Below are positions 1 to 64,000 of a stretch of 64,000 nucleotides of DNA, one piece after another. Within the stretch, counting starts at the first letter, position 1; every line of letters starts with the position of its first letter. The position numbers and the translations under genes were made by a program. This stretch comes from Stappia indica. GTDB lineage: Bacteria > Pseudomonadota > Alphaproteobacteria > Rhizobiales > Stappiaceae. The notes under the pieces were generated by a model. The model was not told the DNA's origin. It did not search any database and saw only the letters and a program-made list of their open reading frames with translations. The stretch covers positions 186,001 through 250,000 of the forward strand of contig NZ_JAIVMG010000006.1 in NCBI RefSeq assembly GCF_020177335.1, read 5' to 3'.

Positions 1-443
1 AACACATTGTTCAACAGGTAGGTCGGCATCGAGGCACCGGCGAAAACGCCGATCAGGCCGGGGTAGGCCCGGGGGTCGCAGCCGGCTCCCTCCAGTGCTT
101 CCCAGCAGATCTCCAGAAAGATGCGGTGCTGAGGATCGGTAAAGGAGGCCTCGCGGGGAAACATGCCGAAGAACTCGGCGTCGAACTCCTCGATTCCCTC
201 AAGATGCGGCCTGGCCGCGACATAGTTGGGCGATGCCCGCTCCTCATCGGTAAAGGCATCCTCGATCTCTTCCGGGGTGAGGGGCGCGAAGGCGTGGCGT
301 CCGTCGCGGACCATCTGCCACAGATCGTCGACCGAAGGCGCATCGGGGAAGCGCCCCGACATGCCAACGATGGCGATGGCGCCTGTTTCTGCAAGCGCAT
401 CGCCGGCTTGCGGGGACCTGTCCCGTCCGGTGGTTTCGGTCAT
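1..443 (-). CDS. Polyketide synthase, N-terminal fragment (ketosynthase start)
   Basis: Translating the minus strand from the ATG at 443-441 gives an open frame of about 147 residues that continues past the left edge. After a short linker it reads IAIVGMSGRFPDA, then a stretch ending FFGMFPREASFTDPQHRIFLE and WEALEGAG, which is the beginning of a beta-ketoacyl synthase domain of a modular type I PKS (the DPQHR segment is characteristic). The catalytic Cys and all later domains lie outside the window. The start overlaps the stop of the upstream adenylation gene by four bases (ATGA), so the two are translationally coupled and probably form one NRPS-PKS line. The product cannot be predicted from this fragment. 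Confidence 0.9.
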   Translation of the reverse strand, partial: MTETTGRDRSPQAGDALAETGAIAIVGMSGRFPDAPSVDDLWQMVRDGRHAFAPLTPEEIEDAFTDEERASPNYVAARPHLEGIEEFDAEFFGMFPREASFTDPQHRIFLEICWEALEGAGCDPRAYPGLIGVFAGASMPTYLLNNV

Positions 444-2374
444 GACCTGTTCCTGCTGATCTGCGAAAGGGACTGGCGGCGGATGGCGGCCCGGTGCGTT
501 GCGGTCATGGCCGAACGGGCGACCGGTCCCCTGCCTTCAAGAAAATTCGCGAGGCCGCGAATGGTCGGATGCGTGAACAGGGCCATCACATCGACGCTGC
601 GCTGAAGCGCGCCCTCCAGCCCGACATGCACCCGCATCAACTGCAGCGAGGTGCCGCCAAGATCGAAGAAATTGCGGTCCAGCGGGATCGCGTCACGGCC
701 GAGGACCTCGGACCAGAGGCGGGCGATGGTTGTCTCGACGGGACTGCGGGAGGACGCCTTCGGCGAGGCCGGTGCATCATCCTGCAAGGAAATGGGGGCA
801 AGCCTTGCCCGATCCACCTTGCCCGCCTGGGTCATGGGAAAGGTGACAACGGTGACGGCGGCGCTGGGCACCATGAAGGCGGGCACCGCTGCGCGCAGCC
901 GGGCCAGGGCCGCGCTGGCGAAAGCCGGATGCGGCGTGCTGGCGTCCCGTGGTTTCAGATAGGCGACGATCCGTTTCGAGGTCGGCGTCGCCTGACAGGA
1001 GACGATGGCATCGTCGATCTCCGGATCGCGTCGCAGGGCCGCTTCGATCTCGTCCAGCTCGATCCGCTTGCCGTCGATCTTGACCTGGCGGTCCGCACGT
1101 CCCTTGAACGTGATTGTACCATCAGCTTCGACCCGGGCGAGGTCGCCGGTCAGATAGCAGCGGCGCGGCCCCTGCCGGGTCTCGACCATCCTGAACTTTT
1201 CATCGGTCAGGTCGGGTCGTTTGAAATAGCCGAGAGCAAGGCAGTCGCCGGAAATGGCAAGTTCACCGGTCTCGCCATCGGACAGTTCCCGGTTGCCTTC
1301 GCCAATGATGTGAATTCCGGTGCGGGCGATGGCCTTGCCGATCGGCACATCCGTGTCGGCGAAGTCGGGCGGCGGCGAAAAGCAGGTGACCATGGTGGTG
1401 GCTTCGGTCGGGCCGTAGCCGTTGGTAACCCGGCAGTGCGGGTAGATCCGATGGAACTTGCGGATATGGGTCGCCGAGGCGACCTCGCCGCCAAACAGCA
1501 CGTGCGTCAGGCTCGGCATCGACCCGTCGACGGAATCGGCGAACAGGTTGAAAAGACCTGTCGTCAGGACGACGAAGGTCACGTTTTCCCGGCGGATGAC
1601 GTCGCACAGCCGGGAAACGGAGAAGGTGGGGTCGGGCAAGCCTGCGAGGGTGCTGCCGTTCAGCAGCGCGCACCAGATCTCCATGGTGGCACCGTCGAAG
1701 GAGATGGTCGCCGCATTGAGGACGACATCGCCCGGACCGACATTGACGTAGCTTTGCTCAAGCGCCAGGTCGGCAATGGCCCGATGCGGGATCATCACCC
1801 CTTTGGGCCGGCCGGTGGAGCCGGAGGTGTACATGACATAGGCCATGTCGCCGCCGCCGACTGGCACAGAGGGCGGTTCAATGTCGCGGTCCTCGATCTG
1901 GCGCAGCGCGTTGCCAAGCTCGACGATCTCCCCGCGAACACTGGCAATGGCCGCAAGCTTTGCGTGATCCGTGGCGGTGGTGAAGATCACCTTCGGCGCG
2001 CAATCACCGATCACATAGTCCAGATGCTCAGCCGGATAGACCGGGTCGATCGGGGTATAGGCTGCTCCGGCCTTCAGAATCGCCAACATGGCGATCACCG
2101 TTTCCGCAGACCGGGGGAGGAACAGGCCGACCACGTCGCCCTTGCGTACCCCAAGCTCCAGCAGCCGGTGAGCGAGGGCGGAGGAGAGACGGTCGGCTTC
2201 GCGGTAACTGTAGGGTCGGTCGCCGAAGGTCAGGGCGACGCGGTCCGGTTGCGCGCGGGCGTGTTGGTGAAAGACGTCCTGAAGACTGCGGTCGCGGTCA
2301 TAAGCGACGATGTGACCTGAACGCTCTACGCGAAACGGATCGTGTTGCGCCGTGAGGGGATCCTTGCGGTTCAT
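440..2374 (-). CDS. NRPS adenylation-thiolation didomain protein
   Basis: A 644-residue protein with an amino-acid adenylation domain followed by a carrier domain. It would activate an amino acid as an acyl-AMP and load it on its own phosphopantetheine arm. Numbering from the chosen Met: A3 YTSGSTGRPKG about 182, A4 FDGATME about 226, A5 NGYGPTE about 318, A7 YLTGD about 407, A8 GRADRQVKIDGKR about 425, A10 QAGKVDR about 516, and the carrier motif DLGGTSL with the attachment Ser near 576. There is no condensation domain, so it looks like a loading module feeding the overlapping PKS downstream. The A4 Asp is present, in keeping with an alpha-amino-acid substrate, but I do not predict which. 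Start 2374 is preferred because GGAG lies seven bases upstream; an in-frame ATG at 2380 is the alternative. Confidence 0.9.
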   Translation of the reverse strand: MNRKDPLTAQHDPFRVERSGHIVAYDRDRSLQDVFHQHARAQPDRVALTFGDRPYSYREADRLSSALAHRLLELGVRKGDVVGLFLPRSAETVIAMLAILKAGAAYTPIDPVYPAEHLDYVIGDCAPKVIFTTATDHAKLAAIASVRGEIVELGNALRQIEDRDIEPPSVPVGGGDMAYVMYTSGSTGRPKGVMIPHRAIADLALEQSYVNVGPGDVVLNAATISFDGATMEIWCALLNGSTLAGLPDPTFSVSRLCDVIRRENVTFVVLTTGLFNLFADSVDGSMPSLTHVLFGGEVASATHIRKFHRIYPHCRVTNGYGPTEATTMVTCFSPPPDFADTDVPIGKAIARTGIHIIGEGNRELSDGETGELAISGDCLALGYFKRPDLTDEKFRMVETRQGPRRCYLTGDLARVEADGTITFKGRADRQVKIDGKRIELDEIEAALRRDPEIDDAIVSCQATPTSKRIVAYLKPRDASTPHPAFASAALARLRAAVPAFMVPSAAVTVVTFPMTQAGKVDRARLAPISLQDDAPASPKASSRSPVETTIARLWSEVLGRDAIPLDRNFFDLGGTSLQLMRVHVGLEGALQRSVDVMALFTHPTIRGLANFLEGRGPVARSAMTATHRAAIRRQSLSQISRNRS

Positions 2375-2896
2375 ATCCATGCTCCGGGCCCGGTTGGCCT
2401 GCACCGGTCGGTGCAGACAAGGGGGAGCGAGATGGCCGCCCACCCTTTACGCTTGCGGTTTGCCTCTTCGACAATTTTTCACGTGAGCCAAAAATGGATA
2501 GATGTTCAAAGGGATGTACCGTGGCTATGCGGGGTTGGCCGATGGCTGGACGAAGGGCGACAAATGACCGAAAGGCCGAGTTTGACTAGTCTGCGGGTCG
2601 ACCAAAAGGATTAGCAAACCGGATGATCTCGTGCCGCTGAGAGAGCCTGTCCAGGCTTGGCCGATACTCTTGCGGCAGGGGGAGAGCTGGCCCAGACGCG
2701 GCGCCAAGCGAAGCTCGGGCCGGGGGGGGCGCCGACGCGCACTCCCTGAGCAGGGGCGTGGGTGGTCCGTCTTCGTGGTTGTTCTTCTCTTGAATGGTCG
2801 GATCGTGAGCTTATATCTTCGCGGCAAGTGAGGACGACCTCCCCCGGTTCGGGACCATTCGTTCGGGACGACCCGAAGCAACACACGGGGACCCAT
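2375..2896. other. Divergent intergenic region (NRPS / PACE)
   Basis: About 520 bp without a convincing gene. Open frames here lack ribosome sites and recognisable sequence. It should hold the divergent promoters of the NRPS operon and the PACE gene. Visible elements are the palindrome at 2399-2416 and a TCACGTGA palindrome at 2479-2486 inside an AT-richer patch. Confidence 0.6.
2399..2416. promoter_or_regulatory. Perfect inverted repeat upstream of the NRPS gene
   Basis: CTGCACCG-GT-CGGTGCAG: 8-bp arms with a 2-bp spacer, starting 25 bp before the NRPS start codon. It could be an operator or a 5' leader hairpin. No regulator can be assigned. Confidence 0.4.
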
Positions 2897-3337
2897 ATGC
2901 GAACCACCGGGGATCGGATCCGCCACGCCCTCAGCTTCGAGATCATCGGATTGCTTACCATCGCGCCGCTGGGCGGCTGGGCATTCGGCGTTCCACTGGA
3001 GGCCATCGGCCTGGTCGCAATCGTCGCCGCGACCATCGCGACGTTGTGGAACTACATCTACAATTTCCTGTTCGACCACGCGATGCTACGGATTGTCGGC
3101 GACGTGCGCAAGTCTCTGGCGGTGCGGGTGGGGCACGCCGTATTGTTCGAGGCCGGGCTGCTTGCGCTGCTAATGCCGTTCATCGCCTGGTATCTCGACA
3201 TCAGCCTGCTTGCGGCCTTCAAGATGGATCTGTTCTTCGCGCTGTTCTATCTGGTCTACGCCTTCATCTTCAATTGGGCCTATGACCTGATTTTTCCCAT
3301 TCCCGATCCGCGGAGCGCGGAAAGCCCGGCAACCTGA
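2897..3337 (+). CDS. PACE-family multidrug/biocide efflux transporter
   Basis: A 146-residue inner-membrane protein with four predicted helices arranged as two tandem bacterial transmembrane pair domains. Family signatures are visible in both halves: RIRHALSFE at the start of helix 1 and RVGHAVLFE at the start of helix 3, plus WNYIYNFLFDHA after helix 2 and FNWAYDLIFP at the end of helix 4. PACE proteins (AceI type) export chlorhexidine and related cationic compounds, and polyamines in some cases. The ATG at 2897 is chosen because the family motif begins nine residues later and GGGG lies just upstream; upstream sequence in frame does not look coding. It stands alone, divergent from the NRPS gene. 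Confidence 0.88.
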   Translation: MRTTGDRIRHALSFEIIGLLTIAPLGGWAFGVPLEAIGLVAIVAATIATLWNYIYNFLFDHAMLRIVGDVRKSLAVRVGHAVLFEAGLLALLMPFIAWYLDISLLAAFKMDLFFALFYLVYAFIFNWAYDLIFPIPDPRSAESPAT

Positions 3338-3349
3338 GGCTGCCGGGCT
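3323..3349. terminator. Hairpin at end of PACE gene
   Basis: AGCCCGGCA / TGCCGGGCT, 9-bp stem with a 9-nt loop spanning the PACE stop codon. No U-tract follows. It sits between convergent genes and may act together with the next hairpin. Confidence 0.45.
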
Positions 3350-3354
3350 GAACG

Positions 3355-3375
3355 CCTCCCGAGGAATGCGGGAGG
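3355..3375. terminator. Second hairpin between convergent genes
   Basis: CCTCCCG / CGGGAGG, 7-bp stem and 7-nt loop, just downstream of the GH16 gene on the minus strand. No clear U-tract on either strand, so termination is plausible rather than shown. Confidence 0.4.
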
Positions 3376-3400
3376 TGTCGCTGGTAACGATGGGGCGGTG

Positions 3401-4258
3401 CTATTTCTTGACCTGCAACGGGACGGCTTTCTGATCGAGGCGGAAAGCCTTGACGTAGTCCACGTACATGAAGGACGGGTTGGGCACCGGGAAGGTTCGG
3501 GTGTTTTCCTTGAGCGCCAGGTTCAGCAACATGAACATGGGCTGGCGGCTTTCCGGCGGCGTCTTGGTCTTCCACACCAGCTTGCGATTGAAGTACATGC
3601 GAATGAACTGGGCGTCGACCTTGACGCCATAGGTGTTGAACTCCTCCGGATCGTTCTGCGGGAAGACCTTGATGCGGTCGAAGTCGGAATAGTGCCGCCC
3701 GTCCCGGTGCCAGACGTGCACTGAGGCGGAATACCCGTCGGGTTTGTACCCGTAGTATTCCAGCACATCGATCTCGGCGGTGTATTTCGACCGGTCGATG
3801 CCGATCAGCCAGAACGCGGGCCAGACGCCATCGCCCAGGGGCAGGCGTGCCCGCATTTCGAAGTAACCGTATTGCTGCTTGAAGCCACGGCCCTTCGTGT
3901 CAACGGAGGCGAGCAGGCCCGAACTCCAGACACCGGTCGAGGTCCGCCGCGCCTCGATCCGCAAGACGCCATTGAGAAGGGTGAACGGGAAACCCTCCTG
4001 CGGGTTTGAAAACCGGGCGCCGCCGAAGTCGCCGGACCAGGGGGTATGGGCAATCCAGCGGGTGCCGGGGCCCCAGGCGGAGACATCGAGCGTGTCAAAA
4101 GGTTCATCGAAGCTGAGGGTCATGCGCTCGAAATCGAGCGTGTCGCCGGTGTCGATGCCCGCCTCATTGGCGGAGGCCGACAGGGCGGACAGAAGGAGGG
4201 CGGCGCCGGCGAGGGCAGGGCGCAGGAACCCGGTCGGGATAAGGGGGAGATGTTGCAT
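3401..4258 (-). CDS. Secreted glycoside hydrolase family 16 (endo-beta-glycanase, ExoK-like)
   Basis: A 285-residue protein with an N-terminal signal peptide (hydrophobic run from about 10 to 28, then SASA) and a GH16 fold. The catalytic signature EIDVLE is at about 162-167: Glu162 nucleophile, Asp164, Glu167 acid/base. The preceding YGYFEMRARL...GVWPAFWL segment is typical of the family. GH16 enzymes of the ExoK/ExsH type cut beta-glucan backbones of nascent exopolysaccharide in the periplasm or outside the cell. Its place beside the polymerase gene fits control of polysaccharide length. The Met at 4258 is preferred over one at 4273 because GGAAG lies eight bases before it. Confidence 0.88.
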   Translation of the reverse strand: MQHLPLIPTGFLRPALAGAALLLSALSASANEAGIDTGDTLDFERMTLSFDEPFDTLDVSAWGPGTRWIAHTPWSGDFGGARFSNPQEGFPFTLLNGVLRIEARRTSTGVWSSGLLASVDTKGRGFKQQYGYFEMRARLPLGDGVWPAFWLIGIDRSKYTAEIDVLEYYGYKPDGYSASVHVWHRDGRHYSDFDRIKVFPQNDPEEFNTYGVKVDAQFIRMYFNRKLVWKTKTPPESRQPMFMLLNLALKENTRTFPVPNPSFMYVDYVKAFRLDQKAVPLQVKK

Positions 4259-4432
4259 GGTGACGGCTTCCATGTCAGTGGAATATTGACGGAAATTTTA
4301 TTCCCCCGTGTAAATTCGCGCATATTCCTGAATTCGGTTATATCTCTACTTCAAAATGCTTATGGGGTGATGGAATTACACCTGTAGGTGGCCATGCTAC
4401 GATCCTGAAAATCCATCGGGGAGCGTCCTGGC
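4259..4432. promoter_or_regulatory. Divergent promoter region, GH16 / polymerase
   Basis: A 174-bp AT-rich stretch in an otherwise GC-rich locus, between divergent genes. A short inverted repeat CACCT-GT-AGGTG lies at 4379-4390 before the polymerase gene. No sigma-70 box can be assigned with confidence. Confidence 0.45.
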
Positions 4433-5914
4433 ATGAGCCTGCAAGTCATGGGAATCCTGACATTTGCGCTCGGTCTGCTGCTGATGGGCCGACGGCCGCA
4501 GTGGATGTTCATGTTCATGGCAGTGTCGACGGTGTTCGGAACGGCGGCCGCTATCAGCCTGCCGGCGCTGGGCGGCGCGTCCATTCTGGTGCCGAACCTG
4601 TTTCTCGTCTTTTTCTTCCTGCGCATGTACGCGGGCTATGGGGAGGGGCCGATCCTGTCGGCCTTCGCTCTGCCGGGGCCGGGCTTCTGGCTCCTGCTTC
4701 TCACTGTCTTCGGAGTGTTAAGCGGGATCTTCCTGCCGCGTTTGTTCGCGGGCATGACCGAGACCATATCGGTGACGCGCATGTTTGGCGCGCGCAACTT
4801 CATTTCCATGGTTCCGTTGCGGCCAACCGCGAGCAACATCACCCAGTCGGTCTATGCCATCGGCGGTCTTTTGTGTTTTGCCGCCAGCTACACATTCTTC
4901 CGGCAGACGCGCTCCGCCGCCGCGCTGGTCGGCGCCATGCTGGTTTTGGCGACCGTCGACCTCGTCTTCGCCCTCGCCGATATTGTTACCTATTTTTCCG
5001 GAACCGCGTGGCTGATGGATTTCTTCCGGACGGCCAACTACGGGATGTTGACCGATTCCGTGAAAGGCGGTCTGAAACGGATCTCCGGCACCTTCTCCGA
5101 AGCCTCCGCCTTTGCCTCCTATACCCTCGCCGTGTTCGCGGTGGTCGCAAGCCTGTGGCTCGACCGGTTGCGGAACGGCTATGTAGGGCTTCTTGCCGCT
5201 GCCCTGTTCCTGGCCGTGCTCTTGTCCACCTCGGCAACGGGACTTGCCGGCCTTGTGGTTGTCGTCGGCTTCCTCGGCATACGCTCCCTCAGCGCGTCTC
5301 TGGCCAACCCGCGCAACGGACGTCCGAGTTTCCTGGTCATGGGCGCCATCGTCGGGCTGCTGGCCATGCTCGTCATCATGGTCGCGATGCCGCAGTTCGT
5401 CGATCAGATCGAGGCCTATCTGGACGAGATCCTGTTCTCCAAGGCCAACAGCCAGTCGGGACGGGAGCGTTTCCAATGGAATGCGGCGGCCTTCCAGACC
5501 TTTCTCGATACCTCCTGGATCGGGGCCGGTCTCGGCAGTTCGCGGGCGTCAAGCTTCCTGCTCGTGCTGCTGTCCAATCTCGGGGTTGCCGGTGCGATGC
5601 TGTTCCTCCTGTTCGCCGGATCGGTCTTGCTGGCGCCGAATGGTGTGCTGCGCTCGGACACCGGCGCGGTCGCCGATCAGGTGCGCGCGGTGCGGGCCGC
5701 CAAGGCGGGTTTCGCGGCCAGCCTGGCGACGGCGATGATTTCCGGCACAGTCTATGATCTAGGGTTGCTCCCCTATCTTCTGGCGGGGGGGGCGGCGGCG
5801 CTGTCCCGGTCGGTCCGTGAACGACAGGATCTCGATACGCGGGCGGTGCCCCTTGCGCCCTTGAGGGGCAAGGCCTGGGCAACCGGCGGCGCAACCGAAG
5901 GGCGCTGCGAATGA
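4433..5914 (+). CDS. Polysaccharide polymerase (Wzy/ExoQ-like), polytopic membrane protein
   Basis: A 493-residue protein with roughly ten to twelve hydrophobic segments from residue 5 to about 470 and a polar C-terminal tail. Between helices it carries SGTFSEASAFASYT (about 220) and, later, a periplasmic segment followed by GRERFQWNAAAFQTF...WIGAGLGSSR, the pattern of O-antigen ligase/polymerase (Wzy, ExoQ) proteins. These join flipped repeat units on the periplasmic face. It begins the plus-strand block after a divergent promoter, and its stop overlaps the next gene (ATGA at 5911-5914), so the two are cotranslated. Family-level assignment only. Confidence 0.75.
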   Translation: MSLQVMGILTFALGLLLMGRRPQWMFMFMAVSTVFGTAAAISLPALGGASILVPNLFLVFFFLRMYAGYGEGPILSAFALPGPGFWLLLLTVFGVLSGIFLPRLFAGMTETISVTRMFGARNFISMVPLRPTASNITQSVYAIGGLLCFAASYTFFRQTRSAAALVGAMLVLATVDLVFALADIVTYFSGTAWLMDFFRTANYGMLTDSVKGGLKRISGTFSEASAFASYTLAVFAVVASLWLDRLRNGYVGLLAAALFLAVLLSTSATGLAGLVVVVGFLGIRSLSASLANPRNGRPSFLVMGAIVGLLAMLVIMVAMPQFVDQIEAYLDEILFSKANSQSGRERFQWNAAAFQTFLDTSWIGAGLGSSRASSFLLVLLSNLGVAGAMLFLLFAGSVLLAPNGVLRSDTGAVADQVRAVRAAKAGFAASLATAMISGTVYDLGLLPYLLAGGAAALSRSVRERQDLDTRAVPLAPLRGKAWATGGATEGRCE

Positions 5915-7122
5915 AGCTCCTGGTGTTCAACGTCAAGCATAGTGAAAACCTGGGGGACGGGTTGCTTGCCTGTTGCCTGGAGACCGCCTTGCGTCAATGC
6001 GGCAGCGATGTGGAGGTGGAGACGGTCGATCTGGCGGGGCGCAGCGAGGTCGGAACGGCGGTCCGGGCGAGGGGGTACGTGCTGGCACTGCTTGGCCGAA
6101 TGCCGGCGCCGGCGCGTCGCTTCGTGGTGCGCAAGGTGCTGGACCGCAGGCTTCGGGCCTCCTTGCCCGACTGGAACGCCCGGATCGCCGCCGCCGATGC
6201 GGTGGTGATCGGCGGTGGCAATCTCTTCCAGGACGACGATCTGAACTTCCCGCTCAAGATCGGCGCGGTGCTGGACTGCGTTCAGCGGCAAAAACGGCCC
6301 CTGTCGATCTACGCGGTGGGGGTCAGCCGGAACTGGTCGCCGGAGGCGTCCGCGTTGTTCGGCAGGTTGCGTAACCTGGATCTGGTGCATGTCTCGGTCC
6401 GCGACGAGATCGCCCGGGATAACTGGATGAGCCACTTCCCCGAAGGGGGGCGCCCGCACCTGGTGCCCGATCCGGGGTTGCTGGCCGGCTCCATGGATCT
6501 GCCGCGCCCGCTCGAACGTTGTGTCGGCAACAATGCGGGGCTGTGCGTGACCAATCCGGCGATCCTGCGGCGGCACTCGGACAAGTCGGCGCGCGACATT
6601 CCGATGCTGCGCGCTCGCGACTATTGCGAGGTGATGCAGGTACTGGAAAGCCGGGGCTGGTGTATCACCCTGTTTTGCAACGGCGCCCGCGAGGACGCGG
6701 CCTTTCTTGAGGCGATCCTGGCAGTGCCAGCCGTTCGCAAGATGATGGCTTCGGGGGTGGTTCAGGTCGCGCCCCGTCCGAAAACCGCCCGGGAGCTTCT
6801 CTCGACCATCGATGCCTTCGATGCGATGGCCGCACATCGGCTGCATGCCTGTATCGCCGCCTATGCCCTCGGCGTTCCCGTCGTCGGCCTGGGGTGGGAC
6901 AGCAAGGTCGAAGGGTTCTTTCGCTCCACCCATCGAGAGGCGTTTCTCGTCACCGACCGAAGCACTTCATCGGAGGAGATCGCCGGGCTGATCGATCAGG
7001 TGGCGACCCATGCGGTCGATCCGGTGGAGTTGCGTGCCACGGTTGCCAAAGCCCGTGAAGGGATTGCCCGGCTGCATGCGGATCTCAGCGCCTTCCTCAA
7101 TGCGGGCAGCGTCGTTTCTTAA
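5911..7122 (+). CDS. Polysaccharide pyruvyl transferase family protein
   Basis: A 403-residue protein. The N-terminus LLVFNVKHSENLGDGLLACCLE, then AADAVVIGGGNLFQDDD (about 95), SIYAVGVSRNW and, near residue 300, FDAMAAHRLHACIAAYALGVPVVGLGWDSKVEGFF match the PssM/WcaK/ExoV superfamily. Members transfer pyruvate from PEP to a sugar as a ketal, making the polymer acidic; some act on other acceptors. The start overlaps the polymerase stop by four bases. About 500 bp of non-coding DNA follow, so this is probably the end of a two-gene unit. Confidence 0.85.
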   Translation: MKLLVFNVKHSENLGDGLLACCLETALRQCGSDVEVETVDLAGRSEVGTAVRARGYVLALLGRMPAPARRFVVRKVLDRRLRASLPDWNARIAAADAVVIGGGNLFQDDDLNFPLKIGAVLDCVQRQKRPLSIYAVGVSRNWSPEASALFGRLRNLDLVHVSVRDEIARDNWMSHFPEGGRPHLVPDPGLLAGSMDLPRPLERCVGNNAGLCVTNPAILRRHSDKSARDIPMLRARDYCEVMQVLESRGWCITLFCNGAREDAAFLEAILAVPAVRKMMASGVVQVAPRPKTARELLSTIDAFDAMAAHRLHACIAAYALGVPVVGLGWDSKVEGFFRSTHREAFLVTDRSTSSEEIAGLIDQVATHAVDPVELRATVAKAREGIARLHADLSAFLNAGSVVS

Positions 7123-7335
7123 CCATATCGTTAAATTCCCTAGGGGAAGATTCTGGGCGCTGCGGTGGCCCGCGTGCGTGATTTCCGGTGTCCCGGAGGG
7201 CGGCCTGCGCCAGCCCTGACGTGGTGTATACCCGCCCGACAGAGCGAATATCAGATCCCAGGGCGTGGGCTTAGTTGTTGTTTTTTTTGATTTCTCAGGT
7301 TTGACTGTGGCGAGTTTCGGAGATGACGCCAGTAT

Positions 7336-7370
7336 TCACGCGCTCGTGAGAGATCATCACGGTTCGGTGA
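7336..7370. promoter_or_regulatory. Left cluster of TCAC-N-GTGA palindromes with left arm of a 15-bp inverted repeat
   Basis: TCACG-CGCT-CGTGA (7336-7349) and TCAC-N6-GTGA (7357-7370) lie either side of TCGTGAGAGATCATC (7344-7358). The last is the exact reverse complement of bases 7502-7516. Dyads of this kind are typical for dimeric LuxR/FixJ-type HTH proteins, so autoregulation by the downstream gene is a reasonable inference. Confidence 0.5.
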
Positions 7371-7501
7371 GGAAACGAATCGGCTTTATCTGATTTTTCG
7401 TCGAAAACAAGAGTCTTTTTATATATATTCACCATTTATTAACCCATGTTAATGGGCGTTTCGGGCGAAGGCTGTAAAAAGTACTGAAGTGGCGGTGGGC
7501 G

Positions 7502-7523
7502 GATGATCTCTCACGAACAGTGA
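7502..7523. promoter_or_regulatory. Right arm of the inverted repeat plus TCAC-N5-GTGA palindrome
   Basis: GATGATCTCTCACGA at 7502-7516 is the exact reverse complement of 7344-7358. It overlaps TCAC-GAACA-GTGA at 7511-7523, about 105 bp before the LuxR start codon. The paired sites could support looping or cooperative binding. Confidence 0.5.
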
Positions 7524-7626
7524 ATTCCGGTCCTGCGCCTCCTGGTCGAGGCGGGGTTCCACGTTGGTGACCTCGGTTTTAGAAGAAAATGCCTGTGCAT
7601 AATAAAACAATCCAGGAGTATTCTCT

Positions 7627-8388
7627 ATGGATGCGCAATACTTGAACCAAAATCAGAATGACGTTGAAGTTCAACTGGAGGCGGTCTCCAATTTCTGCAG
7701 TGCTACCGCAGACGAGACCGCACCTCCGATTGCTGGCGGCGAGGCGCGCGATTGCGCGCTTCTGATCGACCGGCGAGCGCTGGATCGGGATTGCCTGGCG
7801 AGGAGCCTTTCGGAACATGACCCCTCGCTCAATGTCGTCCCGGTGTCCTCGGTCGACCATTGGGAAGGGCTGGACAGCGACGACACCCCGTCGGTGATCG
7901 TGCTCGCCATCGGCGGTGGCTCGACCTACGATGCGTCGGTGCGGGCGCACATCACCTCCGTGGTCGAGCGTTTCTCCGGCATCCCGGTCGTGGTGATCGC
8001 CGATACCGAAGACCTGTGCCAGATGCTCAAGGCAATCGAATGCGGCGCGCGCGGTTTCATCCCGTCAAGCGTGGGCATCGGGGTTGCCGCGGAGGCCATC
8101 GCACTGGCCCGGGCCGGAGGTGTGTTCCTGCCGGCAAGCAATGTGTTGCCGATGCTGGAGATGATCGAATCCGCAGCAAAAAGCGTCAGCGGGCCGGGGG
8201 ATATCTTTACCCCGCGCGAGGCGGAGGTGGCCGAGGCCCTGCGGCGTGGCAAGGCCAACAAGATCATTGCCTATGAGCTGCACCTTTGCCAGAGCACCGT
8301 GAAGGTGCATGTGCGCAACATCATGAAGAAGCTCAACGCCACCAACCGGACGGAAGTGGCCTACAAGCTGCTGGAACTCATGCAGTAG
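7627..8388 (+). CDS. LuxR/FixJ-type transcriptional regulator with degenerate receiver
   Basis: A 253-residue protein. Residues about 40-165 resemble a receiver domain (DCALLIDRRALDRDCLARSL at the start, AIECGARGFIPSS near the end). The usual phosphoacceptor region reads VIVLAIGGGS, with no Asp at the expected place, so phosphorylation is unlikely. The C-terminus (about 195-253) is a GerE/LuxR helix-turn-helix: FTPREAEVAEALRRGKANK, then QSTVKVHVRNIMKKL and TNRTEVAY. AGGAG lies eight bases before the ATG. Its position inside the polysaccharide locus and the dyads upstream suggest it controls the locus and perhaps itself. The ligand or trigger is unknown. Confidence 0.85.
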   Translation: MDAQYLNQNQNDVEVQLEAVSNFCSATADETAPPIAGGEARDCALLIDRRALDRDCLARSLSEHDPSLNVVPVSSVDHWEGLDSDDTPSVIVLAIGGGSTYDASVRAHITSVVERFSGIPVVVIADTEDLCQMLKAIECGARGFIPSSVGIGVAAEAIALARAGGVFLPASNVLPMLEMIESAAKSVSGPGDIFTPREAEVAEALRRGKANKIIAYELHLCQSTVKVHVRNIMKKLNATNRTEVAYKLLELMQ

Positions 8389-8430
8389 CGAAGGGCCGGG
8401 TTCCCGCCCACGAACGTGGAGCGGCGATAC

Positions 8431-8463
8431 GGGGGGCGATGCCGGTGACACGGCATGCCCCCC
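8431..8463 (+). terminator. Hairpin after the LuxR gene
   Basis: GGGGGGC and ATGCCG pair with CGGCAT and GCCCCCC around a GTGACA loop, with one bulged G. Thirteen base pairs, 43 bp past the LuxR stop. No strong U-tract. Confidence 0.5.
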
Positions 8464-8562
8464 TGTCTGCCGGTCAAGCCTTGCCGCTTCCGATGACGTC
8501 TCTCTCTGCTGAGGGGGGCGCCAATCCCGTTTGTCCTGACCTCACTGTCGCGATGACGTCTG

Positions 8563-8580
8563 GCCCCGCGCTTGCGGGGC
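8563..8580. terminator. Hairpin between convergent LuxR and glycosyltransferase genes
   Basis: GCCCCGC-GCTT-GCGGGGC, 7-bp stem and tetraloop, 41 bp beyond the end of the minus-strand glycosyltransferase gene. An 11-base direct repeat CGATGACGTCT (8491-8501 and 8551-8561) flanks this gap; its meaning is unclear. Confidence 0.4.
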
Positions 8581-8621
8581 TGTCTCGTCTGCGCCGGTCT
8601 TCCGGAGCCCGGAAGGGGCGA

Positions 8622-9791
8622 TCAGTGAATGGCTCCGAGGTTCTTCAGCCGGGGCGGCGGAGTGATGATCCTGGGGTTGGGTTGACCGACCCGGCCCATA
8701 TCCTGCGCGCTCAACTCTTCCTCGACGATGGCGCGGAAGCCTTCGCTGAAATTCTGTTCGCTGAACCGGACGGCATGGGTGCGGATCCGTCCGGGCTGAA
8801 AGGTGCCCTCGCAAGTCTCGAATTCGATGATGGCGTCGATCAGGGCATCGACCGACTGTTCGGGGAAGAGAAGGCCGGTGCGGTTGTGAACGACCGTTTC
8901 GAGCGCGCCGCCAACCCCATAGGCGACAACCGGCCGGCCGCTGGCCATGGCTTCCACCGGGACGATGCCGAAGTCCTCCTCACCCGGGAACACCAGCGCG
9001 CGACATCGCGCCATATGAGATTTGAGGACCTGGAACGGCGCATGGCCGAGGAACTCGATCGTCGGTCCGGCCATGGCCTTGAGCCGCGCCAGCTCCGTCC
9101 CTTCGCCAATGACCACCAGCTTCTTCTTCATCCGAGTGAACGCTTCGACCGCAAGATCCACCCGCTTGTAGGGTACCAGCTGGCCGGCGCAGAGATAAAA
9201 ATCCTCGATCGTGTCCACGGGGCGGAACGCGCCGACCGCGACAGGTGGGTAAAGCACCGTGGCACCCCGCCGGTAGTACTTGCCGATCCGCGCGGCCACG
9301 TGGTGCGAATTGGCGACGAACCGGTCGACCCGCGCGCTGGTGGTCACGTCCCAGGCCCTGAGGGCCGGGGCGAGCAGTGGCATGGCGGTGCGCTGCAGGA
9401 AGCCGGCGTTCGCCCGGTAGAAGTGATAGTGGTCCCACAGGTAGCGCATGGGCGAATGGCAGTAGCAGACATGGGCGGCCTGCGGCGGCGGAATGATCCC
9501 CTTGGCCGGGCCGGATTCGCTGGAAATGACGAGGTCATAGCCGCGCAGATCGAAGCTCTCCAGGGCAAACGGCATCAACGGCAGCAGCGCCTGATAGTGG
9601 CGGGTGGCGCCCGGGATCTTTTGCAGGAACGATGTGGTGACCTTGTGCTCGCGGATCTTCTGCGACACGGCGGCAGGGTCGTAGACGAGCGTGAAGATGT
9701 CGGCCTGCGGATAGAGATCGCAGAGCGCTTCCACGACCTTCTCGCCCCCGCGCATCGACACGAGCCAGTAATGTACGATCGCAACGCGCAT
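8622..9791 (-). CDS. Glycosyltransferase, GT4 family
   Basis: A 389-residue GT-B fold retaining glycosyltransferase. The N-terminal half begins MRVAIVHYWLVSMRGGEKVVEAL and includes VCYCHSPMRYLWD. The C-terminal donor-binding half has FYLCAGQLVPYKRVDLAVEAF, then a P-G-E-E-DFGIVPVEAMASGRPVVAYG stretch, the EX7E signature of GT4. It resembles mannosyl-type transferases of polysaccharide clusters; the sugar is not determined. Start 9791 has CGGAG eight bases upstream; an in-frame upstream extension to 9926 lacks protein-like sequence. It is transcribed against its neighbours and must have its own promoter near 9800-9900. Confidence 0.88.
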   Translation of the reverse strand: MRVAIVHYWLVSMRGGEKVVEALCDLYPQADIFTLVYDPAAVSQKIREHKVTTSFLQKIPGATRHYQALLPLMPFALESFDLRGYDLVISSESGPAKGIIPPPQAAHVCYCHSPMRYLWDHYHFYRANAGFLQRTAMPLLAPALRAWDVTTSARVDRFVANSHHVAARIGKYYRRGATVLYPPVAVGAFRPVDTIEDFYLCAGQLVPYKRVDLAVEAFTRMKKKLVVIGEGTELARLKAMAGPTIEFLGHAPFQVLKSHMARCRALVFPGEEDFGIVPVEAMASGRPVVAYGVGGALETVVHNRTGLLFPEQSVDALIDAIIEFETCEGTFQPGRIRTHAVRFSEQNFSEGFRAIVEEELSAQDMGRVGQPNPRIITPPPRLKNLGAIH

Positions 9792-10104
9792 CGGTAACAC
9801 TCCGGTTTTTCTCGCCGATAGTGTCTTTGAACCGGTCGCGGGTGAAAGAGGCAATGGGGGCGAAACGCCTATCCCTTGGAGTGAGCCTATTCCCCGAGTG
9901 GGGGAGGTGGCTGTCAAGGTTTTCAAAGGGGGAAGAGGAAGCCGCTCCCGGCCTGTCCTTTTGGGGAAGCCGATTAGAGTGTTGCAGCCATTTGGATGAA
10001 GACGACTTGCACGGGTGGGGATTTACCCGCTGGCGGCAAAGTCAATGATGGAACCTGTCAGGTTCTGTTGTTGGCTTTGGGGGGATCTCGTGAGTGCAGG
10101 AGAC
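9792..10104. other. Divergent intergenic region, GT4 / export operon
   Basis: About 310 bp, no supportable gene. It should contain the promoter of the long export operon (10.1-16.1 kb). One inverted repeat, CGGGT-N8-ACCCG at 10012-10029, and a single TCGTGAG heptamer at 10088-10094 similar to the arms near 7.35 kb were the only structures seen. Confidence 0.5.
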
Positions 10105-11430
10105 ATGAACTGGAATTCCTCGGCAAGGGGCCTCTGGGGGCGCCGGGGGGGAGTGCGCGGCCGGATCAACCTGGTTGCCAGCGTCCTCTTCGCTTTCCTT
10201 GCAGGCCTTGCGTTGGCGCTTCCGTCCCGTGCAGCGAACGGTCCGGAAGACTTCCGCCTGCTTCCTGAAACCCGGATCAAGATTTCCGTCGTCGAATGGG
10301 TCGTTGCCCAGGGTGAGTACCGGGAATGGACGGCGCTCACCGGCGAATACGGCGTCTCCGTCAGTGGCACGGTATCCGTCCCGCTGATTGGCGAGATCGA
10401 GGCGGCGGGTCTGGTGCCGGGCGACCTGGCGCAGGCAATTGGCACCGCGTTACAGCGGCGAACCGGCCTGCAGGAGGTTCCGGCGGTCACCGTGCAGATC
10501 GTGCGCTATCCGCCGGTGTTCGTCACCGGCAATGTGGATCGTCCGGGGATGATTGAATACAGCCCCGGCCTGACGATCCTGAAAGCGGTGTCGCTGGCCG
10601 GCGGGCGCGAGCGGCGCACCGGCATTGCCGACCGGTATTCGGACGTCGAACAGATCCGCTATGCGGGCGATCTGCAGCGCACCAACTATCAGATCAAGCA
10701 GCAGATGGCGCGCCGGGCACGGCTGCAGGCCGAGTTCCGGGATCATGACAAGATCGTCTTCCCGACCGAATTCGAACAGGCAGCCCCCGGATCGGTCCTC
10801 GGGCTGCTGCGGGAGACGGAAAAGATCCAGTTCCGTACCCGGATCGATGCCCTCGCGCGTCAGATGGCCTCGCTTCGCGATCTGGGCACCTTGTTGCGCA
10901 AGGAAATCGACGTTCTTGACGAGAAGCTCGGCACCCAGGACGAGCAGATCCGCATTGCCCGCGAGGAGCTGGAGGACATCACCCGGCTGGTCAGCCAGAA
11001 GACCGTGGTCCGGTCGCGGCAAACCTCGCTGGAGCGGGTTGTCGCCGACTTGCAGAGCAACCGGCTCGACATGGTGATCGCCTCGACGCGGGCCAAGCAG
11101 AAGCTCAGCGAGACCGAGCGCGACGCGGTTCATCTCAAGGGGCAGCGGAAGATCGAAGTCAGTGCCAGCCTGCAGGATGCGGAGAGCCAGCTCGAAGACC
11201 TGAGGATCCGGCGCCTGACGACCCTTCAACTGATGCAGGCGAATGGCATGCAGATGGCCGACGACAGCGCTCTCGATCTGCTGGAATACCGCATCGTCTC
11301 CGCGCCCGGAGCCGAGCCGGTGATGGCCTCAGCCGGCACTCTTCTTTCGCCGGGCGATGTGGTGCAGGTGCGGTTCAAGCCGGTGGTCGAGGATGAGGGG
11401 AACCGGATCGCGGCGGCGGTCCAGAACTGA
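10105..11430 (+). CDS. Polysaccharide export protein, OPX family (ExoF-like)
   Basis: A 441-residue exported protein. A basic N-terminus is followed by a hydrophobic segment (about 25-45) ending PSRA, a likely signal peptide. Next come a poly-export domain (LLPETRIKISVVEWV at about 52 through SVPLIGEIEAAGLVPGDLAQAI) and an SLBB-like ligand loop (PVFVTGNVDRPGMIEYSPGLTILKAVSLAGG). A long helical coiled-coil insertion (about 220-390) then leads to a final LSPGDVVQVRF segment. This architecture matches ExoF of succinoglycan systems, the periplasmic/outer-membrane part of the export channel. First gene of a co-directional run. GGAG is close to this ATG; an in-frame GTG at 10090 is also possible. 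Confidence 0.85.
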   Translation: MNWNSSARGLWGRRGGVRGRINLVASVLFAFLAGLALALPSRAANGPEDFRLLPETRIKISVVEWVVAQGEYREWTALTGEYGVSVSGTVSVPLIGEIEAAGLVPGDLAQAIGTALQRRTGLQEVPAVTVQIVRYPPVFVTGNVDRPGMIEYSPGLTILKAVSLAGGRERRTGIADRYSDVEQIRYAGDLQRTNYQIKQQMARRARLQAEFRDHDKIVFPTEFEQAAPGSVLGLLRETEKIQFRTRIDALARQMASLRDLGTLLRKEIDVLDEKLGTQDEQIRIAREELEDITRLVSQKTVVRSRQTSLERVVADLQSNRLDMVIASTRAKQKLSETERDAVHLKGQRKIEVSASLQDAESQLEDLRIRRLTTLQLMQANGMQMADDSALDLLEYRIVSAPGAEPVMASAGTLLSPGDVVQVRFKPVVEDEGNRIAAAVQN

Positions 11431-11468
11431 GGCCAGGGATTTTCCAGACGAAAGCGGCGGTCAGTGCA

Positions 11469-13868
11469 ATGGTCATTCACAGCATCAGCAATATCGTCAG
11501 TGGCGACCAGTTCGACAATTTGCGGTCGGGTGAGGGGGAGTATGTCACGTTCCAGGACATCTGGGCGTTCTTCAAACGGCATCTCCGACTGTTCGCGCTG
11601 ACGACGGCGGTTTCGGCAACACTCGGCGTTGTCTATCTCCACTACACACCGCCGCTTTATTCCGCGGTGGCGCAGTTGGTGATGGATCCCCAGCAGGCGA
11701 AAATCGCCTCGCAGGACGTTTCCACCGGCACGATCATCATCGAGTCGGCGGAAATCGCCAGCCAGGTGCAGATCGTGAAATCGGAGGCCATTGCGCGCTC
11801 GGTGATCGAAGAGCTCGACCTGCTGAACGATCCGGAGGTGCGCACCAGCACTTCCTTGCGCGCCACCGTTCGCCGCTGGGTGGGGATCGGGCTGCAGGCC
11901 GTCGGCCTGTCCGGGAGCCAGGCAGAACAGGAGGAGGTCGCCGACCCCGGAATGGGGGGCGCCGACGCGGAGGCCCAACGGGCCAGCGCGGAAGATGACC
12001 TGATGCGCCAGACCATGGCGGGGTTCCTCAGCCGGGTCGAGGTGCGGCGGGTCGGTCAGTCCTATGTGCTGGAGATTTCCTACCGCTCGACCGATCCGCG
12101 CAAAGCGGCGAAGATCGCCAACACCATCGCCCGCACCTACATTCGCAGCGGCATGGACGATCGTGCCAATTCGGCCCGCCGAGGCGCGTCCTGGCTTCAG
12201 GAGCGGCTTGTCGAAATTGGCCAGAATGCCCGCGAGGCGCAGACCGCGGTTGAGGAATTCCGGGCGCGTAACGGCATCACGCAGATCGGCACGGCCTCGC
12301 CGCTCGATCAGCAGCAGATCCTTGAAACCAACAGTCAGTTGCTGGCCGCCCACGCGGAAACGGCAATGGCGGAGGCCCGCTACGAGACTGTATCGCGGCT
12401 GGTGTCTGGAGAAAGCCCGGATGAGCCCATCGAGGATCCGGGGACCAACGCCCAGATCCAGAAATTGCGCGATGAGATCCGCCTGGCGACGTCCCGCCGG
12501 GAGATGCTGAAGGCTCGCTACAGCGGGGATAACCCGGCGATCACTGCGGTGGAGGCGGAGATTGCCCGTCTTGAGAGTGACATACGCGGCGAGTTCGTGC
12601 GCATGCAGAGCGTCTATCGCTCGGAACTGGAGATCGCGCGGGCGCGGGAGGAGTCCATCCGGGCCGATCTGATGGCCTCCAAGTCGCAGAATGTCCAGAA
12701 GAACCTTGCGCGGATCGAATTGGCGGAACTGGAAAGCCGGGCGGCGACCTATCGGCGCATGTATGAAAGCTTCCTGCAGCAGTTGATCGGCGCCTTGCAG
12801 AACGAGTCGTTTCCACTGGGGACCGCGCGGATCGTGACGGCGGCGGCGACGCCGTTGATGGCGGAATCGCCGAAGACCTCGATCATCATGGCTCTGTCGG
12901 TGATGCTCGGGCTCGCCGGCGGTATCTTCATCGCCGCCTGGCGCGAGACCATGGACCGCAGGCTCAGCGCCGGTTCGGCACTGCGCCGGGAACTGGGGCT
13001 GGTGCCGCTCGGCTTCGTGCCGCAATTGCCGACGCGCACCTTCGCCATTCCTGCTCTGCAGCGATTGCCACTCCGGCGGCCGGGGCGGGTGTTCGACCCC
13101 TGGCGCGCGGTTCTCGATGCGCCCTATTCAGAGTTTGCCGAGGCACTGCGCAGCATCAAGGCGCCGATCGGTGTGGGCACGGCGGCGTCCTCCGACAAGG
13201 GCAAGGCGATCGGCATCACCTCGGTGGATCAGGGGGAGGGCAAGACCACGATCGCACTCAATCTGGCGCAGGTCTATCTCAACGAAGGAGTCTCGACGGT
13301 CATCGTCGATGCCGACTTCCTGACGGGAACTCTCAGCCTGCTGGCGACCAAGCACGCAGCCGCTTACGGGCTGGAAGCCCGGGTTTACACCCCGTTGGGC
13401 GAGCGGGGCGAGCGGCCGAAGCTCGTCCTGGCGCAGTCCCATGGAAATACTGCCGCGGCCGAGCCTGAAATGGCGTCGGCACCGGATCTGGACATTGTCG
13501 GCAGTCCGGTGCTGCCGGTCCTGACCAGCGGGCGGATTCGCGGCGAGCGGCCGGTACGCTACTCCTATGGCCATCTGGTCAGCCTGCGTCAGTGGCTCGA
13601 TGACCTGCGCAAGACCTATCAGGTGGTGATCGTCGACATGGACGCCTTTGGCCAGTCGGCGGATGCCCGTTCGGTCTGCACCATGGTGGATGGGGTGGCC
13701 GTGGTGGTGGACGACGCTCGCAAGATGACGATCGACCGGCTGTCCGAAGCCCTGTCCATGTTCGGCAAGACCCAGATCAGCCTGATCGGCATCGTCTTCA
13801 ACCGCAGCCGCAAGGATCGCTGTCCGGCACGGGCGCGCCAACCGAACCGGCGGGAGCACGGCCTATGA
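11469..13868 (+). CDS. Polysaccharide co-polymerase with BY-kinase-like ATPase domain (Wzc/ExoP-like)
   Basis: A 799-residue inner-membrane protein. The Wzz domain has flanking membrane helices at about 37-56 and 475-495, with a periplasmic coiled-coil region between. The cytoplasmic MinD-like ATPase has Walker A DQGEGKTT (about 588), A' VIVDADF (about 611) and Walker B VVIVDMDAFG (about 718). Such proteins set chain length together with the OPX channel, normally through autophosphorylation of a Tyr-rich tail. Here the last 80 or so residues contain no Tyr and end in a short Arg-rich stretch, so classical tail phosphorylation looks absent. The gene follows the OPX gene by 38 bp, and its stop overlaps the next start (ATGA). 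Confidence 0.88.
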   Translation: MVIHSISNIVSGDQFDNLRSGEGEYVTFQDIWAFFKRHLRLFALTTAVSATLGVVYLHYTPPLYSAVAQLVMDPQQAKIASQDVSTGTIIIESAEIASQVQIVKSEAIARSVIEELDLLNDPEVRTSTSLRATVRRWVGIGLQAVGLSGSQAEQEEVADPGMGGADAEAQRASAEDDLMRQTMAGFLSRVEVRRVGQSYVLEISYRSTDPRKAAKIANTIARTYIRSGMDDRANSARRGASWLQERLVEIGQNAREAQTAVEEFRARNGITQIGTASPLDQQQILETNSQLLAAHAETAMAEARYETVSRLVSGESPDEPIEDPGTNAQIQKLRDEIRLATSRREMLKARYSGDNPAITAVEAEIARLESDIRGEFVRMQSVYRSELEIARAREESIRADLMASKSQNVQKNLARIELAELESRAATYRRMYESFLQQLIGALQNESFPLGTARIVTAAATPLMAESPKTSIIMALSVMLGLAGGIFIAAWRETMDRRLSAGSALRRELGLVPLGFVPQLPTRTFAIPALQRLPLRRPGRVFDPWRAVLDAPYSEFAEALRSIKAPIGVGTAASSDKGKAIGITSVDQGEGKTTIALNLAQVYLNEGVSTVIVDADFLTGTLSLLATKHAAAYGLEARVYTPLGERGERPKLVLAQSHGNTAAAEPEMASAPDLDIVGSPVLPVLTSGRIRGERPVRYSYGHLVSLRQWLDDLRKTYQVVIVDMDAFGQSADARSVCTMVDGVAVVVDDARKMTIDRLSEALSMFGKTQISLIGIVFNRSRKDRCPARARQPNRREHGL

Positions 13869-14806
13869 CCTCGACAATCAATCTGCCCCGAACCGACGTT
13901 CCGCAGTCGCGTGGCAGGCTCACCCTTTGCGTGGCGATCCCGAGTTCCAACCGCCGGCCCATTCTGGAGGAGACGCTGCCCGAACTGGCCCGGCAGGTCC
14001 GGCTGCCCGATGAGGTGGTGCTGTGCACGCCCTCCCGTCAGGACATACCCGCGCAGACGCTGCGCAGTCTTCCCTGTCGGACCCGGCAACTGTTGTCGGA
14101 GCGTGGACTGTGCCGCCAGCGGAATCATATTCTCGACCATCTGGACGGAGCCGATGTGGTGCTGTTTCTCGATGATGATTTTCTGATGGGGCGGACGTTC
14201 CTGCGCGAGTTGGAGCGGATCTTCCTGGACGAGCCGGACATCGTGATGTGCACCGGAACGGTGCATGCGGACGGCGCCACCAGTGCGGGGCTGTCCGTCG
14301 CCGAGGGCCGGACCATCGTGGCCGAGAACGAAAGCGACTGGGAACGGCGCGGTCAGGCCTTGCATCCGGTCTATTCGGGCTATGGCTGCAACATGGCGTT
14401 TCGCGTCTCCGCGATCGCCCGAAGCGGTGCCCGGTTCGACGAGCGGTTGCCGCTCTATGGCTGGCTGGAGGACGTCGATTTCAGCCGGCAGGTTGCTCAT
14501 GCGGGTCGATCCGTGCGCGCGGATGGGCTGAACGGGGTGCATCTGGGCACCAAGACAGGCCGGACCTCGGGGGTGAAGCTCGGTTATTCGCAAATCGCCA
14601 ACCCGGTCTATCTGATGCGCAAGCGGACCATGGGTGCCCGCCATGCAGGCATTCAGATGGCGCGCAACATCGTGGCGAATACCGCGCGGGTGCTGCGTCC
14701 TGAACCCTGGGTCGACCGGCGGGGCCGGCTGAGGGGCAATCTGCGCGCCATGGCCGATCTGGTGCGCGGCAAGCTGTCTCCGGAAAAGATCATGGCGATG
14801 GATTAG
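13865..14806 (+). CDS. Glycosyltransferase, GT2 family
   Basis: A 313-residue GT-A glycosyltransferase. It opens with TLCVAIPSSNRRPILEETLPELARQ, carries GLCRQRNHIL and the metal-binding VLFLDDDFLMG (DDD at about residue 101), and later YGWLEDVDFSRQV, the usual catalytic-Asp region of GT2 enzymes. It would add one sugar to the lipid-linked repeat on the cytoplasmic face. The ATG overlaps the co-polymerase stop (13865-13868). Donor and acceptor are unknown. Confidence 0.88.
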   Translation: MTSTINLPRTDVPQSRGRLTLCVAIPSSNRRPILEETLPELARQVRLPDEVVLCTPSRQDIPAQTLRSLPCRTRQLLSERGLCRQRNHILDHLDGADVVLFLDDDFLMGRTFLRELERIFLDEPDIVMCTGTVHADGATSAGLSVAEGRTIVAENESDWERRGQALHPVYSGYGCNMAFRVSAIARSGARFDERLPLYGWLEDVDFSRQVAHAGRSVRADGLNGVHLGTKTGRTSGVKLGYSQIANPVYLMRKRTMGARHAGIQMARNIVANTARVLRPEPWVDRRGRLRGNLRAMADLVRGKLSPEKIMAMD

Positions 14807-14811
14807 GGACG

Positions 14812-16113
14812 ATGACCCGCACACCCGACAGGATCGTCATCCTCAACGACCGCTCCATCATGACGGGAGGGGCCTCCAATCTCGCTTGCCTGTCGGCGCA
14901 GCTTCTGGAGGCGGCGGGCTATTCGGTCACCTTCTTCGCCGGGGACGGAGAGGGGGCTTTCACCCCGGCCCGGGAGACGATCTGGGTGGGGGGGCGGCCG
15001 CTGACGGAACAAAGCCGGCTGTCGGCTCTGTCGCGGGGGCTCTACAATCCGCGCGCGGCGGCGAAGCTGAATGCATTCATTGCCCAGCATGATACCCCGG
15101 CGACCATCTATCATGTGCATGGCTGGTCGAAGATCCTGTCGCCTTCGATTTTCAGGGTGTTGTCCCGGGTGCGTGAGCGGACTGTGCTGCATGCGCATGA
15201 CTATTTTCTTGCCTGCCCGAATGGCGGGTTTGTCAATTTCCGCTCGCAGACTGTGTGCGCGCTCGCGCCGTTGTCGGTGCGCTGTCTGGCTAGCCGCTGT
15301 GACAAGCGGGGGCAGCATGAAAAGGCATGGCGACTGGCGCGGCATGAGTTGCGGGAGCGATTCTTCCCGGTCCGGCAGCAGGCGGCAAACATCGTGCTGA
15401 TCCATGAGGGGATGGGCGACTATTTCGCGCGGGCGGGGGTCCGGGGCGATCTGATGCGGGCGATCCGCAATCCGGTCGAGCCGTTTCTCTGGCCGACGGC
15501 GCGGCCCTGGGCAGGCGATGCGGTTTATTTCATTGGCCGGCTGGAGCCGGAAAAGGGGTTCGAGGATGCGGCCATTGCGGCGCGTCTGGCCGGAGCGCAG
15601 TTGCATGTGATCGGCGACGGCGCGGGACGGCAACTGTTGCAGCGCAAATACCCGGAGGTGGCGATTCACGGCTGGAAAGCGCGCTCGGAGATCGGGCCGC
15701 TGCTCAGCAAGGCACGTGCGGTGGTGGTTGCCTCGCGGGTGCCCGAACCCTTCGGGCTGGTCGCCGTCGAGGCAATCGGCAGCGGTATTCCGGTCATCTT
15801 GCCGGATGCGGCCCTGCTCGCTCCGGAAATCGCCAGACAGGGGTGCGGGCTAACGTTCCGGAGCGGGAATCCGGCATCTCTGGCGGCTGCCATTGGCGAA
15901 ATTCTTCGCGACGACGACAGGGTCCGGCACATGAGCGCCAGCGCTCTTCTGGCGGCGCCTGGCATGGCGCTGACATCACGGTCGTGGGTCGAGGCGCTGA
16001 CGAGCCTCTATGCGGATGTGCTGGAGCGCACCCGCCCGATCGCGGCGCAATCTGCCCCGCGCGCCGTGCCGGTCCCCCCGTTCGAGACAGCGGGTCTGCC
16101 GGGGGGGCAATAG
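14812..16113 (+). CDS. Glycosyltransferase, GT4 family
   Basis: A 433-residue GT-B enzyme starting five bases after the GT2 gene. N-terminal MTGGASNLACLSAQLLEAAGY and HVHGWSKIL, then LHAHDYFLACPNG. The C-terminal donor domain has VYFIGRLEPEKGFEDA and SRVPEPFGLVAVEAIGSGIPVI, the GT4 EX7E signature. It probably adds a further sugar of the repeat unit. The C-terminal 25 residues are Pro/Ala-rich and look unstructured. Confidence 0.87.
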   Translation: MTRTPDRIVILNDRSIMTGGASNLACLSAQLLEAAGYSVTFFAGDGEGAFTPARETIWVGGRPLTEQSRLSALSRGLYNPRAAAKLNAFIAQHDTPATIYHVHGWSKILSPSIFRVLSRVRERTVLHAHDYFLACPNGGFVNFRSQTVCALAPLSVRCLASRCDKRGQHEKAWRLARHELRERFFPVRQQAANIVLIHEGMGDYFARAGVRGDLMRAIRNPVEPFLWPTARPWAGDAVYFIGRLEPEKGFEDAAIAARLAGAQLHVIGDGAGRQLLQRKYPEVAIHGWKARSEIGPLLSKARAVVVASRVPEPFGLVAVEAIGSGIPVILPDAALLAPEIARQGCGLTFRSGNPASLAAAIGEILRDDDRVRHMSASALLAAPGMALTSRSWVEALTSLYADVLERTRPIAAQSAPRAVPVPPFETAGLPGGQ

Positions 16114-16206
16114 CCTACTTCCTATTCGGTAGCCCCTGGCAAACGGGGTGAATTGTTTTTGCCAGAGGCTGCTGGCAGCCTCGAAGGAGAACAAGCGAGG
16201 TCCGGT

Positions 16207-16893
16207 ATGCCAGAGACAATCGCAATCCACAGCAGCTCCTCCCGACAGACCACAGAAGGCCGGATCGGGCAGGTGCGCGGAACCCCGGGCCGGGGCAAGC
16301 GTTTGATGGATATCGTCCTGTCGGCCCTGGCGCTTCTGTTCCTCTCGCCCGCCCTTCTGGTGATCGTGGGCGTTCTCTTTCTGGCCGATGGCCGGCCCTT
16401 CATCTTCAGCCACAAGCGTATCGGCCGGAATGGCCGGCCGTTTTCATGTCTGAAGTTTCGCACCATGCGGCGCGATGCGGATGCGCGGCTGGCGGAGTTG
16501 CTCGCCAACGATCCGGAGTGCCGCAAGGAGTGGGAAGAAAAGCACAAGCTCCTGAACGATCCGCGCATCCACCGGGTGGGAAAGTTCCTGCGCGTCAGCA
16601 GCCTGGATGAGCTGCCCCAATTCCTCAATGTGCTGCGCGGCGAGATGAGCCTGGTCGGGCCGCGGCCGGTGGTGGCCAGCGAGCTCGAACGCTACGGACG
16701 GGACGCGGACTATTATCTGGCACTGACGCCGGGGATTACCGGTCTTTGGCAGATTTCCGGTCGCAATGACACATCGTACAGGGAGCGGGTCAAATATGAT
16801 GTCGAATATTATGAAACGCAGTCGGTGTGGAAAGACATCGTCATCCTCTGGAAAACCGTCGGTGTGGTGCTGTTTGCCCGCAATGGATGCTGA
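16207..16893 (+). CDS. exoY: Undecaprenyl-phosphate sugar phosphotransferase (ExoY-like, initiating enzyme)
   Basis: A 228-residue bacterial sugar transferase of the short PHPT type. One membrane-inserting hydrophobic segment (about 35-60) follows the KRLMDIVLS motif. Next come SHKRIGRNGRPFSCLKFRTM, RVSSLDELPQFLNVL, EMSLVGPRPVV and LTPGITGLWQISGR, all diagnostic of the WbaP/ExoY catalytic core with the Asp-Glu pair. It transfers a sugar-1-phosphate, galactose in the ExoY prototype, to undecaprenyl phosphate and starts repeat assembly. The ATG at 16207 has GAGG six bases upstream; a longer TTG-initiated frame from 16153 is less likely. The sugar specificity and therefore the symbol are inferred by similarity. 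Confidence 0.85.
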   Translation: MPETIAIHSSSSRQTTEGRIGQVRGTPGRGKRLMDIVLSALALLFLSPALLVIVGVLFLADGRPFIFSHKRIGRNGRPFSCLKFRTMRRDADARLAELLANDPECRKEWEEKHKLLNDPRIHRVGKFLRVSSLDELPQFLNVLRGEMSLVGPRPVVASELERYGRDADYYLALTPGITGLWQISGRNDTSYRERVKYDVEYYETQSVWKDIVILWKTVGVVLFARNGC

Positions 16894-16905
16894 GCGGACG
16901 GAGGG

Positions 16906-17025
16906 TCAGCGCAGCAGCCACCATCCGACAATGATCCAGATTGCAAGACAAAACAGGATTGTGGCCCAGCGGATGACGTATTTTCCATTTCCTACCGGCA
17001 TGTATCTGTCCAAGAACCTGTCCAC
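16906..17025 (-). CDS. Small single-span membrane protein (39 aa), antisense to the locus
   Basis: Minus-strand frame with a GTG start at 17025 (39 aa) or an ATG at 17001 (31 aa), ending TGA at 16908-16906. The product reads MDRFLDRYMPVGNGKYVIRW, then a strongly hydrophobic stretch TILFCLAIWIIVGWWLL and a final Arg: a basic amphipathic head followed by one transmembrane helix. It sits tail-to-tail with the initiating transferase, 12 bp apart. The ribosome site is weak. I do not recognise it. The membrane-protein-like composition in an otherwise empty gap is the only argument for it. Confidence 0.45.
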   Translation of the reverse strand: MDRFLDRYMPVGNGKYVIRWATILFCLAIWIIVGWWLLR

Positions 17026-17265
17026 CGTTGTCCAATCCGATCGTCGTCCTGAGCAGCCGGGAAGCGCCTACCGAAAGCCGGCGACTCCCATGCCGTCGCG
17101 GCAGTATCGCGAAATCGTGAGAGAAACAGAACCCCAATCTTCACGCCTTCTATCGCGAGGATGCGGCAAGAATATGTGCGGCTCTGCGGGTGAGGTCGAT
17201 CCGGCCCTGGTTCACGACGACCTGGTCTCGCGCCGGAGCGGTTCGGCAAATCCGGGCAGAGGTCG
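17026..17265. other. Intergenic region before the flippase gene
   Basis: About 240 bp between the small ORF and the flippase. The decamer TCGTGAGAGA at 17115-17124 repeats the core of the inverted-repeat arms near 7.35 and 7.5 kb, so it may be another binding site of the same regulator. Nothing else recognised. Confidence 0.4.
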
Positions 17266-18810
17266 ATGACGGCCCGCCGGCCTTCTCCCGGCGCCGACTG
17301 GCGCAAGTGGCCGGTGATGGCGGCCTTGAGCCGCCTTCGAGTGTCCTCGCTCGTGGGGGGCGGTGCCTGGACCCTGTGCAGCAAGCTGGTTTCGCAAGCC
17401 TTGCAATTGGCGATGTTCATCATCGCCGCCCGTATCCTCATTCCGGCTGAGTTCGGGTTTTATGCCTTTGTCTCCGCTTTCACGGTGATCCTGGTGGTCT
17501 TTTCCGAGTGCGGCTGGCGCGAATTCCTCTTGAAGTCGATGCAATGCGAGCAGCGCAAGAATGAGGTGGCAACCATGTCGACCCTCAGTGCGCTGTTGTT
17601 CACCCTGGTCGCGCTTGTCGCGGCCTGGGGGGTGGCGCATGTCCTCGGGCGTGTCTGGGAAGCCTGGTTGATTGCCCTTTATTCTCTTTGGATCATACCG
17701 GCGGCCCTCTCGGGCGTTTATGAGGGTGTTCTGATCTCGCGGGGGCAGTTGCATCGCCAGGCGCAGATCCGGCTGCTCGCCGAGGGCTGCGGTTTCCTGT
17801 TCGCCGTCGCCGGATTGTGGAGCGGTTGGGGGGCCTATGCGCTGGTGGCTGGGCGACTGGTGATGCAGGGCATCTATCTGCTCGGCGCGGCGGTGGTCGC
17901 GCGCTGGTGGTTCATCCCCCGCTTCGATCGTCGTTTCACTGCCGAACTGCTGGAGTACTCCCGGCACATCCTGCTGTTGCGGGTCATGCTGCAGATGCGC
18001 TCCTACGCCGGCACCCTGGCGATTGGCAGTTTTCTTGGACTGACCGACGCTGGCTTCTATCGCGCGGCCGAGCGCATCGTCGCCGCGGTCTCCGAGTTGA
18101 TCGCCGAGCCGGCGCGCCTGCTCGCCTGGACGCTTTTCCGCAAGGCCGGGGCAAAGGGCGGGGACGGGGCGTCCGCAACTCTGGGGGCGGTCGCGACCCG
18201 CTTCGTGCTGATCCTGATGGCGGTATCGCTGCCGGTCTATATCGGTCTGGCACTCGTTGCGGACCATTTCGTGCCGCTTCTGCTTGGTGACAAATGGCAG
18301 CCGGCGGCGGTGCTGGTGGTGGTGCTGTCCTTCAAGCAGGTCTTTCTGGTTCCCAGTTTCGTGACAGAGCCGTTGCTGTCGATTGCCGGCACCATTCGCA
18401 AGGCGCCGACGGTGGCGCTGTTCAATGGGTGCATGTCCATCTGCATGATCGTCATCTGTGCGCCGTTCGGGGTTCTCGCCGCCGCGCTGGGGCAGATCGT
18501 GGCGGCGCTGATCGCGCTGGTAACGTCGATGTACCTGCAGAGCCGTCATGGCGGCTTGCACCTGCGGCCCACGATCATGGGATGCGGTTCCATCTTCATC
18601 GCCTGCGTGCCGATGGCCATCGGCGTGTCGCTGATCGGTTATCTGGCGGGTGGTGCGGAACTGGCTCCGGTTTGGGGGCTGGCCCTGCAGGTGCTTGGCG
18701 GCGCGGTGATCTATCCTGCGGCTCTCTACCTGTTACGCAAAACGGCGATTGAAGCACCGTTGCCGGAGGCCGTGCTGAAGGATGGCAGGGTCACGGGAGC
18801 GGAAGCCTGA
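17266..18810 (+). CDS. Polysaccharide repeat-unit flippase (Wzx/ExoT-like, MOP superfamily)
   Basis: A 514-residue polytopic protein with about twelve to fourteen hydrophobic segments. The N-terminal VVGGGAWTLCSKLVSQALQL-type segment and AARILIPAEFGFYAFVSAF are typical of lipopolysaccharide flippases, as is the central SFLGLTDAGFYRAAERIV. It would move undecaprenyl-linked repeat units to the periplasm for the polymerase. Two starts are possible: ATG 17266, with GAGG three bases before it, or the Met at 17317. The following methyltransferase is 21 bp away, so the two are probably cotranscribed. Confidence 0.82.
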   Translation: MTARRPSPGADWRKWPVMAALSRLRVSSLVGGGAWTLCSKLVSQALQLAMFIIAARILIPAEFGFYAFVSAFTVILVVFSECGWREFLLKSMQCEQRKNEVATMSTLSALLFTLVALVAAWGVAHVLGRVWEAWLIALYSLWIIPAALSGVYEGVLISRGQLHRQAQIRLLAEGCGFLFAVAGLWSGWGAYALVAGRLVMQGIYLLGAAVVARWWFIPRFDRRFTAELLEYSRHILLLRVMLQMRSYAGTLAIGSFLGLTDAGFYRAAERIVAAVSELIAEPARLLAWTLFRKAGAKGGDGASATLGAVATRFVLILMAVSLPVYIGLALVADHFVPLLLGDKWQPAAVLVVVLSFKQVFLVPSFVTEPLLSIAGTIRKAPTVALFNGCMSICMIVICAPFGVLAAALGQIVAALIALVTSMYLQSRHGGLHLRPTIMGCGSIFIACVPMAIGVSLIGYLAGGAELAPVWGLALQVLGGAVIYPAALYLLRKTAIEAPLPEAVLKDGRVTGAEA

Positions 18811-18831
18811 CCAGTTCCGCCGGGAGGAAGG

Positions 18832-19689
18832 ATGATGGCGACGGTTCATACGACAAGGCCGATCACGCCGCTGTTGCGCAGCGCGGTGGGGCGATTGCGG
18901 TTCTCGTTGCGCCCGTTTCAGGCGTTTGGCGGGCGGTTGCGTTACCTGTTGCCGCGCCCCCGCCGGTTTTCCGGATGCTATCCCGATTATCAGACGGCGC
19001 TGGCGGCGGCGCGGGCGGCAGGCGCCATGCCGGGCTACGACCATGCGGAAGTGGCTCCGGTGTCCTTCGACAGGATGTGCCGGGTCGCTCCCTGGGACTA
19101 TCCGGTGCTCTTCTGGCTGCAACGGCTTTCGCCCGAAGTGCGGACTCTGGTCGATGCCGGCGGGCATATGGGGACGAAATACCTGGCCTTCCGTGCGCAG
19201 CTCGCGGCAACCTGGCCGGAACGCTGGATTGTCTATGACGTTCCGGCAATTGTCGAAGCCGGGCGCCAACGGGCCGCGACCGAGGGGCTGATGGGGCTCG
19301 AATTCGTCTCCGACCTGAGCAAGGCCGGCCCGGCGGATCTCTTGCTCGGGTCGGGGCTGCTGCAGTATCTCGACGTGCCCGTGTCGCAACTGTTGCTACG
19401 GATGCCGGCCCTGCCGCCGCATCTGATCCTCAACAAGGTGGCGTTTCGCAAAGGAACGCCGCATGTGACGCTGGAGCGGATCGGGCCGGCGCTGGTGCCG
19501 TATCAGATGCGCAATGAGGAGGCTTTTCTCCGCGAGGTCACGGCACTGGGCTATGAGCTGATCGACCGGTGGTCGATCCCCAGCCTGTCCCATGTCATCG
19601 ACACGCATCCGGAAAAGGGCGCGAGCGAAAGTGCCGGATTTTACTTTCGCCTGCGCGAGGCACGGGGTCGGAAGGATGCGTCAGATTGA
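18832..19689 (+). CDS. SAM-dependent methyltransferase, TIGR04325-type
   Basis: A 285-residue protein. After a basic N-terminus comes RRFSGCYPDYQTALAAA, the tryptophan/phenylalanine-glycine-tyrosine signature seen at the start of TIGR04325 proteins. LVDAGGHMGTKYLAFR follows as the SAM-binding motif I, then DLLLGSGLLQYLD and a C-terminal region with ESAGFYFRL. Such enzymes occur in polysaccharide loci and probably methylate a sugar or lipid-linked intermediate; the exact acceptor is unknown. GGAGG precedes two adjacent Met codons (18832 and 18835), so either may be used. Last gene of the polysaccharide locus. Confidence 0.72.
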   Translation: MMATVHTTRPITPLLRSAVGRLRFSLRPFQAFGGRLRYLLPRPRRFSGCYPDYQTALAAARAAGAMPGYDHAEVAPVSFDRMCRVAPWDYPVLFWLQRLSPEVRTLVDAGGHMGTKYLAFRAQLAATWPERWIVYDVPAIVEAGRQRAATEGLMGLEFVSDLSKAGPADLLLGSGLLQYLDVPVSQLLLRMPALPPHLILNKVAFRKGTPHVTLERIGPALVPYQMRNEEAFLREVTALGYELIDRWSIPSLSHVIDTHPEKGASESAGFYFRLREARGRKDASD

Positions 19690-19717
19690 GAAACGGCCAG
19701 GGGCACGCCGCCGCGGC

Positions 19718-20452
19718 CTATTTCATCAGCGGTCCACTCTGGTCCAGATAGGCCGGGTCGAAGGTGGCCAACTCCACCAGGCGGTCGTGATCATCGAAGG
19801 TGACGTGGCCGCTGCGGAAGGTGACGAGCCCGTCCTCGCGCAACTGGCGCAAGACGCGGTTGACATGCACCGCGCTCATGCCGAGCGCATCGGCCAGCAG
19901 ATACTGGGTGAGCGGGCAGGTGTAGCCGCCGCTGCCGCCCATGCCCACCAGGGACAGCCGGGCGCCGAGCTCCAGCAGGAAATGCGCCATCCGCTGGGGG
20001 GCGTCGCGCCGGCCGAGATTGACCAGGTGCTCGACGATCATCGCCTCGTCCCGCGAGGCGGCCCAAAGGACGGCAGTTGCCAGGCGCGGGGTCCTGGAAA
20101 ACACCTCAAGCAGGTCGCTGACCAGAATCTCGGACACCTCGATCTGGGTGATCGGCTCGATGTTGTGGTCGCAGGCGTGCAGCAGGACGTTGCGCAGCCC
20201 GAGAAAATCGCCCGGGATCTGGAAATTGACGATCTGCCGGGAGCCGTCCGGCAGCAGCTTGTGGGAGCAGACCCAGCCGTCGATCAGAATATAGGCGGTC
20301 TGGTCGACCTGCCCCTGGCGCATCAGGTCGTGTCCTGCGGCGAAGGTCCGGCGTCGCTGCAACAGGCTTGTCAGAACGGAAAGCTCGTCTTCGGAAAATG
20401 TGACGAAGGCTCCAAGCTTACGGACCAAAGGGAGTTTAAAACTTCCGGTCAA
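19718..20452 (-). CDS. Crp/Fnr family transcriptional regulator
   Basis: A cyclic-nucleotide-binding-like N-terminal domain (QTAYILIDGWVCSHKLLPDGSRQIVNFQIPGDFLGL) is joined to a winged HTH (PLTQYLLADALGMSAVHVNRVLRQLREDGLV). No four-Cys cluster of the oxygen-sensing Fnr type is seen. Two starts are possible. The TTG at 20452 gives 244 residues, the usual family length, and has AGGGAGG five bases upstream. An ATG at 20536 gives 272 residues but has no ribosome site and an unusual N-terminus. I prefer the TTG. It faces the polysaccharide operon tail-to-tail and is divergent from a small unknown gene. Its effector and targets are unknown. Confidence 0.87.
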   Translation of the reverse strand: MTGSFKLPLVRKLGAFVTFSEDELSVLTSLLQRRRTFAAGHDLMRQGQVDQTAYILIDGWVCSHKLLPDGSRQIVNFQIPGDFLGLRNVLLHACDHNIEPITQIEVSEILVSDLLEVFSRTPRLATAVLWAASRDEAMIVEHLVNLGRRDAPQRMAHFLLELGARLSLVGMGGSGGYTCPLTQYLLADALGMSAVHVNRVLRQLREDGLVTFRSGHVTFDDHDRLVELATFDPAYLDQSGPLMK

Positions 20453-20616
20453 CAAATCCTCCCTTGTATTTTTTATAGAGAAATGGGGGGGACGCGAAAA
20501 GAAAGCAGTTTGGATCAAGTTCGATCGGTGCAGCATAATTTAAATTGTGCGAATATGGCTAGATAAATGAACTGGTCTGGTGAACGCCGTCGTCGCTCTT
20601 GCCAGGAGTATGGTTC

Positions 20617-20856
20617 GTGATGCCCCAACAGAATGAAATTTCCGGGATGGCGGCGCTGGCGATCTGCGAGTCCCTGTTGCTTGCCATGAGCGATCACAAA
20701 CTGCTGCCCGAGAGCGAGATTGTCGGCATTCTCAAGGATGCCGCGGCCACCCATGAAAATGCGGCCGCGCTCGGCGAGGATCCCGAAACCCATCGGGCCG
20801 TGGCCGCGCTCATCCGGGTGATCATCGCCGGCGAACATTCGGTCCGCCGGTCGTGA
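20617..20856 (+). CDS. Small conserved-looking protein of unknown function (79 aa)
   Basis: A helical, acidic protein: after QQNEISGMAALAICESLLLAMSDHKLLPESEIVGILKDAA comes a region rich in Ala, Glu and His, then VAALIRVIIAGEHSVRRS. The even heptad-like pattern and lack of any signal or membrane segment suggest a small cytoplasmic helical protein. The GTG at 20617 has AGGAG eight bases upstream; the adjacent ATG at 20620 is the alternative. It is divergent from the Crp/Fnr gene and followed by a strong terminator that overlaps its stop, so it is a single-gene unit. I do not recognise a family. Confidence 0.75.
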   Translation: MMPQQNEISGMAALAICESLLLAMSDHKLLPESEIVGILKDAAATHENAAALGEDPETHRAVAALIRVIIAGEHSVRRS

Positions 20857-20876
20857 CCGGCGGACCCTCCGTTTTT
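20841..20876 (+). terminator. Intrinsic terminator
   Basis: GGTCCGCCGGTC-GT-GACCGGCGGACC, perfect 12-bp arms, then TTTTT at 20872-20876. It spans the stop codon of the small gene and lies between convergent genes. Confidence 0.8.
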
Positions 20877-20887
20877 CAAAGCGATTC

Positions 20888-22675
20888 CTACCGGCCGACG
20901 GCGTAGGCCTGCATCAGGCGCGGGGTGGCAGCGGCCCGCAACAGCCCGTTGGCATCCCGCCGTGTGGCGGTCAGTCGGCCGATGGTCCAGGGTCCGGCCA
21001 CCTCGACCGAATGCCCTCTGGCGCGCAGGGCGGCAAGGGCCGCTTCGCCGATGGTTTCCTCCACCATGATATGGCCGGGTTGGCGCTGGCGCGGGTGGAA
21101 GGAACTGGGGAAATGGGTGGTGTGGAACAGCGGCAGGTCGATGGCTTCCTGAAGGTTCAGGCCATGGTGCACGAGCCGCAGGAACAGCATTAGCTGCCAC
21201 TGGTCCTGCTGGTCACCGCCGGGCGTTCCGAAGGCGAGGGTCGGCCGGCCTTCGTGGAAGGCAAGGCTGGGGGTCAGGGTGGTGCGCGGGCGCTTGCCCG
21301 GCGCCAGCGAGGAGGGGAGGCCGTCCTCAAGCCAGAACATCTGCGCGCGCGAGTTCAGACAGAAGCCGAGGCCGGGGACGATCGGCGAGGATTGCAGCCA
21401 ACCGCCGGAAGGGGTGGCGGAGACCATGTTGCCCCAGCGGTCGATGATGTCGAGGTGTACCGTGTCGCCGCGTTTTTCCGAAAGATGCGCCATGGTCGGT
21501 TCATAGATGCCGGTGGCGGAAATGCCGGCGGCCTCGACCTGTGCCATGGTTTTTTGCACCTGCGCCTCGAAGCCCGGTAGCACGCCCGGCCGCAGGTCGA
21601 AGGAGGCCCTGTCGGTGATCAGGGCGCGGCGGGCGGCGTTGTAGTCCTCCGACAGAAGCTGGTCCACGGGAACGCGGGCGAACAGCGGGTCGCCGTAATA
21701 GGCTTCGCGATCAGCGTAGGCGAGTTTCATCGCCTCGGTCACCAGATGCACGAACTCTGGCCCGGCCGGGTCGAGGCTGGCGATGTCGAAGCCGCGCAGC
21801 AGGGCGAGGGCCTGGAGCAGGACCGGTCCCTGGCCCCAGGGCTGGGTCTTGGCGACGGTCCAACCGTGATAGTCATCGGTCAGCGGGTCTTCGTAGCTTG
21901 CGCTCCAGCCGGCCATGTCCTCTGCGGTCAGCACCCCCTTGTGGCGGGCGCCTGAGGCGTCCATCACCTCGGCGCTCTCCAGATAGCGGCCAATGGTTTC
22001 GGCGATGAAGCCGCGATAGAAGCAATCCCGCGCCGCCTCGATCTGGTTTTCCCGGCCCGATTTCGTTTCCGCCTCACTGAGCAGGCGGGTCCAGGTGGCG
22101 GCAAGCGCGGGGTTCCTGAACAGGCTGTCCGCCTCCGGCAGCGCGCCGCCGGGCACCCAGGTGTCATGGGAGGTTGGCCACTCGGTTTCGAAGAACTCCT
22201 TCAGTCCGGCGATGGTGGCGCTGACCCGGGGCAGCATCGGGTGACCATGCTCGGCATAGTGAATGGCCGGCGCCAATACATCGCGCAAGGGGAGGGTGCC
22301 ATGGTCGCGCAGCATCAGCATCCAGCTGTCGAAGGCGCCGGGAATGACCGTTGCCAACAGGCCGTTGCCGGGGATCTGGTCGAGGCCTTCCGCGCGGTAA
22401 TGGGCGATGGTGGCCCCCGCCGGGGCCGGGCCCTGGCCACAAACGACCTTGGTTTCGTTCCGCTCGGCGTTGTGGAAGATGACCGGAAGGTCGCCGCCCG
22501 GGCCATTCAGGTGCGGCTCCAGCACCTGGAGGGCGAAGCCGGTTGCGACCGCCGCGTCAAAGGCATTGCCGCCCTTTTCCAGAATGCTCATGCCGACGGC
22601 GCTGGCGATCCAATGGGTGGAGGTGACGACGCCGAAGGTGCCCTTGATCTCCGGGCGGGTGGTGAACATGGTCAT
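20888..22675 (-). CDS. Gamma-glutamyltransferase family protein
   Basis: A 595-residue Ntn-hydrolase of the GGT family. The N-terminal part has GMSILEKGGNAFDAAVATGFALQVLEPHLNGPGGDLPVI. The autocleavage/nucleophile site is in GDTVHLDIIDRWGNMVSATP (Thr of DTVH), followed by a Gly-rich oxyanion region and GTPGGDQQDQWQLMLFLRLV. No signal peptide is seen, so unlike classical periplasmic GGT it is probably cytoplasmic and may act on a gamma-glutamyl or related N-acyl substrate rather than glutathione. It lies 64 bp downstream of a FadR-type regulator on the same strand, presumably its controller. Confidence 0.85.
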   Translation of the reverse strand: MTMFTTRPEIKGTFGVVTSTHWIASAVGMSILEKGGNAFDAAVATGFALQVLEPHLNGPGGDLPVIFHNAERNETKVVCGQGPAPAGATIAHYRAEGLDQIPGNGLLATVIPGAFDSWMLMLRDHGTLPLRDVLAPAIHYAEHGHPMLPRVSATIAGLKEFFETEWPTSHDTWVPGGALPEADSLFRNPALAATWTRLLSEAETKSGRENQIEAARDCFYRGFIAETIGRYLESAEVMDASGARHKGVLTAEDMAGWSASYEDPLTDDYHGWTVAKTQPWGQGPVLLQALALLRGFDIASLDPAGPEFVHLVTEAMKLAYADREAYYGDPLFARVPVDQLLSEDYNAARRALITDRASFDLRPGVLPGFEAQVQKTMAQVEAAGISATGIYEPTMAHLSEKRGDTVHLDIIDRWGNMVSATPSGGWLQSSPIVPGLGFCLNSRAQMFWLEDGLPSSLAPGKRPRTTLTPSLAFHEGRPTLAFGTPGGDQQDQWQLMLFLRLVHHGLNLQEAIDLPLFHTTHFPSSFHPRQRQPGHIMVEETIGEAALAALRARGHSVEVAGPWTIGRLTATRRDANGLLRAAATPRLMQAYAVGR

Positions 22676-22739
22676 GGTGGTCTCTTCGTTTCCAGCTGAG
22701 TGAAAAGGGCTGTCTTGGGCGGGACGCGCGCCGGCGGAT

Positions 22740-23456
22740 CTATCGGGTCTCCGGCGGGTTGGCGGAGGATTGGAACAGGAGGCGTTCCTGCAACGCCAGA
22801 AGGTGTTGGCGCATGGCCAGTTCCGCAGCGATCGGGTCGCGGCGTTCGATCGCGTCGATCACCTCCGTGTGCTGCGCCATGTAGAGAGTAATGGTCTCCC
22901 GGGAACGCAAGGCTTCACGCACATGACGCCAGTTGGTGTCCTGGCGCACGCGGTCGACCACGTCGAACAGGGTCAGGAACAGGGTGTTGCCGGCGGCGCT
23001 GGCAATGGCCCGGTGCAGGGCGCTGTCCCAGAGCTCGCGGCTGTCCATATCCTCCGCGCTTGCAACGCGGGCGGCCAGCTCCCGCATCGCCGCCACGTCG
23101 GTGGGGGTTGCCCGCAGCGCGGCGAACTGGGCAAGGATCGGCTCGATGCGCAGACGCACCTCCATCACCTCAAGCATGTTGCTCATCTTCGGGAGCCTGG
23201 CGATCTGACGCTCCGGATGGCCCGGCTCCGGGCCGATGAAGGTGCCCGCGCCCTGACGCCGCCAGATGCGGCCCTCGGTTTCCAGAACGTCCAGCGCCCG
23301 GCGCACCGCCCTGCGACCGACACCGATCTCCTCGGCAAGCTCGCGCTCGGTCGCCAGTTGCTCGCGTCCCTCCCGCCGGGCTTCGTCAATGAGGATCCGC
23401 AATCGCTCCAGAGCGAGGCTGGAATTGCGCTGCGCCGGCTTGTCGGTTCCTGTCAT
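22740..23456 (-). CDS. GntR family regulator, FadR/FCD subfamily
   Basis: A 238-residue regulator with an N-terminal winged HTH (LATERELAEEIGVGRRAVRRALDVLETEGRIWRRQGAGTFI) and an all-helical FCD ligand-binding domain. The FCD domain contains metal-site candidates in LHRAIASAAGN and QHTEVIDAIERRDP. FCD regulators bind organic acids or amino-acid derivatives and repress nearby catabolic genes. The ATG at 23456 follows AGGG; a TTG-started longer frame is less convincing. It probably controls itself and the following gamma-glutamyltransferase through the palindrome just upstream. Confidence 0.87.
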   Translation of the reverse strand: MTGTDKPAQRNSSLALERLRILIDEARREGREQLATERELAEEIGVGRRAVRRALDVLETEGRIWRRQGAGTFIGPEPGHPERQIARLPKMSNMLEVMEVRLRIEPILAQFAALRATPTDVAAMRELAARVASAEDMDSRELWDSALHRAIASAAGNTLFLTLFDVVDRVRQDTNWRHVREALRSRETITLYMAQHTEVIDAIERRDPIAAELAMRQHLLALQERLLFQSSANPPETR

Positions 23457-23469
23457 CGGCTGCCCTGAT

Positions 23470-23492
23470 GGTACCAATCAATAATTGGTTCC
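23470..23492. promoter_or_regulatory. Palindromic operator upstream of the FadR-type regulator
   Basis: GGTACCAAT-N5-ATTGGTTCC: 9-bp arms matching at 8 positions, ending 14 bp from the regulator start codon. Size and position fit an autoregulatory site for a GntR dimer. Confidence 0.55.
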
Positions 23493-23944
23493 ATTATTGG
23501 GCTGTAACTTCAGCAAGGGCAAGGCCGGGTTTTGTGCAAAAAAATTTCGCATTTTGGGGAAACGCAGATCTTTTCGACAAAAGGCCGATCTGCGGGAGCC
23601 TGCTCGCACGGGGCAGGGCTTGATTTTCAGTCCGTCGCGCCTCCTGATGACCTTAAAATATATTCATATTATTCAATATATTACCCTGCTCTCTTGAAGT
23701 CATATCCGGGCGCTCGAGCCCGGCAGGGTCAGGGAGCGTGACGCTGACTGCGGGCAGTGGATTTGGGAGACCACTGGACCAAGGGTTGGGGCATGTCGTT
23801 TACCGGGAAGGAGGTGGGGCGCTGATCGTGGCCCTGTCAGTTTTATCATTGATTTTATTTCGCTTTCGGTATCGCGCGACATTCGCTGCGCAGATCTCTG
23901 GTGCCGTGAAAGCTTGTCTGGTCAAAAAATAGGCAGGCCGGAAA

Positions 23945-23986
23945 GCTGAGCAGGTCGCATTGACAAGCGATATCCGATCGCTCAGC
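23945..23986 (+). ncRNA. Structured leader element upstream of amide operon
   Basis: GCTGAGC (23945-23951) pairs with GCTCAGC (23980-23986). Inside, AGCGAT (23966-23971) can pair with ATCGCT (23977-23982), and TCGC can pair with GCGA around an ATTGACAA loop. These pairings exclude one another, which is common in regulatory leaders. Function inferred from position only. Confidence 0.4.
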
Positions 23987-24000
23987 ATTACTTTCAAATA

Positions 24001-24033
24001 GCGGCAAGTGGTTCGCCGCACGGCAAATGCGCC
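24001..24033 (+). promoter_or_regulatory. Tandem hairpins, candidate ANTAR-binding antiterminator
   Basis: GCGGC-N9-GCCGC (24001-24019) is followed by GGC-AAATGC-GCC (24022-24033), a hexaloop hairpin. The 3' arm of the second uses bases 24032-24033, which also belong to the 5' arm of the terminator, so forming it would weaken the terminator. ANTAR proteins are known to stabilise two adjacent hexaloop hairpins of this kind. The loops do not fit the published A1/G4 consensus perfectly. Confidence 0.4.
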
Positions 24034-24080
24034 CCGATCTTTCGCAGTCTTAGTGCAAGGCTGCGGGTCGGGGTTTTTTT
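24032..24080 (+). terminator. Intrinsic terminator in the leader of the amide operon
   Basis: CCCCGA (24032-24037) pairs with TCGGGG (24068-24073). Inside lies a second stem CGCAGTCTT / AAGGCTGCG with an AGTGC loop. T7 follows at 24074-24080. It lies before, not after, an operon whose second gene is an ANTAR antiterminator, so it is very probably a regulated attenuator. Confidence 0.8.
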
Positions 24081-24168
24081 GTGTTTTGGCCAGCCATCCC
24101 GATCGGGGATCTGGCCAGCGGCAACAGGGCGCCGGGGCGCCACGAGACAGGGAGGGCAGGGGCAAGCA

Positions 24169-25380
24169 ATGACGCGGCAGGAGATCCCGGTGGGCGTGCT
24201 GTTTTCCAGCGTCGGCCCTTATGCGGAGATCGGGCGGGAAGCGCGTGAAGGCGCGCGCGCGGCCATCGATGAGATCAATGCCAGTGGGGATTTTCCCTTT
24301 CGCTTCGCCTGTGTCGAGGCGGACCCGCAGGGCGAGGCCGACCGCTACGCGGTGCTGGCCGAACGGTTGATGCGCGAAGAGGGCTGCCGGCATATCATCG
24401 GCTGCCAGACCTCCTGGAGCCGGAAGGAGGTGCTGCCCGTTCTGGAGCGTCACCAGGGGCTTCTCTGGTACACCGCGCCTTACGAGGGGTTCGAGAGTCA
24501 CGACCGGGTGCTCTATACCGGCGCCTGCCCGAACCAGAACGTGGTGCCGCTGTTTCAGTATGCGGTCCCGGCCTTTGGCAACCGGGCCTATCTGCTCGGC
24601 TCCAACTATATCTGGGGCTGGGAGGTCAACCGGATCGCCCGTGAGCTGCTTGGGGCCGATGGCGGCTGCGTCCTCGGTGAGCGCTACATTCCCATTGGCG
24701 ATGAACAGGTGGCCCATCTGATCGAGGAGATCCGGGAAAAGCGCCCCGACTTCATCCTCAACAATCTGATCGGCACCAGCAGCTATGCCTTTCTCCGGGC
24801 CTATCGCGCGCTGGGGCAGGAAGACCCGTTCTTCCTCCCCTCCCGCTGTCCGGTGATCAGTTGCAACCTGACGGAAGCGGAGCTGCCGGTGCTGGGTGCT
24901 GCGGCCGAGGGGGTGATCTCCACCTCCACCTATTTCGAAACGCTCGATACGGCGGACAACCGGGCGTTCCTGGCGCGCATGCGGCTTCTGCGGGGCGCGG
25001 ACGCGCAGATTTCGGCGATGTTCACCGGCCCGTATCTGGCCGCCTGGCTGCTTGCCCGGGCGATTGCCGAGACCGGCGCGGCCGAGCCGCAAGGAATCAT
25101 CGCCCGGCTGCCGGACCGTCCCAGGCCAACGCCGCTCGGTCCGGTGGTCATCGACCGCCAGACCCAGCACGCTCATCTGACGCCGCATATCGGTGTGGTC
25201 GAAGGGGCCGCGAGCGTGCGGGACCGCGCTCACTTCCGGCTGGTGGGGACCAGGCCCGCACCGCTCGCCCCCGACCCTTATCTGGTTGACTACGATCCGC
25301 ATGCGGGCTTTGCCCGCGCGCCGTCCGGAGCCGCTGGTCTTGATCGGGAGACGGGGCCGCAATTGAGGCTGGTGACCTGA
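24169..25380 (+). CDS. AmiC-like amide-sensing protein (periplasmic-binding-protein fold, no signal peptide)
   Basis: A 403-residue protein of the Peripla_BP_5/AmiC family. It opens EIPVGVLFSSVGPYAEIGREAREGARAAIDEIN, then HIIGCQTSWSRKEVLPVLERHQGLLWY, PYEGFESHDRVLYTGACPNQNVVPL and NRAYLLGSNYIWGWE, the core of amide/urea-binding proteins. No signal peptide precedes this core. That matches AmiC of Pseudomonas, a cytoplasmic sensor that holds AmiR inactive until an amide binds. The next gene is an AmiR homologue, overlapping by one base (TGATG), which supports a sensor role over a transport one. Met 24169 is chosen because the domain begins immediately after it. Confidence 0.85.
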   Translation: MTRQEIPVGVLFSSVGPYAEIGREAREGARAAIDEINASGDFPFRFACVEADPQGEADRYAVLAERLMREEGCRHIIGCQTSWSRKEVLPVLERHQGLLWYTAPYEGFESHDRVLYTGACPNQNVVPLFQYAVPAFGNRAYLLGSNYIWGWEVNRIARELLGADGGCVLGERYIPIGDEQVAHLIEEIREKRPDFILNNLIGTSSYAFLRAYRALGQEDPFFLPSRCPVISCNLTEAELPVLGAAAEGVISTSTYFETLDTADNRAFLARMRLLRGADAQISAMFTGPYLAAWLLARAIAETGAAEPQGIIARLPDRPRPTPLGPVVIDRQTQHAHLTPHIGVVEGAASVRDRAHFRLVGTRPAPLAPDPYLVDYDPHAGFARAPSGAAGLDRETGPQLRLVT

Positions 25381-25982
25381 TGGCCGCTGAGTTCCGCACC
25401 CCCAGTTTCCGTGGTTGGAAGGCCGTCGTGCTGCACCGGCCGCATGCGGACCGGGACAACATCTGCCGGCAGCTTGAACGCCTCGGCATCGAGGTGGAAT
25501 GCGTCTGGCCGGACCTTCGCAAGGAGCACGGCGAGGCGAACGTACTCGTGTTCGATGCGGATATGGCGCATGAGGGGCAGTTTCCCTGGAAGGCGGATAT
25601 CCAGCCGATGCCGATGATCGCGCTGATGGGCACGGAGGCGCCGGGACGGGTGGAATGGGCCATCCGGCGCGGGGCGGGCGCCCATCTCAACAAACCGATC
25701 GGGTCGAGCGGCATCTATGGCGCGCTGGTGGTGGCGCAGCGCTCGTTCGAGGCCCGGTTTGCCTATGAAAACAAGATTGCGGACCTTGAGCAGCGCCTTG
25801 CCCGACGTCCGCAGGTGGTCGAGGCCATTCTTACCCTGATGTTGCAACGAAACTGTGACGCCCACACGGCCTATCGCGGCTTGCGCGATCTGGCGATGGC
25901 CGGCCGGATCTCCATCGAGGATGCGGCCGATGAACTCAACGCACGACCTGGAGGGGCGGATGACGACAGACGCAAAGCCTGA
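25380..25982 (+). CDS. AmiR-like transcription antiterminator (pseudo-receiver + ANTAR)
   Basis: A 200-residue protein with a receiver-like fold (KAVVLHRPHADRDNICRQLERLGIEVE at the start) lacking the usual acidic phosphorylation site. A helical linker follows (ARFAYENKIADLEQRLARRP), then an ANTAR domain (about 140-190: QVVEAILTLMLQRNCDAHTAYRGLRDLAMAGRISIEDAADEL). ANTAR proteins bind paired hairpins in leader RNA and prevent terminator formation. Its expected target is the leader terminator at 24032-24080 of its own operon. Start and stop overlap the neighbours, indicating tight coupling. Confidence 0.88.
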   Translation: MAAEFRTPSFRGWKAVVLHRPHADRDNICRQLERLGIEVECVWPDLRKEHGEANVLVFDADMAHEGQFPWKADIQPMPMIALMGTEAPGRVEWAIRRGAGAHLNKPIGSSGIYGALVVAQRSFEARFAYENKIADLEQRLARRPQVVEAILTLMLQRNCDAHTAYRGLRDLAMAGRISIEDAADELNARPGGADDDRRKA

Positions 25983-26892
25983 CGCCGTGGCACTCCCGGC
26001 CCCCGGCCAGACAAGCCGCCAGACAAGCCACCAGCCACGCCGCCAGGGCGCCCTGGAGCGGCTGCTGCGCCGCAAACTGGCGATCATCGCCCTGGTGGTG
26101 ATTGCCATCATCGTCGGCGCGGCGCTGTTCGCGCCGCTGGTCGCTCCGTTCGACCCGTCGGAGCAGTTCTTTGAAGGGCTGACCCTGGAGGGCGCGCCGC
26201 TGCCGCCGGGCGAACGCTTCTGGCTCGGCACCGATCTTCTCGGCCGCGATGTGCTGTCCCGGCTGATCTACGGTGCGCAGACCTCGCTGATCATCGGCCT
26301 TGTGGCCAATGGCATCGCCGTTGCCGTCGGCGCGCTGGTGGGCATTCTCGCCGGTTTCTTTCGCGGCTGGGTCGAAACCGTGCTGATGCGCTTCACCGAT
26401 CTGATGATGGCGTTTCCGGCGCTTCTGCTGGCGATCACGCTCGCGGCGCTGTTCCGCCCGAGCCTGTGGATCGTCGCCATGGTGATCGCCATGGTCAACT
26501 GGGTGCAGATGGCCCGTGTGGTCTACACCGAAACGCGCTCGCTGTCCGAACGGGAGTTCATTGTCGCGGAACGGGCGATGGGCGCCGGTCTGGGGCGGAT
26601 CCTGTTCCGCCATATTCTGCCGCATCTGCTTTCGTCGATCGTCGTGTTCGGAACGCTCGGGATCTCGACCACCGTGCTGCTTGAGGCAACGCTCAGCTAT
26701 CTGGGCATCGGCGTTCAGCCGCCGACACCGTCCTGGGGCAACATCATCTACGAGAACCAGACCTACTTCACCTCCGCGCCGTGGCTGGTGTTCTTTCCCG
26801 GCGTGGCGATCATCGCGCTGGCGCTGGCGTTCAATCTGCTCGGCGATGCGCTGCGCGAGGTGCTCGACCCGACCCAGAAGGGGAGGCACTGA
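25960..26892 (+). CDS. ABC transporter permease, DppC/OppC type
   Basis: A 310-residue inner-membrane permease with about six helices. The N-terminal cytoplasmic tail is followed by RRKLAIIALVVIAIIVGAALF. WLGTDLLGRDVLSRLIYGAQTSL and the EAA loop EREFIVAERAMGAGLGRILFRHILPH are typical of the DppC family. GGAGG lies five bases before this Met, which makes the gene overlap the antiterminator by 23 bp; longer in-frame starts are only read-through of the previous gene. It forms the membrane channel with the next permease. Confidence 0.9.
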   Translation: MTTDAKPDAVALPAPGQTSRQTSHQPRRQGALERLLRRKLAIIALVVIAIIVGAALFAPLVAPFDPSEQFFEGLTLEGAPLPPGERFWLGTDLLGRDVLSRLIYGAQTSLIIGLVANGIAVAVGALVGILAGFFRGWVETVLMRFTDLMMAFPALLLAITLAALFRPSLWIVAMVIAMVNWVQMARVVYTETRSLSEREFIVAERAMGAGLGRILFRHILPHLLSSIVVFGTLGISTTVLLEATLSYLGIGVQPPTPSWGNIIYENQTYFTSAPWLVFFPGVAIIALALAFNLLGDALREVLDPTQKGRH

Positions 26893-27812
26893 TGGTTTCC
26901 TACGTTATCCGGCGGCTGCTGCAGTCGGCGCTGATCCTGCTCGGCGTCTCGCTGGTCACCTTCATCCTGCTCTATCTCATTCCGGCCGATCCGGCCCGGC
27001 AGATCGCCGGGCGCAGCGCAACCGCGCAGACGGTGGAGAACATCCGCGAGCAGCTGGGCCTCAACCTGCCGTTCTACGAGCAGTATGTGCGCTATCTGCT
27101 GAACCTGCTTCAGGGCGATCTTGGCCGGTCCTATCTGCAGAAGACCGAGGTCTCCGAGCTGATCGCCGCCCGCCTGCCGGCGACCCTCCTGCTGATGGCC
27201 GGGGCGATCTTCTGCGAGCTGCTGATCGGCCTGACCATGGGGCTGGTCGCGGCCCTGAAGCGCAACACACCGACCGACACCACGCTGATGGTGCTGTCCT
27301 TTACCGGCGTCTCCTCGCCGCAATTCGTGATCGGCATCCTGCTGCTTTACGTCTTCGCGGTGCAGCTCGGCTGGTTCCCGATCGGCGGCTACGGCACCTT
27401 CATGCATCTGGTGCTGCCCTCGCTGACCCTGGGGCTCCTGGGGGCGGGCTGGTACGCGCGGATGATGCGCTCGGCCATGCTCGACGTCCTGCGCCAGGAC
27501 TTCATCCGCACCGCCCGGGCCAAGGGGCTGAAGCGGGTGCAGGTGCTGTTCGGCCATGCGGTGCCCAATGCGCTGCTGCCGATCATCGCCATGATCGGCA
27601 TCGACATCGGCCTGTTCATGAGCGGCATCGTCGTGGTGGAGAGCGTGTTCGGCTGGCCGGGCATCGGTCAGCTCGCCTGGCAGGCGATCCAGCGGGTGGA
27701 CATTCCGATCATCATGGGCGTCACGCTGGTTTCCGCCTGCGCCATCGTCCTTGGCAATTTCCTCGCGGACATGGTCGCTCCCCTGATCGACCCACGCATC
27801 AAGCTGCGCTGA
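26892..27812 (+). CDS. ABC transporter permease, DppB/OppB type
   Basis: A 306-residue permease beginning VSYVIRRLLQSALILLGVSLVTFILLYLIPADPAR, followed by LGLNLPFYEQYVRYL and GDLGRS, which are DppB hallmarks. The EAA loop is RQDFIRTARAKGLKRVQVLFGHAVPNALLP. The start shares one base with the stop of the DppC-type gene (TGATG). It pairs with that subunit to import a small nitrogenous solute, probably an amide or short amidated compound judging from the operon. Confidence 0.9.
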   Translation: MVSYVIRRLLQSALILLGVSLVTFILLYLIPADPARQIAGRSATAQTVENIREQLGLNLPFYEQYVRYLLNLLQGDLGRSYLQKTEVSELIAARLPATLLLMAGAIFCELLIGLTMGLVAALKRNTPTDTTLMVLSFTGVSSPQFVIGILLLYVFAVQLGWFPIGGYGTFMHLVLPSLTLGLLGAGWYARMMRSAMLDVLRQDFIRTARAKGLKRVQVLFGHAVPNALLPIIAMIGIDIGLFMSGIVVVESVFGWPGIGQLAWQAIQRVDIPIIMGVTLVSACAIVLGNFLADMVAPLIDPRIKLR

Positions 27813-27894
27813 GGCACGAGCCCCGGCGCATGCCGAAGGCCGCCAGCAGAGCGGCCATGTCGAACCGTCAAACCGAAGAACCGGAGGTTGGAGC

Positions 27895-29523
27895 ATGAAA
27901 GTCAGATATCTTACGGGAGTGGCAAGCGCCGCTCTTCTCGCCGCCACCCTTGCCGTCCCGGCCAGTGCCGAGGACATCAAGCAGGGCGGCTCGATGATCG
28001 TCACCTACAAGGATGACGTCTCGACCCTCGATCCGGCGATCGGTTACGACTGGCAGAACTGGTCGATGATCAAGAGCCTGTTCGACGGGCTGATGGATTA
28101 CGAGCCGGGCACCACCGACCTGACGACGGATCTGGCCGAAAGCTACACGATCTCTGAAGACGGCAAGACCTTCACCTTCAAGCTGCGCGATGGGGTGACG
28201 TTCCACAACGGCCGCAAGCTCACCGCCGAGGATGTGAAATACTCCCTCGACCGGGTGGTGAACCCGAAGACCCAGAGCCCGGGCGCCGGCTTCTTCGGCT
28301 CGATCAAGGGCTATGACGCGGTCGCCGCCGGCGAGGCGGAGAGCCTTGACGGCGTGAGCGTGGTCGATCCGCTGACGGTGAAGATCGAGCTGTCGCGTCC
28401 CGATGCGACCTTCCTGCATGTGATGGCGCTCAACTTCTCCTTTGTCGTACCCAAGGAGGAAGTGGAAAAATGGGGCGCCGATTTCGGCAAGCACCCGGTG
28501 GGCTCCGGTGCCTTCTCGCTTGAGGAATGGACGCTCGGTCAGCGCCTGGTGTTCAAGCGCAACGCGGAGTACTGGCGGGCCGGCACGCCGAAGCTCGACC
28601 AGATCACCTTCGAGGTCGGCCAGGAGCCGGTGGTTGCCCTGTTGCGCATGCAGCGCGGCGAGGCCGACATTCCCGGCGATGGCATTCCGCCGGCAAAGTT
28701 CCTTGAGGTCATGAAGGATCCGCAGTCCAAGGATCTGATCATCGAGGGTGGTCAGCTCCAGACCGGCTACGTGTCGATGAACGTCAAGATGCCGCCGTTT
28801 GACAAGCTCGAGGTGCGCAAGGCCGTCAACATGGCGATCAACAAGGAGCGGGTGGTGCGGATCATCAATGGCCGTGCCGTTGTCGCCAACCAGCCGCTGC
28901 CGCCGTCCATGCCGGGCTATGACAAGGACTACAAGGGCTATTCGTTCGATCCGGAAGCGGCGAAGAAGCTTCTGGCCGAGGCCGGCTATCCGGACGGGTT
29001 CGAGACCGAGCTTTACGTCTACAACACCGATCCGAACCCGCGCATCGCCCAGTCGATCCAGGCGGATCTTGCCGCCATCGGTATCAAGGCGGAGCTGAAG
29101 GCGCTGGCGCAGGCCAACGTTATCGCCGCCGGCGGTGAAGCCGATCAGGCGCCGATGATCTGGTCCGGCGGCATGGCCTGGATCGCCGACTTCCCGGATC
29201 CGTCCAACTTCTACGGCCCGATCCTCGGCTGTGCCGGTGCGGTCAAGGGCGGCTGGAACTGGTCCTGGTACTGCAACGAGGAACTGGACAAGCTCGCGGC
29301 GGAAGCCGACAGCATCACCGACCCGGCCCGCAAGGAGGAACGGGAGAAGCTGTGGGGCAAGATCTTCACATCCATCATGGATGACGCGCCCTGGGTTCCG
29401 GTCTTCAACGAGCTGCGTTTCACCATGCGCTCGGATCGCCTGGGTGGCCCGGACGCCATCTTCGTCGATCCGGTCCATATTCCCGTCAACTACGATTATG
29501 TGTGGGCGAAAGATGTGCAGTAA
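27895..29523 (+). CDS. ABC transporter substrate-binding protein, family 5 (DppA type)
   Basis: A 542-residue exported protein: signal peptide MKVRYLTGVASAALLAATLAV...ASA, then an SBP_bac_5 domain with STLDPAIGYDWQNW, KTFTFKLRDGVTFHNGRKLTAEDVKYSLDR and GSGAFSLEEW. A strong GGAGG ribosome site precedes the ATG. The family usually binds peptides, nickel or oligosaccharides. Here the operon suggests an amide-bearing ligand, which is unusual because classical Ami systems use a urea-type (FmdDEF) importer. Confidence 0.9.
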   Translation: MKVRYLTGVASAALLAATLAVPASAEDIKQGGSMIVTYKDDVSTLDPAIGYDWQNWSMIKSLFDGLMDYEPGTTDLTTDLAESYTISEDGKTFTFKLRDGVTFHNGRKLTAEDVKYSLDRVVNPKTQSPGAGFFGSIKGYDAVAAGEAESLDGVSVVDPLTVKIELSRPDATFLHVMALNFSFVVPKEEVEKWGADFGKHPVGSGAFSLEEWTLGQRLVFKRNAEYWRAGTPKLDQITFEVGQEPVVALLRMQRGEADIPGDGIPPAKFLEVMKDPQSKDLIIEGGQLQTGYVSMNVKMPPFDKLEVRKAVNMAINKERVVRIINGRAVVANQPLPPSMPGYDKDYKGYSFDPEAAKKLLAEAGYPDGFETELYVYNTDPNPRIAQSIQADLAAIGIKAELKALAQANVIAAGGEADQAPMIWSGGMAWIADFPDPSNFYGPILGCAGAVKGGWNWSWYCNEELDKLAAEADSITDPARKEEREKLWGKIFTSIMDDAPWVPVFNELRFTMRSDRLGGPDAIFVDPVHIPVNYDYVWAKDVQ

Positions 29524-30466
29524 CTGCAAGGCCGCGAGCTATACGATCCATGCGGCGCAACATCACTTCGGCTGGGACAACTCGATTGCCCCGGTCAAGA
29601 CCGTGGCACCGGGAACGGTGCTGGAATTCGAGTGCATCGACAGTTCCGCCGGCCAGCTGACGCCGGAAAGCACGGTCAAGGATGTTGCCGAGATGGATTT
29701 CGGCAAGATCAATCCGGTCAACGGTCCCATCCATGTGGATGGGGCCGAGCCGGGGGATGCGCTGGTGGTGCGGATCCATCAGTTCAAGCCCTCCGGCTTC
29801 GGCTGGACGGCCAACATCCCCGGCTTCGGACTTCTGGCCGACCAGTTCAAGGACCCGGCGCTGCACGTTTGGTCCTATGACAAGGACAAGCCGACGGTTT
29901 CGGCGTTCTCGCCCTTTGGCAAGGTGCCGCTCAAGCCCTTCGCCGGAACGATTGGCGTGGCGCCGGCGGAGACCGGTCTGCATTCCATCGTTCCGCCGCG
30001 CCGGGTCGGTGGCAATCTCGATATCCGCGATCTGGCGGCGGGGACGACGCTTTATCTCCCCGTCGAGGTGGCCGGTGCGCTGTTTTCCATCGGCGACACC
30101 CATGCCGCCCAGGGGGATGGCGAGGTCTGTGGCACGGCCATCGAAAGCCCGATGAACGCGGTGGTCGAGCTTGACCTTCTGAAGGGCGAGAACCTCAAGA
30201 TGCCGCGCTTCGAGACGCCGGGTCCGGTGACCCGCCATCTCGACGAGAAGGGCTATGAGGTGACCACCGGCATTGGCGAGAACCTTTACGAAGGGGCTCA
30301 GGCGGCGCTGTCGAACATGATCGACCTTTTGTGTGCCCGCCACGGCTACAACCCGGTCGATGCCTATATGCTGTGTTCGGTCTGCGGCGATCTGCGGATC
30401 TCCGAGATCGTCGACGCTCCGAACTGGGTGGTCTCGTTCTACTTCCCGAAAGTCGTTTTCGACTGA
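29513..30466 (+). CDS. Acetamidase/formamidase family amidohydrolase
   Basis: A 317-residue FmdA/AmdA-family enzyme that hydrolyses short-chain amides to acid and ammonia. Diagnostic stretches: HHFGWDNSIAPVKTVAPG (about 15-32), GPIHVDGAEPGDALVVRI, RRVGGNLDIRDLAAGTTLYLP, then GALFSIGDTHAAQGDGEVCGTAIE with metal-ligand His/Asp/Glu candidates. The ATG at 29513 lies inside the end of the binding-protein gene (11-bp overlap), so expression is coupled to uptake. It is the only catabolic enzyme in the operon and defines its purpose as amide use for nitrogen. Confidence 0.92.
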   Translation: MCSNCKAASYTIHAAQHHFGWDNSIAPVKTVAPGTVLEFECIDSSAGQLTPESTVKDVAEMDFGKINPVNGPIHVDGAEPGDALVVRIHQFKPSGFGWTANIPGFGLLADQFKDPALHVWSYDKDKPTVSAFSPFGKVPLKPFAGTIGVAPAETGLHSIVPPRRVGGNLDIRDLAAGTTLYLPVEVAGALFSIGDTHAAQGDGEVCGTAIESPMNAVVELDLLKGENLKMPRFETPGPVTRHLDEKGYEVTTGIGENLYEGAQAALSNMIDLLCARHGYNPVDAYMLCSVCGDLRISEIVDAPNWVVSFYFPKVVFD

Positions 30467-30536
30467 CTGCCCGCGGCCCGGCGCGGCTTGTCCCGTGCCG
30501 GGTCGTATCCCGTCCCTACAGACAGTGCGACCCGAG

Positions 30537-32312
30537 ATGACCCAGACACCTGACCTTGCCGCCGAGATTGTCCTTTCCGTCCAGGACCTGAAGACGGAGG
30601 TCGCCACGCCCGATGGCGCGAAGACCGTGGTCGACGGGCTGTCCTTCGATCTCAGGCGCGGGGAAACGCTGTGCATCGCCGGGGAATCCGGCTCCGGCAA
30701 ATCCATGACGGCGCTGTCGATCATGCGGCTTTTGCCCGAGCCGATGGCCCGGGTCGCCAGTGGATCGGTGCGTTTGGGCGGGCGCGATCTCTGCCAGCTT
30801 GGCGAGACGGAGATGTGCGCCATTCGCGGCGGCGATATCGCCATGATCTTCCAGGAGCCGATGACCTCGCTCAATCCGGTGCTGACCATCGGCCGGCAGC
30901 TCCGCGAGGCGATCTTCGTTCACCAGGATGTGTCGCGGCGGGAAGCGGAAAAACGGGCGCTGGAAACCCTTGAGGCGGTGCGCCTTTCCGAGCCGAAGCG
31001 GCGGGTGAAGCAATATCCGCATGAACTGTCCGGCGGCATGCGCCAGCGGGTGATGATCGCCATGGCGCTCGCCTGCAATCCGAAGGTGCTGATCGCCGAT
31101 GAGCCCACCACCGCGCTGGATGTCACCATTCAGGCGCAGATCCTCCAGCTCATCCGCGATTTGCAGCGCGATTTCGGCACGGCGGTCATTCTGATCACCC
31201 ATGACATGGGCGTGGTCGCGGAGATGGGCGACCGGGTGGTGGTGATGAACCAGGGCAAGATCGTCGAGCACGGGGCGGTGTCTGAGGTTTTCGAACGGCC
31301 GAAGGATGCCTACACCCGCGAGCTGCTGGATGCGGTGCCGAAGCTGGGCGCCATGACCGGGCAGGACGCCGTGATCTCCGCTGCTGGCGCCGGCCCGGAA
31401 CCGGTGCTGGAGGTGAAGGATCTGACCGTGCGGTTCGATCTGCGCGGCGGGATTCTCGACCGGGTGGTGTCGCGGGTCCATGCGGTCGAGGGCGTGTCCT
31501 TCTCCTTGCGCGCCGGAGAAACCCTCGGCCTCGTTGGTGAGAGCGGCTGCGGCAAGTCGACCATCGGCAAGGCACTGATGAACCTCGTTCCGTGGGAGGG
31601 CAGCATCCAGGTGGCGGGCCGCCCGATTCCGCACGGGCGCGGCGAGGCGGATCGTCTGTTCCGCCGGGATCTGCAGATGATCTTCCAGGACCCCTATGCC
31701 TCCCTCGATCCGCGTATGCGGGTGGGGGATCTGGTGGGCGAGCCGCTGGTCATTCACGGACTGGCCAAGGGGCAGGAGCTTCGGGACCGGGTGGCATCGC
31801 TGTTCGAGCGCGTCGGGCTCACGCCCGACCAGATGGACCGTCATCCGCATGAGTTTTCCGGCGGCCAGCGGCAGCGCATCTGTATCGCCCGGGCGCTGGC
31901 GCTATCGCCGAAGGCCATCATCGCCGATGAAAGCGTTTCGGCGCTGGATGTCTCGGTGCAGGCGCAGGTGCTGGACCTGTTGCAGGAGCTGCAGGAAGAG
32001 CTGGACCTGTCCTTCCTGTTCATCTCCCATGACATGGCGGTGGTGGAGCAGGTGTCCCACCGGGTGGCGGTGATGTATCTCGGCCAGATCGTCGAGGTGG
32101 GCACGCGCCGTCAGGTGTTCGAGAACCCACACCATCCCTATACCCAGCGGCTGATGGAGGCAGTGCCGATCCCCGATCCGGCACGGCGGCGCGATGTGTT
32201 CAAGGTGCCGATCGGCGATATTCCCTCGCCCGTCCGGGCTCTTGGCGAAAGCGTCGAGCGCGTGCGCTACGTCGATGTCGGTGACCGCCACCTGGTCGCC
32301 GAACCGGCCTGA
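30537..32312 (+). CDS. ABC transporter ATP-binding protein, fused double NBD (DppD-DppF type)
   Basis: A 591-residue fusion of two oligopeptide-type ATPase domains. First: Walker A GESGSGKS (about 47), signature LSGGMRQRV, Walker [14 protein letters not shown]-loop THD. Second: Walker A GESGCGKS (about 334), signature FSGGQRQRI, Walker [14 protein letters not shown]-loop SHD. The second Walker B has Ser after the catalytic Glu (DES), which is seen in some DppF proteins. It energises the two permeases. The 70-bp gap from the amidase gene and the terminator after it mark it as last in the operon. Confidence 0.92.
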
Positions 32313-32338
32313 GGCCGGTTGGCGCCAGGCGGTTTTTT
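32302..32338 (+). terminator. Terminator of the amide operon
   Basis: AACCGGCC-TGA-GGCCGGTT, a perfect 8-bp stem formed around the stop codon, with T6 at 32333-32338. The U-run is 12 bp past the stem, so efficiency is uncertain. Confidence 0.55.
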
Positions 32339-32635
32339 GCCGTCACAGCTTGATATGTGGCGCTGACATGGGGCGGGAAACCGCAAGAAGAAAATGCGGC
32401 GAGACCAAGTGTTCTCGCAGACGGGAGCGCGCCATTTGTGTTGCGAGGGGAGGGGCGTTCTCCGCTCGACCGGCACGCTTTGGAGCGCGTCCCAATGTGT
32501 CCCTGGAGGGCGCTCATCCAAGCTCACCCCCTGGTCGCCGGATCGCCTGGAGGGACCGGGGAGTTCCACTGATCGTTGGCAATGCCTGCAAAAACAGGTA
32601 GATCAGTCTGTAACTTTACGAGCATTGGACAGAGC
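32313..32635. other. Intergenic region before the TetR gene
   Basis: About 320 bp. No supportable gene; short frames on both strands lack starts and homology. Near the TetR start are CCTG-N6-CAGG (32585-32598) and TTTACGA (32615-32621). The latter recurs in the promoter of the TRAP operon. Confidence 0.5.
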
Positions 32636-33253
32636 ATGAGCGCAGAGGCCAAATCGCCCCCTGATGCAAAACCTCGGCGCACCCAGGCCGAGCGATCGCA
32701 GGAGACCCGAAACAAGGTTTGCGAGGCGACCCTGCAGGCGCTGGTCGAGGTGGGCTACGAACAGATCTCGACCACGCTGATCGCGCAGAAGGCGAAGGTT
32801 TCGCGCGGGGCGCTGACCCACCAGTTCCCCACCCGCAACGACATGCTGGTTGCGGCTTTCGAGAAACAGGTCAGCGAATGGCGGGACGGCTACCCCTTCA
32901 AGCTTGACCCGGAGAAGGAACAGCTCTCGGTAGACGAACTGATCGATGCGCTATGGGAAAACATCTTCTCCGATGACCGCTACATCGCCGCGATAGAACT
33001 GATGCTGGCGGCACGGCAGGACAACGACCTTGGCCATGTGCTGCGCGATATCCTTGTGTCGTGGATCCGCAAGCGCGACCGGATTGCCGTCAGGCTCGTC
33101 GGGGGCGATGTCGACGATGCCGAGGCCGATCTGAAGGTGCAGCTACACCTCTCCGTGTTGCGTGGCATCGCCATGCACCAGAGCTTCGATTCCGATCCTC
33201 TGACGGCCCACAAGCTGATCGATTTGTGGAAACGGATCGCGCGACAGGCGTGA
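32636..33253 (+). CDS. TetR family transcriptional regulator
   Basis: A 205-residue regulator with a typical N-terminal HTH (QETRNKVCEATLQALVEVGYEQISTTLIAQKAKVSRGALTHQFPTRNDMLVAAF, about 20-75) and a helical C-terminal ligand domain with no recognised subfamily. It is followed after 257 bp by a TRAP operon on the same strand. Both promoter regions share the TTTACGA/TCGTAAA element, so it probably represses itself and that operon until the transported compound is present. Met 32636 gives normal family length; the upstream in-frame Met adds unrelated residues. Confidence 0.88.
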   Translation: MSAEAKSPPDAKPRRTQAERSQETRNKVCEATLQALVEVGYEQISTTLIAQKAKVSRGALTHQFPTRNDMLVAAFEKQVSEWRDGYPFKLDPEKEQLSVDELIDALWENIFSDDRYIAAIELMLAARQDNDLGHVLRDILVSWIRKRDRIAVRLVGGDVDDAEADLKVQLHLSVLRGIAMHQSFDSDPLTAHKLIDLWKRIARQA

Positions 33254-33289
33254 CACGTGGGGTGCCTGCCTCGCCAAAAGAAATCTGTC

Positions 33290-33400
33290 TCGTAAAATCA
33301 TCGCGGCAAGTCTGAAGTTATTTCAAGCGCTTGCAAGCTGATCTTTTGCCGGTTTTTGGGTCCCTCGTAAAATTCCCGGGACTCAAAGGTTGATTTACGA
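33290..33400. promoter_or_regulatory. Repeated TCGTAAA sites upstream of the TRAP operon
   Basis: TCGTAAAAT at 33290-33298 and again at 33365-33373, then the inverted form ATTTACGA at 33393-33400. The last two form TCGTAAAAT-N19-ATTTACGA. The same heptamer occurs at 32615-32621 before the TetR gene. They are candidate operators for that regulator. Confidence 0.5.
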
Positions 33401-33510
33401 ACAATCCTGATTGCATGATGCGGACAGCGCTGTTCGTAAGGCGTCGCTGTGGCCCCGCGAACGGGCTGGTGACACCGCCCGGTCGAACGGGCTGCAAAAG
33501 GGAAGACCAC

Positions 33511-34488
33511 ATGACCATCAAATTGCTTCTTGCCACCGCCGCGGGTCTCGGACTCGCGGTCGCTCCAGCCCTGTCCGCGACTTGGGATCTGTCGAGTGAA
33601 TACCCGGCCGGCTCTCTGCAGGGGAGGACTGCGGAGTTCTTCGCCGATGCTGTCACCGCAAAGACAGGTGGCGAGATCGAAATCACCGTCCATCACGGCG
33701 CCGCGCTGGGGTACAAGAGTGTCGACCATTTCGATGCCGTGGGCGATGGCGCGCTACAGGCAGCTTCCTCGGCCCTGGTGTTCTGGACCGGCATCGACCC
33801 GATCTTCCAGCTCTCGTCGCTGCCTTTCCTCGCGCCCACCTCCAAGGACGTGCGTGACCTCTATGAGTTGTCCAGGCCCGAGTACGCGAAGGTTCTGGAA
33901 GACAACAACCAGGTGCTCCTGCTGGCAACGCCGTGGCCGTCGTCCGGTCTGTGGGGGAACAAGGCCTTCACGGCGACTGCGGATCTTGAGGGCGTGAAGG
34001 TTCGCACCTACGACGTCGCTTCGACCGAAACCATGAAGAACGCGGGCGCATTTCCGATCCAGATTTCCTGGGCCGATGTGCCGGCGCAGCTGTCAACCAA
34101 CGCCATCGACGCTGTTCTGACCTCGCCCAATGGCGGCGTCGGTGTGCAGATGTGGGAAGAGCAATCGAACTTCACCAACGTGAACTACGCCTCCTCGCTG
34201 CAGGCGATCCACCTGAACCGTGATGCCTGGAACGACCTGAGCGAGGAGCAGCAGGCCGCCGTCAAGGAAGCTGCCGCGGAAGCCGAAACCTTCGGCTGGA
34301 ACCTGCTGTCGGATGCCACCGCCAAGGACTTCGACACCATGCGTGAAAACGGCATGGCCGTGACCGAGGAAATCCCGACCGAGTTCTCGGCTGCGCTGAC
34401 CGCCGCAGCCCAGCCCTTTATTGACCAGTGGGTCGAGAACACCGGCGAACGCGCGCAATCCATTATGGATGCTTACAAAAAGCGCTAA
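33511..34488 (+). CDS. TRAP transporter substrate-binding protein (DctP family)
   Basis: A 325-residue periplasmic binding protein. Signal peptide MTIKLLLATAAGLGLAVAPALS, then TWDLSSEYPAGSLQGRTAEFFADAV. A DctP core follows with LQAASSALVFWTGIDPIFQLSSLPFL and GVKVRTYDVASTETMKNAGAFPIQISWADVPAQLSTNAIDAVLTS, where the conserved Arg of KVRTYD binds the carboxylate of the ligand in the family. Met 33511 begins the signal peptide. First gene of a DctPQM-GAF-amidohydrolase operon, so the substrate is probably an acid hydrolysed by the last enzyme. Confidence 0.92.
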   Translation: MTIKLLLATAAGLGLAVAPALSATWDLSSEYPAGSLQGRTAEFFADAVTAKTGGEIEITVHHGAALGYKSVDHFDAVGDGALQAASSALVFWTGIDPIFQLSSLPFLAPTSKDVRDLYELSRPEYAKVLEDNNQVLLLATPWPSSGLWGNKAFTATADLEGVKVRTYDVASTETMKNAGAFPIQISWADVPAQLSTNAIDAVLTSPNGGVGVQMWEEQSNFTNVNYASSLQAIHLNRDAWNDLSEEQQAAVKEAAAEAETFGWNLLSDATAKDFDTMRENGMAVTEEIPTEFSAALTAAAQPFIDQWVENTGERAQSIMDAYKKR

Positions 34489-34502
34489 TCCGCTCCCGGC
34501 TG

Positions 34503-34545
34503 GCGCGGACCGCAGCTCCCTGCCGTCCGCGCACCTCTTTTCTCT
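34503..34545 (+). terminator. Intercistronic hairpin between DctP and DctQ genes
   Basis: GCGCGGAC (34503-34510) pairs with GTCCGCGC (34525-34532), followed by a pyrimidine-rich run with TTTT. Hairpins here usually protect the binding-protein mRNA or partly terminate, giving more binding protein than permease. Confidence 0.5.
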
Positions 34546-34565
34546 TTCCCTCCCCGGAGCTCTGC

Positions 34566-35090
34566 ATGACCCGCTTCTATTCCGGTGTGTTCATCCTGTC
34601 GCGACTGGCTGCCGTGATCGCCGCATGTGCGATGATCTACATGGTGGGGCACATCGCCTACGAGATTATCCTGCGGAGCTTCTTCGCCACCTCGACCTTC
34701 GTTCTTGATGAGTTTGTCGGCTACGGGATCGGTGTCTGCGTGATCTGGTCGCTGGGCTATGTGCTGGAACATGGCGACTTGATCCGCGTCGGGCTCGTGC
34801 TTGAGCATCTGCCCGCACGGGGGCAGGAGTTGTTTACGGCCGCCGCCGCGCTGATCGCCGCCGCGATGTCTGCCGGGCTTGCCTGGATGTTCTGGATCCG
34901 CGTGGCGCGTGCCTGGTCTCGCGGCACCGTTTCTTCCTCTGTGGCCGCTGTCCCGACCTGGATCCCTGAAGGGGCAATCATGGTCGGGCTCTGCGTCTTC
35001 TCGCTGGCCGCCCTTGCGCATGGTCTGCGCCACATCACCCGGCATCCGTCGCCCGCGCCGCAGACGCCGCTGGTTACCCCCGTCGAATAA
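34566..35090 (+). CDS. TRAP transporter small permease (DctQ family)
   Basis: A 174-residue membrane protein with four predicted helices (about 10-32, 48-70, 85-108, 130-150). It includes the DctQ-type EIILRSFFATSTFVLDEFVGYGIGVCVIW region, where the usual motif is E-I-x-x-R-x-x-F ... DE. GGAG lies six bases before the ATG. It forms the scaffold of the TRAP membrane complex with the large subunit 27 bp downstream. Confidence 0.9.
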   Translation: MTRFYSGVFILSRLAAVIAACAMIYMVGHIAYEIILRSFFATSTFVLDEFVGYGIGVCVIWSLGYVLEHGDLIRVGLVLEHLPARGQELFTAAAALIAAAMSAGLAWMFWIRVARAWSRGTVSSSVAAVPTWIPEGAIMVGLCVFSLAALAHGLRHITRHPSPAPQTPLVTPVE

Positions 35091-35117
35091 GCCACGTCCC
35101 CCTTTTGGAGAGATCCC

Positions 35118-36428
35118 ATGGACACGCTCCTCACTGCGGCCGCGACGCTGGCCTTCCTTCTGCTGTTCCTCGGCCTTGGCGTCTGGGTCTTCGTCAGTCT
35201 TGCCCTCGTTGCCACCACCTCTCTGTTCTTTCTGCACGGGATGGACCTGTCGAGGATTGGTTCGATCGCGGCGGGTATCATCTACCGGTATTCCACCAGC
35301 TGGGAGCTGTCGGCCATCCCGATGTTCATCTGGATGGGCGAGATTATCTTCCGCACCGATATTTCGACCAGGCTGTTCCGGGGCTTGTCCCCCTTCGTCG
35401 ACTACATCCCCGGCCGTCTGCTGCACACCAACGTGCTGGGCTGTACCCTGTTTGCCGCTGTCTCGGGCTCGTCGCCCGCCACCACGGCCACCGTGGGCCG
35501 TATCACCACGCGCGAACTGGGCGTACGCGGCTATGACGACCGCCTTTCACTGGGCTCGCTGGCGGGGGCCGGCAGCCTCGGCCTGCTGATCCCGCCGTCG
35601 ATCGTGATGATCGTCTACGGCATCCTCGCCGAGCAATCGATCTCGCGTCTCTTTGCCGCCGGCGTGCTGCCCGGGCTGATGATTACCGCGCTCTACTCCT
35701 GCTACATCATGATCCGCGCCAAGCTGAATCCCGTGCTGGTCCCGGCGCAGCGCGAAGAGCGCGGCGCGATGGATTTCCTTCGTGCGATATGGGATCTGAC
35801 GCCGTTGGTGGCGCTGATGACCATTGTTCTGGGATCGATCTATTCCGGCATCGCCACCCCGTCCGAAGCCGCGGCCGTGGGGGTTATCGCCGCCATGGTC
35901 ATTGCCGCCGTGACACGCCAACTGTCGCTGGCGCTGCTGCGCGATACGCTTATGGGAGCGCTGCGGACCTCGACCATGGTCTGTTCAATCCTGATTACCG
36001 CAGCCTTCATGTCCACCGCCATCGGCTATCTGCATATCCCCGCGGACGTCGCCGACGGGATCGCCTCTCTGCATCTACCGCCTTGGGGGCTGCTGATCGT
36101 GCTCTCGCTCTTTTATCTCGGGCTCGGCTTCTTCCTTGACGGTACCTCCATCGTGGTGATGAGCCTGCCGATCTCTCTGCCGCTGGCGCTGCACGCGGGG
36201 TTCGATCCGATCTGGTTCGGCGTCTACCTCGTGCTGATGGTCGAGATGGCACAGGTGACCCCGCCGGTTGGTTTCAACCTCTTCGTGCTGCAGGGCATTT
36301 CAGGCCGGTCCATCGGCTACGTCGCCCGCGCCGCGCTGCCTTTCTTCGCGTTGATGCTGGTCGGGGTCGCGCTGCTGGCGATCTTCCCAGCCATTGCCCT
36401 GTGGCTCCCGAACTTCTTCTATGGATAA
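35118..36428 (+). CDS. TRAP transporter large permease (DctM family)
   Basis: A 436-residue membrane protein with about twelve helices. Family landmarks: SWELSAIPMFIWMGEIIFRTDIS, SGSSPATTATVGRI, GSLAGAGSLGLLIPPSIVMIVYGILAEQSISRLFAAGVLPG, and near the C-terminus MVEMAQVTPPVGFNLFVLQGIS. It catalyses sodium-coupled import with DctP and DctQ. A GGAGAG ribosome site precedes the ATG. Confidence 0.93.
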   Translation: MDTLLTAAATLAFLLLFLGLGVWVFVSLALVATTSLFFLHGMDLSRIGSIAAGIIYRYSTSWELSAIPMFIWMGEIIFRTDISTRLFRGLSPFVDYIPGRLLHTNVLGCTLFAAVSGSSPATTATVGRITTRELGVRGYDDRLSLGSLAGAGSLGLLIPPSIVMIVYGILAEQSISRLFAAGVLPGLMITALYSCYIMIRAKLNPVLVPAQREERGAMDFLRAIWDLTPLVALMTIVLGSIYSGIATPSEAAAVGVIAAMVIAAVTRQLSLALLRDTLMGALRTSTMVCSILITAAFMSTAIGYLHIPADVADGIASLHLPPWGLLIVLSLFYLGLGFFLDGTSIVVMSLPISLPLALHAGFDPIWFGVYLVLMVEMAQVTPPVGFNLFVLQGISGRSIGYVARAALPFFALMLVGVALLAIFPAIALWLPNFFYG

Positions 36429-36432
36429 GACA

Positions 36433-36903
36433 ATGACTTCTCCCGTCGACCTTGCCGCGTTGCTGTCCGCGCAAGCGCGGTACGATCAGCCCCACACCCT
36501 GTTCCGCGCGGTGGAGGACGCTTGCAAGGCCCGCTTCGGCTTTCGCTTTCTGACCGTGCTGAAGAACCTTCCCGGCACGGGGAACGTGATGCGGATGCAC
36601 AGCTCCGCATCGGACTACCCTGTGGGTGCGCTCAAGCCCATGGGGCTGACCGAGTGGGGCAAGATCGTGCTGGAGGGCGGGCAAAGCTGGCTCGGAAACT
36701 CGCGCGAGGACGTGCTCTGGGCCTTCCCCGATGCTGAACTGATCCTTTCGAAAGGCTGTGAGGCTTGCGCCTGTGCCCCGGTGATCTGGGCCGGTCGCTG
36801 CGTCGGTGTGCTTTCGCTGAACGCTGAGCGTGACGCCTATGGTCGCGAGGATTTGGCCGAGATGACCCTTGTCGCGCAGACCCTCGCGCCGGCACTGATC
36901 TGA
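36433..36903 (+). CDS. GAF domain protein in TRAP operon
   Basis: A 156-residue protein that is almost entirely one GAF domain. It begins with a helix (VDLAALLSAQARYDQPHTLFRAVEDACKARFGFRFLTVL), has a Cys-rich strand SKGCEACACAPVIWAGRCVGVLSL in the position where GAF domains contact ligand, and ends REDLAEMTLVAQTLAPALI. No output domain is attached, so it may sense or sequester the imported ligand. The Met at 36433 has a GGATAAG site; one at 36421 would overlap the DctM stop by 8 bp. Confidence 0.8.
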   Translation: MTSPVDLAALLSAQARYDQPHTLFRAVEDACKARFGFRFLTVLKNLPGTGNVMRMHSSASDYPVGALKPMGLTEWGKIVLEGGQSWLGNSREDVLWAFPDAELILSKGCEACACAPVIWAGRCVGVLSLNAERDAYGREDLAEMTLVAQTLAPALI

Positions 36904-36924
36904 CCCTTTGAAAGGACGACCGCG

Positions 36925-38160
36925 ATGACCACCCTGTTGATCAAGAACGCTCGTATCGTAGATGGCACAGCGCCCGAACCGACCGCTCCGATGCAGATCG
37001 CCATCGAGGACGGCCGCATCCGTGAGGTCGGTGCCTCTGTTGGTTTCACCGCCGGGGAAGAGCTGGACCTTGCGGGCCTGACTGTCATGCCGGGTCTGAT
37101 CGATTGCCACGTCCACACCATTGCGGCCACCGCGAACCTTGGTCAGAACGCGGCCATGCCGTCCTCGCTGGTGGCGGCGAAGGCCTCAAGACTGATGAAG
37201 GACATGATCATGCGCGGTTTCACCACCGTGCGAGATCTGGGCGGTGCCGATCGCGGCCTGCAGCAGGCCGTGGAAGAGGGCTACTTCACCGCACCCCGGC
37301 TGGTGATCTGTGGCAAGGCCTTGTCCCAGACCGGTGGTCACACCGACTACCGCGGCCCCTACGACAACCGCGACGTCGGCTGGTACGCGCAGGCGCTCGG
37401 TACTTTGGGCCGGATCTGCGACGGCAAGCCCGAGCTGATGCGCGCGGCGCGGGAAGAACTCAAGGGCGGTGCACAGTTCCTGAAGGTCATGGCCGACGGC
37501 GGCGTCTCTTCCCCCTCCGACCCGATCGGCTACCTCGTCTTTTCTGTCGAGGAGCTCACGGTGCTGGTCGAAATCGCCAAGGGCTTCGGCACCTATGTCG
37601 CGGCGCACCTTTATGACGACAAGGCAATCGTGCGCGCGCTTGACTGCGGCATCGACTGCATCGAACACGGCAACCTGATCGGCGACGATACGATCAAGCG
37701 TGTGGCGCGCGAAGGCGCCTTCGTCGTGCCGACCAACATCACCTACGATCTGCTGGCCCGTCGCGGCGCCGAGTTTGGCCTGCCGCCCGAGTCCGTGGCC
37801 AAGGTTGCCGACGTGCGCGAAGCCGGGCTCGAGCGCCTGGTCAAGCTGCACGAAGCCGGTGTGACCATGGGCTATGGGTCGGACCTTCTGGGCGGCATGC
37901 AGACCGAGCAATCCGGCGAGTTCCCATTGCGCGGGCGTTACATCCCGGCCGATGCGGTGATCCGCTCGGCCACCGTGGATGCGGCCAAGGTGCTGCGCAT
38001 GGAAGGCGAAGTTGGCGTGATCGCCGCCGGTGCCCATGCGGACATCATCGCGGTCGAGGGCAACCCGCTGGAGAACCTCGACCTGCTGACCGGACAAGGG
38101 GCGCACATGCCGCTGATCATGCAGGGCGGACGCGCCATCAAGAGGGCGGCAAGCCTCTGA
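36925..38160 (+). CDS. Metal-dependent amidohydrolase (imidazolonepropionase/prolidase-like)
   Basis: A 411-residue amidohydrolase-superfamily enzyme with a binuclear metal site: DCHVHT (about 60), candidate carbamylated Lys in FLKVMADGG (about 190), His in VAAHLYDD (about 228), IEHGN (about 248) and Asp in GYGSDLL (about 318). The N-terminal MTTLLIKNARIVDG...GLTVMPGLID and C-terminal GVIAAGAHADIIAVEGNPLENL are standard. Close relatives by eye are the Xaa-Arg/Xaa-Pro dipeptidase-like group that hydrolyses N-acyl or N-carbamoyl compounds. It probably processes the compound imported by the TRAP system just upstream. Confidence 0.88.
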   Translation: MTTLLIKNARIVDGTAPEPTAPMQIAIEDGRIREVGASVGFTAGEELDLAGLTVMPGLIDCHVHTIAATANLGQNAAMPSSLVAAKASRLMKDMIMRGFTTVRDLGGADRGLQQAVEEGYFTAPRLVICGKALSQTGGHTDYRGPYDNRDVGWYAQALGTLGRICDGKPELMRAAREELKGGAQFLKVMADGGVSSPSDPIGYLVFSVEELTVLVEIAKGFGTYVAAHLYDDKAIVRALDCGIDCIEHGNLIGDDTIKRVAREGAFVVPTNITYDLLARRGAEFGLPPESVAKVADVREAGLERLVKLHEAGVTMGYGSDLLGGMQTEQSGEFPLRGRYIPADAVIRSATVDAAKVLRMEGEVGVIAAGAHADIIAVEGNPLENLDLLTGQGAHMPLIMQGGRAIKRAASL

Positions 38161-38939
38161 GAGCCTTGCACAACACTCAGCTGGCTCCGGTCGCCGCTGG
38201 GTGAAAGGGCGGTGACAGCGCAGGCGCCCATGAGCGTCTGAGCGGAAGCGGGTTCATCTCCCGTGACCTTGACGTGCCCCCCGTCCTTGGATCGGCCCGA
38301 ACCGGAACTTCCGGGGTATCTGGCTCAGGCGGCGGAAGGCGCCGATGAGCCTTTCATGAGCGATATCCGCGGCTTGTTGCCGATTGCGCTGTGCGGGCAG
38401 AGCGGCAGATCCCGTCTCTGGTTCAAACTGTCGGCGTATGCGGTCGGGGGCAGCCAACCGAGGCGGGAGTGGGGGCGGTTGAGGTTGTAATCGTTTCTCC
38501 AGGCATGAAGGGTTGTTCGGGCGTGCGAGAGCGACGGGAACAGCGTTTCCAGCAAGCCGTCCCAGACGCCTTGTTCTGCCCACCGACGGAACCGGACCTG
38601 GATCGAGTTCCATTTCCCATAGCGCTCGTGCATGTCGCGTCATCTGCGCGGTGAACTGGTGTTTGCCCGCAGCTTGCGGCATCCGCCCCGCATTCTCAGC
38701 CCCATTCGGGGCCGGGCCCGGCGGTCAGCTAAGCGGACCTGCCGTCAAGAGCGTCGCGCAAGACTGTCCTCAGTGACATTGCCACCATCGCGGCGGCTCT
38801 CGCGTCGACCGGCCCGCTGTCCGGCGCCGCCATTCACGACTGGCAGGGCTTGGGCACCCTGCCGCCAGGCGGGTGCTCGGAGCCACCACACCCGGAAGCG
38901 CGGCCGGGGCGCCCGGGGCCTGCCTGGGGCGCGGAGCCT
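38161..38939. other. Gene-poor junction with transposase debris
   Basis: About 780 bp separating the TRAP/amidohydrolase operon from the next block. It holds a chimeric transposase remnant (38436-38633) and scattered hairpins, for example GGCAGGG-N8-CCCTGCC at 38842-38863. No intact gene was seen. Confidence 0.6.
38436..38633 (-). pseudogene. Chimeric transposase remnant (IS5-type piece joined to IS3-type piece)
   Basis: On the minus strand from 38633 the frame reads ERYGKWNSIQVRFRRWAEQGVWDGLLETL, a typical IS5/IS427-family N-terminal piece. From about 38537 it changes to SLSHARTTLHAWRNDYN...RPHSRLGWLPPTAYA, the C-terminal end of an IS3-family (DDE integrase) transposase. Neither has its catalytic core. 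The join at about 38540 looks like a deletion or nested-insertion scar. It is non-functional as a transposase. Confidence 0.7.
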
Positions 38940-39845
38940 TCACTCGGCAAGCGGGTAGTCCGCAGCGTTCAGCACCCAGCCCGGCTTCTGGCTGAAGTCG
39001 GTCCGCGGCGGGCAGAAGATATCCACCAGCTGGTTGCGACCCGGATCGACCGCGCGGGACGTGTGGATGACCGGCGGCGGGATCACCAGTGCCGACGGGG
39101 CCGGAGCCGAGACGGTCAGGTCGTCGCGCCAGTCGGCCATGTCGGTGGTCCAGGGCCAACGGAGATGGTGCAGATAGGCGCCGTCGAGGGCCAGCGAGCA
39201 CTGCTCGAAATCATCGTGGTGATGCGGCGACATACGGGCCGTGTCGCGAGGTCCGTCGAGGGGATCAAGCATGTTCACCATGAAGGTGGTGCAACGGAAG
39301 ATCCTTCCGAACCGACCCGGCTCGGACGGCACATCGAGGCTATAGCTGCGGATCTTCCAGCCGCCAACCGGCTCGGGCCATGCGACAAAGGGCGGAATTT
39401 GCCGACGCGGCGTGTCATAGGCCGAGGCGTTCGGGCATTTCGCGACGAGATCCTCAGAGGCTGCCGTGAACAGCCGGATCAGGCTGCCACCCCGGGGTAG
39501 GATGACGCAGCTGTCGCCGGGCGGGACGAACGCGATGCTATGCCCCGGGATGGTCAGCGTTTCATCGCCAGCGGTGATTTCGGCGCTGTCCGTCGGATTG
39601 GGCAGGAGCACCACATATTCGTCCGGCTGACCCGCACGCACAAACCGCCCGCCGGGGTGCGCCCGCGTGTGGACGAGGACGAAATTGTTGCCGCGAAGAT
39701 AGTGGCTGTCGCCATCGGGGCCGGTTTCGTCAGGCTGCCCGCGATCGAATGCGGCGAATTGCTCCTCCGCGATCAATCCCGGTTCGGTTTGTGCTTTCGG
39801 CGCTGACTTTTGCAGGGCGGCTCGCGGGTCGTTCTTGTCGTACAT
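38940..39845 (-). CDS. Cupin-like protein of unknown function, 301 aa
   Basis: Two beta-rich halves are apparent: an N-terminal half with HPGGRFVRAGQPDEYVVLLPN and PGHSIAFVPPGDSCVILPRGG, and a C-terminal half with MSPHHHDDFEQCSLALDGAYLHHL, whose His-His-His...Glu pattern fits a cupin metal site. I do not recognise a named family. It may be a sugar- or hydroxyacid-isomerase or sensor. The start lies one base from the stop of the HpcH/HpaI aldolase gene upstream on the same strand, so the two are translationally linked and probably act in one step or on one substrate. Confidence 0.75.
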   Translation of the reverse strand: MYDKNDPRAALQKSAPKAQTEPGLIAEEQFAAFDRGQPDETGPDGDSHYLRGNNFVLVHTRAHPGGRFVRAGQPDEYVVLLPNPTDSAEITAGDETLTIPGHSIAFVPPGDSCVILPRGGSLIRLFTAASEDLVAKCPNASAYDTPRRQIPPFVAWPEPVGGWKIRSYSLDVPSEPGRFGRIFRCTTFMVNMLDPLDGPRDTARMSPHHHDDFEQCSLALDGAYLHHLRWPWTTDMADWRDDLTVSAPAPSALVIPPPVIHTSRAVDPGRNQLVDIFCPPRTDFSQKPGWVLNAADYPLAE

Positions 39846-39846
39846 G

Positions 39847-40644
39847 TCAGATCTCCTTCTTCATGGGCGATGCGAGTACCTGCTTCAGCCCGGACAAGCC
39901 CTTGAGAGCGGCGGCGCGCAGGAACGTCTGGTCGGAGGCGAGAATGAAGGCGCTTGCTCCGGCGGCGGCAAATTCAGCCGCGTCTTCCGCAGAGGCAACC
40001 ATCATGCACACCGGCTTGCCCGCGCGTTGCGCCGCCGCGATGATCCTGTCGGTGGCCTCCAGGACAGGCGGCGATCCGGCGCGGGACTGGCCGAAGGCCA
40101 CGGTCAGATCGCCGCGTCCGACGAAAATCCCGTCGAGACCTGGCGTGGCGATGATTTCGTCGATCACATTGAGCGCCGCCGGGTCCTCGATCATCGCAAT
40201 CACCGTCACGGCGCTGTCCTGCGCATCGAGATGGCCGGCAAGACTTGCCCCGCCGAAGGCCCCGGCCCGGGTGGTCGCCGAATATCCGCGCGATCCGCCG
40301 CGATAGCGCGCCGCCGCGACCACTGCCCGTGCCTTGGCGGGGCTGTCCACATGCGGCACCAGAATGCCCGTCGCGCCACAATCCAGCACCGAAAGGATCG
40401 CCGCCGGATCGGCGCTCTGGACCCGGACCAGTGCGGCCATCTCCGTGGCACGGCAGGCCAGGATCATCCGATCCGTGCTCTCGCGGTTGATCGGCGCATG
40501 TTCCTCATCGATCACGACGAAGTCGTATCCAAGGGCCCCCAGGATCTCCGCAGGCATGGTATGTGCGATCTTCAGGAAGCTGCCGCACAACCGCGTGCCC
40601 GCGAGGAAGCGCTGCCGGAACTCTTCCTCAACACTCATCTTCAT
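39847..40644 (-). CDS. HpcH/HpaI-family aldolase
   Basis: A 265-residue class II pyruvate aldolase-type TIM barrel. Visible signatures: GTRLCGSFLKI at the start, YDFVVIDEEHAPINRE (catalytic Asp/His region), GATGILVPHVDSPAKARAVVAAARY, metal-ligand Glu in AMIEDPAALNVIDEI and Asp in GIFVGRGDLTVAFG. The family cleaves 4-hydroxy-2-oxo acids to pyruvate plus an aldehyde. The start at 40644 follows GGGAG by ten bases; a GTG three bases earlier has better spacing. It shares a divergent promoter with the fumarase-like genes. Confidence 0.9.
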   Translation of the reverse strand: MKMSVEEEFRQRFLAGTRLCGSFLKIAHTMPAEILGALGYDFVVIDEEHAPINRESTDRMILACRATEMAALVRVQSADPAAILSVLDCGATGILVPHVDSPAKARAVVAAARYRGGSRGYSATTRAGAFGGASLAGHLDAQDSAVTVIAMIEDPAALNVIDEIIATPGLDGIFVGRGDLTVAFGQSRAGSPPVLEATDRIIAAAQRAGKPVCMMVASAEDAAEFAAAGASAFILASDQTFLRAAALKGLSGLKQVLASPMKKEI

Positions 40645-40895
40645 CACCGTTGGTCTCCCGATTCTGCCTGGCCCGTGATCGGGCTGTTGCCGGCCACTGC
40701 CACGGCAGGGCGGGGGCGGCAATCGCGCTCGACCATCGTTCCGTCAGCCGGAACAGACGCCGGCTTGTCGTCGTGCATTCCGCCAGCCGGAACGCTCTCG
40801 GATGCCGATTGTCGGGCGCAGACCGTGGAGATAGGAAATGGGCCAAAGCAATGGACGGGTCTGGGATGTCCATTGTGCCGGGAGGGGCCGTCTAT
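40645..40895. promoter_or_regulatory. Divergent promoter between aldolase and hydratase operons
   Basis: A 250-bp gap with two tandem dyads of identical geometry: GTTCCG-TCAGC-CGGAAC at 40738-40754 and ATTCCG-CCAGC-CGGAAC at 40777-40793, start to start 39 bp apart. The same 6-5-6 layout recurs before the IclR gene at 48682-48698, so these are candidate IclR operators. Confidence 0.65.
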
Positions 40896-41765
40896 ATGAG
40901 TATTGGCTATGAACAGTTCCGTGAGGTTGCGCGCGATCTGTATTCCCGTGCACTCAAGAAGATACCCGCTGATACCCATCGGGCGCTTGCTGCCGCAGAG
41001 CAGGTCGAAACCGACCCCAGGGCGCGGGACAATCTGCGTTTCCTCAGGGGGGTTGCCAAGACGACGGAACAGCAATCCCGGCATGCCTGCAGCGATGCCG
41101 GCTTCCCCACCTACACCGTGAAGATCGGTACGAATGTGACGCTGTCGGGAGACATCCGGCGTGGCTTCGTCGACGGTTTCGCGGAAATGGTCGACACCAT
41201 CGATCCGCCGATCCTGCAATTCATCACCCATCCGCTGACGCTGGAGCGCAGCTATAGCGGCAAGGACATGCCGATCCTCAGCTTCGACGTCATCGATGGG
41301 GCGGATTATGTCGAGGTGATCTGTTCGCCCAAGGCGCTCGGCTCCGGTCGGTGGGCCGCGCTGGAGATCTTCAGCTATCCGACCTTGGCTGACATCGAGG
41401 CCTATGTCATGGACTGCGTGATGAAGGCCGGGTCGCAACATTGCCCGCCGGTGGTCATTGGCGTCGGCATTGGCGGTTCGTTCGACAATGCGGCGAAGAT
41501 CGCCAAGTCAGCGGTGCTGCGCCCCATCGGCACGGCCCATCCCGAGCCGATGGTCGCCGAAATGGAGGAGCGCCTGCTGGCCGCCGTCAATGCGACGGGC
41601 TTCGGTCCGATGGGCACCGGCGGCGACACCACCGCGCTCGCGGTCCATGTGGACTATTCGGCCGGTCATGGCTTCGTCCCGGTGGCCGTTTGCTTCAACT
41701 GCTGGATCAATCGGCGCACGGTCGCCCGAATCTCGGATGCTGGGGAGATCACCCATGTCGAGTGA
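40896..41765 (+). CDS. Class I fumarase-like hydratase, alpha subunit (TtdA/fumarase N-terminal type)
   Basis: A 289-residue iron-sulfur hydro-lyase alpha subunit. Candidate 4Fe-4S Cys ligands: ACSDAGFPTYTVKIG (about 64), QHCPPVVIGVGIGGSFDNAA (about 184) and VAVCFNCWINRR (about 267). Family enzymes (fumarase, L-tartrate dehydratase, mesaconase) add or remove water across a dicarboxylate double bond. GGAGGGG precedes the ATG. The stop overlaps the beta-subunit start by 11 bp. Because a housekeeping fumarase would not sit in this cluster, a pathway-specific substrate is likely. Confidence 0.88.
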   Translation: MSIGYEQFREVARDLYSRALKKIPADTHRALAAAEQVETDPRARDNLRFLRGVAKTTEQQSRHACSDAGFPTYTVKIGTNVTLSGDIRRGFVDGFAEMVDTIDPPILQFITHPLTLERSYSGKDMPILSFDVIDGADYVEVICSPKALGSGRWAALEIFSYPTLADIEAYVMDCVMKAGSQHCPPVVIGVGIGGSFDNAAKIAKSAVLRPIGTAHPEPMVAEMEERLLAAVNATGFGPMGTGGDTTALAVHVDYSAGHGFVPVAVCFNCWINRRTVARISDAGEITHVE

Positions 41766-42390
41766 CCGGGGCGAGGGCGGGGCGACGGCGGTACAACTGC
41801 CGATGACGCCTGACGTGGCTCGCGGCCTGCGCCTTGGGCAACGGGTTCGGCTGCACGGTGAAATGACCGTCACCGTCGGTTGGGTCACGCATCAGCGCAT
41901 GTTCGCGGTGGCCCGGGGCGATGGTGTGTTGCCGGTTCCCCTGAACAACTCGTTTCTGCACATGGGAACCTGCTGCTACGAAGCTGGCGGCCGGATATTG
42001 CCGCACTACGTGAACCCGACGACCTCGACCCGCTTCGATGCCTATCTGCCGACGCTGGTGCGGCGGTTCTCATTGACGGCAATCGGCGGCAAGGGGGGCG
42101 TCGGACCGGATGTGGTGGCCGCGCTGAAGGACGTGGGCGGTGTCTATTTCAGCATGCCGGGAGGGGCGGCGCCGGCGCTGACCAGCGGCGTTGTCGAACG
42201 GGTTCGTACCGGATGGGACGATCTGATCGAGCAGTTCCGCCTGTCCACCTTCCGTGTTGACGGGTTCGGGCCGCTGATCGTCGGCGTCGATGCCCATGGC
42301 AATAGCATCTACGAACAATTGGCCATCAGAGCCAACGAACGCCTGCCGGCAATCCTGCAGGAACTGGAACGGCGGCGCCAGCAATCCTGA
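41755..42390 (+). CDS. Class I fumarase-like hydratase, beta subunit (TtdB type)
   Basis: A 211-residue C-terminal-type fumarase domain. After LPMTPDVARGLRLGQRVRLHGEMTVTVGWVTHQRMFA comes the segment LLPHYVNPTTSTRFDAYLPTLVRRF-like with TTSTR-type substrate contacts, then LTAIGGKGGVGPDVVAALKDVGGVYFSMPGGAAPAL, characteristic of the beta half (the usual GKGG...Y...GGAA pattern). It completes the active site with the alpha subunit. The ATG lies within the end of the alpha gene, so expression is coupled. Confidence 0.88.
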   Translation: MSSDRGEGGATAVQLPMTPDVARGLRLGQRVRLHGEMTVTVGWVTHQRMFAVARGDGVLPVPLNNSFLHMGTCCYEAGGRILPHYVNPTTSTRFDAYLPTLVRRFSLTAIGGKGGVGPDVVAALKDVGGVYFSMPGGAAPALTSGVVERVRTGWDDLIEQFRLSTFRVDGFGPLIVGVDAHGNSIYEQLAIRANERLPAILQELERRRQQS

Positions 42391-42438
42391 CAGGCGCCGC
42401 CAAGCCGGCAATTTCCGATAAATGGAGGAGGAAACACC

Positions 42439-43557
42439 ATGAAACCTTATGCTTTGCTCGCCGCGACGGCGCTCGCATCGTTCGCCTGGGGAAGTATCGG
42501 CGTGGCGGAGGAGGCCAAGCTTCCGGCCACCGTGTCGATGACCAGCTACGACGTCGGCTCCGCCGGCTATTCCCAGGCCGTGGCGATCGGCAAGGCCATC
42601 AGCGACGCCTATGGCGTCAGCCTTCGGGTCCTGCCGACGACCTCGGACGTGGCACGCACCATTCCGGTTCGCCAAGGGCGGGTCGATTTCGCACTGGTCG
42701 GCTCCGAAGCCTACAACGCCATGGAAGGGACCGAGGCCTTCTCCGCGCAGGAGTTGGGGCCGCAGGACCTTCAGCTTCTTGCCGGCGCGAACTCGGAGAA
42801 CTGCTTCACATTGGCGCTGCAGGGGGATGGCGGCATCAAATCCGTCGCCGATCTGAAGGGAAAGCGGATCGGCTGGGTGGTCAGCTCGCCGGCGCTGCAA
42901 AACAATGTGGCGGGTTTCCTGGCTTTCGGCGGACTGACCTGGGATGACGTCGAAAAGGTCGATGTCGGCAGCTTTGCCGCCTCCTGGGAAGCTTTCTTCA
43001 ACGGTCAGGTCGATGCCGTCACGACACTGACCACGACGACCTTCGCGACCCAGGCGGTGGCGTCTCCTTCCGGGCTCGCCTGGTTGCCATTGCCGAAGGA
43101 TGACAAGGAAGGCTGGACCCGGCTTCAAGCTCTGAAGCCACAGTTCTCTCCCCGCACCGCGACAATGGGGCCGAACATCTCCGCCGAAAAGCCGCTTGAG
43201 TGCGCGGGCTTCCCCTTTCCAGTTCTGGCGGCCTATGCCGACAAGGATGCGGAGGTGGTCTACAACATGACCAAGGCGCTTCAGGATCAGTTCCAGGCCT
43301 ATGAGAAATCCGAGCCTGGGCTGAACGGCTTTGCCGGGGACCGGCAGAATTTCCAGTGGGTGCTCCCGTACCATGCCGGTGCGGTGCGCTACTGGAAGGA
43401 AACGGGAAAATGGACCGAGGCCGACGAGGCACACAATCAGAAGCTTCTGCGGCGCCAGCAGGTACTGCTGGATGCATGGGCGGGCCTGCCGGCAGGCGAA
43501 CGAGCGCAGAAGTGGGCAGACACGCGGGCGAAGGCCCTGGCCGACGCCGGCTTCTGA
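42439..43557 (+). CDS. TAXI-family TRAP substrate-binding protein
   Basis: A 372-residue exported protein: signal peptide to about residue 23, then TVSMTSYDVGSAGYSQAVAIGKAISDAYGVSLRVLPTTSDVARTIPVRQGRVDFALVGSEAYNAMEG, which is the TAXI signature region, and DLKGKRIGWVVSSPALQNNVAGFL. TAXI proteins work with fused DctQM permeases. The only such permease here is on the opposite strand at 45610-47595, so the pair is split between convergent operons. A clear terminator follows. Confidence 0.9.
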   Translation: MKPYALLAATALASFAWGSIGVAEEAKLPATVSMTSYDVGSAGYSQAVAIGKAISDAYGVSLRVLPTTSDVARTIPVRQGRVDFALVGSEAYNAMEGTEAFSAQELGPQDLQLLAGANSENCFTLALQGDGGIKSVADLKGKRIGWVVSSPALQNNVAGFLAFGGLTWDDVEKVDVGSFAASWEAFFNGQVDAVTTLTTTTFATQAVASPSGLAWLPLPKDDKEGWTRLQALKPQFSPRTATMGPNISAEKPLECAGFPFPVLAAYADKDAEVVYNMTKALQDQFQAYEKSEPGLNGFAGDRQNFQWVLPYHAGAVRYWKETGKWTEADEAHNQKLLRRQQVLLDAWAGLPAGERAQKWADTRAKALADAGF

Positions 43558-43578
43558 CGGTCCGACAATTGAAAGAAG

Positions 43579-43613
43579 AGCACCGCCGGAATTGGCTTCC
43601 GGCGGTGCTTTTA
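43579..43613. terminator. Bidirectional intrinsic terminator
   Basis: AGCACCGCCGGAA-TTGGC-TTCCGGCGGTGCT, perfect 13-bp stem with TTTT on the plus side and a pyrimidine-rich run on the minus side. It separates the convergent hydratase/TAXI and dehydrogenase operons. Confidence 0.88.
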
Positions 43614-43648
43614 ATTGTTCTTTTTGTCTCGAAACTGTCTTCGGAATG

Positions 43649-44557
43649 TCAATTCCGGGCAACTTGCAGCAATCGGCAAACCTCGGCAATCATGTCCCGA
43701 CGCATGTCGGCGGTCATTGCGGCGGCATGCGGCTGCAGAACGGTATTCGTGAGTTGCAGGAAACGTGGGTCGATGTCGGGCTCGTTGTCGAACACGTCGA
43801 GCCCCGCACCGGCAATACCCCCGGTTTCCAGCGCCGCCAGCAGGGCTTCTTCATCAACGACAGAGCCGCGCGAGACGTTGATCAGAACGCCCCCGGCACC
43901 GAGGGCGGAAAGCACCGCGGCGGAGATCATGTGCCGCGTCTCAGCGCCGCCGGGACTGCAGACCACCAGGAAATCGGCCCAACGCGCCAGATTCAGCAGA
44001 TCGGGTTCGAAGACGAACGGCGCCTCGCGCTTTTCCCGGGGGCCGGTGTAGCGCACCGAAAGGCCGGCCCCTTGCAGGCGTTCGGCGACCGTCCGGCCGA
44101 TCCGCCCGAGACCGACGACGCCGGCCTTCTTGCCCGCGACCCGCATCGAGGGCGCCATCCGCCCCTTCTGCCACTGGCCGGACCGGACGAAGGCATCTCC
44201 GGCCACAAGACCGCGCGCGACCGCATAAAGCAGCGCCACCGCCATATCCGCGGTGTCGGTCGTCACCACATCGGGTGTATGGCGCAACGCGATGCCGGAC
44301 CGTTCCAGCCCGGCAAGGTCGAACCGATCCTGTCCCGCACCGCAACTGACGATCACCTCCAGGTCCGGCAGGCGCGCCAGCAGATCCTCCGGCGCACCGC
44401 CCATAGCGGTGGTCAGCGCGTGGGTCAGACCACGGGCCCGCTCGGGGGCGAGAGACGCCACCTCTTCCGGCGAAAGCAGCGTGAATTCGGCTTCGAGCAC
44501 ATTTCGTATGTCGGCTGGCACAGGTCCCAGTAACGGCAGTGTCTTTCTTGCGGTCAT
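43649..44557 (-). CDS. D-2-hydroxyacid dehydrogenase (NAD-binding)
   Basis: A 302-residue D-isomer-specific 2-hydroxyacid dehydrogenase. Rossmann motif VVGLGRIGRTV (about 147), catalytic Arg in LINVSRGSVVDEEAL (about 228), Glu in DVFDNEPDID (about 259) and His in LQPHAAAMT (about 276). It reversibly reduces a 2-oxo acid (glyoxylate, hydroxypyruvate or similar) to a D-2-hydroxy acid. It is the last gene of a minus-strand operon with the quinone-oxidoreductase-like enzyme, a permease and a metal hydrolase. Confidence 0.9.
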   Translation of the reverse strand: MTARKTLPLLGPVPADIRNVLEAEFTLLSPEEVASLAPERARGLTHALTTAMGGAPEDLLARLPDLEVIVSCGAGQDRFDLAGLERSGIALRHTPDVVTTDTADMAVALLYAVARGLVAGDAFVRSGQWQKGRMAPSMRVAGKKAGVVGLGRIGRTVAERLQGAGLSVRYTGPREKREAPFVFEPDLLNLARWADFLVVCSPGGAETRHMISAAVLSALGAGGVLINVSRGSVVDEEALLAALETGGIAGAGLDVFDNEPDIDPRFLQLTNTVLQPHAAAMTADMRRDMIAEVCRLLQVARN

Positions 44558-44578
44558 GACCGTCTTCCCCTTTTGCCG

Positions 44579-45613
44579 TCAGGCGCCTTCGAGCGGCCTT
44601 TTCGCCGCCTCATCCAGGCACAGGACCACCTTGCCGATCTGCTCGTTGGCATCGAGGATGCGATGGGCCTCGGCAACCTCGCTGAACGGAAGCACGGCGT
44701 GCAGGTGGGTGGCGATCTCCCCAGCCTCAATCAGGGGCCACACCTCACGGCGCAGGTCATCGGCAAGTCGCCCCTTGCGCTCCGCAGACTGCGGCCGAAT
44801 GGTCGATCCGGTCAGCGTCTGGCGCCGCCGCACCAGCTGCCGCAGGTTGACCTCTGCCTGTGCGCCAAGGTGGCTGGCGATCAGAACCAGACGACCATCA
44901 TAGGCCAGAAGATCGAGCTGCCGCTGGGTGTAAGGCCCAGCCTGGGCATCAAGGATAAGGTCGATCCCCCGCTCACCGACGCGTTTGCGCAAGATACCGT
45001 CCCAGTCGCCTCTGTAGTCGAGGGCCTCGCTCGCGCCGAGGTCACGGCACACCTGCCGTTTCTCCTCGGTTCCGGCGGTGGCGTAGACGACTGCGTCCCG
45101 CAGCTTGCGGGCGATCTGGATGCCGGCCATGCCGACGCCGCTGGTGCCGCCCTGGATCAGCAGGCTCTCGCCGTGCCCCAGATGCCCAAGCACCATGATG
45201 TTGTTCCAGGCGGTGAAAAAGACCTCCGGCAAGGAGGCGGCTTCGACAAGGTTCAGGCCGCGTGGCACCGGCAGGCACTGCTGCCAGGGGACCGCGCAAA
45301 ATTCGGCATAGCCCCCGCCATTGGCAAGCGCGCAGACCGGCTGGCCGATGGAAAGGCCCAGGACCTCATCGCCGACCGCCTCAATCCAGCCGGCCACATC
45401 AAGCCCCGGAAGGTCCGACGCGCCGGGCGGTGCTGGATAAAGGCCCCGGCGCTGCTGGATGTCCGGCCGGTTCACGGCTGCCGCAGCAACCCGAATTAGA
45501 ACCTCGCCCGGGGCAGGTGTGGGGATGGGACGATCGGCGAAGCGCAGGACCTCCGGTCCGCCCGCTCCATTGAATTCGACAACCCGCATGGTGTTCGGTG
45601 TTCCTTTGTTCAT
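44579..45613 (-). CDS. Zinc-independent MDR oxidoreductase (NADPH:quinone oxidoreductase-like)
   Basis: A 344-residue medium-chain reductase: MRVVEFNGAGGPEVLRFADRPIPTPAPGEVLIRV, NRPDIQQRRGLYP, a Rossmann region SLLIQGGTSGVGMAGIQIAR (about 150), and YDGRLVLIASHLGAQ. No structural-zinc Cys cluster is seen. It is close by eye to PIG3/quinone-oxidoreductase-type proteins that reduce enoyl or quinone groups with NADPH. ATG 45613 overlaps the permease stop (ATGA); a Met at 45589 begins the conserved region and may be the real start. A much longer open frame running to 47179 is only read-through of the permease in another frame. Confidence 0.88.
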   Translation of the reverse strand: MNKGTPNTMRVVEFNGAGGPEVLRFADRPIPTPAPGEVLIRVAAAAVNRPDIQQRRGLYPAPPGASDLPGLDVAGWIEAVGDEVLGLSIGQPVCALANGGGYAEFCAVPWQQCLPVPRGLNLVEAASLPEVFFTAWNNIMVLGHLGHGESLLIQGGTSGVGMAGIQIARKLRDAVVYATAGTEEKRQVCRDLGASEALDYRGDWDGILRKRVGERGIDLILDAQAGPYTQRQLDLLAYDGRLVLIASHLGAQAEVNLRQLVRRRQTLTGSTIRPQSAERKGRLADDLRREVWPLIEAGEIATHLHAVLPFSEVAEAHRILDANEQIGKVVLCLDEAAKRPLEGA

Positions 45614-47595
45614 TGTGCGGCAAGCCGCAGTTCGGCGCGGTTCTGCATGGCAGCGAAGACGAGAAGCGGTATGGACAGTGCCGCCGCGAGCAGTACCAGA
45701 TCGAAATCCGACCAGCCCGGCACGATGGTTGCCGGAAGGGCAATCAGGACGGCGGCAATCAGCAGAAGCAGGCGCAGCAGCCAGGCGTACCGGCGCTTCG
45801 GAAACAGGGCGCCGATACCCGGAACATACCCTTGCACAGCCCAGGCGAAGAGAGCGATGCCGATGAGCGCCAGGGCCACCGAGATGATCGTGTCCTGTAC
45901 GGTTCCCTGCAGAACCAGCGCTGGCTGGAAGGCGAAGAAGAACGGAATGAGGTAGATCACGCTGCCGATCCGCATGGCCTCGAAGCCGGTCTTCATGGGC
46001 GGTGTCCGGGCGATGCTGGCCGCCGCGAAGGCCCCAAGCGCCACCGGCGGCGTGATGAATGACAGCATGCCCCAGTAGAAGATGAACATATGCACTGCCA
46101 TCTGGTTCAGGCCGACCTGGACCAATGCCGGAGCAAGCAGGATCGCCAGGAAGATATAGGCGGCTGTCGAGGTCATGCCGATCCCCAGGATCAATCCGGT
46201 CGCAGCCCCCATCGCCAGCAGCATCAGGGCAGAGCCATCGGCAAGCCGAAGGAGGTCGTTGACGAGCGTTGCGGCAACCCCGGTCATCGACAGGGCGCCG
46301 ACGATCATGCCGACAGCGGCGAGAATCGCCACCAGATTGGCAAAGAGACTGGCCAGCGTGTCGATGAACTTGCCAAGCTCCGCCCAGCCCCACCGGTGCT
46401 TGCGCGACAGAAGCTGGTTGAGAACGATCAGCATTGGCGTCGCGTAATAGGGCGCCAACGCTTCTCGCCGCATGACGAGCAGCATGTAGATCAGGACCGC
46501 GAAGACCAGAAGGTAGTACCAGCCTTCGCGGAAGGTCTGCTTCAGATTTGGCAGGTCCGCCTTGGCCATGCCGGTCAACCGCTCCTTGCCGGCCATCGCG
46601 TCGATCTGCATGAACAGACCGAAGAAATAAAGGAAGGAGGGAATGACCGCCGCCAACGCCACTTCGGCGTAAGGGACGTTGAGGAAGCTGGCCATGACGA
46701 AGGCGGTCGCCCCCATCACCGGCGGCATCAAGGTGCCGCCCGTTGAGGCGCAGGTCTCGACGCCGGCGGCGAAGGTGCCGCGAATGCCGATCTTCTTCAT
46801 GGCCGGAATGGTCATGGTGCCGGTGGTCAGCACATTGGTGATGACCGATCCGCTCATGGAGCCCATCAGACCGCTGGAGAAGATCGCGACCTTTGCCGGG
46901 CCGCCGCGCACCCCGCCGAGCAGGGCGAAGGACAGGTTCATGAAGAACGCCCCCGCGCCGGTATGCTGCAAGGCTGCGCCGAAGATGATGAAGCCGATGA
47001 TCAGGTTGCCGAAAGTCCGCAGCGGAATGCCGAGTATGCTCTCCGAGCCCATGGCGTGATAGGCCGCCGTGAAACTGGCCGGCGAGTGAAACCCGGAGAT
47101 CGCCTGCGGCAGGAATTGCGTGTAGAGCGGGAACAGGGACATCACCGCGACGATGGCTGCAAGCGGCCAGCCGCCGCATCGACGCCCCGCCTCCAGCACC
47201 AGGCCCCAGAGGGCGAAGGACACCCAGACGGCGGTCTGCGGCGGCGCCATTTCCCAGCCAAGCAGCGAGATATCCATCGCATGGGCGAAGAAATATCCGC
47301 AGACCAGAAGGGACATGGTCGCCAACGTCCAGTCATACCAGGGAACATGCGGTTGCCGTCGCGATTGGCTCAGCGGATAAGCCAGAAAGACAATCGCCAG
47401 GGCGATGCCCAGGATGGCGTAGTAGAACCGCATGTCCATGAGCGTCACGCCAACCAGAAAGCCCAGATTGAAGGTCTGGTTGACCGCCAGCACGATGATG
47501 AGAACGGTTGCGGCCCGCACCAGAAACCTGGCCATGCTGGCAAGTGAGCGAGGGCCAGCTTCGAACTGGGCTTCCTCTTGTGCGTGATCGTTCAT
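45610..47595 (-). CDS. Fused TRAP permease (DctQM, 4TM/12TM type)
   Basis: A 661-residue polytopic permease. The first four to five helices form a DctQ-like part (LVRAATVLIIVLAVNQTFNLGFLVGVTL onward). The rest is a DctM-like part with SGLMGSMSGSVITNVLTTGTMTIPAMKKIG, GGTLMPPVMGATAFVMA and FIFYWGMLSFITPPVALGAFAAASIA. Fusions of this type serve TAXI binding proteins, so it should import the ligand of the TAXI protein encoded on the opposite strand. GGGAGGG precedes the Met at 47595. Confidence 0.92.
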   Translation of the reverse strand: MNDHAQEEAQFEAGPRSLASMARFLVRAATVLIIVLAVNQTFNLGFLVGVTLMDMRFYYAILGIALAIVFLAYPLSQSRRQPHVPWYDWTLATMSLLVCGYFFAHAMDISLLGWEMAPPQTAVWVSFALWGLVLEAGRRCGGWPLAAIVAVMSLFPLYTQFLPQAISGFHSPASFTAAYHAMGSESILGIPLRTFGNLIIGFIIFGAALQHTGAGAFFMNLSFALLGGVRGGPAKVAIFSSGLMGSMSGSVITNVLTTGTMTIPAMKKIGIRGTFAAGVETCASTGGTLMPPVMGATAFVMASFLNVPYAEVALAAVIPSFLYFFGLFMQIDAMAGKERLTGMAKADLPNLKQTFREGWYYLLVFAVLIYMLLVMRREALAPYYATPMLIVLNQLLSRKHRWGWAELGKFIDTLASLFANLVAILAAVGMIVGALSMTGVAATLVNDLLRLADGSALMLLAMGAATGLILGIGMTSTAAYIFLAILLAPALVQVGLNQMAVHMFIFYWGMLSFITPPVALGAFAAASIARTPPMKTGFEAMRIGSVIYLIPFFFAFQPALVLQGTVQDTIISVALALIGIALFAWAVQGYVPGIGALFPKRRYAWLLRLLLLIAAVLIALPATIVPGWSDFDLVLLAAALSIPLLVFAAMQNRAELRLAAQ

Positions 47596-47642
47596 GGTTC
47601 CCTCCCGAAAGCCAATCTTGTTGTGCAGTCTGTCGTGCAATC

Positions 47643-48581
47643 TCAGTCGACGGGAATGCCGACCAATCGGGCAGGGTTGTCGCGCACCAGGCTGGAGACC
47701 TCGTCTTCCGTGAAGTCGAGCGCAAGACAAAGCTTGATCGCCTGACGCAGGCCTTCCACCGGCGTCGGATTGTCGATTTGTCCGAGATCGGATCCGATCG
47801 ACGAATGTTCCACCCCTGCTGCCCGAATGTGTTCCCCGAGAAGCTCCGGCTCGAACACATTGAATCGACTATCGATATAAAGGCATGCGGATTGTTCTAC
47901 CACCGCTCCGAACTCGGCCAGCTCGCGGATGTCGTCATAGGTGAAATGCAGGCCGTACATCGGATGGTTGATCAGCAGTTTCCGGACGCCGCGGGCCTTT
48001 GCCTCCTCGAACAGCTTCCAGATCTCCCAGACGTGCAGATGTCCGGAAGACAGGATTGCGTCCGCCTCCGCGATGGAATCCAGGATTTCCTTGACCGGAT
48101 CGATGATGCCGCCGCGTTCGTCCACGACCGTAAGGGCCAAGGGCGGGCGCAGCTGCACATTGCTGGCAAGCCGGCTCTTGCGGGCGGAGCTGCGTATATG
48201 GTTCGCCGAATGGGCGGTCGGCATCCAGATGAGCTTCGCACCGTGCTTGAGTTGGGAATCGACCACAGAAGGATTGAACCCGCCGGACGAGTTGTTGAGC
48301 ACGAGGCCGCCGAACATGGAAACGCCGGTGTCGCCCAACATGCGCTCCATCATCGGAATGAACGGGGCGACGGAATAATGATGGTCCTTGAACAGGACCG
48401 CCCGCATGCCGGCCGCCGCCGCCTGCTCGACCGCCTGCGCATGATCGATTTGCCGGGGCATGATCGACGGACCGGAATGGACATGCAAATCGACGGCGCC
48501 CTGCATCAGACGGTCAACCACCACGTCATCGATCTCGGCAATCATGCTGCGCATTTTCGCGCGATTTTGCTCCGCACTCAC
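47643..48581 (-). CDS. DUF6282-type metal-dependent hydrolase-like protein
   Basis: A 312-residue protein with DLHVHSGPSIMPRQID near residue 31, followed by a second His region VLFKDHHYS, SSGHLHVWEIWKLFEEAKARGVRKLLINHPMYG and a late Asp in SSIGSDLGQ. This His/Asp set is that of an amidohydrolase/PHP-like metal site, and the overall form matches DUF6282 as I remember it. The reaction is not established. The GTG start is supported by GAGGG seven bases upstream. It heads the minus-strand operon and is divergent from the IclR gene, sharing the operator region. Confidence 0.75.
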   Translation of the reverse strand: MSAEQNRAKMRSMIAEIDDVVVDRLMQGAVDLHVHSGPSIMPRQIDHAQAVEQAAAAGMRAVLFKDHHYSVAPFIPMMERMLGDTGVSMFGGLVLNNSSGGFNPSVVDSQLKHGAKLIWMPTAHSANHIRSSARKSRLASNVQLRPPLALTVVDERGGIIDPVKEILDSIAEADAILSSGHLHVWEIWKLFEEAKARGVRKLLINHPMYGLHFTYDDIRELAEFGAVVEQSACLYIDSRFNVFEPELLGEHIRAAGVEHSSIGSDLGQIDNPTPVEGLRQAIKLCLALDFTEDEVSSLVRDNPARLVGIPVD

Positions 48582-48645
48582 TGGCTATCCCTCGCTCGTT
48601 GGACGGTTCTGGCACATCTGGTCGATGTCACGCTGGTGATGCGCG

Positions 48646-48700
48646 TTGACAGGACCGCACGACAAGGGTTTGATGCCGCCGTTTCGCACTCCGAAACGGT
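48646..48700 (+). promoter_or_regulatory. IclR promoter and operator
   Basis: A TTGACA box at 48646-48651 and a weak -10 (about 48669-48675) precede CCGTTTCG-CACTC-CGAAACGG (arms 48680-48687 and 48693-48700), a perfect 8-bp dyad 27 bp before the IclR start. The core GTTTCG-N5-CGAAAC matches the geometry of the two dyads at 40.74-40.79 kb. Confidence 0.65.
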
Positions 48701-48727
48701 GCGGAGGCTTGGGAGAGGTGCCACCAG

Positions 48728-49543
48728 ATGACAATTCGTTCCATCCAGCGGGCGCTCCAGGTTCTTCAGGCGTTGAACTGCCAGCCATCCTCGACCATTG
48801 CGGCGCTTCACCAGACGACGGGATTGCCGAAGCCAACGCTGGTGCGCATTTTGCGGACCTTCGAAGCCGATGGCTACGTTGAGAATGATTCCCGCCAGGG
48901 CGGCTATGTGCTGACCGCGCGGGTGGTCTCATTGAGCGCCGGTTTCCATAGCGATCCGCTGGTTGTGGAGGCCGGCCGGGCATGGGCCATTGCCCTGACC
49001 CGCAAGCACCGATGGCCCATCTCGATCGCCCTGCCGGATACCGATGCGGTGGTTGTGAGGTTCTCTACCGTGCCCGACAGCGCGATGTCGCCATTTCACA
49101 AGACGGTCAACATGCGGCTGGCGTGGCTGACCCGTGCGCTCGGTCTTGGGTATTTCGCCTTTGCGCCTGACGATGAAAGGGAACTCATCCTGTCGATGTT
49201 GCGCAACGACCAGCAGGCGGAAAACGACCTGGCGCGGCAACCGCAAATGCTGGATCGTCTGATTTCCGGCATTCGGGCGCGCGGCTTTGCCACCCGCGCC
49301 GAATATGTCGAGCCGCGCAATTCCGACACGATTGCCGTGCCGATTTTCGGGCAGGGCGGGCGCGTGCTGGCAAGTCTCGGCATCACCTATTTTCGCTCCG
49401 CCTTCCCGTCGGCGACAGAAGCCTGCGGCCGCTATGTTCCGATCCTGCAGGCCGCTTCACGGGAAATCTCCGAAGAGGTCGCACGCATCCTGTGTGCCGT
49501 TCATGGCAAGTCACCGGACACGCCGCCGGACCTGCCCAATTAG
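48728..49543 (+). CDS. IclR family transcriptional regulator
   Basis: A 271-residue regulator. The N-terminal winged HTH (IRSIQRALQVLQALNCQPSSTIAALHQTTGLPKPTLVRILRTFEADGYV) is followed by an IclR effector domain with SIALPDTDAVVVRFSTVPDS, ALGLGYFAFAPDDE and the Arg-Gly-Phe-Ala stretch GIRARGFATRAEYVEP, ending in SLGITYFRSAFPSATEACGRYVPILQAASREISEE. IclR proteins control aromatic, glyoxylate and sugar-acid catabolism. Here it is adjacent to and divergent from the catabolic operon, and precedes the lyase-like gene. Confidence 0.92.
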   Translation: MTIRSIQRALQVLQALNCQPSSTIAALHQTTGLPKPTLVRILRTFEADGYVENDSRQGGYVLTARVVSLSAGFHSDPLVVEAGRAWAIALTRKHRWPISIALPDTDAVVVRFSTVPDSAMSPFHKTVNMRLAWLTRALGLGYFAFAPDDERELILSMLRNDQQAENDLARQPQMLDRLISGIRARGFATRAEYVEPRNSDTIAVPIFGQGGRVLASLGITYFRSAFPSATEACGRYVPILQAASREISEEVARILCAVHGKSPDTPPDLPN

Positions 49544-49695
49544 GCAGCAGACCGGCATCACCGTCATATTTCGCCTGATGAAACATTGCCCGTTCGGTGG
49601 TTCCGTCGGCGTGTTCTCCCACTAGCATTGCGAACCGGTGCGCCGATCTGGTTCGACGCCAGCGGGGCGAGACAGGCAACACAAGGGCATTTTTG

Positions 49696-51177
49696 ATGAA
49701 CGGTACGATCAAGATCAGCGGTTTTGACCTGACGCCTCGCCAAGTCGCTTTCGTCGCAAAGTCGGGCGGCAAGGTGTCACTCTCGAAGGAGAGCCGCACC
49801 CGCATGGAGGCGGCAAGGCGGGTGGTGGAAGACGCGGTCACACGCGGCATCCCCGTCTATGGACTGACCACAAGCGTTGGAGCCAAGACCGGGACCCGTC
49901 TCGATCCGGCGCAGATCATCGAGTTCAACCGGCGCCTGATCCTGACGCATAATTTCGGCCACGGCCCCCTCGCTTCTCATGAGGAGGTACGGGCGATGAT
50001 GCTCGTGCTCCTCAATTCCATGGCCAGTGGACGCCTGGGTGTTCGGCCGCTGCTCGCCGATATCCTGGTCGGTGCGTTGAACGATGATCGCCATGTCGAG
50101 GTTCATGCCTGGGGCTCGATGGGGGAGAGCGACATGTCGCCGATCTCCGATCTGGCCTTGGCGCTTTATGCCGATGTCGAACTTGCTGCCGGTGAGGCGT
50201 TGGCGCTGGTCAATTCCAGCGCCCTGTCGACCGGAACCGCGGCCCTGGCGATCGAAGATCTGTCGGACCTGCTGAAATTTGCAAGCCTTGTCGGCGCGCT
50301 GAGCATGGAAGGCTTTGCTGCCAATCCATCGCCTCTTTCCGAAGTGGCCCTCCGATCGCGGCCGCTCAGGGGCCTGCAACGTCATGGACGGCAGATCCGG
50401 CACTACCTTGAGGGAAGCTACCTCTTCAACGACGGAGGGCCACGGTCCCTGCAGGATCCGTTGTGCTTCCGCTCACTGTCCATGCTGCACGGCGCCGCCA
50501 GCGACAATCTTGCGTTTGCGCTGGATCAGATCACGACCGAACTGAACGCCAGTCAGGGCAATCCGGTGGTTTCGGTTGAAGAAAACATGCTGGTTTCGGT
50601 CGCCAATTTCGACATGGTGTCGCTGGCGATGGCGCTCGACGTCGCGCGGCTCGGTTTCTCTCCGGTCGTGACGAGCTCGACCGAGCGGCTCGCGAAGATG
50701 GTTGATTCCTTCTGGTCGGGATTGTGCACTGGTCTCATTGAAGATGATGGCGTTGGCGCACCTGGCTTCAACGGCCTGGCGCAGTTCCACAAGTCGATCA
50801 CATCGGAAGCAAGATTGCTGACCGGGCCGGTCGTCGGCGAATTGCCAAGTTCCAGCCATTCGAACGGCAATCTTGATCGGGTCAGCATGGCGGGTCTCGC
50901 CGCGCGCCGAACCCGAGATCTCGCCATCCTCTGCAGGTCGATTTTCGCGATGGAATTGCAGGTCGCCGCCCAGGCTTCCGAGCTGCGCGGGCGTCTTCCC
51001 CTTGGCAGGACAACGGGCAAGCTCCTGGACTTCGTGCGTGAGGCAGTCCCGTTTGCAGCACCAGGAGACCGGGCGCCGCATGTCGCCCCCCTGTTGGACA
51101 GTCTCCAGGCGCGTTCGAAGGAGTTGGACGGGCTGCTTGCCTGGGAGGCGGAAGATGGGTCTCAGGGCACCGGATGA
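49696..51177 (+). CDS. Aromatic amino acid/histidine ammonia-lyase homologue with altered MIO triad
   Basis: A 493-residue HAL/PAL-fold protein. It keeps the N-terminal YGLTTSVGAKTG loop (Tyr55, like Tyr53 of P. putida HAL) and the helix-rich body with QDPLCFRSLSMLHGA and NASQGNPVVS. Two things are unusual. The GSVGASGDLAP segment that makes the MIO electrophile is GSMGESDMSP here (Glu144-Ser145-Asp146). The residues matching HAL Tyr280 and Glu414 appear to be Leu in QDPLCFR and GNLDRVSM. It may catalyse a different reaction or be non-catalytic. The gene follows IclR by 152 bp; AGGG lies eight bases before the ATG. Homology is certain; the chemistry is not. Confidence 0.88.
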   Translation: MNGTIKISGFDLTPRQVAFVAKSGGKVSLSKESRTRMEAARRVVEDAVTRGIPVYGLTTSVGAKTGTRLDPAQIIEFNRRLILTHNFGHGPLASHEEVRAMMLVLLNSMASGRLGVRPLLADILVGALNDDRHVEVHAWGSMGESDMSPISDLALALYADVELAAGEALALVNSSALSTGTAALAIEDLSDLLKFASLVGALSMEGFAANPSPLSEVALRSRPLRGLQRHGRQIRHYLEGSYLFNDGGPRSLQDPLCFRSLSMLHGAASDNLAFALDQITTELNASQGNPVVSVEENMLVSVANFDMVSLAMALDVARLGFSPVVTSSTERLAKMVDSFWSGLCTGLIEDDGVGAPGFNGLAQFHKSITSEARLLTGPVVGELPSSSHSNGNLDRVSMAGLAARRTRDLAILCRSIFAMELQVAAQASELRGRLPLGRTTGKLLDFVREAVPFAAPGDRAPHVAPLLDSLQARSKELDGLLAWEAEDGSQGTG

Positions 51178-51685
51178 TAGGCGGTCGCGTCCACTTCCAC
51201 CCCGGCCATATCGGCCAAACCAACAGTCAGAGGCTCCGTCGCGCTGGATAAAGCCTGGGGGCAACGTCATCCATCATCTCGTTCATGCGGTCGATTTCCG
51301 CCTTGAACAGTGCCTTCAGGCTTTCCTGGCGTGTGGTCTTCAAGTCCCGTTGAAACCTCATTTCCGCGAGCATGGTGTTCTGGCGGCGCGCCATGAACCG
51401 AGCCCGGTGGTGATCCGATTGTCTCAGGCTCAATGACAGCTTCCGGTTAAGGTCGGATTGAGGAAGCGCTACTGGAAGGCGAGGGCGCCAATACCAGACA
51501 TTTCCGCGGCGCAGAAGATTTTGATCGTCATGTCGACGCGCCATAGCCCAATATCCTTGAGCCGGACGGAGCTTTTGGGCGCCACGTCCGGGGACCAGTT
51601 TTGGGCATCAGTTGGGTGAAATGACTGAGAAAACAGGCTTGACAACCCGAGTATCTCAACAACATCAATGACTTGAAAGAGGGTT
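51178..51685. other. Island-edge region: integrase remnant and flanks
   Basis: About 500 bp between the lyase gene and tRNA-Gln. It contains a truncated integrase frame (51227-51544) and about 140 bp of unremarkable sequence next to the tRNA 3' end. No repeat of the tRNA 3' end was found by eye in the large gaps of this window. Confidence 0.55.
51227..51544 (-). pseudogene. Truncated tyrosine recombinase/integrase (N-terminal domain only)
   Basis: A 105-residue frame: RRHDDQNLLRRGNVWYWRPRLPVALPQ, then LNRKLSLSLRQSDHHRARFMARRQNTMLAEM. This matches the N-terminal arm-binding (DUF6538-like) region of phage-type integrases, which are normally about 350-500 residues. The core-binding and catalytic domains (R-H-R-Y) are missing. 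It starts 141 bp from the 3' end of tRNA-Gln, the classic integrase/attachment-site arrangement, so it is probably the scar of an integrated element. Confidence 0.7.
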
Positions 51686-51759
51686 TGGCTGGGGAACCTG
51701 GATTCGAACCAGGACTAACGGAGTCAGAGTCCGCGGGTCTACCGTTAACCTATTCCCCA
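51686..51759 (-). tRNA. tRNA-Gln (anticodon CTG)
   Basis: A 74-nt tRNA on the minus strand. TGGGGAA pairs with TTCCCCA to form the acceptor stem, GCCA follows as discriminator plus encoded CCA, the T-arm has GGTTCGAATCC, and the anticodon stem CGGA/TCCG closes a CTCTGAC loop with anticodon CTG (codon CAG). Its 3' end faces the truncated integrase. Confidence 0.93.
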
Positions 51760-52048
51760 AAGCCGTGGCCGCTGTTTCAGAAATGGCAGTATCTGCCGGG
51801 AAACACGGGCCGTCGCCGCCGGAGCAGCGAATGTGAGGGGGTTTTATGAAGCTGCTGGCTTGCTGTCAACCCTCGCAAAAGAGAATTCCGGTGTGGGCTG
51901 TGGACGAGTGCCAGGGGCCGCACGGATTGCGGCTGGGCGTCAAGCTGTTAAACTGCGGGCAACAGCCATAGCCGCAGCGCCGCCCGGAAGGGGTTTGGAG
52001 GCTGCGCAGCAGGATCAGGCGCGCCAGGCGTGCCGGCAAGGGACAAAG

Positions 52049-53788
52049 GTGAGCGAATCGGGACAGTTCGGTTCGGGCAAGGACCGACCGGATCCCGACG
52101 CGGCAACGGAGGGCACGCCGCAGCGCAAGGGCGCACGGCGTCGCTCCCGCAGAAGGCGCAAGCAGCGGTCCGATCAGGATCCGGTGCTTGGCGCGGCGGG
52201 CTCCGCGGATCGTCAGACGACATCCGCGCCGGGTCGGGAAACGCGAATGACCGGTCCACCGAAAGATGGGCCACAACGAAAGGATGCGCCCGAGCGCCGG
52301 GACTTGCGGGAGACGCAGGGTCAGCGGGGCGGCGAGGGGAAATCCGCGACAAACTGCAAGAAGCGGCGGCGACCGAATCGCGCTGAACGCCGCGCCGGAA
52401 AGTTTCCCCACACAGCCGTTGCCGAGGGCGGTGCCGGCCGGGAGACCGGGCGGGGCGCTGGGGCTGCGCAGGATGGCGCCAGCCGGTCCTCGGAAAAGCT
52501 CTCTCGCGCCGCAAGACCGTCCCGGGGAGAAAGAGCCGGCCGGGCGGAACGTATTGTGCGTGGGGGCAAAACGCCTGGAGCCTTGCAAGGCGCGGCGCAG
52601 GCCGGTGCGGCTCCATCGCAGGGCAGCGCCCCGCACGGCGAGGCTTCGCGCGGAAGCGTTTCGAAGGGTGGCCGGACACCGCGCGAGAGCGGTGGGGCGG
52701 GCACGTCCGGGAGTGCCGAGCGTACGCGCGGACGGCCGCCGGCTCGCTTTGTCCCGCCGCAACGGCTCTATGCGGCGCTGGATCTTGGCACCAACAATTG
52801 CCGCCTGCTGGTGGCCCGGCCGGAGAGCCGGGGCTTCCGCGTGGTCGATGCCTTTTCCCGGATCGTCCGGCTGGGTGAGGGGCTGGGGCATAACAACCGG
52901 CTCGGCGACGCGGCGATGGACCGGGCGATCGAGGCGCTGGCCAGTTGCCGCGACAAGATGCAGGACCGGGGTGTGGCTCGGGCGCGGCTGATCGCCACCG
53001 AGGCGTGCCGGGCAGCGGAAAACGGGCCGCTGTTCATCGAGCGGGTGCGCGAGGAAACCGGGCTGGCGCTGGAAATCGCCTCGCGCGAGACCGAGGCCCG
53101 GCTGGCGGTGGCCGGTTGCGCCTCGCTGGTCGATCCGGACGCCAACGGGGTGGTGCTGTTCGATATCGGCGGCGGGTCCTCGGAGATCGTCTGGCTGGAT
53201 CTGCGCAACCGTTGCGGCGCGCGCGGGTTCGCCTTGACCCGCTTCATCCGCTCCTGGATCTCCCTGCCTGTCGGGGTGGTCAATCTGGCCGAACGGCACG
53301 GCGGGCGGCATGTGTCGCCGGATGCCTTCGAGGCGATGGTGGATGATGCCCGCCAGCATCTGGAGGCGTTCTCGCTCGGGCGGGAACTGACCGAGGCGAT
53401 TTGCGGCGGCAAGGTGCATATGCTCGGCACCTCCGGCACGGTCACCACCCTGGCCGGCGTGCATTTCGGCCTGAAGCGCTACGACCGGCGCCGGGTGGAT
53501 GGGGCGTGGATGGAAACGGCGGATGTGGCCGCGATGATTGAGCGGCTGCGCGCCATGCCCTATGAGGAGCGGGTCGGCAACCCTTGTATTGGCGCTGATC
53601 GTGCCGATCTTGTGCTTGCCGGCTGCGCGATTCTGGAGGCAATTCGCCGGCGCTGGCCCTGTCAGCGGCTGCGCGTGGCCGACCGGGGATTGCGCGAGGG
53701 AATCTTGATGGAATTGATGGCGGCCGATCAGGTCTGGCGCCGGGATGGTCCGGCGCGCCAGTCGCGGCGTGGAAGGAAGAACGGATGA
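52049..53788 (+). CDS. Ppx/GppA phosphatase family protein with long basic N-terminal extension
   Basis: The catalytic part (about residues 235-570) has the ASKHA-fold motifs [18 protein letters not shown] (Asp245), [12 protein letters not shown] and [13 protein letters not shown], as in exopolyphosphatase and guanosine pentaphosphatase. They hydrolyse polyphosphate or pppGpp. It is preceded by some 230 residues rich in Arg, Gly, Ala, Lys and Pro with no fold apparent, probably disordered and nucleic-acid- or polyphosphate-binding. A GTG start at 52049 with AAGGG six bases upstream is preferred; an ATG frame from 51833 adds sequence next to the tRNA. The stop overlaps rlmE (ATGA). Confidence 0.85.
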
Positions 53789-54492
53789 GCGGATCGGGGC
53801 GCGGCCACGGTGACCGCGGAATGTTCGAGCGGGTGAAGACCGCGAAGCGGCGCAAGACTTCGTCGACGCGCTGGCTGCAGCGGCAGTTGAACGACCCTTA
53901 TGTGCGTCGCTCCAAGATCGACGGCTATCGCTCGCGCGCGGCCTACAAGCTGTTGGAAATCAACGACAAGCACAAGCTGCTGAAGCCGGGCATGCGCATT
54001 GTCGACCTGGGTGCGGCGCCCGGCGGCTGGTGTCAGGTCGCGGCGACGATCATCGGATCCACCGACACCGATCCGCGCATCGTCGGCATCGACTATCTGG
54101 AGATGGAGCCGCTGCCGGGCGTGCGCCTGTTGCTCAAGGATTTCCTCGACGACGATGCGCCGCAGATGCTGATGGAGGCGCTAGGCGGTGAGTTGCCCGA
54201 TCTGGTGATGTCGGACATGGCGGCGCCGACGACCGGCCATCGCCAGACCGATCACCTGCGCACGACTCACCTGTTCGAGGTGGCGGCGGAGTTCGCCCGG
54301 GAGAATCTGGCGCCGGGCGGCGCGTTCTTGTCGAAGGTGTTTCGCGGCGGCACGGAAGGCGGATTGCTCGCCGATTTGAAGCGGGACTACCAGAGCATTG
54401 CCCATGTGAAGCCGCCGGCAAGCCGCAAGGAGAGCCCCGAGCTCTATGTTCTGGCGAAGGGGTTCCGCGGGCGGAACGGCGAGGGCGAATAG
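53785..54492 (+). CDS. rlmE: 23S rRNA (uridine-2'-O)-methyltransferase RlmE
   Basis: A 235-residue FtsJ/RrmJ-type enzyme that methylates U2552 of 23S rRNA. Signatures: [37 protein letters not shown] (SAM motif I plus first catalytic Lys), a conserved Asp in [14 protein letters not shown], the later Lys in FLSKVFRGG and Glu in [15 protein letters not shown], completing the K-D-K-E tetrad. It is translationally coupled to the Ppx/GppA gene, an arrangement frequent in alphaproteobacteria. Confidence 0.94.
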
Positions 54493-56333
<1,841 letters not shown>

Positions 56334-56361
56334 CCGGAGCAATCTCCGGCGCATTGAAAAA

Positions 56362-56395
56362 ACGGGCGCGGGTCTCACGACCCGCGCCCGTTTTT
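56362..56395. terminator. Bidirectional terminator after guaB
   Basis: ACGGGCGCGGGTC-TCAC-GACCCGCGCCCGT, perfect 13-bp stem, flanked by an A-run on the left and TTTTT on the right. It serves guaB and the convergent small gene. Confidence 0.9.
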
Positions 56396-56438
56396 ATATC
56401 AGCCCCTTATCTGTGTTCGCGCCTGTTGCGTGGTCGCC

Positions 56439-56684
56439 TCAGGTCGAAGGGGAGGACGCCAGGTCCGTCGGGGGCGTTGCTGACAACGGCGGGGTGCCGC
56501 CCTCCGTCGCGCTTTTTTCGTGCGCCATTTCAAGAAGGCGATGGGCGCAGGCGACAAGAAGTTCCGGTGACTTCCCCCGCAAGTCCTCTGCGGCATAGGC
56601 AAAAAAGGCTTTCCAAGCCTGAATTTCCTTGTTCGGGTCAAGTGTTGCGCTGGCGTCGATTGTGCCTTGAGTAAGATCCTGCAT
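56439..56684 (-). CDS. Small protein of unknown function (81 aa)
   Basis: Reads MQDLTQGTIDASATLDPNKE, then a helical core EIQAWKAFFAYAAEDLRGKSPELLVACAHRLLEMAHEKS and a Pro/Thr/Ser-rich tail. No signal or membrane segment. GGAGG eight bases before the ATG at 56684 is a strong ribosome site and decides the start over an in-frame Met at 56756. It ends before the bidirectional guaB terminator. I do not recognise the family. Confidence 0.75.
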   Translation of the reverse strand: MQDLTQGTIDASATLDPNKEIQAWKAFFAYAAEDLRGKSPELLVACAHRLLEMAHEKSATEGGTPPLSATPPTDLASSPST

Positions 56685-57094
56685 GGCTACGGCCTCCGGT
56701 TTTATGCAGGAAACGTCATTCGTCGTTATACAAGCGTTATTTCGTAGTAAAGGCATAACACGCTATGGTTGAATTCTTGGTGTATATTGGTACTAATTGC
56801 GATTCTTTATCGACCTTGAGTTGTCTTTTCTTTTTGTGTTCGCGTGCCTTTTGTGCGGTTGGGGCGGGTGCTGCGCGCGCGGACGTTGGCAAGGGCGCGC
56901 GGATGGGATAGGTCAGGTCCTGTATTCCGGATCGAAAACATAAGAGACCCGACCGGACGCCCGCTGGCGGTTTGCTGTCATGGGGCGGGCCGCCCTTTCG
57001 ACTGCCCGGGTGCAGGGCGGCGGCGGGGTGTCGGGTGATCAAGCAAGGGCCGCGCCCGGAGCGCGGCGGTGCTGACTGAAGGAACGAGTGCGAC
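56685..57094. other. Intergenic region before the RsmB-like gene
   Basis: About 410 bp; the left 150 bp are AT-rich and probably hold the promoter of the small minus-strand gene. Nothing else was recognised; open frames here have no protein-like features. Confidence 0.55.
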
Positions 57095-58393
57095 ATGAAG
57101 GATGGAGGCCGGCTGGCCGCGGCGATTGATATCCTGACCGAGGTCGATACCTACCGGCGGCCCGTACAGGATGGGCTGAAGGAATGGGGGCGCCGCAACC
57201 GCTTCGCCGGTTCGGGCGACCGGCTGGTGATCGGCAACCTGGTGTTCGACGCGCTGCGGCACAAGCTGTCGCTGAGCCACATCATGGGCAGCACCGAGGC
57301 GCGGGCGCATATCCTTGCAACCTATGCGCTGACCTGGGAGTTCGGTGTCGACGGTCTCGTCGCCGCCCTTGCCGACGACCGCTTCGCACCGGAGCCGGTA
57401 ACGCCGGCGGAACTGGCTCGGCTCGACGCTGCCGATCTGGACGGCGCGGCGGATCATGTTCGCGCGGATGTGCCCGAATGGCTCTGGCCGCAGTTTTCGA
57501 ACGCCTATGGCGCGGATGCGGTTGCCGAGGGGCAGGCGCTGGCCCGGCGGGCGCCGATCGACCTGCGGGTCAATCGGCTCAAGGGCGACCGCGACCGGGT
57601 GATCCGGCGCATGGGGCATCTGCCGCTGGAGCCGACGCCGATCTCGCCGGTGGGCTTGCGCCTGCCGCCGGCACGGGCCAAGGACAAGGCGCCGCATGTG
57701 CAGGCCGAGGAAGGGTTTCGCAAGGGCTGGTTCGAGCTTCAGGACGAGGCAAGCCAGCTTGCCGCCCTGGTGGCGACCTCACTGGCGCCGACCCAGGTGC
57801 TCGATTATTGCGCCGGTGGCGGCGGCAAGACGCTGGCGCTGGCCGGAGAGCTGGGCAACCGCGGGCAGATCTACGCGCATGACGCGCTGAAGCTGCGGCT
57901 CGCGCCGATCTATGAACGGCTGCAGCGCTCCGGTGCGCGCAACGTGCAGGTTCGCGATCCGCAAGCGGCAACGCTCGACGATCTGAAGGACCGGATGGAC
58001 CTGGTGTTTCTCGACGTTCCCTGTTCGGGCACCGGGGTGTGGCGCCGGCGCCCCGATTCCAAATGGCGGGTCACGGAGAATGCCTTGCAAGGCCGGCTCA
58101 GGGAGCAGAGCCAGGTGCTCGATGCCGCTTGCGGTTTCGTCCGTCCCGGTGGGCATCTGCTCTATGCCACCTGTTCGCTGTTGCCTTGCGAGAACCAGCA
58201 GCAGCTTGCCGCCTTCCTGGCCCGCAACGCGGCGTTCGAGCCGGTGTCGCTGGTGGAGCGTTGGGGCGCGCTGTTCGGCGAAGATGCGGCGCGGCCGCGC
58301 TTTTCCGAAGAGGGCTATGCCACGCTCAGCCCGGCGACGACCGGCACCGATGGCTTCTTCATCGGCCTGTTGCGCCGGCGCGAGGAGGGCTGA
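57095..58393 (+). CDS. RsmB-like RNA (cytosine-5) methyltransferase
   Basis: A 432-residue NOL1/NOP2/Sun-family enzyme. The N-terminal RNA-binding half includes WLWPQFSNAYG and APIDLRVNRLKGDR. The SAM domain has VLDYCAGGGGKTLALAGEL (motif I), VFLDVPCSGTGVWRRRPD with Cys310 and LLYATCSLLPCENQ with the catalytic Cys360. It methylates a cytosine in rRNA or tRNA; 16S C967 (RsmB) is the usual annotation, but the target is not shown by sequence. A strong terminator follows. Confidence 0.88.
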   Translation: MKDGGRLAAAIDILTEVDTYRRPVQDGLKEWGRRNRFAGSGDRLVIGNLVFDALRHKLSLSHIMGSTEARAHILATYALTWEFGVDGLVAALADDRFAPEPVTPAELARLDAADLDGAADHVRADVPEWLWPQFSNAYGADAVAEGQALARRAPIDLRVNRLKGDRDRVIRRMGHLPLEPTPISPVGLRLPPARAKDKAPHVQAEEGFRKGWFELQDEASQLAALVATSLAPTQVLDYCAGGGGKTLALAGELGNRGQIYAHDALKLRLAPIYERLQRSGARNVQVRDPQAATLDDLKDRMDLVFLDVPCSGTGVWRRRPDSKWRVTENALQGRLREQSQVLDAACGFVRPGGHLLYATCSLLPCENQQQLAAFLARNAAFEPVSLVERWGALFGEDAARPRFSEEGYATLSPATTGTDGFFIGLLRRREEG

Positions 58394-58445
58394 CGGCCGC
58401 GCGCGGCCGATTGTGTCCCGGCGCTGATCCGCACGACATGACAGG

Positions 58446-58477
58446 CGGGCCGGTTTCCGGCCCGTCATGCTTTTTTT
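58446..58477 (+). terminator. Intrinsic terminator after the RsmB-like gene
   Basis: CGGGCCGG-TTT-CCGGCCCG, 8-bp stem extended by flanking ATGA/TCAT, then T7 at 58471-58477. It lies between convergent genes. Confidence 0.88.
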
Positions 58478-58493
58478 GGGGGGGCTGCGCCGC

Positions 58494-59684
58494 TCAGTCT
58501 TCGGGAAAGAGCGGCAGCGTCTCCGGCTCGCCGGTGCTCTCCCATGTGGACTGCCGCCGGCCATCCTCTTGGGCCTGGGCAGGCTTCGCGGTGGGGATAT
58601 CCTGCTCGGCCTGCTCCGGCGCGCTGTACTCCAGATCTAAGGTGGCGGCTGCGGCGGCTTGCAAGGCTTCCTCGCGCACGCGGGCCTCGTCTTCGAGCAG
58701 CCGCGCCTGCAGGGCGCCAAGCCCCGACCACAGGTGCGCGGGCAGCCTGCTCCGGTCCCCGCCCGCCATCAGAACGTCCCGCGCGCCCTTGGCTTCGCCG
58801 GCGGCGGCAAGGGCGGCGCCAAGGGCGTTGCCGGCGGATTTGTCGGTCGGCGCCAGGGTCCAGGCACGCTGTGCATGGTGGATGGCGCCGGCCAGATCGC
58901 CGGAGCGGCGGCAGGCAAGGCTCATCTGCACCAGCGGCGCGGGATTGTTGCTGTCGCGGTCGAAGGCGGCACCAAGCGCCTCGACGGCGGCCGGCCAGTC
59001 TTCGCGTGCCATCAGGATTGCGCCGAGCAGGGCCAGCAGCTCGGGGTCGTCCTTCTGCCGCTCGATGGCCCGGCGGGCATAGGCTTCCGCCTCCTGCAGC
59101 CGGTTCTGGTGATAGAGCGTGTCGGCGAGCCCTTTCAGGGCCGGCAGATAGAGCGGGTCGACGCGCAGGGCATGCCGGTACTGGGCGATGGCCCCGGCGG
59201 TGTCGCCATGGGGCGCGCGGGCGTCGGCGTCCAGGGTCAGGGCCGCCGCGCTGTCGGGCAGCACCTGCAACAACCGGGCGGTGAGGGGCAGCGCGCGGCC
59301 AGGATCGCCGAGCCGGATCAGGATCGTTGCGAGGCCGAACAGTGCGTTGCGATTGCCCGGATCGAGATCGAGAACGGCGACGAAGGCGTCGCGCGCCGGT
59401 TCCGACTGGCCGAGCAGCAAGAGGGCGTTGCCGAGATTGGTGCGGGCGGGCAGGTGGTCGGGGGCGGCGAACACCACCTGGCGCAACAGCGTGACCGCAT
59501 CGTCCAGATCGCCTCGGCGCATCAGGGCCGTGCCGGCGCGGTACTTGCTGTCAAGGGCCTCCGGATCGTTCTGGGCAAGGGTCAGGTAGATCTTGAGCGC
59601 CGCATCGAAATCGCCGTTGCGTTCATGCGCGGCCGCCTGTTCCAGGGCCTCGCTCTCGGACGTGTAGGGAAGCGGAGAAGACAT
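58494..59684 (-). CDS. Tetratricopeptide-repeat protein
   Basis: A 396-residue protein built from about nine TPR units spanning residues 10-330 (for example EALEQAAAHERNGDFDAALKIYLTLAQNDPEAL, then ARTNLGNALLLLGQSEPARDAFVAVLDLDPGN). The C-terminal 65 residues are acidic and unstructured, ending in LPLFPED. No signal peptide or membrane segment, so a cytoplasmic scaffold is likely. The start at 59684 is the first Met with repeat-like sequence after it; the ribosome site is weak. Partners are unknown. It is divergent from guaA. Confidence 0.85.
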   Translation of the reverse strand: MSSPLPYTSESEALEQAAAHERNGDFDAALKIYLTLAQNDPEALDSKYRAGTALMRRGDLDDAVTLLRQVVFAAPDHLPARTNLGNALLLLGQSEPARDAFVAVLDLDPGNRNALFGLATILIRLGDPGRALPLTARLLQVLPDSAAALTLDADARAPHGDTAGAIAQYRHALRVDPLYLPALKGLADTLYHQNRLQEAEAYARRAIERQKDDPELLALLGAILMAREDWPAAVEALGAAFDRDSNNPAPLVQMSLACRRSGDLAGAIHHAQRAWTLAPTDKSAGNALGAALAAAGEAKGARDVLMAGGDRSRLPAHLWSGLGALQARLLEDEARVREEALQAAAAATLDLEYSAPEQAEQDIPTAKPAQAQEDGRRQSTWESTGEPETLPLFPED

Positions 59685-59845
59685 GTCGGGGTCTGGTCCT
59701 GTGCCGGGGAGGGGCTGGGGTCGCCCGGCTCGCCGGCGAGTCGGTGCGGTCGGGGAATCCGACTCGTCGCATGGCAAAGCGTAGGCGGCGCATGTCGCCC
59801 GGTCAAAGGTCTTGGCATCAGGCTTCGGCAAATCTGTGGCCAGTT

Positions 59846-59882
59846 CCCCGCGTTGCACAACAATCATGGCGGGGCCGTGCAA
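59846..59882 (+). promoter_or_regulatory. Interlocking stems in the guaA leader region
   Basis: CCCCGC (59846-59851) pairs with GCGGGG (59869-59874), while TTGCAC (59853-59858) pairs with GTGCAA (59877-59882). The two stems interleave, so they either exclude one another or form a pseudoknot. They lie about 45 bp before guaA. Confidence 0.3.
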
Positions 59883-59924
59883 ATTTCGGTTCAAAACGGT
59901 GTGGGCATTGGGTAGAAGCAGCAC

Positions 59925-61472
59925 ATGACAGACAGCGTCCTCATCATCGATTTCGGCTCCCAGGTGACCCAGCTGATCGCGCGCCGTGTGCGCGAGGCGG
60001 GTGTCTATTCGGAGATCGTTCCGTTCCAGTTGGCGGAGGAGGCGTTCGAGCGCCTTTCGCCGAAGGCGGTCATTCTTTCCGGCGGTCCCGCTTCCACCAC
60101 GGAAATGGGCAGTCCGCGCGCGCCGCAGGCGGTGTTCGAAACCGGCTTGCCGGTGCTTGGCATCTGCTATGGCGAGCAGACCATGTGCGCGCAGCTCGGC
60201 GGCAAGGTCGAAGGCAGCGACCATCGCGAGTTCGGCCGTGCTTTCCTCGAAATCGCGGACGAATGTCCGCTGTTCGAGGGTGTCTGGGACAAGGGCACGC
60301 GCCATCAGGTGTGGATGAGCCATGGCGATCGGGTGACCGCGCTTCCGCCGGGCTTCCGTGCGGTGGGGACCTCAACGGGCGCGCCCTTCGCGGCCATCGC
60401 CGACGAGGCGCGCAACTACTACGGCGTGCAGTTCCACCCCGAGGTGGTGCATACGCCGGACGGGGCGAAGCTCTTGTCCAATTTCGTGCACAAGATCGCC
60501 GGTCTCAAGGGCGACTGGACGATGGCCGCCTATCGCGAGCAGGCCATCGAGGCGATCCGCAGCCAGGTGGGCGATGGCAAGGTCATCTGCGCGCTGTCCG
60601 GCGGTGTCGATTCCTCCGTCGCCGCGCTGCTGGCGCATGAGGCGGTCGGCGATCAGTTGACCTGCATCCTCGTCGACCATGGCTTGATGCGCAAGGACGA
60701 GGCGGCCGAGGTGGTCGCCATGTTCCGCGAGCATTACAACCTGCCGCTCATTCTGGTGGACGCCGCCGACCGGTTTGTCGGCGAGCTGGAAGGCGAGAGC
60801 GACCCGGAAACGAAGCGCAAGACCATCGGCCGCCTGTTCATTGAGGTGTTCGAGGAAGAGGCGAAGAAGCTGGGTGGCGCGGATTTCCTGGTGCAGGGAA
60901 CGCTCTATCCGGACGTGATCGAGAGCGTCTCCTTCACCGGCGGCCCGTCGGTGACGATCAAGTCGCATCACAATGTCGGCGGTCTGCCCGAGCGCATGAA
61001 CATGCAGCTCGTCGAGCCCTTGCGCGAGTTGTTCAAGGACGAAGTGCGGGTGCTCGGCAAGGAGTTGGGCCTGCCGGATCACTTCATCGGCCGGCATCCG
61101 TTCCCGGGGCCGGGGCTTGCCATCCGCTGTCCGGGCGGGGTCACCCGCGAGAAGCTCGACATCCTGCGGGCTGCGGATGCGATTTATCTGGACGAGATCC
61201 GCAAGGCGGGGCTCTACGATGCGATCTGGCAGGCCTTTGCCGTGCTCCTGCCGGTGCAGACGGTCGGCGTGATGGGAGACGGGCGCACCTATGAGTTCGT
61301 CTGTGCGCTGCGCGCGGTGACCTCCATCGACGGCATGACGGCGGATTTCTATCATTACGACATGGAATTCCTCGGCCGCGCCGCGACCCGGATCATCAAC
61401 GAGGTCAAGGGCATCAACCGCGTCGTCTATGACGTGACCTCCAAGCCGCCGGGAACCATCGAGTGGGAATGA
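59925..61472 (+). CDS. guaA: GMP synthase (glutamine-hydrolysing) GuaA
   Basis: A 515-residue enzyme converting XMP to GMP with glutamine and ATP. Class I glutamine amidotransferase domain: [12 protein letters not shown] with nucleophile Cys81, and the His-Glu pair in [13 protein letters not shown] pyrophosphatase domain: PP-loop SGGVDSS at 225-231. The C-terminal dimerisation domain ends KPPGTIEWE, the universal GuaA tail. Complete. It acts after GuaB, encoded 3.6 kb upstream on the same strand. Confidence 0.97.
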
Positions 61473-61776
61473 TGTTTCTCGCTGAGGGCGCTGGTTCACA
61501 GCGCTTTGCCTGAAACGTCTGTCGCTTCGCGGGGCTTCCTTCCGGATGTCCCGCGTTTTTTTAAGCGCCTCGCAGACGGTCTCTCATGTTCGGTGCGCGG
61601 TTCCGTCTGCCGGCGTTCCGTTCAGACGCGAGCTGAGCCGCAAGCACCGATGGCGGCCCTACCAATTTTCCGAAGGCTCCTTACTTCCGGTTGCATACTC
61701 CGGTGCGGTGGGACAGTGTCTGCTTGGTGTCGTTCCGAATTTTAAAAACCGGGAACAACAACGAGGGGAAACGTCC
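61473..61776. other. Intergenic region between guaA and the fatty-acid transporter
   Basis: About 300 bp. It holds the guaA terminator and presumably the promoter of the next gene. No other structure recognised; the open frame reaching back to 61546 has no homologous N-terminus. Confidence 0.5.
61528..61562 (+). terminator. Intrinsic terminator after guaA
   Basis: CGCGGG (61528-61533) pairs with CCCGCG (61550-61555) around a 16-nt loop that can pair further, directly followed by T7. Confidence 0.75.
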
Positions 61777-63087
61777 ATGCTGAACTTTCTTGCCCGGCCG
61801 CTGGTGCGGCTGGTCGACCGGTATTTGCCGGATCCATTCATTTTCGTGATTTTTCTGACAATTATTGCCGCGCTGGCGGCGATGCTCCTGCAAGGTCAGG
61901 GGCCGCTCGTCATCGTGAGCATGTGGGGCGACGGGTTCTGGAAGCTCCTGACCTTCTCGATGCAAATGCTTCTGGTGCTGGTCACCGGTTTCATGCTGGC
62001 GAGCACGCCATTGGTGCGGCGCGCGCTGGAACTCTTGGCAAGCTGGGTGTCGAGTGCTGGTGGTGCGATCATCCTCGTCAGCCTTGTCTCGCTGCTGGCG
62101 AGCTGGATCAACTGGGGCTTTGGCCTTGTGGTTGGCGCCTTCTTTGCCAAGGAACTGGCCCGCCAGGTGCGGGTTGACTATCGCCTTCTGGTCGCCAGCG
62201 CCTATTCGGGCTTTCTGGTCTGGCATGGCGGGCTTGCCGGATCGGTGCCGCTGTCGATTGCCACGGAAGGCCATCCGTTCGTGGATGTCACCGGGGTGAT
62301 CGGTACCGGGCAAACCATCTTTGCTCCCTTCAACATTGCCATCGTGGTCGCGCTGTTCATTGCGGTGCCGCTGCTCAATCGGCTGATGTTGCCGGACGAA
62401 AAGGACAGCGTGCATGTGGATCCGGCCTTGCTCGATCCGCCGGCCGCCGAGGTCGAGCTGGAGCCCACGACGCCCGCGCAGTGGATGGAGAACAGCCGGA
62501 TTCTCTCGGGCTTCATCGGGCTCGCCGGCCTGTTGTACCTTGCCAACTACTTCCTGACGTCGGGCGGGCTGTCGCTCAACTCGATCAACATGACCTTCCT
62601 GATGTTCGCGATCGTGCTGCACGGCACACCGCGCCATCTGCTGGACAGCCTGCAGGAAGCGATGAAGGGCGGCGCCGGTATTGTCCTCCAGTTCCCCTTC
62701 TACGCCGGGATCATGGCGATCATGGTGCAGTCGGGCCTGGCGACGACCATCTCGGACGGCCTGATTTCCCTGGCGACGACCGAGACCCTGCCGTTCTGGA
62801 CCTTCCTTTCCGCCGGCCTGGTCAACATGTTCGTGCCGTCGGGCGGCGGACAATGGGCGGTGCAGGCGCCTGTGGTCATGCCGGCGGCGCAGGAACTGGG
62901 CGCCGATATGGCCCGCGCGGCGATGGCGGTTGCCTGGGGCGATGCCTGGACCAACATGATCCAGCCGTTCTGGGCTCTGCCTCTGCTGGGCATTGCCGGG
63001 CTGCGCGCCAAGGACATCATGGGCTATTGCGTGATTCACCTGATTGTCTCCGGTGTCATCATCTCGGCCCTCTTGACCTACTTCTAA
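61777..63087 (+). CDS. Short-chain fatty acid transporter (AtoE family)
   Basis: A 436-residue inner-membrane protein with about ten to eleven helices. Family features: VRLVDRYLPDPFIFVIFLTII at the N-terminus, LLASWINWGFGLVVGAFFAKELAR, SAYSGFLVWHGGLAGSVPLSIA, and MFVPSGGGQWAVQAPVVMPAA with WGDAWTNMIQPFWALPLLGIAGL. AtoE proteins import short-chain fatty acids such as butyrate or acetoacetate. Met 61777 follows GAGGGGAA. It stands alone, with a hairpin after the stop. Confidence 0.92.
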   Translation: MLNFLARPLVRLVDRYLPDPFIFVIFLTIIAALAAMLLQGQGPLVIVSMWGDGFWKLLTFSMQMLLVLVTGFMLASTPLVRRALELLASWVSSAGGAIILVSLVSLLASWINWGFGLVVGAFFAKELARQVRVDYRLLVASAYSGFLVWHGGLAGSVPLSIATEGHPFVDVTGVIGTGQTIFAPFNIAIVVALFIAVPLLNRLMLPDEKDSVHVDPALLDPPAAEVELEPTTPAQWMENSRILSGFIGLAGLLYLANYFLTSGGLSLNSINMTFLMFAIVLHGTPRHLLDSLQEAMKGGAGIVLQFPFYAGIMAIMVQSGLATTISDGLISLATTETLPFWTFLSAGLVNMFVPSGGGQWAVQAPVVMPAAQELGADMARAAMAVAWGDAWTNMIQPFWALPLLGIAGLRAKDIMGYCVIHLIVSGVIISALLTYF

Positions 63088-63484
63088 GGCTCGGGCGCGG
63101 GGGGCATCCCCCGCGCCTCACTTTCCGTATTTCGCTGCCTGATCTCTTGTCCGCTGGCAAAGCGCCTATCGCCGGCTTCTCGCCCCGGGGCATCGCGTCC
63201 CGACGCACCGCAGCGCCTCTTTCCTCCGATCATTCCTGCCGGTCCGAGAGCTGTTCGCCCTGCGCCTCGGTGCCCGATCTGTCGTGCGGATCGGGAGCTG
63301 GAGCAGGTGAACGTGGCCTGGGTTCTGCTTGCTTGCGTGCGGTCCCGGTGGCAGGTTTTTCAGTAACGGACGGTCTGTCCGAAATATTGCGCATTTTTTC
63401 CTGATACTAGGTTCCTGTGCGTCACATATGTCTCGTCAATCCATTAGAAAAGGAGCGTGAACCTTAGACATTTGTGGGGGTGAA
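63088..63484. other. Intergenic region before the TehA-like gene
   Basis: About 400 bp. It includes the hairpin at 63094-63117, a CGGAC-N5-GTCCG dyad at 63367-63381 and an ACATATGT palindrome around 63425, both upstream of the TehA-like gene. No gene seen. Confidence 0.5.
63094..63117 (+). terminator. Hairpin after the fatty-acid transporter
   Basis: GGCGCGGGGG-GCAT-CCCCCGCGCC, perfect 10-bp stem, six bases past the stop; no U-tract follows. Confidence 0.55.
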
Positions 63485-64000
63485 ATGACAAATGTACCTA
63501 ATTCAACTGCGCTAAGTGGCGCCTCTAGTCGCATTCTTCCGCTTGCGCCCTTGTCATTCTTCGCAATGACACTCGGTTTTGCCGAGACGGGTAACGCTTG
63601 GAGATGGGCGACGGAGTCGCTGCAGCTCAGCGCCATCCCCGGCGAAATCCTGCAAGGACTTGCCGTCGTTTCCTGTGCCTGGTGGCTCCTGCTTTATCTG
63701 AACAAGTGGATCAGCTATCGCGCGCAGGCGGTTTCCGAGCTGCGTGACCCGGTGCAGGCCTCCTTCTTCGCGCTGCTGCCGGAGTCGCTGCTGCTGACGG
63801 CGTTGTCGCTTGCCCCGTATGTTCCGGAGTTTGCGCTGATCACCTTCTGGGTCGGGTCGCTCCTCAACATTCTCTACGCCTCGATCCGCCTGTCCCGGTT
63901 CTGGGTGAGCGATCGCAGCAAGGAGCATACAACGCCGTCGATGCATCTGGTGTACACCGCCAGCGTGCTGGTCAACTCCCTTGCCGCAGCGCATTTCGGC
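63485..64000 (+). CDS. TehA/SLAC1-family transporter, N-terminal part
   Basis: Open from the ATG at 63485 to the window edge (172 residues). After a polar N-terminus it reads ILPLAPLSFFAMTLGFAETGNAWRWA, then three to four hydrophobic segments including ILQGLAVVSCAWWLLLYLNKW and ASFFALLPESLLLTALSLAPYV. This matches the voltage-dependent anion channel / tellurite-resistance-dicarboxylate-transporter (TehA, SLAC1) family, which normally has ten helices over about 320 residues. GGGGGTGA precedes the start. The C-terminal half lies outside. Confidence 0.82.
   Translation, partial: MTNVPNSTALSGASSRILPLAPLSFFAMTLGFAETGNAWRWATESLQLSAIPGEILQGLAVVSCAWWLLLYLNKWISYRAQAVSELRDPVQASFFALLPESLLLTALSLAPYVPEFALITFWVGSLLNILYASIRLSRFWVSDRSKEHTTPSMHLVYTASVLVNSLAAAHFG

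Follow-up and report, generated by a model that had tools for sequence, protein, structure and literature searches.

A Stappia indica aromatic amino acid lyase homologue with a shortened MIO loop, and its conserved clade of predicted MIO-free relatives

A gene of Stappia indica, found in the 64-kb window analysed here (the whole stretch of 64,000 nucleotides), encodes a full-length relative of the histidine, phenylalanine and tyrosine ammonia-lyases (HAL, PAL and TAL) with an altered loop at the MIO site. The question raised is whether this protein (P0001) can form the cofactor and, if it does not, what kind of reaction it may carry out. P0001 was found to contain the PF00221 domain and the fold of HAL, PAL and TAL, with a PF00221 score of 318.7 bits, far over the Pfam cut-off, and it fell below the NCBIfam cut-offs for HAL, PAL, TAL and the aminomutases. 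The features of the locus are collected in Table 1.

Table 1. Positions in the window of the P0001 gene, its active-site codons and its neighbours
Feature	Position	Strand	Remark
P0001, MIO-less ammonia-lyase homologue, 493 aa, PF00221	49696..51177	+	start picked by orthologue alignment
Tyr55, lid Tyr	49858..49860	+	25/25
GSMGESDMSP, shortened MIO loop, P0001 residues 140-149	50113..50142	+	
Glu144-Ser145-Asp146 codons	50125-50133	+	
Leu256 at HAL Tyr280 site	50461..50463	+	L in 25/25
Arg259 at HAL Arg283 site, kept	50470..50472	+	R in 25/25, 18/18 and 24/24
His365-Lys366, invariant in clade, missing from other two groups	50788..50793	+	
Ser387-His388, two-residue insertion, clade only	50854..50859	+	gap in 18/18 and 24/24 others
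Leu393 at HAL Glu414 site	50872..50874	+	
Cupin-like protein without Pfam family	38940..39845	-	16/28 clade loci
HpcH/HpaI-type aldolase	39847..40647	-	17/28 clade loci
Fumarase/TtdA-type hydratase alpha subunit (approximate start)	40896..41765	+	55% to annotated Bosea copy
Fumarase/TtdB-type hydratase beta subunit (approximate start)	41755..42390	+	41% to annotated Paraburkholderia copy
TAXI-family TRAP solute-binding protein	42439..43557	+	
D-2-hydroxyacid dehydrogenase family protein	43649..44557	-	
Zinc-binding-dehydrogenase/quinone-oxidoreductase family protein (approximate start)	44579..45568	-	
TRAP transporter fused permease (approximate start)	45610..47598	-	
DUF6282 protein	47643..48581	-	7/28 clade loci
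IclR-family regulator, upstream neighbour	48728..49543	+	17/28 clade loci
DUF6538 protein, short fragment, probably of phage-type integrase	51227..51544	-	
tRNA-Gln (CTG), likely island border	51686..51759	-	

The MIO loop and the active site

The sequence-only reading had placed the segment GSMGESDMSP at the MIO site, and the segment was found there, the profile alignment putting P0001 residues 140-149 on the MIO loop; its start had been given as 50123, which is 10 bases late. That reading had also taken Ala-Ser-Gly to be exchanged residue for residue for Glu-Ser-Asp, the Gly having become Asp. A one-residue deletion was found instead. HMMER aligned gsmges.dmspis of P0001 with gsvgasgdlapla of the P. 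putida HAL, leaving a one-residue gap in P0001. In a 69-row alignment the MIO stretch was found to contain 16 residues in all 24 rows with ASGD (21) or SSGD (3), and 15 residues in 25/25 rows of the P0001 clade, 18/18 rows of the ergothionase side and both remaining rows; the apparent change of Gly to Asp is therefore a deletion, and Asp146 occupied the column of the Asp that follows ASG in 24/24 canonical homologues.

The Ala/Ser/Thr-Ser-Gly tripeptide was thus missing from the loop of P0001, which reads GES-D, and the 25 clade rows contained [EQ]S-D as against ASGD or SSGD in the 24 canonical rows. The search for other members with the Glu-Ser-Asp motif gave [EQ]SD in all 25 full-length clade rows, within a clade motif GS[MIT]G[EQ]SDM that was conserved in 25/25 (Q in 21, E in 4), and Ser145 was invariant. 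Gly or Ala was found as the middle loop residue in 12/18 ergothionase-side rows. This, together with the loss of the loop Gly, strengthens the prediction that P0001 forms no MIO, which on sequence grounds we hold with high confidence. Sequences of the P0001 type pass the Pfam cut-off for aromatic amino acid lyases and could be mistaken for histidine ammonia-lyases, while very probably making no MIO.

A single Ala-Ser-Gly tripeptide was found elsewhere in P0001, where it occupies residues 110-112 and precedes the MIO site by about 34 residues. The tripeptide occurred at these columns in 19/25 clade rows and was absent among the eight commonest strings of each of the canonical and ergothionase-side groups. 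It is not a displaced MIO motif, since it lies off the MIO site, an ASGD or SSGD is present at the MIO loop of the canonical rows themselves, and only 19 of the 25 clade rows contain it; no alignment put residues 110-112 on the MIO site, so the alignment that the sequence-only reading had named as a refutation did not arise.

The other active-site residues read by eye were confirmed by the column table. Leu was found at the HAL Tyr280 site throughout the clade, with Tyr in 24/24 canonical rows, and the HAL Glu414 site was occupied by Leu in 17 and Met in 8 of the 25 clade rows (Leu in P0001), with Glu in 24/24 canonical rows. The lid Tyr was retained, its column being that of Tyr55, which we take to be HAL Tyr53 and the lid Tyr by role. 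The short loop together with Leu or Ile at the Tyr280 site was found in 25/25 clade rows, 18/18 ergothionase-side rows and 0/24 canonical rows. Arg259, presumably equivalent to HAL Arg283 and binding the carboxylate, and Asp254 were conserved in 67/67 rows of the three groups, followed by Tyr55, Gln253 and Phe305 in nearly all 67 rows. The residues invariant in the clade and missing from both other groups were Ser60, Trp139, Asn359, His365, Lys366 and Arg395, along with the inserted Ser387-His388. The full length, the conservation and the several linked active-site changes over 25 clade rows bear out the earlier suggestion of a changed function as against decay.

The P0001 clade and its relation to ergothionase

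A profile of three rows, in practice two short peptide patterns, was scanned over 84,980 species genomes and gave 70 loci, a search by which clade members may have been missed. By the grouping used here 26 of the 70 loci fell in the P0001 clade, three of them being fragments, and the 25-row clade consisted of the full-length loci, a plasmid copy of Pseudorhodobacter turbinis and P0001 itself. The clade was recovered with support of 100/100 (25 rows) and its pairwise identities ranged over 49-95%. The hosts were found to be mostly Bosea, Rhizobium, Paraburkholderia and Advenella, with Mesorhizobium, Hydrogenophaga and one Methylobacterium MAG in addition. The tree and the column table were made without L071 (loop unreadable) and without rows of <430 aa (L029, L032, L064, L075 and L077); L006 was a fragment, and L031 and L007 belonged to none of the three groups.

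Among 87 genomes of the family P0001 was found in none but its own (E 1e-60); the matches among 397 genomes of the order were its own genome and one fragment (E 1e-55), and those among 398 genomes of the phylum its own genome and one distant relative (E 1e-45); no relative was found in viral contigs. The Stappia indica genome was found to contain a separate HutH with ASG, and 18 of 20 clade genomes, a subset of those behind the 26 clade loci, also contained a full-length PF00221 protein at E <= 2.2e-173, except for two Advenella genomes. P0001 is not the housekeeping HAL. It shares with HutH, the MIO-dependent HAL, the PF00221 fold, the lid Tyr and the equivalents of what we number as His83, Gln277, Arg283 and Phe329, whereas it contains no ASG at the MIO site and no equivalents of Tyr280 and Glu414, and has no urocanase gene nearby. 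The phenylalanine and tyrosine ammonia-lyases and the 2,3-aminomutases matched P0001 more weakly and, according to PMC3903478, carry MIO.

Truncated lyase genes were observed in L006, L032 (Bosea lupini) and L064, and those of L006 and L032, matching from query residue 295 only, are lyase remnants in some relatives. In L071, a PF00221 relative, the MIO loop was short of more residues (GSVGY, then Leu), which could be an assembly error.

The uniqueness implied by the sequence-only reading was not upheld. Ergothionase, a trimethylamine lyase, has the same fold and is known to be without MIO (PMC13405746), so MIO-free lyase chemistry in the fold is not new. For P0001 it was the best PDB match by sequence and by Foldseek, and VIA ranked it first, though tied. 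The Treponema denticola (Td) enzyme (6s7j/6s7q) was found to share with P0001 the fold, the one-residue-short loop, Leu at the HAL Tyr280 site, the Tyr/Gln/Arg/Phe core and the His at the HAL His83 site. Specific to the P0001 clade are the substitution at the Glu414 site, the insertion of two residues and the genes that accompany the lyase. An ergothionase-side Lys column (K in 18/18) was occupied by Q in 17 and L in 8 clade rows, whereas the HAL Glu414 column was E in 18/18 on the ergothionase side; this invariant Lys and Glu are presumably Lys 383 and Glu 411 of 6s7j (by count), with a catalytic role. The distance from the loop Asp to the Asn173 column was 27 residues in 25/25 clade rows as against 50-51 in 17/18 ergothionase-side rows and 50-60 in canonical rows, so that the part after the loop has about 23 residues fewer in the clade than on the ergothionase side; the value of 30 for the Td row is an artefact, as that row is without 20 residues.

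In the tree, which has no outgroup, three parts were found, namely the P0001 side, the ergothionase side and the canonical side. The Td ergothionase grouped with L034 (100/94), on another branch (100/89) than the P0001 clade, its own branch being long and flagged by the tool. By these sequences the P0001 branch is separate from the ergothionase branch, and a single loss of MIO would require a root on the canonical branch. Besides the ergothionase side, the fold has given at least one more conserved MIO-free clade, whose residue set differs. This offers a natural test of the extent to which the fold catalyses eliminations without the electrophile and of which leaving groups are then needed. A literature search, with most subscription journals outside its coverage, gave no paper naming the clade. 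The clade is real and conserved and, as read from its loop, MIO-free, and no assigned function was found for it in the searchable literature.

Neighbouring and partner genes

The lyase gene was found to adjoin the IclR-family regulator, with the hydratase, aldolase and TRAP genes near, in agreement with the regulated catabolic setting proposed before. The cupin-like protein matched nothing in Pfam or NCBIfam at 0.001, and two of its homologues matched nothing at 0.1; its profile matched a PDB cupin (E 0.0008). The nearest PDB entries of the HpaI-type aldolase were sugar-acid and hydroxy-oxo-acid aldolases. The DUF6282 neighbour was found in its own genome only among the 87 of the family, and no paper on DUF6282 was found in the literature search. 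The tRNA-Gln and the DUF6538 fragment, which we link to a phage-type integrase, lie beside the lyase, and the lyase and the DUF6282 gene are rare in relatives, so the locus looks like, and is likely to be, an acquired island with its edge at 51227-51759. The G+C of the island was not strikingly different, and a duplicate of the tRNA-Gln end was sought in the 64-kb window, where nothing but the tRNA itself matched.

Partner genes were sought by tblastn with 21 query proteins, the module queries being taken from clade loci and the OpuAC queries from ergothionase-side loci. The 28 clade loci (including the fragments L029, L032 and L064, and the short L012 and L021, where absences mean little) were found to contain the aldolase (17), IclR (17), cupin (16), Amidohydro_2 (11), a Bug-type binding protein (10), flavin reductase (9), fumarase alpha (8) and beta (8), DUF6282 (7), quinone oxidoreductase (7), a CaiB-type CoA-transferase (7) and PotD-type (4) genes; OpuAC and urocanase were each found in 0/28. 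The 17 ergothionase-side loci contained OpuAC in 8 and urocanase in 1, and of the clade module only three weak quinone oxidoreductase matches (30-35%), whereas the 23 canonical loci contained urocanase in 6 and the clade module in none. Pfam confirmed OpuAC in all four loci scanned. The three groups thus tend toward three different contexts, the cupin/HpaI-aldolase module in most clade loci as against OpuAC on the ergothionase side. The aldolase was absent from 11 of the 28 clade loci, some of them short, and seven of these 11 contained the CoA-transferase, so the clade as a whole is not necessarily served by a single pathway.

The cupin-like protein, HpaI-type aldolase and DUF6282 were also observed to recur as a catabolic module without the lyase, on plasmids of the Roseobacter type and of Paracoccus, Microvirga and Roseomonas. 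Six such plasmid stretches (Parasedimentitalea, Mameliella, Paracoccus, Pseudosulfitobacter, Microvirga and Roseomonas) were picked among the cupin matches listed (20 of 27 records), and tblastn found no P0001 relative in five of them; the Mameliella stretch contained only a 28% HutH with ASG, within a hut operon. Rather than forming the core of the module, the lyase may therefore be an optional way into it.

OpuAC betaine-type ABC binding proteins were found in the same loci as ergothionase-side lyases in L034, L036, L040, L047, L048, L054, L060 and L063, directly adjoining the lyase in L036, L047 and L048, and the hosts included Sporosarcina, Brenneria and Ancylobacter. The OpuAC Pfam family presumably takes in EgtU. 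Quaternary-amine binding proteins of the OpuAC kind include this ergothioneine-specific protein, as given in PMC9732360.

Proposed reaction and the alternatives

P0001 is best explained as an MIO-free C-N lyase of the aromatic amino acid lyase fold, acting on a carboxylated substrate with a good amine leaving group, a reading to which we give a probability of roughly 0.55; that it is a catalytic lyase of some kind appears, at the least, well probable. The substrate carboxylate would be held by Arg259 and the beta proton taken by a base, either the lid Tyr55 or a clade His or Lys. The amine would then depart without MIO activation by being a quaternary, tertiary or otherwise good leaving group; trimethylamine is the one expelled by ergothionase, by analogy with which a quaternary amine may be proposed here, and the invariant Trp139 adjoining the loop would suit a cation. 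The unsaturated acid could pass through the fumarase-type hydratase and the HpaI-type aldolase to pyruvate-level products, and the presence of these two enzymes points to a small oxo acid or dicarboxylic acid as the downstream compound. Histidine and ergothioneine are both improbable as the substrate, and since neither OpuAC nor urocanase was found in the 28 clade loci, the gene context does not link the leaving group to trimethylamine. Also against this reading, a HAL (7tqr) ranked above 6s7j with a broader profile that included canonical rows.

A more specific proposal, which we put at slightly below even odds, is that the clade forms a separate class of MIO-independent C-N lyases with His365, Lys366 and His388 as the catalytic set, in place of the Lys and Glu of the ergothionase side and of HAL Tyr280 and Glu414. 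Such enzymes would act on a non-imidazole amine or betaine and feed a hydratase-cupin-HpaI-aldolase route on islands and plasmids of soil and marine Proteobacteria. The clade marks a catabolic pathway still to be assigned. Of the possible substrates weighed, namely the betaines of aspartate, tyrosine, tryptophan and proline, as well as opines, chelators and sugar amino acids, none gained support; the iminodisuccinate/EDDS lyase literature, followed as a further lead, gave no mention of the P0001 clade.

The strongest competitor, a serious possibility although clearly the less probable one, is an MIO-free elimination in which a polar polycarboxylate loses ammonia, a secondary amine or a group without nitrogen, nearer to aspartase or fumarase than to ergothionase chemistry; against it, the closest characterised MIO-less relative expels trimethylamine. 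That P0001 is itself an ergothionase, a trimethylamine lyase of ergothioneine or ergothioneine sulfonate, is improbable. Ergothionase was its top PDB match both by sequence and by Foldseek and shares the short loop and the Leu, and L007, a distant relative on the P0001 side of the tree, adjoins urocanase. However, the identity to ergothionase is 28%, the Td enzyme stands on the other tree branch, the two columns invariant as Lys and Glu on the ergothionase side are Q/L and L/M in 25/25 clade rows, and urocanase and OpuAC are absent from the 28 clade loci.

Of the two functional options offered by the sequence-only reading, MIO-independent chemistry was favoured by the short loop and the ergothionase precedent, and a binding or regulatory role gained no support. 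A non-catalytic pseudoenzyme of that kind would agree with the loss of MIO and of the Tyr280 and Glu414 equivalents and with the adjoining IclR regulator, but the core residues are kept, the clade-specific residues are invariant over 25 rows and ergothionase makes MIO loss compatible with catalysis, leaving this reading marginally less probable still than that of an ergothionase. An ordinary MIO enzyme building its cofactor from Glu-Ser-Asp, to which the invariant Ser145 would lend itself, can practically be dismissed, as the loop has lost one residue and has no Gly, its Asp is the canonical post-ASG Asp, the ergothionase-side loops with Gly or Ala in the middle (12/18) cannot make MIO, and the Ala-Ser-Gly of residues 110-112 is off the site.

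Two further MIO-less lyases were observed in other settings. In L007 (L007:32-2955), from a genome of the same class, a lyase with a GAS-D loop was found directly after a urocanase gene, and this locus, on the P0001 side of the tree, is a candidate for ergothioneine or hercynine catabolism. In an Acidimicrobiales MAG (L031:1312-3900) an MIO-less relative was found to adjoin a TauD-type dioxygenase, with ABC transporter genes seen nearby by eye.
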